The notes below the pieces were generated by a model, which saw nothing but the letters and a program-made list of their open reading frames with translations, did no database searches and had not been told where the DNA came from. From Porphyromonas circumdentaria (GTDB lineage: Bacteria; Bacteroidota; Bacteroidia; Bacteroidales; Porphyromonadaceae), in NCBI RefSeq assembly GCF_900167105.1, contig NZ_FUXE01000018.1, forward strand, positions 1 to 35,206: DNA of 35,206 nt, given 5' to 3'. Positions within the stretch are counted from its first letter, which is position 1. Every line of letters starts with the position of its first letter. This document shows positions 1 to 35,206 of the stretch, piece after piece. The position numbers were made by a program, and so were the translations under genes.

Positions 1-246
1 CAAAAGTCGGCATTTATTTCGGAAATGCTATCATCAGAGTCAGGAATTAACGAGATTATTCGAGTGTTATTGAACACCTTCTCCAAGCAAGAACGTGCTC
101 TTTTTGTAGAGGAGCATAAAGGGGAACAGGGCAATGGTTCGGGCACTATCTTGGTACAGGTTTTATACCGCAGTAAGTATGATTCTCACTGCAGTATATC
201 TGTCTTTAGAAAGACATGCCCATACCGATACGTATGCCCCACATAG
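1..246 (+). pseudogene. Probable N-terminal fragment of an IS256-like transposase
   Basis: A reading frame is open from the left edge and stops at 246. Its first 50 or so residues (including SESGINEIIRVLLNTF, then KQERALFVEEHKGEQGNG) have the pattern of the N-terminal region of mutator/IS256-type transposases: a short helix, a conserved 'ER' segment, then an N-G turn before the first beta strands. After the NGSG the resemblance fades, and the last 40 bases overlap, antisense, the C-terminus of the DUF5686 gene. No catalytic DDE region is present. I read it as a truncated remnant whose start lies outside the window. The family call rests on pattern memory only; it could also be an unrelated small hypothetical protein. 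Confidence 0.35.
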
Positions 247-2851
247 GAGTATCGGAGAGAATACTGGGGGTAAAACGGTGAAAATAGTGTACCGCAAATA
301 TATTGAAGATACCCTCTACTCCTGCACTACCCTCTAAATAAAGATGATTGTGCATAGGGCTCACAGTTATCGGATACACAAACTCTCCTTCTCTATGCTT
401 CGTCCTCTCACGAGATACATCTCCCCAATAACCATGAAGCGAAAACACCTCTCGCAAGCCTAAACGATTGATTAGCGGTATTCGGTTCAAGACAAGCCCT
501 CTCATCCTGTAGAAGAAATTGAACTCCAAATACTTGTCGGCAACAAACTCCAAAGGACGCATCAACTGGAAGTTCTTACGAGAGAGTACCCAACTAGCAT
601 TGATACCAGGAGTATAGAAGTCTGCTTCGTCTACCTTTCCTAAGGACAATCCACCTAAGACTGAGGCATCTACATAACCAAAAAGCGAGAGATAAAACCG
701 ATTATAAAAAGAGAGCGCAACAGCCCCCTTGTGCCCATTATTGCCCAACACTCCATCGGGGAGGTAAGTAGCTCTAAGGCTAATGGTCGGGTGAAAACGC
801 TTAAAGTTCATCGCTTGTTTAGGACGACGATTATCTATCGGCTCTTTACCTGGGGTAAAGGTTACAGATGCCCCGATAGTAGTACGCTGCAAAGAGGGTA
901 CTTCTATACGATCTCCCTCGTGGTTTATACGGTAGTAATGCAAATCTCCCGCAGAGGTCCTACGGTACACATTGCCCCAAAGACTTATTCCCCAAGTCTT
1001 GCTAAGGTCGGCAAGAAACGAGAGAGAAGCACTCTGTTCGTAATAACGTTCACGTATGTTCATAGTGCCCAAGAGAGTTCCCAAGCCGTCTTTGTAGAGT
1101 GCCTCCTCTTCATAACCTGGTACGAAGAGGTCGTTTTGTACCGTTAGAGCTATATTCTTGCGCGGATATTCATTTTCATGCGTATCTTTTTCGACAGGTG
1201 TATAAATAAGGCGAGCGTAGTACTTCCACCTCTCATCGCCCAAACCGTAGCCTACATAGCCCTGCCCAAAGAAATGAGGACTTAAACGTGCCGAGGTAAC
1301 TCCCCCCAATCGTAAGCGCACTCCCTCTAAGGTATTCCATGCTATAACAGATTCCAAGGGGCCCAATTCGGCGTAATAATCCTCTCTTTTCAGCCTGTTC
1401 AAAGGCAATCCCAAAAAGCCTCTTGAGAGCAATTGTGCCCCTTTAGCTAGCGTGAGGTATATAGGGTCTTTATGCACATACTCCATCATGGCAAGTGTAC
1501 CCTCACCCAGCGGAGGCAATGGCTCTGGACGGGTTACGATGCCGAACGAGGTACGTCGAGGTTTATCAATCTCCTTTCGCACCTCAGACGATAGGGCCTT
1601 ACGAGGGTCGAGTGCTAAACTATCAAGAGCTTCCTCTCCCCGTTTATAGTGGGTGTATACAAAACTTTGGTAAAACTCTGCGTTCTGTTTTATCAAAGGG
1701 GTCGGAGATAAAAGAGTGTGCAGGTCTTGTCTTTTGGGTAACCAAAGTGTGTCCGATCCTAATACATGCGGAGCATATTCGGCAGTTAGATAACATCCCT
1801 GTACCCAATCCACATTGGCCTCTTTCGGCAGTTCAAGGTGCGCCTTAGCCAAAGCATACGAAGCAGTATCTATCCAAAGAGTACCCTTGAACCCAATACT
1901 GTGTATGCTAAAGGGCACTACACCTATCTGAAAAGAGGGTCTATCATTGAGCATGACTGTATCCAATAAGTAGTATTTGTAAAAAGAGGTCGAGAAAAGA
2001 CTACTCATCGGTCCTGGAAAGCTGTTGAGAAAAAGCCCCAAATCGTTGTTGTAAAGGTTGATTTCGGGCATTAGTTCCTCCAAATTGAGCATTATCTGAG
2101 GCCCCTCTATTGCCTCCTCTATACCTTGGTAGCGACGCCCTATAATCAGTTCGTCCTGTTCTACGCCCCCTATATTGGCTCGTACAGAGTGTCGCTCTCG
2201 GATAGAAAAAGGGCGTACTTTCAGCCCTGCAAAGCCAGAGCTGTCGCTCCACGACTCCCAACGCTTCTTATCGATACCAAAAAGCGAACTAAAGGGTTTA
2301 TGAAGAGAGTCGGTAAGACCGATGATTTGCCTGCGATAGACCTGATAACTAAAGTTTTTCTGTGACTCTACTCTATTCTTTTCCTTATTGGCAATAGCCC
2401 GTTCCATAATGGCAACGGCAGGATTGCCCTTTTTTCTATAACGTTTCTTTTTGGGAGAAACGACCACTGTCTGCAACTCTGCTCCTCGCAGATTGAACTG
2501 CCAATAGTATCCATTCTTAACCTTAGTTTGTTCTAAACGGATTGTTCCCGTGCGATATCCTACCATGGAGGCCGATAGTGTCTGGCGCAAATTCTTGGCA
2601 TAATAGGCAGGGATGGTCAGTTTGAAGTTCCCATCGAGGTCGGCTACTGCACCAATATCTCTGTGTTTGGTAAGAAAAATAGAGGCTCCTACCAAAGGCT
2701 CTCCCGAAATACTATCGATGGCACGCCCCCGCACCATAATCTGCGATAGAGCAGGCATTGAGAGCAAAAGGAGAAAAAGCACTGATGCAAAGGCCCTTCT
2801 CAAAGGGGATAAGTCTCCATAAAGGAGGATAGATTTATTCAGATGTTTCAT
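206..2851 (-). CDS. DUF5686 / carboxypeptidase-like regulatory domain outer-membrane protein
   Basis: An 881-residue protein typical of the large Bacteroidota DUF5686 family. The N-terminus has a basic stretch and a hydrophobic signal segment (SVLFLLLLSMPALSQ, about residues 23-37). A carboxypeptidase-regulatory-like beta-sandwich follows at about 38-105 (GRAIDSISGEPLVGASIF, then DLDGNFKL). The remainder is rich in aromatic, alternating strands and ends GIRIGMGMSF, a terminal phenylalanine as in outer-membrane beta-barrels. It should sit in the outer membrane; the substrate is unknown. It is the last gene of the murF-rpoN cluster, 32 bp after rpoN on the same strand. Being next to rpoN does not prove it is sigma-54 dependent. 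The start was chosen at MKHLNK because the signal peptide follows directly. Confidence 0.85.
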   Translation of the reverse strand: MKHLNKSILLYGDLSPLRRAFASVLFLLLLSMPALSQIMVRGRAIDSISGEPLVGASIFLTKHRDIGAVADLDGNFKLTIPAYYAKNLRQTLSASMVGYRTGTIRLEQTKVKNGYYWQFNLRGAELQTVVVSPKKKRYRKKGNPAVAIMERAIANKEKNRVESQKNFSYQVYRRQIIGLTDSLHKPFSSLFGIDKKRWESWSDSSGFAGLKVRPFSIRERHSVRANIGGVEQDELIIGRRYQGIEEAIEGPQIMLNLEELMPEINLYNNDLGLFLNSFPGPMSSLFSTSFYKYYLLDTVMLNDRPSFQIGVVPFSIHSIGFKGTLWIDTASYALAKAHLELPKEANVDWVQGCYLTAEYAPHVLGSDTLWLPKRQDLHTLLSPTPLIKQNAEFYQSFVYTHYKRGEEALDSLALDPRKALSSEVRKEIDKPRRTSFGIVTRPEPLPPLGEGTLAMMEYVHKDPIYLTLAKGAQLLSRGFLGLPLNRLKREDYYAELGPLESVIAWNTLEGVRLRLGGVTSARLSPHFFGQGYVGYGLGDERWKYYARLIYTPVEKDTHENEYPRKNIALTVQNDLFVPGYEEEALYKDGLGTLLGTMNIRERYYEQSASLSFLADLSKTWGISLWGNVYRRTSAGDLHYYRINHEGDRIEVPSLQRTTIGASVTFTPGKEPIDNRRPKQAMNFKRFHPTISLRATYLPDGVLGNNGHKGAVALSFYNRFYLSLFGYVDASVLGGLSLGKVDEADFYTPGINASWVLSRKNFQLMRPLEFVADKYLEFNFFYRMRGLVLNRIPLINRLGLREVFSLHGYWGDVSRERTKHREGEFVYPITVSPMHNHLYLEGSAGVEGIFNIFAVHYFHRFTPSILSDTPMWGIRIGMGMSF

Positions 2852-2883
2852 TGTTTTGGTTTATGTGTGGTGTTCTTTTATAG

Positions 2884-4407
2884 TTATAGCTCCCGACGAA
2901 GTCGAGCTATCGGTATATTTAACTGTTCTCGGTACTTGGCTACGGTACGCCGAGCCACGGTCAAACCTCTCTCGGCAAGCATTGTTTCTATTTGAGCATC
3001 CGACAGGGGTCTACGTTTATCTTCCTGTTCTATTAAAGATTGGATTAAAGCTTTGGTCTGACGGGTAGAGACAGCATCTCCCTCCTCACGCACCGTCCCC
3101 TCGCTAAAAAAGTATTTCAACGAGTAGATACCATAGTCGCTCTGCACATACTTACGAGAGGTAATTCTGCTTACCGTACTTATGTCGTAACCTGCGCGTT
3201 CGGCCACGTCTTTCAGTCCCATAGGGCGTAATAGGGCTACATCCCCAAGGCGGAAAAAGGGTTCTTGCAGTTCCACAATAATTTGCATTACAGAGAGTAG
3301 CGTACTCCGACGGCGGGTAATAGCTCCGATGAACCACGAAGCCTCCTGCACTCTTTGACGTGCAAAGTCTCTCGCAGCCTTTTCTTCGGGACGTTCCTCT
3401 TTAATCTTTTGCGCAGAAGGTCTCTCGCTCAAGACTCTGTATTCGGGTGAAATACGCAGAGAGGGTATGCCAGGAGGATCGTTTAGCCACAAGAGCAATT
3501 TTTCGTCCCTGAGATGTACCGTGAAGTCGGGCGTAATGCGAGCAGCAGCAGCCTCCACAGCACTACCAAATCCATTAGCAGGACGGGGAGTCAAAGAGCG
3601 TATCAAATGCTGCACCGAAGCAAACTCATCTTCCGAAAGGGATAGTGCCTGCATGATACTCTTATAGCGTCTATTGGCAAGGGTTTCGAAGTGATGCTCC
3701 ACAATCTCTGTTGCCAAGGAGATGCGGTGTAGTTGCTCTTCCTCTTCTTTATACTGCTCTTTGAGGCGAAGCAACTGCAACGACAAGCACTCCTGCAAAT
3801 CTTTCGCCGCCACTCCAGCAGGTTCTAACGACTGTATCTTGTGTAAAACTTGCTCTATGGTTTCGTGCGAGACGGTGATATTCTCATTGAAAAGAAGGTC
3901 ATCCTCTATATCTCTGAAGTTTAGTTTGAAGTAACCATCGTCGGTAAGATTGCCTACGATGTACTCGGCCACAGTACGCTCCTCGGGAGTAAGAGGAAGG
4001 GTGATGAACTGCTCCCGCAAGTAATCGGACAAAGTATTTGTATCTCCAGCAAACGGGATCTCCTCTCGTTGCTCCTCAACCTCCTGTATCAAACGCAGTT
4101 TATACTCGGGAATATCATCTTCCGAAGCATAATCATCGGTCGAAAAATCGTTGTTCTCTGTCGAAGAGGTGTAGAGCTCCTCCTCTGGAGCCGTATACTC
4201 GACCTGCTCTGCTCCTATCTCTGCGCCCTCTTGTTCAGAGGATAATTCGGGGCTATGCGGGTCTACCTCCAAAGCAGGGTTAGTGGCAAGTTCTTCTTGA
4301 ATGCGATCTGCCAGTTCCACACAGGGGATCTCCAACAACAAGAACTGCTGTATCTGCTGTGTGGTTAGAGACTGTTTCTGCTTCTGAACTAACGATTGAT
4401 CTAACAT
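2884..4407 (-). CDS. rpoN: RNA polymerase sigma-54 factor
   Basis: A 507-residue sigma-54, close to the usual length. Region I at the N-terminus is glutamine- and leucine-rich (KQKQSLTTQQIQQFLLLEIP). An acidic region II follows (about 50-105), then the core-binding domain and the helix-turn-helix region with the conserved MGLKDVAERAGYDISTVSRI. The C-terminal RpoN box reads ARRTVAKYRE (residues 485-494), which contacts the -24 promoter element. The protein directs RNA polymerase to -24/-12 promoters that need an AAA+ activator; no such activator is encoded in this window. Its start overlaps the murF stop by 7 bp, so translational coupling to murF is likely. All landmark motifs are intact. Confidence 0.97.
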   Translation of the reverse strand: MLDQSLVQKQKQSLTTQQIQQFLLLEIPCVELADRIQEELATNPALEVDPHSPELSSEQEGAEIGAEQVEYTAPEEELYTSSTENNDFSTDDYASEDDIPEYKLRLIQEVEEQREEIPFAGDTNTLSDYLREQFITLPLTPEERTVAEYIVGNLTDDGYFKLNFRDIEDDLLFNENITVSHETIEQVLHKIQSLEPAGVAAKDLQECLSLQLLRLKEQYKEEEEQLHRISLATEIVEHHFETLANRRYKSIMQALSLSEDEFASVQHLIRSLTPRPANGFGSAVEAAAARITPDFTVHLRDEKLLLWLNDPPGIPSLRISPEYRVLSERPSAQKIKEERPEEKAARDFARQRVQEASWFIGAITRRRSTLLSVMQIIVELQEPFFRLGDVALLRPMGLKDVAERAGYDISTVSRITSRKYVQSDYGIYSLKYFFSEGTVREEGDAVSTRQTKALIQSLIEQEDKRRPLSDAQIETMLAERGLTVARRTVAKYREQLNIPIARLRREL

Positions 4408-5741
4408 AACTCCACTAAAGAACTAAAACGCATACTGTTCGATGCTTTTAGGAGTATAAGTTGCCCATGAAAAGGGGTAGAAGAAAGAGTCTTTAGGAGC
4501 TCGTCCCGAGACGAAAAGTAATACAAGTGCGGAGCTTTTATCTCTTTATGAAGGGCGTAAAAAGCTCTACCTACCAGATAAATGGTTTCCACGCCAGAAA
4601 GCTGAGAGACATACTCGGCAATGTTTCGGTGCTCCTCTTCTGAGGCAGACCCTAATTCGTACATATCGCCCAGTATCATAACTTTGGGGCGAGAGGAAGC
4701 GAGCGAAGCAAAGTTATCTACCGCTATGCGCATACTCGTTGGATTCGCATTATAGGCATCTACTATAAGCTCATTATCTCTTGTGGTAGAGGGTATGAAT
4801 TGAGATCTATTGTTCGTAGGGCGATATGCCTCTAAGGCTTTAACAATATCCTCTATGGGGATGCCGAAAGTGAGACCTGCAGCAACGGCAGAGAGAGCAT
4901 TCGGCAGATTATAATCGCCCACAAGATGCGTATGTACATCATACGTCAAGTCTTCGTAAAACAGACGAAAGGCGAGGAAATAGCCTCCGAGATGAGGCAT
5001 CAAGTTACCCCTTACTTGAGCTTCGACATCTGTACCGTAGGTAACCGAGGGTATCCCATCTGCAGCTTTTGGTAATATAGCATCATCGCTATGCAAGAAA
5101 ACTTTACCTCCATGTGCACGGACATAATCATAAAGCTCGCTCTTCGTCTGTACAACTCCTTCATAAGAACCGAAGCCCTCTAAGTGAGCTCTTCCGATAT
5201 TGGTTATAAGAGCATAGTCTGGCTCGGCTATATCCGTAAGCTGTTTGATATCGCCTCTGTGAGAAGCCCCCATCTCGACAACTGCTATTTGATGCGCTCG
5301 TTGCAAGCGCAGTAACGTGAGAGGTACTCCAATATGATTATTCAAATTACCCTCTGTAGCTCCTACATTATAATGTTGGCGCAATACGGTAGCAACCAAC
5401 TCCTTGGTAGTAGTCTTTCCGTTGGTACCTGTAATAGCGAGTAACGGCAAGCCCAAAGCTCTCCTATGATATCGAGCTAAATCGGAAAGGGTTTGTAGCA
5501 CATTTTCAACCCACAGACAGTGCTTATCCAACCTCGCTATCTCTGGGTCGTCTACAACGGCATAACTACAACCCTCTTTCAGCACTTGCAGGGCAAATTG
5601 ATTACCATCGAACCGCTCTCCTTTTAGCGCAAAGAAGAGAGCTCGAGGCTGGAAATTACGACTATCTGTAGTAACACTTCCCGCTGCGAGAAAGAGTTCG
5701 TATAACTGTTCTATAGTAATCTTCGGCTCAAACATCTGCAT
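4401..5741 (-). CDS. murF: UDP-N-acetylmuramoyl-tripeptide--D-alanyl-D-alanine ligase
   Basis: A 446-residue Mur ligase that adds D-Ala-D-Ala to the UDP-MurNAc-tripeptide in the last cytoplasmic step of peptidoglycan precursor synthesis. The ATP-binding P-loop GTNGKTTT is at residues 105-112. The central domain shows NLNNHIGVPLTLL and VEMGASHRGDI, and the C-terminal domain VDAYNANPTSM and ILGDMYELG, typical of MurF rather than MurC, MurD or MurE. The N-terminal domain contains DSR and FFALKGERFDGN. The last bases overlap rpoN. An upstream sigma-ABfr-type promoter (5808-5838) suggests that murF heads the murF-rpoN-DUF5686 transcript. A start at Met3 is possible. Confidence 0.96.
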   Translation of the reverse strand: MQMFEPKITIEQLYELFLAAGSVTTDSRNFQPRALFFALKGERFDGNQFALQVLKEGCSYAVVDDPEIARLDKHCLWVENVLQTLSDLARYHRRALGLPLLAITGTNGKTTTKELVATVLRQHYNVGATEGNLNNHIGVPLTLLRLQRAHQIAVVEMGASHRGDIKQLTDIAEPDYALITNIGRAHLEGFGSYEGVVQTKSELYDYVRAHGGKVFLHSDDAILPKAADGIPSVTYGTDVEAQVRGNLMPHLGGYFLAFRLFYEDLTYDVHTHLVGDYNLPNALSAVAAGLTFGIPIEDIVKALEAYRPTNNRSQFIPSTTRDNELIVDAYNANPTSMRIAVDNFASLASSRPKVMILGDMYELGSASEEEHRNIAEYVSQLSGVETIYLVGRAFYALHKEIKAPHLYYFSSRDELLKTLSSTPFHGQLILLKASNSMRFSSLVELC

Positions 5742-5807
5742 TCAAAAAAGACTCCAATGCCTCCCTTATTTCCATTTACTGCAAAACAGGCAAAACGCTA
5801 CGAAAAA

Positions 5808-5838
5808 CAAATATAAGGTAAAAGCGGGTTCTCTCAAA
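5808..5838 (-). promoter_or_regulatory. Predicted sigma-ABfr promoter of the murF operon
   Basis: On the minus strand a -7 box TATATTTG (5815-5808) fits TAnnTTTG, and a -33 TTTG (5838-5835) lies 19 bp upstream, the spacing expected for Bacteroidota housekeeping promoters. Transcription would start near 5800, about 60 nt before murF. This is one of the best-fitting promoters in the window. Confidence 0.6.
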
Positions 5839-5897
5839 ATGGAGGAGAAACGACAGGGCTCTTTAGGACTAAAAGTCTATTCATCAATAGATAAAGG

Positions 5898-6719
5898 CTA
5901 ATACTGCTCTTCTAAATTGGGAAAGTCTTGCGCTTTTACATCACTGATATACTGGGTAAAAGCTTGACGCATCAATTCTCCCAATTCGGCATAAAGGCGT
6001 AAAAAACGGGGACGAAAGCCCTCGTTAAGTCCTACCATATCGTGCAATACGAGTACTTGTCCGTCCACAGCTCCTCCAGCTCCGATACCAATAACTGGTA
6101 TAGTAAGCTCTTGTGCTACTCTTGCCGCAAGCGTAGCGGGGATTTTCTCTAATACAATGGCAAAACAGCCCAGTTCTTCCAGAAGATGAGCATCGCGTAC
6201 CAACTTGTTAGCCTCTTCCTCCTCTCGAGCTCGCACGTTATAGGAGCCGAATTTGTTTATGGATTGAGGCGTAAGTCCCAAGTGTCCCATAACAGGGATA
6301 CCTGCCGAAAGAATGCGTTCTACCGACTCTCGTATCTCACGGCCTCCCTCTACTTTTATAGCATCGGCATGGGTTATCTTCATCACCTTTATAGCCGAGT
6401 CAAGGGCGAGCATAGGGTTACCTTGATAAGAGCCGAAGGGAAGGTCTACTACGACCAAAGCTCTTTGCACTGCTTTTACGACCGATTTGCCGTGATAAAT
6501 CATTTGATCCAACGTAATGGGTAGTGTGGTGATATTACCCGCCATAACGTTAGAGGCCGAATCGCCCACCAAAATAACATCCATACCAGCACTATCGACC
6601 AACTTTGCCATAGTGTAGTCATAAGCGGTAAGCATTGCTATCTTTTCGCCACGCCCTTTCATTTCGAGCAATCGATGCGTGGTTACCTTACGCGAGTCTT
6701 CTGGTTGGTAAGTAGACAT
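5898..6719 (-). CDS. panB: 3-methyl-2-oxobutanoate hydroxymethyltransferase
   Basis: A 273-residue enzyme that transfers a hydroxymethyl group from methylene-tetrahydrofolate to 2-oxoisovalerate, the first step of pantothenate synthesis. Family motifs are in order: [19 protein letters not shown] near the N-terminus, [12 protein letters not shown] with the metal-binding aspartate, [18 protein letters not shown], then [15 protein letters not shown] and HDMVGL near the C-terminus. The length is standard. The gene stands alone between murF and guaA on the same strand; no panC or panD is nearby. The 178-bp gap on its 5' side carries the guaA hairpin and a weak TAnnTTTG-like match, so its promoter is uncertain. 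A short GTCGG/CCGAC inverted repeat lies about 20 nt before the start (6738-6764). Confidence 0.96.
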
Positions 6720-6805
6720 AATAGTTCTTTGCTTTTGGTCGGCATCCTATGCTTGATAACCGACAGTAATGATTTGAGAAAAGTATAGACTAAAAAGCAC
6801 AAGAC

Positions 6806-6835
6806 ACCCAACGGATTTGTCTCTCCATTGGGTGA
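6806..6835 (-). terminator. Hairpin downstream of guaA
   Basis: CACCCAA (6806-6812) pairs perfectly with TTGGGTG (6829-6835), and an inner GGA/TCC extends the stem across one mismatch. It lies about 60 nt past the guaA stop in the gap before panB. The T-run on the minus strand is short and about ten bases away, so intrinsic termination would be weak. Confidence 0.4.
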
Positions 6836-6897
6836 ACTGTACTTTGGGGATTATATTCTATGTAAAGACACAACAATCTATCGATACGAATGCTCTA

Positions 6898-8427
6898 TCA
6901 CTCCCATTCTATCGTGCTGGGTGGTTTGGAAGAGATGTCATACACTACACGGTTTACGCCGCGCACCTTATTGATGATTTCATTAGATACTTTGGCCAAA
7001 AACTCATAGGGCAAACGAGTCCAGTCGGCACTCATAGCATCGACACTGTTTACAGCACGTAATGCTATTGTATATTCATATGTACGCTCATCGCCCATTA
7101 CCCCTACCGACTTCACGGGCAGAAGAATAGCCCCAGCCTGCCATACAGAGTTGTATAGTCCCTGCCTACGCATCTCACTCATATATATATGATCTGCTTC
7201 CTGTAGAATGCGCACCTTCTCGGGGGTAACTTCTCCGAGGATACGTATTCCCAAACCAGGGCCAGGGAATGGATGGCGTTCTAACAAATGAGCCTGCATA
7301 CCGAGAGCCTTTCCTACACGTCGCACCTCATCTTTGAAGAGGGTACGGATAGGTTCTACCAGTTGCAACTTCATGCGCTCGGGAAGCCCTCCTACGTTAT
7401 GATGGCTCTTGATGACCATGCCAGTTATATTGATAGACTCGATAATATCGGGGTAAATAGTCCCCTGACCGAGCCATTTGATGCCTTGTAGCTTAGAGGC
7501 CTCTGCCTCGAATACATCAATAAAGCCTTTACCTATAATCTTACGTTTCTGCTCGGGGTCTGAAATGCCCTGCAAGGCTGTGTAGAACTGTTCGTGAGCA
7601 TCCACGCCAATTACATTAAGACCCAAATGACGGTAATCATCGAGTACTTGCTCTGCCTCGCCCTTACGGAGTAAACCATGATCCACAAAGATACAAGTGA
7701 GGTTGCTGCCGATAGCACGATGCAACAAAACTGCTACTACCGAACTATCTACACCTCCACTCAAGGCCAAAAGCACCTTATCTTCGCCCAACTGCTTACG
7801 AAGCTCCACCACAGAACGCTCTATGAAAGCATCGGGAGACCAGTTACCTGCAATGCCCACAATGTTAATGAAATTGTCCAAGAGCTTTACCCCCTCTGCA
7901 CTGTGGAATGCCTCGGGGTGGAACTGCACTCCCCACGTTTGCTCTCCCTCGATACGGTATGCCGCATTAGTAACTTGATCGGTAGAGGCAATAGTAGTGA
8001 ATCCTGCGGGAAGCTCTGTTATGGTATCTCCGTGAGACATCCATACGGTACTCTGCGGAGAGAGCCCTTTCAAAAGAGGGTCCTCGGGTACTACTAAGTT
8101 CAATTGCGAAGAGCCATACTCTCGTGTCTCTGAGGGCTCTACCTTACCGCCTGCCTGATAAACCAGACTTTGCGCTCCGTAGCAAATACCCAGTAGAGGG
8201 AAGCGACCACGCAACTCGCTAAGAGTAATGCGAAAAGCTTTCGGATCATAGACCGAATAAGGACTGCCCGAAAGTATTACCCCACGCACCCCCTCGATGT
8301 TCTCGGGAAGTTTGTTGTAGGGAACGATCTCACAATAGGTATTAAGGTCACGAATACGACGGCCAATAAGCTGTGTAGTTTGTGAACCAAAATCAAGGAT
8401 CAATATTTTTTCTTGCATACAACTCAC
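6898..8427 (-). CDS. guaA: GMP synthase (glutamine-hydrolysing)
   Basis: A 509-residue fused GMP synthase converting XMP, glutamine and ATP into GMP. The N-terminal class I glutamine amidotransferase domain has the nucleophile in LLGICYGAQ (Cys82) and its partner residues in [10 protein letters not shown]. The ATP-pyrophosphatase P-loop is [11 protein letters not shown]. The C-terminal dimerisation domain ends KPPSTIEWE, the classic GuaA terminus. All domains are complete. Start at MSCMQEK; Met4 (8418) is an alternative because homologues usually begin just before [10 protein letters not shown]. It is transcribed alone or with a short leader, and flanking hairpins on both sides suggest a single-gene unit. 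Confidence 0.97.
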
Positions 8428-8438
8428 TAATTTGTGAG

Positions 8439-8465
8439 CAAAGGTACTAAAAAAGGTGTGTCAAA
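8439..8465 (-). promoter_or_regulatory. Predicted promoter of guaA
   Basis: The minus-strand box TACCTTTG (8446-8439) matches TAnnTTTG and lies 12 bp before the guaA start at 8427, so the leader would be very short. A TTTG at 8465-8462 could be the -33 element, but its spacing of 15 bp is shorter than usual. Confidence 0.45.
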
Positions 8466-8557
8466 TAGATATGTGCTTCGGCAACTCAAGAGTTTAGGGG
8501 ATAGGCATCTTTCAAAAGAAGATCTCCCAGTCTGCCGATTTAATCCATAAATTAAGA

Positions 8558-8596
8558 CCATTGTTTCCTACAGTGCTTGCTGTTATTAAACAATGG
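8558..8596 (-). terminator. Hairpin terminator of the asd-DUF5063-exonuclease operon
   Basis: CCATTGTTT (8558-8566) pairs perfectly with AAACAATGG (8588-8596), with a second internal stem ACAG/CTGT (8570-8573 with 8580-8583). It begins 19 bases past the exonuclease stop. On the minus strand the stem is followed by a T/A-rich run (TCTTAATTTAT). Confidence 0.55.
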
Positions 8597-8614
8597 CCTC
8601 TATCTCGGTATGGA

Positions 8615-9229
8615 TCATTGAATAAGAGCAAAAGCTATGGGGTGGGGGCGGGGCTGTGTCATGAGGAAGTTGTAAATACGCAGGCAGGCATAGGCATCGA
8701 GTGCCGCGTAACCCATTTGTTTGTCGGTAAGATGCTTTGCTTCCCAGTTGGTAACGCGTTGCGACTTACTAATCCGCTCATTAAAAAGTATCGCGTAGAT
8801 GCGTTGCAACCCCGAGTCTTTAATCCCGTAGCCTGGACACAATTTCTGTAACTCTACGAACCCTTGAGGGCTAAGTTGCATCTTACGACGCATTACCTTA
8901 TAATCGTCGTGCAGACTAAGCCCTATCTTATAGACGTCGGGATTGGTTATAAAGTCACACAACTCCTGTGTAAAACCTATTTTATTGACACGAAAGAGGT
9001 AGGCATCGGTAAGTGTAGAGACTTGAATCAATGAGACCTCTGCCTGTCCATCTCTTTTGAAAACGGGTTTACTCTCGGTGTCGAACCCCACGACCCTTTC
9101 GTCGCTCAACGCTTTGAGGGCAAGGGTAGCGGTCTCTTCATCTTCTATTAAATGTATCTTCCCTGGGAAAGTCGCTATCCTCTCAATAGCCCCAATCTCC
9201 TCTTTTGATATAGAAGCACGTAAATTCAT
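8615..9229 (-). CDS. 3'-5' exonuclease of the DEDDy (RNase D-like) family
   Basis: A 204-residue single-domain exonuclease. Exo I is VVGFDTES with Asp50 and Glu52; Exo II lies around GLSLHDDYKVM (Asp108/109); Exo III is YAALDAY with Tyr174 and Asp178, so the four DEDD acids and the tyrosine of the DEDDy subclass are all present. There is no HRDC domain, so it is shorter than classical RNase D (about 370 residues) and resembles the compact ribonuclease D-like proteins common in Bacteroidota. The substrate, RNA or DNA, cannot be told from sequence. It starts 2 bp after the DUF5063 gene and is the last gene of the asd operon. Confidence 0.88.
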   Translation of the reverse strand: MNLRASISKEEIGAIERIATFPGKIHLIEDEETATLALKALSDERVVGFDTESKPVFKRDGQAEVSLIQVSTLTDAYLFRVNKIGFTQELCDFITNPDVYKIGLSLHDDYKVMRRKMQLSPQGFVELQKLCPGYGIKDSGLQRIYAILFNERISKSQRVTNWEAKHLTDKQMGYAALDAYACLRIYNFLMTQPRPHPIAFALIQ

Positions 9230-9231
9230 CT

Positions 9232-9840
9232 TTAGTCAAACATTTTATCGATATGAGCCTCGAAATCCTCTTCGGTAAGTGTCGTCGCATTTTTATGGAT
9301 AGTCTCTTCCTCTTGTGTGTAGTGTACACGGTGCAATGCACGAAGTGCGGCAAGAAGACGATCGCCCCAATACTCCTGAAACTGTGTATGGGTAAAGGAG
9401 AGAGCTGCGGGTAAAGCGACAAAATTCTCGTCTCTTAAGATACCCACCAAATTACCCACAGGTTGGTAAACATCTGCCAAGCACTCCGATATGCGGGCTG
9501 TCATCGGTACGTCACTATACTGCATATCGTCTGCAAGTGTTTCCAAAAAGAGATCTTCACCATCCAAAAGATCTTCAATGCTTCGCTGTACATAGGTGTA
9601 CTCCTCCTCGCTCACACTCTCGGGGAGGAGCGCAAAGAGTTCTTCCAACTCGTCAGAGAGTTCAATCTCAGGGAGTAACGAAGATTTTACATAAAGAAGC
9701 GGCAAAATTTTCAGTAATCGCTCTACGAAATCGGCACGCTGCGTCTGCTTGGCCTCGTGAAGCAAAGCGCAGAAAGGCACAGCCACGGTAGCAAACTCCA
9801 ATACCTCGGGCGTTAGATAGTTCGACTCTTGTGTACTCAT
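9232..9840 (-). CDS. DUF5063 domain-containing protein
   Basis: A 202-residue acidic, mostly helical protein with no signal peptide or membrane segment, matching the Bacteroidota DUF5063 family in length and character (VLEFATVAVPFCALLHEA near the start, a central YTYVQRSIEDLLDGEDLF, and a QFQEYWGDRLLAALRALHRV segment near the C-terminus). Its function is unknown. In related genomes, from memory, this family often sits beside the small RNase D-like exonuclease, as it does here with a 2-bp gap, which suggests a partnership, but nothing in the sequence shows one. It lies 14 bp after asd. Confidence 0.75.
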   Translation of the reverse strand: MSTQESNYLTPEVLEFATVAVPFCALLHEAKQTQRADFVERLLKILPLLYVKSSLLPEIELSDELEELFALLPESVSEEEYTYVQRSIEDLLDGEDLFLETLADDMQYSDVPMTARISECLADVYQPVGNLVGILRDENFVALPAALSFTHTQFQEYWGDRLLAALRALHRVHYTQEEETIHKNATTLTEEDFEAHIDKMFD

Positions 9841-9854
9841 GGTTTCTCTCCCTC

Positions 9855-10871
9855 TTAACTTTTGGTTATACCATTATGCGCAATAAGCCACTCGGCTATC
9901 TGTACGGCATTAAGGGCTGCCCCCTTACGGATCTGATCTGCCACACACCAAAATGTAATACCTCCGTTGCTGGCTATATCCTTACGGATGCGCCCCACAT
10001 ATACGGGGTCTTTATCTGCCACAAAGAGAGGCATCGGATACTCCAATTCCTTGGGGTCATCTATTACAACAATACCCTCCTGCGCGTCGAAGGCTTTACG
10101 AGCCGCTTCGGGAGAAATAGGGTGCTCCCCTCGTACCCAAATAGCTTCGCTATGAGCGCGCAATACAGGTACGCGCACACAGGTTGCACTTACCGATATA
10201 TTACTGTGCATGATCTTCTGCGTTTCGCGGTGCATTTTAAGTTCCTCTTTGGTATAATCATCTTGATCGAACTTGTCGATATGTGGGATTACATTATAGA
10301 GGAGTTGGTGCGCAAACTTCTGTACCTCAAGAGGTGCTCCCTGCGCTGCCGAACGTACCTGCTCGCGAAGTTCTTCCATAGCGAGATTACCTGCGCCACT
10401 CGCCGCTTGGTAGGTCGCCACGTGCACCTCTTTGAGCGGAGTGATTTTATTCAAGGCATGAAGAGCAACTACCATCTGTATGGTAGAGCAGTTGGGGTTG
10501 GCGATGATATGACGAGGCGTGTGTAGGGCATCTTCGGGATTTACCTCGGGCACAACGAGTGGTACATCCTGCTCCATGCGAAAGGCCGAGGAGTTATCAA
10601 TCATCAATGTACCATGGCGTGTAATCGTAGCGGCATACTCTCTTGAGGTATCTCCCCCTGCCGAAACAAAAGCTATGTCTATATCTTTGAAAGCATCGTT
10701 ATGACACAATTCCTCTACGACACAAGTTTTACCCTTTATCGTGTACGTGCGTCCAGCACTGCGCGAAGAGCCAAACAGGCGGATTTCGTCTGCGGGAAAA
10801 TCTCGCTCCTCTATAAGACGTATAAACTCCCCTCCTACTGCTCCAGAGACTCCTACAATGGCTATTCTCAT
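9855..10871 (-). CDS. asd: Aspartate-semialdehyde dehydrogenase
   Basis: A 338-residue enzyme that reduces aspartyl phosphate to aspartate semialdehyde, the branch point for lysine/diaminopimelate, threonine and methionine. The Rossmann motif [10 protein letters not shown] is at residues 7-16. The active-site cysteine is in NPNCSTIQ (Cys128). The substrate-binding QAASGAG and the HSEAIWV segment follow. The length is normal. It heads a minus-strand operon with the DUF5063 and exonuclease genes and is divergent from the lamin-tail gene, with a 93-bp shared intergenic region. Confidence 0.96.
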
Positions 10872-10931
10872 ATCTTATTTATTCTTTTACTAAAAACATT
10901 TAACTTCGTCCTGTCATTAGAACTTTGAGAA

Positions 10932-10939
10932 CAAAGGTA
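10932..10939 (-). promoter_or_regulatory. Predicted -7 box of the asd operon
   Basis: On the minus strand TACCTTTG fits TAnnTTTG, about 60 bp before asd. No clear -33 TTTG is seen. The 93-bp divergent gap (10872-10964) must also hold the promoter of the lamin-tail gene, for which I see no convincing box. Confidence 0.45.
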
Positions 10940-10964
10940 CTCACTTTAAGCTAATTGCTATTTC

Positions 10965-12863
10965 ATGTTTGCTGTTAAGAAAAACTTTTCGTTCTTTTCT
11001 TCCCTCAGAGGGTATCTCTCTTTGCTTAGTATTATACTCCTCCTTATTGGGTTTCTCGCTCCAAGACGGTTTTACGCACAGGAGGTCAATGCTTGGGCTA
11101 CAACCCCGCTCTCTTCCCCACTATGGGAGGGTACAAAAGATAAGTTTCAACTCCAAGAGGGGGTGCTATCCCTCTCCGATTCAGCACCTCAAGCACGCAA
11201 CAATAGGGCATGGCTTTTCTATCCCTACGCTCCCTCTCCTTCTCAATCTTTACAGGGGGAAATAACCTTTAACTTTACCCCTACCTCGTACAACTACTTC
11301 TACCTTCTACTTTTTCCCTATACCCCTCAAGTAATTACATCAGAAGGAGTACACCAAGACTATGTAGCCTTGTTGGTGGGAAAAGATAAGGTTACACAAT
11401 GGGTTACGGTGCGAACGACAAAGAAGGCAGAGGGGCAATGCTCTCTATCACTACTCTCAACTCTTTTGAGCGATTCTCCTTTGTACAATTTCGATACGAC
11501 ACCCAACCACCTTGCATGGCGTCTTTCTTGGAGTACCAATGGGGAATGCACGCTGTGGCTCAATACCTACAACTCGCTTCGTAAAGAGATGCGCCGCATT
11601 GGTTCGCTCAGCAAAGAGGAAAGCCTGAAACCTATTGATGCACCCTCTCAATGGGGTGTGTACTTTTGTTATACTCAAAGGAATGCTAAGGCTTGGCAAT
11701 TACTCAACTGGAAAAATACAGAAAGTCCCTCATCTATAGAAGATCCCACTCCAGAGGAGGAGCAGAGTCTCTTTTATGACCTCAGCTATGCCCCTCAACG
11801 ACTTACTTTACAGTGCAAAAGAACCTTTGCCACACATCGAATGAGGGCTACTTTAGAGCCTTATGACGCCACTATCCGCCCTGCCAAAGAGGGCGATTTG
11901 CTCCATCTCTATTTAGAAAAACCTCTTTTAGCAGGTCGCTATCGCCTTACTCTAACGGAACTTTACACCATAGAGGGTAATCCTCTGCCCGAGGAAAGCT
12001 TTATCTTCTCGTTGGAAGAAGAATCTCCTCCGCCCACTCCCATAGAGGAACCTCAAGGCGACGAACACCCTCTTCTAAGCGAGGTTATGTATTATCCCCG
12101 TTTGGGAGGGAGCGAATACATAGAACTCTTTAATCCCTCGCACACTTCCCTCGATCTGAGCCTGTACGGTATAGCCCTACGCAACGAGGGTAGATTGGGA
12201 AAAATCTACCCAATCAGAGGGAAGAATACACAAATACCCTCTGGACAATACAAGGCCATTACCCCATGGAGCAAAGATTTAATCGAGCACTTTGCCACTC
12301 CTACTGATAGTTTGATAGAGGTATCTCGCTTTCCTAACCTACCGAACCATAAGGGGCAAATCGTTTTACTGCGATTGGCAGATACTCTTTGTCTCGAAGA
12401 GGTCATCTACGCACCCGAGGGTAAAGAACGTCAGGAGGAGCTACAAGGTATGGCTTGGGCACGTATCTCTTTTGAAAAGCCTGCAGAAGAGCCGACGAAC
12501 TGGTATAGGGTACGAGGCGATCAGTTCTATGGTTCTCCAGGGAGGCATAATACTGCGGAGGAAGAATTTTATAACGAAAACGAAAAAAACTCAGAAACAC
12601 CTCGTACTCCGCAAGAGGTAGCACGCTTTGTGTTACGTAACGAACGGGAAAAAGGATTCCGAGCAACCGCCTTTTGGTACAACACCTCGGGCGAAAGAAT
12701 AGCCCTCTACGATCAACAGCAACTCCTCCTTTGGTGCCGAAACCTACTCAATGGCAAGGGGGAACTACCATACCGAGCACCCCATACGCTACTGATTCTA
12801 TCGGTAGAGCTGCGTACGGGAGCCATGAAAAAGAGCCGAAAGATGCACCTCTTCTTTCGTTAA
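10965..12863 (+). CDS. Secreted lamin-tail (LTD) domain protein
   Basis: A 632-residue exported protein. A long basic and hydrophobic signal segment (residues 1-39, SLLSIILLLIGFLAP, then FYAQ) precedes a region rich in aromatic beta strands (about 45-250) resembling the N-terminal jelly-roll regions of Bacteroidota surface proteins. A P/E-rich linker (about 352-368) leads to a lamin-tail domain (about 369-490), recognised by LLSEVMYYPRLGGSEYIELF and NPSHTSLDLSLYGIALRN. The final 70 residues resemble a FlgD/CHU_C-like Ig domain or T9SS-type C-terminal domain and end in KMHLFFR. It is probably surface-exposed; its function is unknown. It is divergent from asd and followed at once by the 22-bp repeat element. 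It has no operon partner. Confidence 0.7.
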   Translation: MFAVKKNFSFFSSLRGYLSLLSIILLLIGFLAPRRFYAQEVNAWATTPLSSPLWEGTKDKFQLQEGVLSLSDSAPQARNNRAWLFYPYAPSPSQSLQGEITFNFTPTSYNYFYLLLFPYTPQVITSEGVHQDYVALLVGKDKVTQWVTVRTTKKAEGQCSLSLLSTLLSDSPLYNFDTTPNHLAWRLSWSTNGECTLWLNTYNSLRKEMRRIGSLSKEESLKPIDAPSQWGVYFCYTQRNAKAWQLLNWKNTESPSSIEDPTPEEEQSLFYDLSYAPQRLTLQCKRTFATHRMRATLEPYDATIRPAKEGDLLHLYLEKPLLAGRYRLTLTELYTIEGNPLPEESFIFSLEEESPPPTPIEEPQGDEHPLLSEVMYYPRLGGSEYIELFNPSHTSLDLSLYGIALRNEGRLGKIYPIRGKNTQIPSGQYKAITPWSKDLIEHFATPTDSLIEVSRFPNLPNHKGQIVLLRLADTLCLEEVIYAPEGKERQEELQGMAWARISFEKPAEEPTNWYRVRGDQFYGSPGRHNTAEEEFYNENEKNSETPRTPQEVARFVLRNEREKGFRATAFWYNTSGERIALYDQQQLLLWCRNLLNGKGELPYRAPHTLLILSVELRTGAMKKSRKMHLFFR

Positions 12864-12891
12864 AAAGCAGGTTTGTTTTAGCAAGCTTTTA
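12862..12891 (+). terminator. Weak hairpin after the lamin-tail gene
   Basis: AAAAGC (12863-12868) can pair with GCTTTT (12885-12890), with a possible inner TTG/CAA. It overlaps the stop codon, is AU-rich and has only a short T-run, so it is at best a weak terminator. Confidence 0.3.
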
Positions 12892-13011
12892 TTCCCTCCT
12901 GTGCAAACTCGAGTTTTCTCCTATGCAAACTTGAGTTCCCTTATGTGCAAACTTTCAAAACCTTCTGTGTAAACTTTTTTGCACTCGTTACCCCCAATGA
13001 CAAAGGGTATA
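12892..13011 (+). repeat. Dispersed repeat element, copy A: four 22-bp tandem units plus conserved tail
   Basis: Four units begin at 12892, 12914, 12936 and 12958. The core TGCAAACT occurs at 12902, 12924 and 12946, and as TGTAAACT at 12968, always exactly 22 bp apart. A typical unit reads CTCCTATGCAAACTTGAG after two to four pyrimidines. Past the array a tail containing ACCCCC, TGA and AAGG matches the tail of copy B at 24561-24594. The 22-bp period is about two helical turns, which would suit regularly spaced protein binding, but no function is known to me. The rest of 12864-13298 holds a TTGCAC/GTGCAA inverted repeat and a sigma-54-like site before groES; no gene is seen there. Confidence 0.8.
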
Positions 13012-13134
13012 TACGCTCTTAAAAGTGTACCATACCCAAAGTCTTTCTTCGGACAAAATGTCCCGCATAAACCTCCATCATCTGCTCCGAAGACACCCAA
13101 CTTTCTATCTTTATTGACAGAAGAGTTATCCACC

Positions 13135-13156
13135 TTGCACAGGAAAAGGAGTGCAA
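13135..13156. repeat. Short inverted repeat upstream of groES
   Basis: TTGCAC (13135-13140), ten bases, GTGCAA (13151-13156). The arrangement recalls a shortened CIRCE operator (consensus TTAGCACTC, nine bases, GAGTGCTAA) but matches it poorly. It may be an operator, or chance. Confidence 0.25.
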
Positions 13157-13192
13157 CACGATTATATCTCACGTACTAAATGTTTCGAGCTG

Positions 13193-13209
13193 TTGGCACA
13201 TAAATTGTA
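13193..13209 (+). promoter_or_regulatory. Candidate sigma-54 (-24/-12) promoter upstream of groES
   Basis: TTGGCACATAAATTGTA fits the sigma-54 form TGGCAC, five bases, TTGCW, with exact GG to G(C) spacing of ten bases (GG at 13195-13196, G at 13207). The one deviation is T for C in the -12 GC. Transcription would start near 13220, about 80 nt before the groES ATG. No TAnnTTTG box is present close to groES; the nearest similar string, TATCTTTA at 13106-13113, is imperfect and distant. Confidence 0.35.
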
Positions 13210-13298
13210 TTCTCTTTGTTGTGTGCTCTTACATCGCAACAGAGGCATACTTGTATGACAATTAAAAAGGAATATAAATAACGAATTAAAGTAAGATT

Positions 13299-13568
13299 AT
13301 GAACATCAAACCACTCGCAGACCGCGTTGTTATTAAACCCGCCGTTGCAGAAGAAAAGTCTCAAGGAGGTATCATCATCCCCGATACCGCTAAAGAAAAA
13401 CCATTGAAGGGTAAAGTTATTGCCGTAGGTAAGGGCACTAAAGACCAAGCTATGGAACTCAAAGAGGGAGATATCGTACTCTATGGTAAGTATGCGGGTA
13501 CCGAAATAGAAATAGATGGAGATAAGGTACTCATCATGCGCGAAAGCGACGTGTTGGCTATACTCTAA
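13299..13568 (+). CDS. groES: Co-chaperonin GroES (Hsp10)
   Basis: An 89-residue GroES, forming the heptameric lid of GroEL. It begins [14 protein letters not shown] and carries the mobile loop around [18 protein letters not shown], the part that docks on GroEL with its IIIP segment, then GKGT and the [17 protein letters not shown]-terminus. It is full length. It is followed by groEL after 56 bp, the standard two-gene chaperonin operon. The leader contains the A-rich string GGAATATAAAT, also found before groEL and before the C_GCAxxG_C_C gene. Confidence 0.97.
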
Positions 13569-13612
13569 GTTGGTGTTGAGATAGAAATCTTTAATTGAAT
13601 ATAAATACGTAA

Positions 13613-15268
<1,656 letters not shown>

Positions 15269-15317
15269 TCTATCCGACTCGTCTTACCGTGCAGTAAAAC
15301 CCACTGTACGGAAAAAT

Positions 15318-15358
15318 AAAAAGAACCCTCCTTGCACAACGCAAGGAAGGGTTCTTTA
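15318..15358. terminator. Bidirectional terminator between groEL and the T9SS cargo-like gene
   Basis: A long stem: AAGAACCCT then CCTTGC on the left pairs with GCAAGG then AAGGGTTCTT on the right, with a 5-base loop (ACAAC) and one bulged base. A-runs and T-runs flank both sides, so it can stop both groEL (plus) and the convergent gene ending at 15381 (minus). Confidence 0.85.
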
Positions 15359-15380
15359 TTGGCTACTTACTCTCTTGTGT

Positions 15381-16337
15381 TTAGAAAGTATATAGGGTGG
15401 ACTCGTTGTCGATGCGAATAAGCACTGTACCCCTCTCTACCGAAGCGGGTAAACGTACCACTACGCTGTTCTCAAAGGTCTCTTGATGTGCCAACAACTG
15501 TCCCGCCATATTGTACACCGAAAAAGTGTGAGGCTTGGCATCTTCCAAAGAAATCTGCAATTGCCCCTCTGAATAAACAATCTTTGCTTTCGAGAGCAAA
15601 GGAGTTTCTACCGAGCGAGGCACTTTGTAGTTTATCTCGCAACCTTTCTCTGGATACAATGTAAAACTCTTTCCTTGGACATCCGTAAAGCATAACAGCT
15701 CCTCACAAGTGCAATTTCCTCCCACAATAGCAGGACTTAAAAATCCGCTAATCCCTTGATTGGGACCTATTCCCTCTATCCAAAAACCAGTGAATCGACT
15801 AAAAAAACGCTCGTTAGACAAAGGATCTGCAACAGGTTGTTCGTCCTGCTTTGTCCAAGGAACATTCTTTGAACCGATGGCCAATTGATAAATACGTCGA
15901 TTTACTCCATTTATCACTCTATTGGTAATAGCAACAATCTTTATACGAAGAAGATCATTTCCATATATTTCTCCAACTTGCCTATTATAGTCAAAGATTT
16001 CTTCTTCATCTTTTAAATCAAGACCCTTTGTATATACTTTACCTGTGGTTAAATCTTCTCGCATAAAGGAATAAGGCTTCTTATCCTTCAAGATTTCAAA
16101 GTATTTCTTTCCGTCTTTTTCTACCTCTCGCTCGATGGTATAGTGATAGGTAGTCTTGTCTGTACCTAACTTTTTAGGAGGACTTGTCTCTCCGTCAAAG
16201 ACATCACACTCTTCATGGGTATTCCACTTGTTACCTATGGCAAACATGGGTAACATCTTTGCTTCTTGGCTTTTTGCAACAAATACAGTGCAGAAAAGCA
16301 TCGGGATAAACAACCCGATAAATCTTTTGCTCATCAT
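15381..16337 (-). CDS. Exported protein with probable T9SS type A sorting domain
   Basis: About 318 residues from the ATGATG at 16337/16334. I chose that start because the signal peptide (RFIGLFIPMLFCTVFVAKSQ) begins there; a longer frame reaches 16397 but adds an unlikely basic extension. The body is of unknown function, with a cysteine pair region (NCTCEELLCF). The last 70 or so residues (YSEGQLQISLED, then TFSVYNMAGQLLAHQE, then a short strand and RGTVLIRIDNE) have the typical form of a type IX secretion C-terminal domain. It is probably a surface or secreted protein anchored through the T9SS. It is the only minus-strand gene between 10965 and 34270 and has no partner. Confidence 0.65.
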   Translation of the reverse strand: MMSKRFIGLFIPMLFCTVFVAKSQEAKMLPMFAIGNKWNTHEECDVFDGETSPPKKLGTDKTTYHYTIEREVEKDGKKYFEILKDKKPYSFMREDLTTGKVYTKGLDLKDEEEIFDYNRQVGEIYGNDLLRIKIVAITNRVINGVNRRIYQLAIGSKNVPWTKQDEQPVADPLSNERFFSRFTGFWIEGIGPNQGISGFLSPAIVGGNCTCEELLCFTDVQGKSFTLYPEKGCEINYKVPRSVETPLLSKAKIVYSEGQLQISLEDAKPHTFSVYNMAGQLLAHQETFENSVVVRLPASVERGTVLIRIDNESTLYTF

Positions 16338-16704
16338 AAAACGTTTCTTTATTTTTTTGTAACTATTCACATGGCATATAAAAACCTTCCTTTGCAAGTC
16401 AAAACATCTACCGGCTATCTAAGGGAGACCAAAGCAAGCAGAGATGTATTTATCCCTCCTCTTACTCTACTCTAAACTATAGATATGGAGAAGAAAAAAC
16501 ATGCAAAATCTTTAGAAACACCTCTTTAGTGCAATTTATGTAATCGCCACTTATTATCTAACATTCTGTTTGTTTTTTGATATTATTTCCTAAGAAGCTG
16601 TTGGTGTCTAGTAGGAATCTCTTACGCGCAAGAAAGAACAAAGAGTGAATAAAAAGGATTACCTTTGAACGACGAAAAGGAATATAAATCAAGAAGATAA
16701 AGAA
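16338..16704. promoter_or_regulatory. Divergent intergenic region with a -7 box for the C_GCAxxG_C_C gene
   Basis: This 367-bp AT-rich gap separates two divergent genes. On the plus strand TACCTTTG at 16660-16667 fits TAnnTTTG, 38 bp before the C_GCAxxG_C_C start; no clear -33 element is seen. AAAAGGAATATAAAT at 16675-16689 is a leader string identical to one before groES (13265-13279). I see no promoter box for the minus-strand gene, and no RNA gene or repeat here. Confidence 0.45.
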
Positions 16705-17088
16705 ATGAATAAGGAAGAAAATAAGAGGGCTGTCGACTATTTTCATGCAGGACCTAATAATTGGAACTGCGCGCAGTCTATCGTAAAGAGTTTTCAGACA
16801 GAAGCCAACATGAGCGATGAGGATATAGAACTCACCTATCGCTCCAAGGGGGGCGGTCGTGCCGAGGGAGGACTATGCGGAGCGGTGTACTCTGCTAAAC
16901 AGGTTTTGGGAGAAGATTCGCCCGAGGCTATTGCTCTCGAGGAGGAGTTTCGTCAGCAGTGGGATGCTCTCACTTGTAGAGATTTGAAAGCTGTAAAACG
17001 TGTACCCTGCACCGATACAGTATCTCTCGCCGATAAACTTTTAGAGAAATATTTGGCTATACAACAAGAGCGTCTCGCTCACTCCTAA
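16705..17088 (+). CDS. C_GCAxxG_C_C family (putative redox) protein
   Basis: A 127-residue cytoplasmic protein with the hallmark spaced cysteines of this family: NCAQSI (Cys22), GGLCGAVYSAKQ (Cys58, the GCAxxG-like position, here LCGA), TCRDLK (Cys91) and PCTDTV (Cys102). Family members are thought to bind a metal or cofactor and act in redox chemistry; the exact function is not established. The glycine-rich SKGGGRAEGGLCG segment is typical. It lies 33 bp before the MATE transporter on the same strand and is probably co-transcribed with it. Confidence 0.8.
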   Translation: MNKEENKRAVDYFHAGPNNWNCAQSIVKSFQTEANMSDEDIELTYRSKGGGRAEGGLCGAVYSAKQVLGEDSPEAIALEEEFRQQWDALTCRDLKAVKRVPCTDTVSLADKLLEKYLAIQQERLAHS

Positions 17089-17121
17089 GAGAGCACAAAC
17101 GATCGCTCCTAAATTCATAGT

Positions 17122-18462
17122 ATGCCCCAGCAATCAGACCAACAATCCCTGACTTCAGCTTCTTTGCGTAGGCTAATATGGGGGCTTGCTATACCCAATA
17201 TCGTTTCTAACATTACCGTACCCTTGCTCTCTTTGGTAGATGTAGGGCTTGCAGGTAATATGTCTGTATATGGGAGCATAGGAGCCGTAGCCCTTGCCTC
17301 TGTGGTGGTCAATACGTTGTACTGGCTCTTTGGTTTTCTTCGTATGGGTACTACGGGCTTGGTAGCTCAAGCCTATGGGGCTAATGATGTAGAGGCTATT
17401 AACCGAAACTTAGGGCGAGGAGTGGTCTTGGCACTGCTCATTGGCTTACTTCTCTCTCTCTTAATGCCTTTGATGGCGTTTTTTGTGCATGTAATGGCAC
17501 AGGGCGATGCCGAGATGGCCACCCAAGCCGAGCGTTATATACGCATAGCCCTTTTGGGAGCACCTGCTACTATGTTGCTGTATGTCTTTAATGGCTGGTT
17601 CATAGGTATGCAGAACACTCGTACGCCGATGGTGGGAGCTATCCTCGTGAATGTAATTAACATTTTTATCAGCTATCTCTGTGTACGAGGCTTAGATATG
17701 GGAGTAGAGGGTTTGGCTTGGGGCACTATCGGAGCACAATATATAGGAGTTATCTTCCTTTGGCTTCGAGCTCTCTTTTCGTACCGCTCTGTACTGGCAC
17801 ATTTTCGAGCGAAAGACCTTTTGCAACTCACAGGGGCACGCCACTACTTAGGCGTAAATAGAGACCTCTTTCTGCGCTCTATTTTGCTCAGCGGAGTTAC
17901 TCTTTTCTTTACCTATGCTTCGACAGCCGAGGGGGAACTTATTGTCTCTTCCAACACCTTGCTGCTACAGTTTTTTACGCTCTTCTCCTACTTTATGGAT
18001 GGTTTTGCTTATGCGGGCGAGGCTCTTGCAGGCCGCTTTATCGGTATGAAGCAACGCGTGCTTTTGCAACGTCTCGTGCATCAACTCTTTGCCATAGGTG
18101 TCCCGCTCACTTTGTTGGCAGGATTACTCTATTATCTACTGCCTGCACCGCTTCTACATCTACTCTCCAGTCGAGAAGATATCGTTCAAACAGCCATGGA
18201 GTACGTGCATTGGGCAGCCTTGATACCCCCAATGGGCTTTGCAGCTTTCCTTTGGGATGGGATTTTTATCGGAGGCACTTATGCCAAAGGGTTACTGTGG
18301 AGTATGCTATGGGCTACAGCTCTCTTTTTCATCCTCTACTACTCATTGCACCCCATTTTAGGGGTAACGGCTCTTTGGATAGCTTTCAATGCCTATTTAC
18401 TTACACGCGGAGTGGTACAAACCCTTCTTTTCCCCCGTTTTTTACGCCGATTGAGTTTTTAA
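17122..18462 (+). CDS. MATE family efflux transporter (DinF-like)
   Basis: A 446-residue inner-membrane protein with about twelve hydrophobic segments. The first repeat shows LAIPNIVSNITVPLLSLVD followed by GLAGN and, later, RMGTTGLVAQAYGAND, the conserved MATE/DinF signature; the second half repeats the fold (for instance FMDGFAYAGEALAGRFIGMK). Members export cationic drugs or other organic compounds using Na+ or H+ gradients; the substrate here cannot be told. The gene follows the C_GCAxxG_C_C gene and ends with a terminator at 18484-18515, so the two probably form a bicistronic unit. Confidence 0.92.
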   Translation: MPQQSDQQSLTSASLRRLIWGLAIPNIVSNITVPLLSLVDVGLAGNMSVYGSIGAVALASVVVNTLYWLFGFLRMGTTGLVAQAYGANDVEAINRNLGRGVVLALLIGLLLSLLMPLMAFFVHVMAQGDAEMATQAERYIRIALLGAPATMLLYVFNGWFIGMQNTRTPMVGAILVNVINIFISYLCVRGLDMGVEGLAWGTIGAQYIGVIFLWLRALFSYRSVLAHFRAKDLLQLTGARHYLGVNRDLFLRSILLSGVTLFFTYASTAEGELIVSSNTLLLQFFTLFSYFMDGFAYAGEALAGRFIGMKQRVLLQRLVHQLFAIGVPLTLLAGLLYYLLPAPLLHLLSSREDIVQTAMEYVHWAALIPPMGFAAFLWDGIFIGGTYAKGLLWSMLWATALFFILYYSLHPILGVTALWIAFNAYLLTRGVVQTLLFPRFLRRLSF

Positions 18463-18483
18463 TCGCTATCTCATTAAAAAGCT

Positions 18484-18515
18484 AAAGAGATAAGGCACTT
18501 CATCTCTTTTCTTTA
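18484..18515 (+). terminator. Terminator after the MATE gene
   Basis: AAAGAGAT (18484-18491) pairs perfectly with ATCTCTTT (18502-18509) around a 10-base loop, followed by TCTTT. It lies 21 bases past the stop, before the predicted promoter of the MscS gene. Confidence 0.65.
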
Positions 18516-18547
18516 CGAGGTATAATGGATGGCTCTATGCTTTATTG

Positions 18548-18555
18548 TACTTTTG
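18548..18555 (+). promoter_or_regulatory. Predicted -7 box of the MscS-type gene
   Basis: TACTTTTG fits TAnnTTTG and is followed by C, as often seen. It lies inside the longest possible reading frame of the channel gene (which begins at 18525), so it argues for a start at 18588 or 18612. The -33 element is not clear. Confidence 0.45.
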
Positions 18556-18587
18556 CCGTGGACAAATTCTATAAAACTATATACTAT

Positions 18588-19523
18588 ATGCCCTATAAAT
18601 TATTGACTGGGATGGTGGCAGACACGACCCAAAAATTAGAACCTATTATTCCCAAAGAGCTTTCTGCCGAACAAATCTCAAAAATAAACTTCGGAGCATT
18701 GCTTTCCGATTGGGTTAAGCTTTTCATTGACTTTGGTATACGTGTGCTTATAGCCGTTGCCATTTTCTACATAGGACAGTTGCTCTCTCGCTTAGTGTTA
18801 CGTCTCATCAACAAAGCGATGGTGAAGCGCAACTTAGACCCTGCCGTACGTACGTTTCTGAGCTCTCTTCTTAAGGTTGTCTTCGTTATAATATTGCTTA
18901 TAATTGCCATCAATGTTTTGGGGGTTGCGCCCGTATCTTTTGCTGCACTTATGGCGGCAGCTGGGGTCACTCTCGGAGCTTCTTTGAGCGGTCAACTACA
19001 GAACTTTGCTGGAGGAATCATCCTATTAGTTACCCGTCCTTTCCATGTGGGAGACTATATCTCTTTCGAGTCGGTAGAGGGTTTCGTACAGCGTGTTGCC
19101 ATCTTCTACACAACCCTAACGACGGCCGACAATAAAGTAATACACATCCCCAACGGACGTCTTTCGAGCGATATTATTATCAATTTCAGTGCTATGACCA
19201 TGCGCCGCTGTCAAATAATCGTAGGGGTAGACTATGACACTCCCTTTGAGAAAGTACGTTCCATACTGCAAAAACTCCTTGAGCAAGACCCTCGCATCCT
19301 GCGCGACCAACCTATTAACATTGAGGTACACGAGATGGCGGCAAGCTCGGTGAATATCCTTGTACGTGTTTGGTGCAAGACAGAAGACTATTGGGATCTC
19401 TTCTGGTGGCTCAATAAAGAGGTCTATGCTGTGTTCAACAAGGAGGGTATTTCTTTTGCCTTTCCACAGTTACGCATTCACAAAGAGAAGGAGAAGTCGC
19501 CAAAGGTTGTAGAAAACGAGTAA
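18588..19523 (+). CDS. MscS-family mechanosensitive channel
   Basis: A small-conductance mechanosensitive channel of 311 residues from MPYKLLTG. The frame extends to 18525, but a promoter-like box at 18548-18555 makes that start unlikely; Met at 18612 is also possible. Two transmembrane segments (about VLIAVAIFYIGQLLSRLVL and VVFVIILLIIAINVLGV) precede the pore-lining TM3 with its glycine/alanine pattern (ALMAAAGVTLGASLSGQLQN, then FAGGIILL). The cytoplasmic beta domain follows, beginning RPFHVGDYI and including IPNGRLSSDIIINFS. It opens under membrane tension to release solutes after osmotic downshock. Single-gene unit; pheT follows after 51 bp with its own predicted promoter. Confidence 0.92.
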   Translation: MPYKLLTGMVADTTQKLEPIIPKELSAEQISKINFGALLSDWVKLFIDFGIRVLIAVAIFYIGQLLSRLVLRLINKAMVKRNLDPAVRTFLSSLLKVVFVIILLIIAINVLGVAPVSFAALMAAAGVTLGASLSGQLQNFAGGIILLVTRPFHVGDYISFESVEGFVQRVAIFYTTLTTADNKVIHIPNGRLSSDIIINFSAMTMRRCQIIVGVDYDTPFEKVRSILQKLLEQDPRILRDQPINIEVHEMAASSVNILVRVWCKTEDYWDLFWWLNKEVYAVFNKEGISFAFPQLRIHKEKEKSPKVVENE

Positions 19524-19554
19524 TTTTGTACCCACTGAACGGAAAGTGTTTCCG
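19521..19554 (+). promoter_or_regulatory. Predicted pheT promoter -7 box and 5' leader hairpin
   Basis: TAATTTTG (19521-19528) fits TAnnTTTG and shares its TAA with the stop codon of the upstream channel gene. Shortly after comes a perfect hairpin, CGGAAA (19540-19545), loop GTG, TTTCCG (19549-19554), which would sit near the very 5' end of the pheT mRNA. No clear -33 element. Confidence 0.4.
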
Positions 19555-19574
19555 AACTAAAAAACAAAACATAT

Positions 19575-22055
19575 ATGAACATATCCTACAAATGGCTTGC
19601 GGACTACTTGCCAGCCGTACATGAAATGACCCCTCAGGAAGTAGCCGATGCTCTTACCTCTATAGGACTTGAAACAGGAAGTATAGAACGTGTTGATACT
19701 ATCAAAGGAGGATTGCAGGGTTTTGTGGTAGGGCATGTGCTCACTTGTACGGAGCATCCCAATTCGGACCACCTGCACTGCACCACGGTAGACGTAGGCG
19801 GAGAAGAACCTCTTAAGATCGTTTGTGGTGCTTCGAATATAGCTCAAGGACAATATGTTATTGTGGCAACCATTGGTACCACGCTTTATAGTGGGGAAGA
19901 CTCTTTCGTTATCAAGAAATCTAAGCTAAGAGGAGAGGAAAGTCATGGTATGATTTGCTCCGAAGTGGAGCTCGGAGTGGGATGTGATAGTAGTGGTATC
20001 CTTGTTTTGAAAGATACTCCTGCACCTGGAACTCCCGCTGCAGAATATTTTAAGATAGAGAGCGACTATGTGTTAGAAGTAGACATTACTCCCAATCGTG
20101 TGGATGCCACTTCTCACTTTGGTGTAGCAAGAGATTTGGCGGCTTACCTCAATCAGAAAGGTAAGTCTGTACATGCCGAAAAACCTGCTATCACCGACAT
20201 CAACCATCGTAATGATGTTAAGGCAATCGATATAGCTGTAGAAGTACCCGAGGAGGCCTGTCCTCGTTACCAAGGAGTAGTGGTAGAGGGGCTTACCAAT
20301 GGAGAAAGTCCTCAGTGGTTACAGGAACAGCTCACGTCCATAGGCTTGCGTCCGCTTAATCTTTTGGTAGATATTTCTAACTATGTACTACACGAAATGG
20401 GACAACCCCTCCACTTCTTCGATGCCGATCACATTGTCGGGGGGAGAATACGTGTAGCTCAACTACCTGAAGGAACCCTATTCACCACCTTAGATGGTGT
20501 AGAGCATAAGTTGCAGGGTACAGAACTAATGATCTGCGACGATAAGTACACTCCGCTCTGTATGGCAGGTGTTTTCGGTGGATTGGATTCGGGCGTAACA
20601 GAGGCTACTACTCGTATTTTTATTGAATGTGCCAACTTTAACAGCACACTTGTGCGTAAGGCAGCCCGAGCTCATGCTCTCAACACCGACTCCTCCTTCC
20701 GCTTTGAACGTGGTTTAGACCCCGACGCAACCGATTTTACCCTCCGTCGTGCTCTCTCTTTGATAACCGAGTTAATCCCTGGAGCGACTATAGGTACTAT
20801 CGTTGATGTCTATAGGAAACACCCCGAACAACCTCAATGTACCCTCCATAAGAGCAAACTAACAGAAGTCGCAGGTGCAGAGCTTCCAGAAACAACTGTG
20901 CTCAAAATTTTGGAGGACTTGGATATTAAGCCTCTTAAAAACACAGAGAAAGGTTGGATTTTGTCTCTACCTGTTTACCGTACCGATGTGCGTCGTGAGA
21001 TTGACGTGATAGAGGAAATACTCCGCATATATGGTTACAACGAAATTCCACTCAAAGGCTATATCCATGCTAATTTGAGTACACGCAGTGAAAATGATTT
21101 GGACTATCACTCTGAAATCATATTGAGCGAACAGTTAGTTGGCGCAGGTTACAATGAAATCCTCTCCAACTCTCTTACGGCAGAGCGTTACTATACCGAT
21201 TTAACCACCTATCCTACAAGTGAATTAATTTCTTTGGTTAATCCTTTGAGTAGAGAGCTCGGTGTATTGCGTCAGACCCTTCTCTTCGGAGGCTTGGAGG
21301 CAATCAGTCGCAACTTCCACAACAAACAGAATGTATGTGCCTTCTTTGAATGGGGTAACTGCTATCGAAAAGAGGTGAAAGGGGGTGCCGAAAAGAACGA
21401 TCTCTCGGTCTATCAAGAAACAGCCATGTTGGGTCTCTGGCTCTCGGGCACACGAGCAGAAAACAGTTGGTTAGCCACAAGTCAAAAAATGACCGTTTAT
21501 CACCTCAAAGCCGATGTGGAGAACCTCCTCCGACGCATGCATGTAGATCCTCAAGAACTCCACACAGAAATCTCTTCAAACGACCTCTTTACCGACTTTT
21601 TGGAATACAAAGTAGGAGGTCCCTCTGGGGCTTGTCTCGCTTGGTTAGGGAGGCTTAAACCCGAGATCACTAAGCCTTTTGAGATTGAGGACCCTGTATT
21701 CTATGCAGAGATCGACAGAACTCTCTTGATGCAGTGCGGCAGGAAGAAGCCCTTACAAGCTAAGGAAATCAACAAATTCCCCGTTGTAAAACGAGATTTG
21801 GCTCTTCTCTTAGACGAAACAATACATTTTGCCGAGGTGCAAAAGATTGCTTATAAAGCAGAGCGTAAACTGCTCCAACGAGTAGAGCTCTTCGATGTAT
21901 ATACGGGTAAGAACCTTCCCGAGGGGAAAAAGAGCTATGCCGTTAGCTTCTATCTACAGGACGAAGTGGCCACTCTCAACGATAAACAGATAGATAAGAG
22001 CATGCTCCGCATCCGTCAACTATTGGAGAAAGAGCTCGGGGCATCGTTACGATAG
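19575..22055 (+). CDS. pheT: Phenylalanine--tRNA ligase beta subunit
   Basis: An 826-residue beta subunit of the alpha2-beta2 PheRS that charges tRNA-Phe. Domain order is standard: N-terminal B1 MNISYKWLADYLP; an EMAP/OB tRNA-binding domain (about 40-150) with CTEHPNSDHLHCTTVDVG; the B3/B4 editing domain with HEMGQPLHFFDAD; the B5 domain near 400-480; the catalytic-like core; and a C-terminal ferredoxin-fold anticodon-binding domain beginning NKFPVVKRDLALLLDE. The length is normal. pheS is not in this window, so the two subunits are encoded apart, as is common in Bacteroidota. yebC follows after 34 bp and may be co-transcribed. Confidence 0.97.
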   Translation: MNISYKWLADYLPAVHEMTPQEVADALTSIGLETGSIERVDTIKGGLQGFVVGHVLTCTEHPNSDHLHCTTVDVGGEEPLKIVCGASNIAQGQYVIVATIGTTLYSGEDSFVIKKSKLRGEESHGMICSEVELGVGCDSSGILVLKDTPAPGTPAAEYFKIESDYVLEVDITPNRVDATSHFGVARDLAAYLNQKGKSVHAEKPAITDINHRNDVKAIDIAVEVPEEACPRYQGVVVEGLTNGESPQWLQEQLTSIGLRPLNLLVDISNYVLHEMGQPLHFFDADHIVGGRIRVAQLPEGTLFTTLDGVEHKLQGTELMICDDKYTPLCMAGVFGGLDSGVTEATTRIFIECANFNSTLVRKAARAHALNTDSSFRFERGLDPDATDFTLRRALSLITELIPGATIGTIVDVYRKHPEQPQCTLHKSKLTEVAGAELPETTVLKILEDLDIKPLKNTEKGWILSLPVYRTDVRREIDVIEEILRIYGYNEIPLKGYIHANLSTRSENDLDYHSEIILSEQLVGAGYNEILSNSLTAERYYTDLTTYPTSELISLVNPLSRELGVLRQTLLFGGLEAISRNFHNKQNVCAFFEWGNCYRKEVKGGAEKNDLSVYQETAMLGLWLSGTRAENSWLATSQKMTVYHLKADVENLLRRMHVDPQELHTEISSNDLFTDFLEYKVGGPSGACLAWLGRLKPEITKPFEIEDPVFYAEIDRTLLMQCGRKKPLQAKEINKFPVVKRDLALLLDETIHFAEVQKIAYKAERKLLQRVELFDVYTGKNLPEGKKSYAVSFYLQDEVATLNDKQIDKSMLRIRQLLEKELGASLR

Positions 22056-22089
22056 ACAATAAGAAACAAAATATAGATACCAAAGATTT

Positions 22090-22812
22090 ATGGGAAGAGC
22101 TTTTGAATATCGCAAAGCACGAAAGATGAAACGCTGGGGCAATATGGCCCGCGTCTTCACAAAGTTGGGTAAAGAGATAACCATGGCGGTAAAAGCTGGT
22201 GGTTCCGACCCCGACACTAACCCACGTTTGCGTGTACTTATACAGACGGCAAAGAAAGAAAACATGCCTAAGGAAAACGTAGAGCGTGCTATCAAAAAGG
22301 CTACGGACAAGGACTTCTCGGACTATAAGGAGGTAAACTATGAGGGATATGGACCCAATGGAATTGCCATCTTTGTAGAGACAGCCACTGATAACACCAC
22401 TCGTACGGTGGCTAATATCCGTAGTTACTTCAACAAGCATGGAGGTAGTCTGGGAACCACAGGAAGCCTTGAGTTTCTTTTCGACCATAAGTGTGTCTTT
22501 CATTTGCGCAAACGTGAGGATATAGATTTGGAGGAATTTTCTCTTGAGGTTATCGACTTTGGTGTAGAGGACGAGATCGAAGAGGAAGAGGGAGAGCTCA
22601 TTCTCTATGGAGAGTTTGCTCAAAACGCAGCCCTACAAAGCTATCTCGAAGAGAATGGATGGGAAATTCTCTCGGCAGAGTTTGTACGTATCCCCAAGGA
22701 TTATCGAGATGTAACGCCAGAAGAGGCAGAACAAGTGAACAAACTAATTGAAAAAATCGAAGAGGACGAAGATGTACAAAACGTCTTCTCCAATATGCGT
22801 GAGACGGAGTAA
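22090..22812 (+). CDS. YebC/PmpR family protein
   Basis: A 240-residue member of the YebC/TACO1 family, recognised by MGRAFEYRKARKMKRWGNMARVF with the start of the conserved N-terminal helical domain, AGGSDPDTNPRLR, and NMPKENVERAIKKA, followed by YEGYGPNGIAIFVE and the two alpha/beta domains. Families of this type have been described both as DNA-binding regulators and, more recently, as translation factors that help ribosomes through proline-rich stretches; the sequence does not decide between them. Its acidic C-terminus is typical. It follows pheT closely and is closed by a terminator at 22847-22889. Confidence 0.94.
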   Translation: MGRAFEYRKARKMKRWGNMARVFTKLGKEITMAVKAGGSDPDTNPRLRVLIQTAKKENMPKENVERAIKKATDKDFSDYKEVNYEGYGPNGIAIFVETATDNTTRTVANIRSYFNKHGGSLGTTGSLEFLFDHKCVFHLRKREDIDLEEFSLEVIDFGVEDEIEEEEGELILYGEFAQNAALQSYLEENGWEILSAEFVRIPKDYRDVTPEEAEQVNKLIEKIEEDEDVQNVFSNMRETE

Positions 22813-22846
22813 GAGCTGCTCCTTAAGCAAAGATTATAAATAGCAA

Positions 22847-22889
22847 TGCCCCTCCCTTCCTATTAAGCGAAGTGGAGGGGTATTTGTTT
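22847..22889 (+). terminator. Terminator after yebC
   Basis: CCCCTCC (22849-22855) pairs with GGAGGGG (22874-22880) and the stem continues CTTC (22856-22859) with GAAG (22869-22872) across one bulged T. It is followed by TATTTGTTTTTA, a good T-run. Confidence 0.8.
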
Positions 22890-22954
22890 TTATTCGGAGT
22901 CATTGAGCCGCCTCAAAGAACCCCTCGAAGAGGTCCCTAAAAACTCTCATAGCA

Positions 22955-22985
22955 TTGTGTAGAGAGAATAGTTCTTTTACCTTTG
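22955..22985 (+). promoter_or_regulatory. Predicted dgt promoter
   Basis: A -33 TTG (22955-22957) and a -7 TACCTTTG (22978-22985) followed by C, 20 bp apart, fit the Bacteroidota sigma-ABfr promoter well. The start would be near 22992, giving a leader of about 45 nt before dgt. Confidence 0.6.
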
Positions 22986-23012
22986 CGGATATAAAGAAAG
23001 CTCCGCAAAGGT
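22979..23012. repeat. Perfect 11-bp inverted repeat over the dgt promoter and transcript start
   Basis: ACCTTTGCGGA (22979-22989) is the exact reverse complement of TCCGCAAAGGT (23002-23012), with a 12-base loop. The left arm covers most of the -7 box, so it could be an operator blocked by a dimeric regulator or, less likely, a leader hairpin. Confidence 0.6.
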
Positions 23013-23037
23013 CCTCAAAAAGATAAAAAACAACACT

Positions 23038-24390
23038 ATGGCAATGACTTGGCAGAAACTCTTGTCCGATATGCGTTTGGGCAAAGAGGATGAGAAACGC
23101 GATAAAACAATTCTTTCCTCGGGTGCAGGACGCAGTTCCGACTTTGAGAGAGATTTTGACCGCCTGATATTCTCCGCTCCTTTCCGACGGTTACAAAACA
23201 AAGCACAAGTCTTCCCCCTTCCTGGCAACGTATTCGTCCACAATCGGCTCACGCACAGTTTAGAAGTTAGTTGTGTAGGACGCTCTTTGGGGAATAATAT
23301 TACCCGCCGCTTGCAGGGGGAGTACGGGCACGAACTATTCGATCCCTTGGCGATCGCTTCGATTGTATCTTCAGCCTGCCTTGCGCACGACATGGGCAAT
23401 CCTCCTTTTGGACACAGTGGCGAGCGGGCAATATCAAACTACTTTGCAGATGGAGCAGGCAAACAATGGGAGGAACAAGTGCGCCGTGAGGGTGGACGCT
23501 GGGAAGACTTTCTACATTTTGAGGGTAATGCCAACACGTTTCGTTTGCTCACACACCAGTTTGAGGGCAGGAGAAAAGGAGGTTTTGCCCTCACGTATAC
23601 CACATTAGCATCGGTAGTAAAGTACCCTTTCTCCTCCATTGCTGGGCAGAAGAAGGGGAAATTCGGATTCTTTGAGACCGAGCAAGAAACCTTTCAAACT
23701 ATTGCCGATCACTTAGGGTTGCTTCGTTTCGAAGATAATCCTTTGCGCTATGCCCGCCATCCATTGGTCTTTTTGGTCGAAGCGGCAGACGATATTTGTT
23801 ACCAGATAATGGATTTGGAGGACGCTTGTAAACTGCGTCTTTTGGGGTATCAAGAGGTAATACAACTCATGCTGGACTTCTTTTCCGAGGAGGAACAAGC
23901 ACACATCCAAGAAATTGCCCATAGCATAGACGACAAAAACGAACGTATAGCTTACGTTCGCTCTAAGGTTATCAATCTTTTGGTGGAGGAGTGCTCCGAA
24001 GCTTTTTTACGTCACGAACGGGAGATTTTGGAAGGTACCTTTCAAGGGGCTCTCATCAAAGTTACCTCAGAACGATGTGCCCGAGCCTATCGCAACTCAA
24101 GTGAAGTAGCTCGTAAAAACATCTACGTAACGCAGGATGTGGTCGATGTGGAGCTGGCTGGGCATCGCATCTTTGAGGAAATTATTGATCGGATGATGTA
24201 TGCACTTCTCAATCCTGATAACTCCTATTCGAAAACTTTTCTCAAGCGCGTAAGTAGTCAGTATAATACGGGCGCAGAGAGCCTTTATGGAAAAATTCAG
24301 TGTACGCTCGACTTCCTTTCAGGGATGACAGACCTCTATGCACTCGACCTGTATCGCAAACTGACGGGAATGAACCTCCCTGCCGTCTGA
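23038..24390 (+). CDS. dgt: Deoxyguanosinetriphosphate triphosphohydrolase (dGTPase)
   Basis: A 450-residue HD-domain dNTPase that hydrolyses dGTP to deoxyguanosine and triphosphate. The N-terminal FSAPFRRLQNKAQVFPLP and HNRLTHSLEVS contain the first metal histidine (His73). ACLAHDMGNPPFGHSGE carries the HD pair (His117, Asp118) and the substrate-site histidine that follows. The long C-terminal helical region is normal for type I Dgt. It lowers dGTP and affects dNTP balance; in some bacteria dGTPases also limit phages. Its neighbours nrdA and nrdB make dNTPs, so the locus holds both production and removal. The gene has its own promoter and ends before repeat copy B. Confidence 0.93.
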   Translation: MAMTWQKLLSDMRLGKEDEKRDKTILSSGAGRSSDFERDFDRLIFSAPFRRLQNKAQVFPLPGNVFVHNRLTHSLEVSCVGRSLGNNITRRLQGEYGHELFDPLAIASIVSSACLAHDMGNPPFGHSGERAISNYFADGAGKQWEEQVRREGGRWEDFLHFEGNANTFRLLTHQFEGRRKGGFALTYTTLASVVKYPFSSIAGQKKGKFGFFETEQETFQTIADHLGLLRFEDNPLRYARHPLVFLVEAADDICYQIMDLEDACKLRLLGYQEVIQLMLDFFSEEEQAHIQEIAHSIDDKNERIAYVRSKVINLLVEECSEAFLRHEREILEGTFQGALIKVTSERCARAYRNSSEVARKNIYVTQDVVDVELAGHRIFEEIIDRMMYALLNPDNSYSKTFLKRVSSQYNTGAESLYGKIQCTLDFLSGMTDLYALDLYRKLTGMNLPAV

Positions 24391-24476
24391 AAGCTGTGTT
24401 CTCAAAATAGTTACTGCATATTCAATCTCTACTAACGACGAGCCCTGACGATAGTTGGGATTCGTGTGAGCTTTTG

Positions 24477-24594
24477 TTTCCTCCTATAACAACTTTTTTT
24501 CTCTCCTATGCAAACTCTACTTTCTTCCTATGCAAACTCGAGTTTCCTCCTGTGCAAACTTTTGCCCCTTTCCACCCCCTTGATATAAGGCATA
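24477..24594 (+). repeat. Dispersed repeat element, copy B: four 22-bp tandem units plus conserved tail
   Basis: Units begin at 24477, 24499, 24521 and 24543. TGCAAACT is at 24509, 24531 and 24553, exactly 22 bp apart; the first unit is degenerate (TAACAACT at 24487). The tail after the array (GCCCC, then CACCCCC, TGA and AAGG up to 24594) aligns with copy A. It fills most of the 295-bp gap between dgt and nrdA (24391-24685). The stretch 24391-24476 holds nothing I can identify. Confidence 0.8.
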
Positions 24595-24652
24595 GCATCA
24601 GCAAGAAAAAAGGTTACGAAAACATCGAAGCGTACAAAATCAAATCAATTTC

Positions 24653-24660
24653 TATCTTTG
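24653..24660 (+). promoter_or_regulatory. Predicted -7 box of nrdAB
   Basis: TATCTTTG fits TAnnTTTG and is followed by C, 25 bp before the nrdA start, so the leader would be about 20 nt. No clear -33 TTTG is seen, and I recognise no NrdR box. Confidence 0.5.
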
Positions 24661-24685
24661 CAGAACGAAAATAGCCTTCACCGCG

Positions 24686-27199
24686 ATGTTAATTATAAAG
24701 AGAAATAAACAAACTGAGGAATTTACCCTTGACAAGATAAAAAATGCGCTGAAGCGTGCCTTCGGAGCAACTAAAACAAAGATTTCACAACGAGAACTCA
24801 CAGAGCTTTGTAAGAAAATCCTTGCAGAAATAGAGTCCCTACAACGTAAGCAAATCGACGTGGAGATGGTACAGGATATCGTCGAAACCGAGCTTATGAA
24901 GGGCGGACATTACAAAGTTGCCAAAGCCTATATACTCTACCGTACCAAGCGCACCGAGGCTCGTGAAGTAATCAATAAATTCCGCGTACAGGTCAAAGAC
25001 GAAGAGATCATCTCGTTGCTCAAAGAGATACAAGAGCAACACCAGGGTGCTGTATATGCTTTAGACCTCCTATACGCTAAGTTTTTTGCTTTCTTCAAAG
25101 AGGGGGGCAATACGCTCTCCACGCTTATCAAAGCTGCCGTTGAGCTCATTACACCTCAGGCTCCCAACTGGGAATATATCGCCTCTCGCCTCTACGCCTT
25201 GGAATTAAGAAAAGCTTTGGATAAAGAGGAAGAATCTCTAAACATAGACAGTTTTTATGCCAAGATTAAGTACCTCACAGATGAGGGATTGTATGGCCGC
25301 TACATCTTAGAAAACTATACTCGAGAGGAGATAGACCGACTGGCGCAAGGTATCGACAACGAACGTACTCAGCTACTCACCTATAGCAGTCTCCACTTGG
25401 TGGCTAAACGCTACGTGATACGCTCGGGTAGTCATACGATATTGGAGAGCCCACAAGAGATGTTTATGGGCATCGCCATGCACCTTGCTATGCCCGAGAA
25501 GGAAAACAAAGTGCATTGGGCTAAAAAGATATACGATATACTCTCTCAACTCAAGGTTACGATGGCAACGCCCACTATGAGCAATGCCCGTAAACCCCTG
25601 AGCCAGCTCTCCAGTTGCTTTATCGACGTCATGCCCGACAACCTTATTGGCATTTATCGTACGATAGACAACTTTGCCCAAGTCTCTAAGTTCGGGGGTG
25701 GTATGGGTATATATTTAGGTAAAATACGTGCCGTAGGTAGTGATATTAGGGGCTTCAAAGGTGTAGCTGGTGGCGTGCTTAAGTGGGTCAAACTGGCCAA
25801 CGATACCGCCATTGCGGTAGACCAATTGGGCGTTCGTCAGGGTTCGGTAGCTCTTTACTTAGATATTTGGCACAGGGATATGCCCGAGTTTCTGCAGATA
25901 CGTACCAATAACGGAGACGATCGTATGAAAGCGCATGATGTTTTCCCTGGCGTATGTATCCCCGATTACTATTGGCAGCAACTCGAGGAGAATCCCAATG
26001 GAGAGTGGTATATGTTATGCCCTCACGAAGTTTTGGCCACCAAAGGCTATGCGTTGGAAGACTTCTTCGGCGATGAATGGACGCGACGCTACCTCGACTG
26101 TGTAGCCGATAACCGCCTGACTAAAAGACCCATTGCCATTAAAGATATGTTACGCCTTATTATTAAGTCGGCAGTGGAAACGGGTACGCCTTTCATCTTC
26201 AACCGAGATACGGTCAATCGCATGAATCCTAACGCTCATCAGGGTATCATTTACTGCTCTAACCTCTGTACAGAGATAGCTCAAAACCAGAGCGAGATAC
26301 GCCTTAAACAGATTAAGGTAGAGATAGAGGATGGCGCAGAGGTAGTGGTGGAAAAGAGCATTGCGGGCGACTTTGTGGTGTGCAATCTTGCGTCTCTTGT
26401 ACTGGGTAACATCAATACAGACCAACCCGACGAACTTAAAGATATTGTCCATACCATAGTACGTGCTCTGGACAACGTTATCAACCTCAACTTCTACCCT
26501 ATACCCTACGCAGAAATAACCAATATGAAGATGCGTCCCATAGGCTTAGGCACCAGCGGATACCATCATCTACTGGCAAAAAAAGGTATTGCATGGGAGA
26601 GCGAGGAGCATCTACAATTTATGGATAAGCTCTATGAACGCATTAACTTCCACGCTATAGAAGCCTCGGCAGAACTGGCTGAGGAGAAGGGTCGTTATAC
26701 TTATTTTGAGGGAAGCGACTGGCAGACAGGTGCCTACTTTACCAAAAGAGACTACACCTCTAAAGAGTGGCAACAGCTCGCAGCACAGGTGGCACAAAAA
26801 GGTATGCGCAACGGCTATCTTCTCGCCATAGCACCTACCAGCTCTACCTCTATAATAGCAGGAACGACGGCTGGTACCGACCCCATCATGAACCGCTATT
26901 TCTTGGAAGAAAAGAAGGGCTCTATCGTGCCTCGTGTAGCACCCGATTTGACCGATAGTACCTTCTGGTTGTACAAAACAGCCCACACCATAGATCAAAA
27001 ATGGGTAGTAGATGCCGCAGGTGTGCGCCAACGCCATTTGGATCAGGCACAGTCGGTAAACCTTTTTATCACCCAAGAGATAACATTTGGCGGCATACGC
27101 GACCTCTATCTAAGAGCTTGGCACAAAGGCGTTAAGACCCTATACTACATCCGAAGTCTTGCCCTCGAAGTGGAGGAATGTGAGACTTGCTCGGCATAA
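24686..27199 (+). CDS. nrdA: Class I ribonucleoside-diphosphate reductase, alpha subunit
   Basis: An 837-residue catalytic subunit that reduces NDPs to dNDPs. The N-terminal ATP-cone (about 1-95) is intact (IKRNKQTEEFTLDKIKNALK), so overall activity control by ATP/dATP is expected. Active-site cysteines are present: Cys311 in LSSCFIDV, the thiyl-radical position Cys528 in SNLCTEI, and the C-terminal redox pair Cys832/Cys835 in EECETCSA. The radical-relay tyrosines are in LYYIRSL near the end. Presence of the cone and absence of nrdI/nrdH indicate class Ia rather than Ib. nrdB follows after 45 bp. The upstream gap carries repeat copy B. Confidence 0.96.
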   Translation: MLIIKRNKQTEEFTLDKIKNALKRAFGATKTKISQRELTELCKKILAEIESLQRKQIDVEMVQDIVETELMKGGHYKVAKAYILYRTKRTEAREVINKFRVQVKDEEIISLLKEIQEQHQGAVYALDLLYAKFFAFFKEGGNTLSTLIKAAVELITPQAPNWEYIASRLYALELRKALDKEEESLNIDSFYAKIKYLTDEGLYGRYILENYTREEIDRLAQGIDNERTQLLTYSSLHLVAKRYVIRSGSHTILESPQEMFMGIAMHLAMPEKENKVHWAKKIYDILSQLKVTMATPTMSNARKPLSQLSSCFIDVMPDNLIGIYRTIDNFAQVSKFGGGMGIYLGKIRAVGSDIRGFKGVAGGVLKWVKLANDTAIAVDQLGVRQGSVALYLDIWHRDMPEFLQIRTNNGDDRMKAHDVFPGVCIPDYYWQQLEENPNGEWYMLCPHEVLATKGYALEDFFGDEWTRRYLDCVADNRLTKRPIAIKDMLRLIIKSAVETGTPFIFNRDTVNRMNPNAHQGIIYCSNLCTEIAQNQSEIRLKQIKVEIEDGAEVVVEKSIAGDFVVCNLASLVLGNINTDQPDELKDIVHTIVRALDNVINLNFYPIPYAEITNMKMRPIGLGTSGYHHLLAKKGIAWESEEHLQFMDKLYERINFHAIEASAELAEEKGRYTYFEGSDWQTGAYFTKRDYTSKEWQQLAAQVAQKGMRNGYLLAIAPTSSTSIIAGTTAGTDPIMNRYFLEEKKGSIVPRVAPDLTDSTFWLYKTAHTIDQKWVVDAAGVRQRHLDQAQSVNLFITQEITFGGIRDLYLRAWHKGVKTLYYIRSLALEVEECETCSA

Positions 27200-27244
27200 T
27201 TGAACATATAAACAGACCGTTAGCTATAGACACTTGATACGTTT

Positions 27245-28285
27245 ATGGATTTAAAGAAAAAAGCACTCTTCAATGAGTTGGGAGATATAGAACTCTCTAA
27301 ACGTCGTTTGATAAATGGAAATACGACCAACCTCAACGACTTCAACAACATAAAATACACATGGGTTTCCAACTGGTATCGCACCGCAATGAACAACTTC
27401 TGGATACCCGAGGAAATCAATCTGAGTCAGGATGTAAAAGACTATCGTCTGCTATCGCCTGCCGAGAAGAGTGCCTACGATAAAATCCTTTCGTTCCTGA
27501 TTTTCTTAGACAGCATACAAACAGCCAATCTGCCCAGCGTCGGCGAATATATCACAGCTAACGAGGTTAATTTATGCCTTACCATACAGGCTTTTCAAGA
27601 GGCAGTACACTCGCAAAGCTATAGCTATATGCTCGATACAATCTGCTCGCCCGAGGAACGCACAGAGATTCTTTATCAGTGGAGAGACGACCCCCATTTG
27701 CTACGACGTAACAAGTTTATCGGCGATATCTATAATGAGTTTCAGGAAAACAAAACACCCGAACAGTTGCTCCGTACCATGGTGGCCAACTACATTCTCG
27801 AGGGGGTTTACTTCTACTCTGGGTTCATGTTTTTCTACAACTTAGGACGCATCGGTAAAATGCCTGGTTCCGTGCAAGAAATACGTTATATCAACAGAGA
27901 CGAAAACACTCACTTGTGGCTCTTCCGATCTATGATACTTGAGTTGAAAAAAGAGGCTCCAGGGCTCTTCACACCCGAGAGCGAGGAGATCTTTAGAGGT
28001 ATGATAAAAGAGGGGGCTCTACAAGAAATCGAGTGGGGTAAATATGTGATTGGCAACGAAATAGAGGGGTTAACTGAGCAAATGGTTAGTGACTACATCA
28101 TGTATTTGGCCAACCTGCGCTCGTCGAACCTTGGGCTCGGAGTAATCTTCCCAGGATACGAAGAGGAGCCTATGAGTATGGATTGGGTATCTCAATACAG
28201 CAACTCCAACCTCATTAAGACCGATTTCTTTGAGGCTAAGCCGAGTGCTTATGCCAAATCTGCCTCTATCGAAGATGATCTTTAG
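27245..28285 (+). CDS. nrdB: Class I ribonucleotide reductase, beta (radical) subunit
   Basis: A 346-residue ferritin-like subunit that holds the di-metal centre and stable tyrosyl radical. The metal ligands and radical site follow the E. coli spacing: Asp89 in LIFLDSIQTAN, then Glu119, His122 and Tyr126 in FQEAVHSQSYSYM; the second half supplies the glutamate in NYILEGVYFY and those in RDENTHLWLF. The tyrosine is present, so this is a radical-tyrosine type and not a class Ic protein, which would lack it. The C-terminus (SIEDDL) would dock on NrdA. It is co-transcribed with nrdA and terminates at 28316-28346. Confidence 0.96.
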   Translation: MDLKKKALFNELGDIELSKRRLINGNTTNLNDFNNIKYTWVSNWYRTAMNNFWIPEEINLSQDVKDYRLLSPAEKSAYDKILSFLIFLDSIQTANLPSVGEYITANEVNLCLTIQAFQEAVHSQSYSYMLDTICSPEERTEILYQWRDDPHLLRRNKFIGDIYNEFQENKTPEQLLRTMVANYILEGVYFYSGFMFFYNLGRIGKMPGSVQEIRYINRDENTHLWLFRSMILELKKEAPGLFTPESEEIFRGMIKEGALQEIEWGKYVIGNEIEGLTEQMVSDYIMYLANLRSSNLGLGVIFPGYEEEPMSMDWVSQYSNSNLIKTDFFEAKPSAYAKSASIEDDL

Positions 28286-28315
28286 AAAAATTAAAATTTG
28301 CCCTTTGAGAGTACC

Positions 28316-28346
28316 AATGCCCCTTTTTGTTGGGGCGTTTCTCTTT
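28316..28346 (+). terminator. Terminator after nrdB
   Basis: GCCCC (28319-28323) pairs with GGGGC (28332-28336), extended by AAT/GTT (one G-T pair), with loop TTTTTGTT, then TTTCTCTTTG. It lies about 30 bases past the nrdB stop. Confidence 0.7.
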
Positions 28347-28371
28347 GAAAACTTTACTTCATCAAAGAGTT

Positions 28372-28405
28372 TTTGATATATGTCGCAAAAAAAGGTATAA
28401 CTTTG
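28372..28405 (+). promoter_or_regulatory. Predicted secDF promoter
   Basis: A -33 TTTG (28372-28375) and a -7 TAACTTTG (28398-28405) followed by C, 22 bp apart, fit the Bacteroidota consensus. The leader would be about 40 nt, A-rich before the ATG at 28452. Confidence 0.55.
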
Positions 28406-28451
28406 CGCTCGTGGATTATTAAGTATTTTATTATAAAGCAAGTAAAAACAG

Positions 28452-31424
28452 ATGCAAAACAAAGGATTTGTGATCTTCATCACAGCTGCGTTGGCCATTA
28501 TCTGTGCCTACTATCTTTCGTTCACTCCTGTAGTACGCCACTATGAGAATAAAGCAGAGGCTATGACCGCTGCGGGGCAAGATGGTAAAGCATACCTCGA
28601 TTCGATGGCTAATGAGAAAGTTTGGTTCGGACAAACACTCAAGAAAGCAAGAACACAACAAATAGGATTAGGACTTGACCTCAAGGGAGGGATGAACGTA
28701 GTACTACGCCTCAATGCAAAGGATCTACTCATTAATCTCTCCGATCACAGTGAAGACCCTAATTTCCTTAAAGCCTTAGACAACGCTACAAAGTCCTCTC
28801 AATCGGGAGACTTTATCGACAAGTTCGTTAGCGAGTATAAGAAAATTGCTCCCGATGGGCAACTTTCTATCATATTCGGTAACGGAGACCTCCGTGAGCA
28901 GGTGTCGGCTCGTAGCACCAACGAGGAAGTTATCAAGATCCTTAAGGAGAAATACAACAGTGCATCTGAAGCCTCCATCAACGTGCTGCGTACCCGTATC
29001 GACCGTTTTGGGGTAGTAGCACCCAACATCCAAAAGATCGAGGGCGAAGGTCGTATATTGGTAGAGCTTCCTGGGGTTAAAGAGCCTGAGCGTGTACGTA
29101 GCCTTTTACAACAGAGTGCTAACCTCCAATTCTGGCGTACTTATGACTACACCGAGATTGAGAGCGATTTGATCAATGCCAACACACGCCTCTCGGCAAT
29201 GGCCTCTCTCTCTACTACCGAGGTTACCCCCTCTGAAGAAGTAACGGCAGAAGTAACCCCAGCAGAGGAAACAGCTCCTGCCACCGAAGAGACAGCAGCT
29301 GTAGCTCCCGAAGCAACAGAAGTAACTGCTGATACCGTAGAAAGTAAGGCAGAAGCTACTAATGATGTGCTTTTCAGCCGCCTCAACCTCATCAACAGAG
29401 GTGCAATCGTCGGTATGGCTCGTAATGCTGATCGTGCTGCAATTGACAGCCTCATCCAAATAGCAAAAGAAAAAGGCTTTATCCGTGAAGACCTCCTCCT
29501 CCTCTGGGGTAACACTCCTTATGTAAACCCAGAAACAAAGAGAGAGACAGACCTTTACGAGCTCTACGCGATACGAGGCAACCGTACTGGTCAGCCCGAT
29601 TTGGGCGGAGAGGTAGTAACCTCTTCTAAGAGCGAAATGAGCCAATCTATGATTAGTCGTGGTCCTATCGTTACAATGGCGATGAACGAAGAGGGTGCAC
29701 GCAAGTGGGCACGTCTCACAAAAGAGAACATCGGTAAGCCTATTGCCGTAGTTTTGGACAATGTAGTTTACTCTGCACCTGCTCCTCGTGGAGAGATTAC
29801 AGGCGGACGCTCAGAAATTAGTGGTGACTTTACCGTAGAACAAACAGTCGACCTTGCCAACGTACTCAATTCTGGACGTATGGAAGCAACTGTTACTATC
29901 GAACAGGAAAACGTAGTAGGCCCTACTCTCGGGGAAGAATCTATCCGTTCAGGGGTTATTTCTTTCTTCGTGGCACTGCTCATTCTCATGATTTACATGT
30001 GCTTGGCCTATGGTTTAATCCCTGGTTTGATTGCCAACGGAGCTCTTGTTATCAACAGTTTCTTCACGTTAGGTATCTTGGCATCGTTCCACTCTGTCCT
30101 CACTCTCTCTGGTATCGCCGGGTTGGTACTAACCTTGGGCATGGCAGTCGATGCTAACGTGCTTATATTTGAGCGCATAAAAGAAGAGTTACGTGCAGGT
30201 AAGTCTGTAACACGTGCTATTGCCGACGGTTATGGCAATGCCTTCTCTGCTATCTTCGACTCTAACATCACAACCATTATCACTGGGGTTATCCTCTATA
30301 CTTTCGGTACAGGACCTATCCGTGGTTTTGCTACTACCTTGATTATTGGTTTGATTGCCTCTTTCATAACCGCCGTATTCTTGACACGTATCGTGGCAGA
30401 GTGGCTCGATAAGAAAGGCAAGATGAGCAAGGTTACTTATACAACTTCTATCACTCGTAACATATTGACCAACCCAACTTTCAACATCTTGGGCAAGCGC
30501 AAACTCGGTATTGCTATACCTGTAATCCTTGTACTCGTAGGTGTGGTTGGATTTGCCACACTGGGCTTGAATAAGGGTATCGAGTTCTCTGGAGGTCGTA
30601 ACTTCGTGATAGCCTTTGACCAAAAGGTTAACATCGAAGAGATACGCGCAGCTCTTGCTCCAGAACTTGATAACAAACTCGTGGTTACCTCTATAGGTAA
30701 TGAAGGTACCGAGGTACGTGTCGCTACCAACTATATGATAGAAGAGAATACTGCCGAGGTCGAAGATGCCATTAACAACAAGCTCTACAACGCTTGTAAG
30801 GCATTCTATCAAAATCCTGTAAGCAAAGAAACTTTCCTTTCCGAAAGCATTGTAAGTTCTCAAAAGGTAAGTGCAAGCATGTCTAAAGATATTAGTCGCA
30901 AGGCGTTCATTGCCGTGCTAATCTCTTTATTCTTCATGGCATTCTACATTCTTATCCGTTTCCGTCGTATTTCTTACTCTATCGGAGCTTTTGCCTCTGT
31001 AACAGCTACGACCCTCAGCATTATAGCTCTCTATATTTTGCTCTGGAAGTTTATGCCTTTTACGATGGAAATCGATCAAAACTTCATTGCGGCCATTCTT
31101 GCTATTATCGGTTACTCAATCAACGATACTGTGGTAGTATTTGACCGTATCCGCGAGACTGTAAAGAACTATCCTAATAGAGATTTCTATACAACCATTA
31201 ACGATGCGTTGAATAGCACTCTATCAAGAACATTAAATACCTCATTGACCACCTTCATTGTGATGTTTATCATCTTCATCTTTGGAGGCGCATCTATGAG
31301 AAGCTTTACTTTTGCAATTCTGCTTGGTATCGTAATCGGAACATACAGTACACTCTTTGTAGCTTCTCCGATTGCTTATATGCTTGCCACAAAGAAATCA
31401 AAGAAACAGATTGCAAAAAGATGA
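28452..31424 (+). CDS. secDF: Fused protein translocase subunit SecDF
   Basis: A 990-residue fusion of SecD and SecF, the proton-driven accessory of SecYEG that pulls exported proteins across the inner membrane. The SecD half has the first transmembrane segment (residues 6-24), GLGLDLKGGMNVVLRL, the P1 domain with VLRTRIDRFGVVAP, and the 4-5 helix bundle with TLGMAVDANVLIFERIKEE. The SecF half begins around NILGKRKLGIAIPVILVLV and ends with GYSINDTVVVFDRIRE and its membrane bundle. Residues about 254-306 form a low-complexity linker rich in V, T, P, E and A (repeating VTPAEE-like) inside P1, probably a disordered insertion. Single-gene transcription unit. Confidence 0.95.
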   Translation: MQNKGFVIFITAALAIICAYYLSFTPVVRHYENKAEAMTAAGQDGKAYLDSMANEKVWFGQTLKKARTQQIGLGLDLKGGMNVVLRLNAKDLLINLSDHSEDPNFLKALDNATKSSQSGDFIDKFVSEYKKIAPDGQLSIIFGNGDLREQVSARSTNEEVIKILKEKYNSASEASINVLRTRIDRFGVVAPNIQKIEGEGRILVELPGVKEPERVRSLLQQSANLQFWRTYDYTEIESDLINANTRLSAMASLSTTEVTPSEEVTAEVTPAEETAPATEETAAVAPEATEVTADTVESKAEATNDVLFSRLNLINRGAIVGMARNADRAAIDSLIQIAKEKGFIREDLLLLWGNTPYVNPETKRETDLYELYAIRGNRTGQPDLGGEVVTSSKSEMSQSMISRGPIVTMAMNEEGARKWARLTKENIGKPIAVVLDNVVYSAPAPRGEITGGRSEISGDFTVEQTVDLANVLNSGRMEATVTIEQENVVGPTLGEESIRSGVISFFVALLILMIYMCLAYGLIPGLIANGALVINSFFTLGILASFHSVLTLSGIAGLVLTLGMAVDANVLIFERIKEELRAGKSVTRAIADGYGNAFSAIFDSNITTIITGVILYTFGTGPIRGFATTLIIGLIASFITAVFLTRIVAEWLDKKGKMSKVTYTTSITRNILTNPTFNILGKRKLGIAIPVILVLVGVVGFATLGLNKGIEFSGGRNFVIAFDQKVNIEEIRAALAPELDNKLVVTSIGNEGTEVRVATNYMIEENTAEVEDAINNKLYNACKAFYQNPVSKETFLSESIVSSQKVSASMSKDISRKAFIAVLISLFFMAFYILIRFRRISYSIGAFASVTATTLSIIALYILLWKFMPFTMEIDQNFIAAILAIIGYSINDTVVVFDRIRETVKNYPNRDFYTTINDALNSTLSRTLNTSLTTFIVMFIIFIFGGASMRSFTFAILLGIVIGTYSTLFVASPIAYMLATKKSKKQIAKR

Positions 31425-31464
31425 TTGCCCATCAGTAAAGTAGTTTAAGCAACCTTATTTATGG

Positions 31465-31502
31465 AGACTCCTCTTCTATCACAGCCGTGTTAGGGGGAGT
31501 CT
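31465..31502 (+). terminator. Hairpin after secDF
   Basis: AGACTCC (31465-31471) pairs with GGAGTCT (31496-31502), extended inward by a few pairs. The run that follows (TCGGCTTTAGGG) is a poor T-tract, so termination may be weak. The rest of 31425-31594 is an A-rich leader of the next gene, without a visible TAnnTTTG box. Confidence 0.5.
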
Positions 31503-31594
31503 TCGGCTTTAGGGAAAAAAGATATCAAACAAAAAGAAACAAGAAAAAGTATTGAAGAAACTATTAGAGAACAGAAACTAAAAAAGGAATTTTT

Positions 31595-34270
31595 ATGAGA
31601 CAGAACAGAGTACGTTTTATGAGTCTATTGCTCTTGACACTCATTAGCATAGGCTGGACCTACGCCCAGACGTTGGTAACGGGTAAGGTTTTAGATAAAG
31701 AACTAAAGAGCCCTATCGTCGGAGCTTCTGTAAGTACAGGTCAGGGAGCTACTCTCAAGGGTACTACAACCGATGCAGAGGGCAACTTTAAACTCGAGGT
31801 ACCACGCAACGCTACACTTACCATTAGGAGCGTTGGTTATGTATCTTACACCCACAAGCTATCGGCTACTACACGTACCTACGCATTGGGCACCATTTAC
31901 TTGGTAGAGGATGCGGTTAGCTTGGGACAGGTAGAAGTTATTGCCTCTATCGTGCCCAAAGACAGAAAGGTACCCGTACCCGTTTCTAATATCTCGTTGG
32001 CACAAATCGAGAGCAAGGCATTCAATACCGAGTTCCCCGAACTTCTTAAGTCTACTCCTTCGGTATATGTAACTCGTTCAGGGGGTGGTTTTGGAGATTC
32101 TCGTATCATGATGCGTGGTTTCGACACTAACAACCTTGGGGTGCTTATCAACGGAGTGCCCGTAAACGACATGGAGAACGGACGTGTTTACTGGAGTAAC
32201 TGGGCTGGACTCAACGACGTATCCTCTTTGGTACAGGTACAGCGAGGTTTGGGAGCATCTCGCCTCGGTATATCTTCTGTCGGAGGTACCATCAACATCG
32301 TAACAAAGAATGTAGATGCTAAAAAGGGAGGAAGTGTATATACGGGTATTGGTAACGACCAGTATGTCAAGTACGGCTTCAGTATCTCTACAGGTTTGAT
32401 GGACAACGGCTGGGCTGTTACTGCTTCGGGAGCTACCTCTTACGGAGATGGATATGTAAAGGGAACCGACTTCCGTGGATGGAGCTATTTCTTGAACCTC
32501 TCTAAAAAAATCAACGAAGACCACACTCTTTCTTTTACCGCTTTTGGTGCTCCTCAGTGGCACAACCAAAGATCGGCTCGCCATACACAAGAGCAGTATG
32601 CAGAGCATCCCGACAAAGAGCGTATGAACTTAGAGTATGGTTATCTCAATGGTGGGGTATACTCTGCTCGCCACAACTTTTATCACAAGCCACAACTCTC
32701 ACTCAACCATCTTTGGAGAATAGACGAACGCTCTTCTCTCAGCACAGCTGTTTACGCTTCTATCGCTAACGGAGGTGGACGTCGTGTAGATGGCAAAATC
32801 GAAAAAGTTGGAGGAAAAACAGTGCGCTATACCAACTGGATCGAGGCATATCGTGGCAAACTTGACCCTATCGCTAAGCGTACAGCGAGCGGACTTGTAG
32901 ATTGGGAAAGCATTTTCGCTGCCAATGCTGCAGAAGGAGATAAAGGTTCCAAAGTTATCCTTGCCAACAGTGTCAACAACCACCAATGGTATGGTATCCT
33001 CTCTACCTATCGCAATCGTTTGGATGAGCAGTTCACCATCACAGCAGGGGTCGACGGACGTCTCTACAAAGGCGATCACTACAAGCAAGTGTATGACCTT
33101 TTGGGCGGTGTGAACTATCAAAATCAGCTACTTAAAAACCAAATAGACGCAGGTAAGACTTTCCTCAAACCTGGCGACATCTTTGACTACCATAATATCG
33201 GTGAGGTAGTATGGGGAGGAGCTTTTGCTCAGGGAGAGTTTACCAGTGACGAATTTGATGCTTTCTTATCAGGGTCTCTAACCTATCAAGGTTATCGTTA
33301 CCTCGTGCCCGACGGATACAACGAAGCTAATTATAAAAAGTTGGCTGCAGATATACGCGACCGTGCCGCTTCTGACCGCGTGAACTTCATGCCCTTTAGT
33401 ATTAAGGCGGGAGCTTCTTACAAATTCCTCGATTACAATAACGTGTTTGTCAATGCAGGTTACTTCACTCGTGCTCCTCATTTCGGGGGGACGTTCCTCA
33501 ACTACTCTGCAGAGATCAACAAGAACTTGACCAACGAGAAAATCCTCACAGCAGAGTTGGGTTACGGATTTACCAACGAGTATGTTCGTGTCAATTTGAA
33601 CGGTTACTACACCAAGTGGAACGACCGTTTCTTGCGTCGCTCAAGTGTACTCGATACACGTCAGTACTTCAACTTCCGTGGTTTGAACGCACAGCACATG
33701 GGGGTAGAACTCGAGGCAGAGGCTCGTCCCGTAGATGAATTACGCCTTAACGCTATGATTTCTTGGGGAGACTGGCGTTGGGGTGGTAAGACGCTCTTCG
33801 ATGTATATGATGAGTCTCAAACAAAAGTGGGCGATGGAGAGATTAACCTCAAAGGTGTACACGTAGGTAACTCAGCTCAGTTCACAGCAGCTTTCGGCTT
33901 CGATTGGGAAGTATTCTCCAAGCTCCACCTCCGTGGTAACGTGAACTACTTTGGTAAGAACTATGCAGACTTCGAACCCACCAACCGTCTTTCTAAGAAA
34001 GGTGGAGAAATCGAGGTGTATACTGGTGATGCCTGGAAGATGCCCGATTACACATTGGTAGACCTCTCTGTAAGCTACAACTTTGAGCTTTATAAGGGTA
34101 TGACAGCCACCATCTTCGGAGGCGTTAATAACCTTTTCAACACTCGCTACATAGCCGATGCTACCGACGGTGTTAAGGTAGATAGCAACAACGTACGTAC
34201 AGGTGAAGATGCCCTCGTATGGTACGGATTTGGACGCACTTGGCAGATGGGTATGCGCGTTAACTTCTAA
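31595..34270 (+). CDS. TonB-dependent outer-membrane receptor with carboxypeptidase-like domain
   Basis: An 891-residue outer-membrane receptor. A signal peptide (FMSLLLLTLISIGWTYAQ, about residues 8-26) precedes a carboxypeptidase-regulatory-like domain (about 28-108: TGKVLDKELKSPIVGASV, then DAEGNFKL). The plug domain follows (about 125-230), with PELLKSTPSVYV, RIMMRGFDTNNLGVLINGVP and SSVGGTINIVTKN, then a beta-barrel ending GRTWQMGMRVNF with the terminal aromatic. No SusD partner follows, so it is not a SusCD polysaccharide locus; the substrate (iron, cobalamin, peptide or other) is unknown. It is a single gene ended by a strong terminator at 34378-34417. Confidence 0.92.
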   Translation: MRQNRVRFMSLLLLTLISIGWTYAQTLVTGKVLDKELKSPIVGASVSTGQGATLKGTTTDAEGNFKLEVPRNATLTIRSVGYVSYTHKLSATTRTYALGTIYLVEDAVSLGQVEVIASIVPKDRKVPVPVSNISLAQIESKAFNTEFPELLKSTPSVYVTRSGGGFGDSRIMMRGFDTNNLGVLINGVPVNDMENGRVYWSNWAGLNDVSSLVQVQRGLGASRLGISSVGGTINIVTKNVDAKKGGSVYTGIGNDQYVKYGFSISTGLMDNGWAVTASGATSYGDGYVKGTDFRGWSYFLNLSKKINEDHTLSFTAFGAPQWHNQRSARHTQEQYAEHPDKERMNLEYGYLNGGVYSARHNFYHKPQLSLNHLWRIDERSSLSTAVYASIANGGGRRVDGKIEKVGGKTVRYTNWIEAYRGKLDPIAKRTASGLVDWESIFAANAAEGDKGSKVILANSVNNHQWYGILSTYRNRLDEQFTITAGVDGRLYKGDHYKQVYDLLGGVNYQNQLLKNQIDAGKTFLKPGDIFDYHNIGEVVWGGAFAQGEFTSDEFDAFLSGSLTYQGYRYLVPDGYNEANYKKLAADIRDRAASDRVNFMPFSIKAGASYKFLDYNNVFVNAGYFTRAPHFGGTFLNYSAEINKNLTNEKILTAELGYGFTNEYVRVNLNGYYTKWNDRFLRRSSVLDTRQYFNFRGLNAQHMGVELEAEARPVDELRLNAMISWGDWRWGGKTLFDVYDESQTKVGDGEINLKGVHVGNSAQFTAAFGFDWEVFSKLHLRGNVNYFGKNYADFEPTNRLSKKGGEIEVYTGDAWKMPDYTLVDLSVSYNFELYKGMTATIFGGVNNLFNTRYIADATDGVKVDSNNVRTGEDALVWYGFGRTWQMGMRVNF

Positions 34271-34377
34271 CGCCACTCCGCATAGTACCAAGGGGCGAAA
34301 GACTTTGGAAAAGTATTGACTTTTGCAGAGCATTTTTGAGAGAGTGTAAAGCTCCATTCCCTAAGGTGCCTAACAAT

Positions 34378-34417
34378 AAAAAGCTGTATCTCGCACAAAA
34401 ACGAGCTACAGCTTTTT
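34378..34417. terminator. Strong terminator after the TonB receptor
   Basis: AAAAAGCTGTATCTCG (34378-34393) pairs with CGAGCTACAGCTTTTT (34402-34417) with one mismatch and an 8-base loop. A-runs and T-runs on both sides make it a bidirectional intrinsic terminator. Confidence 0.85.
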
Positions 34418-34491
34418 CTTTCTTTTCTCTTTCCTTTGTCACATATCCGAAGGAAGTATTTATTTTTAGAGCCAGAGAAAAAGGTAGACAG

Positions 34492-34587
34492 GTACTAATC
34501 GCACTATAATAGAATTGAAACTAGGAGATGCTATCGGTGGGGCTGCAGGAGAGTGGCGTACTAATCGCATTATAATAGTATTGTAAG
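34492..34587 (+). CRISPR. Minimal CRISPR-like unit: two 30-nt repeats around one 36-nt spacer
   Basis: Repeat 1 (34492-34521) begins GTACTAATCGCACTATAAT and ends ATTGAAAC, the 3' end seen in many type I-B and type III CRISPR repeats. Repeat 2 (34558-34587) matches it at 26 of 30 positions, with changes at repeat positions 13, 22, 27 and 30, so it is degenerate towards its 3' end as terminal repeats usually are. The start-to-start distance is 66, leaving a 36-nt spacer (34522-34557), a normal spacer length. No further copy is found 66 bp to either side, and no cas gene is in the window. It may be an orphan or nearly lost array, or a lone two-copy repeat. Bases 34588-34807 show nothing else I can identify. 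Confidence 0.55.
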
Positions 34588-34807
34588 AGAGTACCTTTCA
34601 AATCTGCGCTACATTCCCATATTTTTTTTTCTTACCCCAGAGGGAGAGACAGGTTATAACAAAACCGACCTTTCATTTTTCTCCTCACTAACTTTTTGCC
34701 TGCGAACTATCTTGCTGAGGAGCAGAGTGTTACCATTTAGTAGTGAATAGATAGGTAACGATTAAGAAATGAGCGGAGTGCTTTGAGGTACACTGTTTTG
34801 AATAGCC

Positions 34808-34870
34808 AAAGAACGCTCACTATTATCACTTGCAAAGATATTGATTTGTGAGCAAAAGTGAGCGTTCTTT
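34808..34870. terminator. Perfect 14-bp inverted repeat downstream of the right-edge gene
   Basis: AAAGAACGCTCACT (34808-34821) is the exact reverse complement of AGTGAGCGTTCTTT (34857-34870), with a 35-base loop. It lies 36 bases past the stop of the minus-strand partial gene, so it may be its terminator. The loop is long for an intrinsic terminator, so it could instead be a recombination or element-end structure. Confidence 0.5.
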
Positions 34871-34906
34871 CGTGATTTTCTTCTTTGAGAAGAGAGAATT
34901 TGTTCC

Positions 34907-35206
34907 CTACATCCTTCGTCCCCGTTTCTTTCTCTTGTTGGCTTCGTGGCGCAGTCTCCGCTGAAAGGCGGTTTCGGCATAATTCTCTCCATGGACTTGG
35001 AAGTCCAGTACACCGCCAACACCCGATGCAATCCCTTCGGCAACAACATCCACTACGCTCTCAACAAGGCTTGGTTCAGGACTTGGTGTTGGCTGTCGCT
35101 TTTCTTCTTGTAAAGGGCTTTTCGTCTGATAAATTGGAACAGAAGAGTGATAGGGAGCAGCATAGGACAGCCCGAATTGTTTCAGCAGCGAGTTATATCC
35201 AAACTC
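34907..35206 (-). CDS. Partial gene, C-terminal 99 residues; possible mobilisation/relaxase protein
   Basis: Read from the right edge on the minus strand, a frame stays open for 99 codons to a TAG at 34909-34907; its start lies outside the window. It opens EFGYNSLLKQFGLSYAAPYH, has a Q/P/S/E-rich linker (LQEEKRQPTPSPEPSL), a small glycine-rich segment (VAEGIASGVGGVLDF) and a highly basic tail (NKRKKRGRRM). A disordered linker and a terminal basic cluster are common at the C-terminus of Bacteroidota relaxases/mobilisation proteins, and that is my tentative reading; the catalytic part is not visible. An element-borne origin would fit the accessory character of this edge. It is low-confidence as to function, good as to coding. 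Confidence 0.55.
   Translation of the reverse strand, partial: EFGYNSLLKQFGLSYAAPYHSSVPIYQTKSPLQEEKRQPTPSPEPSLVESVVDVVAEGIASGVGGVLDFQVHGENYAETAFQRRLRHEANKRKKRGRRM

Follow-up and report, generated by a model that had tools for sequence, protein, structure and literature searches.

A leaderless one-spacer CRISPR unit of the resident repeat family in Porphyromonas circumdentaria, probably the detached end of a former or displaced array

A short repeat-spacer-repeat unit near the end of a Porphyromonas circumdentaria contig is a genuine CRISPR unit, ordinary in kind, which carries the repeat of the arrays found elsewhere in the same genome. It is a leaderless orphan of that resident repeat family, most likely a leader-distal array end that became detached, the array itself being a former or a displaced one. 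The window, that is, the whole stretch of DNA analysed here (35,206 nucleotides), is the complete contig C28 of an assembly of 2.03 Mb in 35 contigs. For the comparison with relatives, one genome per species was considered. The features of the unit and of its surroundings are listed in Table 1.

Table 1. Features in and around the CRISPR unit (positions in the window)
Feature	Positions	Strand	Remarks
Hairpin downstream of the TonB receptor gene, its stem ends rich in A/T	34375..34420	+	inverted repeat I2
Would-be leader stretch	34421..34491	+	neither leader nor TAnnTTTG box
Repeat 1	34492..34521	+	GTACTAATCGCACTATAATAGAATTGAAAC; 30/30 against the array repeats of C10, C17 and C25
Spacer	34522..34557	+	36 nt, 61% G+C
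Repeat 2, degenerate terminal repeat	34558..34587	+	GTACTAATCGCATTATAATAGTATTGTAAG; 26/30 against repeat 1
End of the integrated mobilizable element	34683..35206		outside the CRISPR unit; marks the boundary

The initial annotation described two 30-nt repeats, 26/30 identical and separated by 36 nt, and both direct reading and the repeat search bear this out. In the alignment of the two repeats the substitutions fall at positions 13, 22, 27 and 30, and the best pair observed in 20 Markov-shuffled windows, with any pair 55-79 nt apart considered, reached 21/30. Repeat 1 is perfect and repeat 2 has drifted by 4/30. The ending ATTGAAAC that had been claimed for repeat 1 is present on reading, and the description of the second repeat as a degenerate terminal repeat holds as well, the last repeat of the array on contig C17 being likewise degenerate; that repeat also stands at 26/30, with changes that mostly differ from those of repeat 2. 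The proposed CRISPR nature of the unit is established by the identity of repeat 1, at all 30 positions, to the genome's own array repeat. The 30-nt repeat is unstructured as RNA in the fold prediction, the fold of the whole unit is no better than that of its shuffled versions (z -0.11), and no Rfam family was found in the window at gathering scores. An unstructured repeat with the ending ATTGAAAC presumably suits processing by Cas6.

A genome-wide search with the 30-nt repeat, allowing up to 3 mismatches, returned 31 matches, all 31 of them perfect, so that 30 other perfect copies are present besides repeat 1; the reversed pattern, used as a control, had no match genome-wide. The 31 copies are distributed over the array on C10 (27), contig C17 (one), contig C25 (two) and the window (one). 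Those on C17 and C25 are located at contig ends, i.e. these contigs break inside arrays, and from their orientation the two array ends look like parts of one broken array. The C10 array (C10:56785-58507; L010:786-2508) consists of 27 repeats, every one of which, including the last, is perfect. The spacers of the other arrays (n = 28) are 34-37 nt long with a G+C content of 27-62%; the window spacer falls inside this length range and its G+C content is equalled by one of the 28. At up to 3 mismatches the repeat is absent from the 25 other genomes of the genus (1/26, the one being its own). The repeat of Porphyromonas gingivicanis differs from the resident repeat at 4 of the 30 positions, and repeat 2 carries the resident base at all four of them, which argues for its derivation from the resident family.

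The initial annotation placed the unit in a gap with few genes, flanked by core genes and by a probable mobile-element gene, and this agrees with the positions of its neighbours: upstream, the gene for a TonB receptor, 92% identical to that of P. gingivicanis JCM 15907, ends at 34270, and downstream an integrated mobilizable element extends from about 34683-34693. Parts of the left end of this element have matches in 16 of the 26 genomes of the genus (own included). Among the 44 element matches listed, the start falls within 34682-34693 in 24 and at 34675 in one; the remaining ones start further in, except for the self-match of the window. An alignment of 9 copies shows a common element end at about 34683-34693. 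The element end thus lies 88-106 nt (about 100 nt) past the unit, and the possibility that the unit is cargo of the mobile element is ruled out, since it lies outside the element boundary. As a separate observation, the gene next to the left end of the element is often missing from the matches to this end, as though the end were also able to move or persist alone.

The gene pnp, whose protein is 98% identical to that of P. gingivicanis, is located at C6:11106, and contig C28 appears to adjoin contig C6, with the element separating the TonB receptor gene from pnp. Two tyrosine recombinases lie side by side before pnp on C6 (L208:1-10900), with a NikA-like mobilization protein further out. Among the 26 available genomes the pnp locus was checked in 9, in one of which (P. 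gingivicanis) the TonB receptor gene was within reach. Even with 8 mismatches allowed, nothing resembling the repeat was present at any of the 9 pnp loci checked. The only comparable interval between the TonB receptor gene and pnp among these loci, that of P. gingivicanis, has no trace of an array and no ORF of at least 80 aa.

It is the missing leader, and not the missing cas neighbours, that sets the window unit apart. The leaders of the C10 and C25 arrays are 79% identical over 122 nt (E 1e-23), and both carry a TAACTTTG box starting 11-12 nt ahead of the first repeat, which fits TAnnTTTG, the promoter box of Bacteroidetes. Two P. gingivicanis arrays have a similar leader end, but with TAATTTTA in place of TAACTTTG. 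When the 222 nt before repeat 1 were compared with the C10 leader, the only leader compared directly, no alignment better than E 0.42 was obtained. The TAnnTTTG box does not occur on either strand at 34250-34700; the whole window holds 25. A single promoter-like site was predicted at 34200-34760, on the minus strand, with 0.9 expected. In P. gingivicanis, too, the TonB receptor gene is followed by a hairpin, which is weakly similar to the one between this gene and the unit. The hairpin in the window was not called by the terminator scan; it is probably the terminator of the TonB transcript. With neither a leader alignment nor a TAnnTTTG box and with a probable terminator behind the TonB receptor gene, transcription of the unit appears doubtful. 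Of the options offered in the initial annotation, that of a newly seeded array is unsupported; new seeding is unlikely because the unit lacks the leader that precedes the arrays of C10 and C25, and because its terminal repeat has by now diverged at 4 of 30 positions.

The unit indeed has no cas genes beside it, as described initially, but this does not distinguish it, as no array with the same repeat abuts cas genes, and the nearest cas genes found to any such array are about 10 kb off. By eye, no cas gene was recognised among the listed ORFs of at least 100 aa around the C10 array, over about 21 kb on its upstream and 17 kb on its downstream side, or among those listed for the initial 20 kb of C17. 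Genes for Cas6, Cas1, Cas2, Cas4 and Cmr proteins that could serve the unit were, however, found in trans. Cas1 has two matches genome-wide, on contigs C19 and C11. Contig C11 encodes Cas6-Cas4-Cas1-Cas2, all above the NCBIfam cut-offs, and the profile libraries and PADLOC label the set as Cas1b/Cas2b/Cas4b/Cas6b, type I-B-like. Contig C25 encodes Cmr1-6 (type III-B), in an operon 10-17 kb into the contig from its array end; Cmr2, Cmr3, Cmr4 and Cmr6 score above the NCBIfam cut-offs, while Cmr1 was identified by PADLOC only and Cmr5 by PADLOC with a score slightly below the NCBIfam cut-off. The two RAMP matches of the genome are both within this operon. DevR/Cas7 (PF01905, type I-A/B), the one I-B effector family covered by the search, has no match in the genome. 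The set on C19 is of type I-C (Cas3, Cas5, Csd1, Cas7, Cas4, Cas1 and Cas2), and the array belonging to it has its own, different repeat, GTTTCAATTCACGCAACCC... As there is no other candidate, the C11 set, the III-B effector and the 30-nt repeat were paired: the gene content suggests that the resident repeat family is served in processing and adaptation by the Cas6-Cas4-Cas1-Cas2 set of C11, and that its effector is probably the Cmr complex of C25.

No array was found beside the C11 cas set. Three overlapping A/T-rich repeat copies, ATATACATATACGCAA-like and 21 nt apart, are present about 300 nt from cas2 on C11 (L025:10303-10380), and an ATATA/ACGCAA motif resembling them also occurs beside L039.

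Of the two remaining options in the initial annotation, the relic fits these data best, while an orphan array that relies on the cas genes present in trans is a possibility. The unit would have been stranded when the leader-distal end of an array, former or displaced, became detached. Without a leader, it would probably acquire no more spacers, and repeat 2 may have drifted because little depends on the last repeat. If the unit is transcribed, presumably from elsewhere, Cas6 could cut the intact repeat 1 and leave the ATTGAAAC handle, and a single crRNA could be loaded in trans. Decay would be expected in both repeats of a pure relic, yet repeat 1 is perfect, which leaves room for a recent stranding or for function. 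An ancestral full array at the site of the unit was not seen among the loci checked.

The room left for function raises the alternative of a working single-guide locus, transcribed, processed by Cas6 and loaded onto Cmr in trans, for defence against one element or for gene regulation. The perfect state of repeat 1, the source of the 5' handle, and the candidate machinery in trans (the C11 Cas set and the C25 Cmr genes) are in its favour, and minimal CRISPRs with two diverged repeats are reported to give crRNA-like guides (PMC8501985). Such a locus is nevertheless unlikely here, given the lack of TAnnTTTG at 34250-34700, a sole promoter-like site that is on the minus strand, a probable terminator between the TonB receptor gene and the unit (though one that the scan did not call), and a spacer whose matches to its flank and to the genome's own DNA are at chance level. 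Within about 1,340 nt of flank no spacer match is longer than 7 nt, a length that 958 of 1000 shuffled spacers equalled or bettered, and the first 6 nt of the spacer are absent from both strands of this flank; in 199 kb of own DNA the longest match is 11 nt, reached or exceeded in 216 of 300 shuffles. The spacer is also absent, at up to 3 mismatches, from 37 other genomes of the family, and it occurs once in its own genome. An 11-nt match falls in the I-C gene for Csd1 (cas8c), but an anti-cas spacer was rejected, since there are 17 identities over the 36 nt and 11-nt matches are ordinary in shuffles.

In the search for an external target, BLAST of the spacer against phages and plasmids produced chance-level matches only (E at least 1, limit 10), none of them covering 80% of the spacer. 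In viral contigs there was no match to exact 26-nt or 23-nt spacer patterns, nor, by exact matching, to two degenerate patterns for the spacer reading frame GDAIGGAAGEW. When four of the 28 other spacers were searched singly against phages at a limit of E 1, no match was found either; the window spacer at the same limit had only matches printed as E 1. The absence of a target is therefore no oddity, the four array spacers tried being likewise without a phage match.

A second stray repeat is present on contig C17. This solitary copy (C17:28802-28831; L213:8802-8831) is identical to the resident repeat at 25 of 30 positions. It is flanked by a gene that by eye looks transhydrogenase-like and by the ORF that follows; the intergenic stretch between them exceeds that of P. 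gingivicanis, the one relative compared, by about 100 nt. As a control, 200 shuffled repeats had no match at 5 or 6 mismatches in 247 kb, with both strands included in this length. A leader was not seen beside this repeat.

A second ectopic copy, in a stretch longer than that of the relative, speaks for a dispersal of repeat units to new sites by off-target Cas1-Cas2 integration or illegitimate recombination, the window unit then being no array remnant, and the lack of a visible leader at both sites is in keeping with such dispersal. However, off-target integration duplicates the sequence of the local site, so that one would not expect either copy to be a perfect array repeat; the C17 copy is solitary and could just as well be a collapsed array, and no target-site duplication was recognised by eye. 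Dispersal is thus regarded as improbable. More improbable still is an assembly artefact, in which a misjoin at the 30-nt repeat would have set an array end beside the TonB receptor gene. The assembly is fragmented (35 contigs), and C17 and C25 break inside arrays of the same repeat; nevertheless, the 27-repeat array of C10 was assembled through, and the spacer, second repeat and trailer of the window unit occur nowhere else in the genome. The detached array end remains the preferred explanation.

With a shift of 1 nt, the DNA behind the C17 stray repeat agrees with the window spacer at 19 of 36 positions, a level found in 2 of 1000 shuffles. A P. gingivicanis spacer, however, scores higher on the same DNA (29.5 vs 25), which makes the resemblance a lead only. 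Segments scoring as high as the window spacer against this DNA number 21 among 11,210 in the genome, and beyond the repeat the upstream and downstream parts of the two loci are not significantly similar. It is very doubtful that the window unit and the C17 stray are diverged copies of a CRISPR-derived III-B guide RNA gene, as a type III counterpart of CreA.

The window unit provides a clean example of CRISPR-family repeat units standing outside arrays. Such strays, if transcribed, would offer material from which regulatory RNAs of CRISPR origin can arise; RNAs of this sort are known for type I. It also serves as a warning that a one-spacer match without cas genes may be real CRISPR and yet a remnant.

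Among the known systems, orphan arrays share with the window unit the repeat-spacer-repeat organisation without cas neighbours and a repeat identical to that of arrays in the same genome, an identity which makes service in trans possible; it differs from them in its single spacer and missing leader. Distance from cas genes is a feature that the window unit shares with the large C10 array, which does have a leader. In neo-CRISPRs, which arise by ectopic Cas1-Cas2 integration, two copies of a local, non-array target flank the spacer; this class was rejected here, as repeat 1 is a perfect array repeat and not a chance look-alike.

CreA of the CreTA systems resembles the window unit in having a single spacer-like segment between two non-identical repeats and works with the type I Cascade (PMC8501985; PMC9458426). 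Both repeats of CreA are highly degenerate, with mutual identities of 11/30 to 16/30 in the four haloarchaea covered there (PMC8501985), whereas in the window repeat 1 is perfect and the pair stands at 26/30. The window unit further differs from CreA in that its compatible effector is probably of type III-B, and in that its spacer has no partial match to the flank beyond chance, unlike the partial complementarity of CreA to a nearby promoter. The toxic RNA CreT, which adjoins CreA in such modules, is very small and of highly diverse sequence. Virus-borne mini-arrays and solitary repeat units (Racr) are likewise very small units that copy a host repeat (PMC8616872; PMC10651486), but the window unit lies outside the adjacent mobile element. 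Exact matching of the 30-nt repeat against the viral contigs gave nothing.

Within the genus, the available portion of a Porphyromonas CRISPR survey contains no mention of a one-spacer orphan (PMC5570325). It links most repeats of up to 32 bp to type I-C and those of 37 bp to type III-B (PMC5570325), and the pairing of a 30-nt repeat with III-B suggested here by gene content departs from that linkage. The nearest relative found, P. gingivicanis, has types I-C and III-B according to the same survey (PMC5570325), and these correspond to both of the sets identified in this genome.
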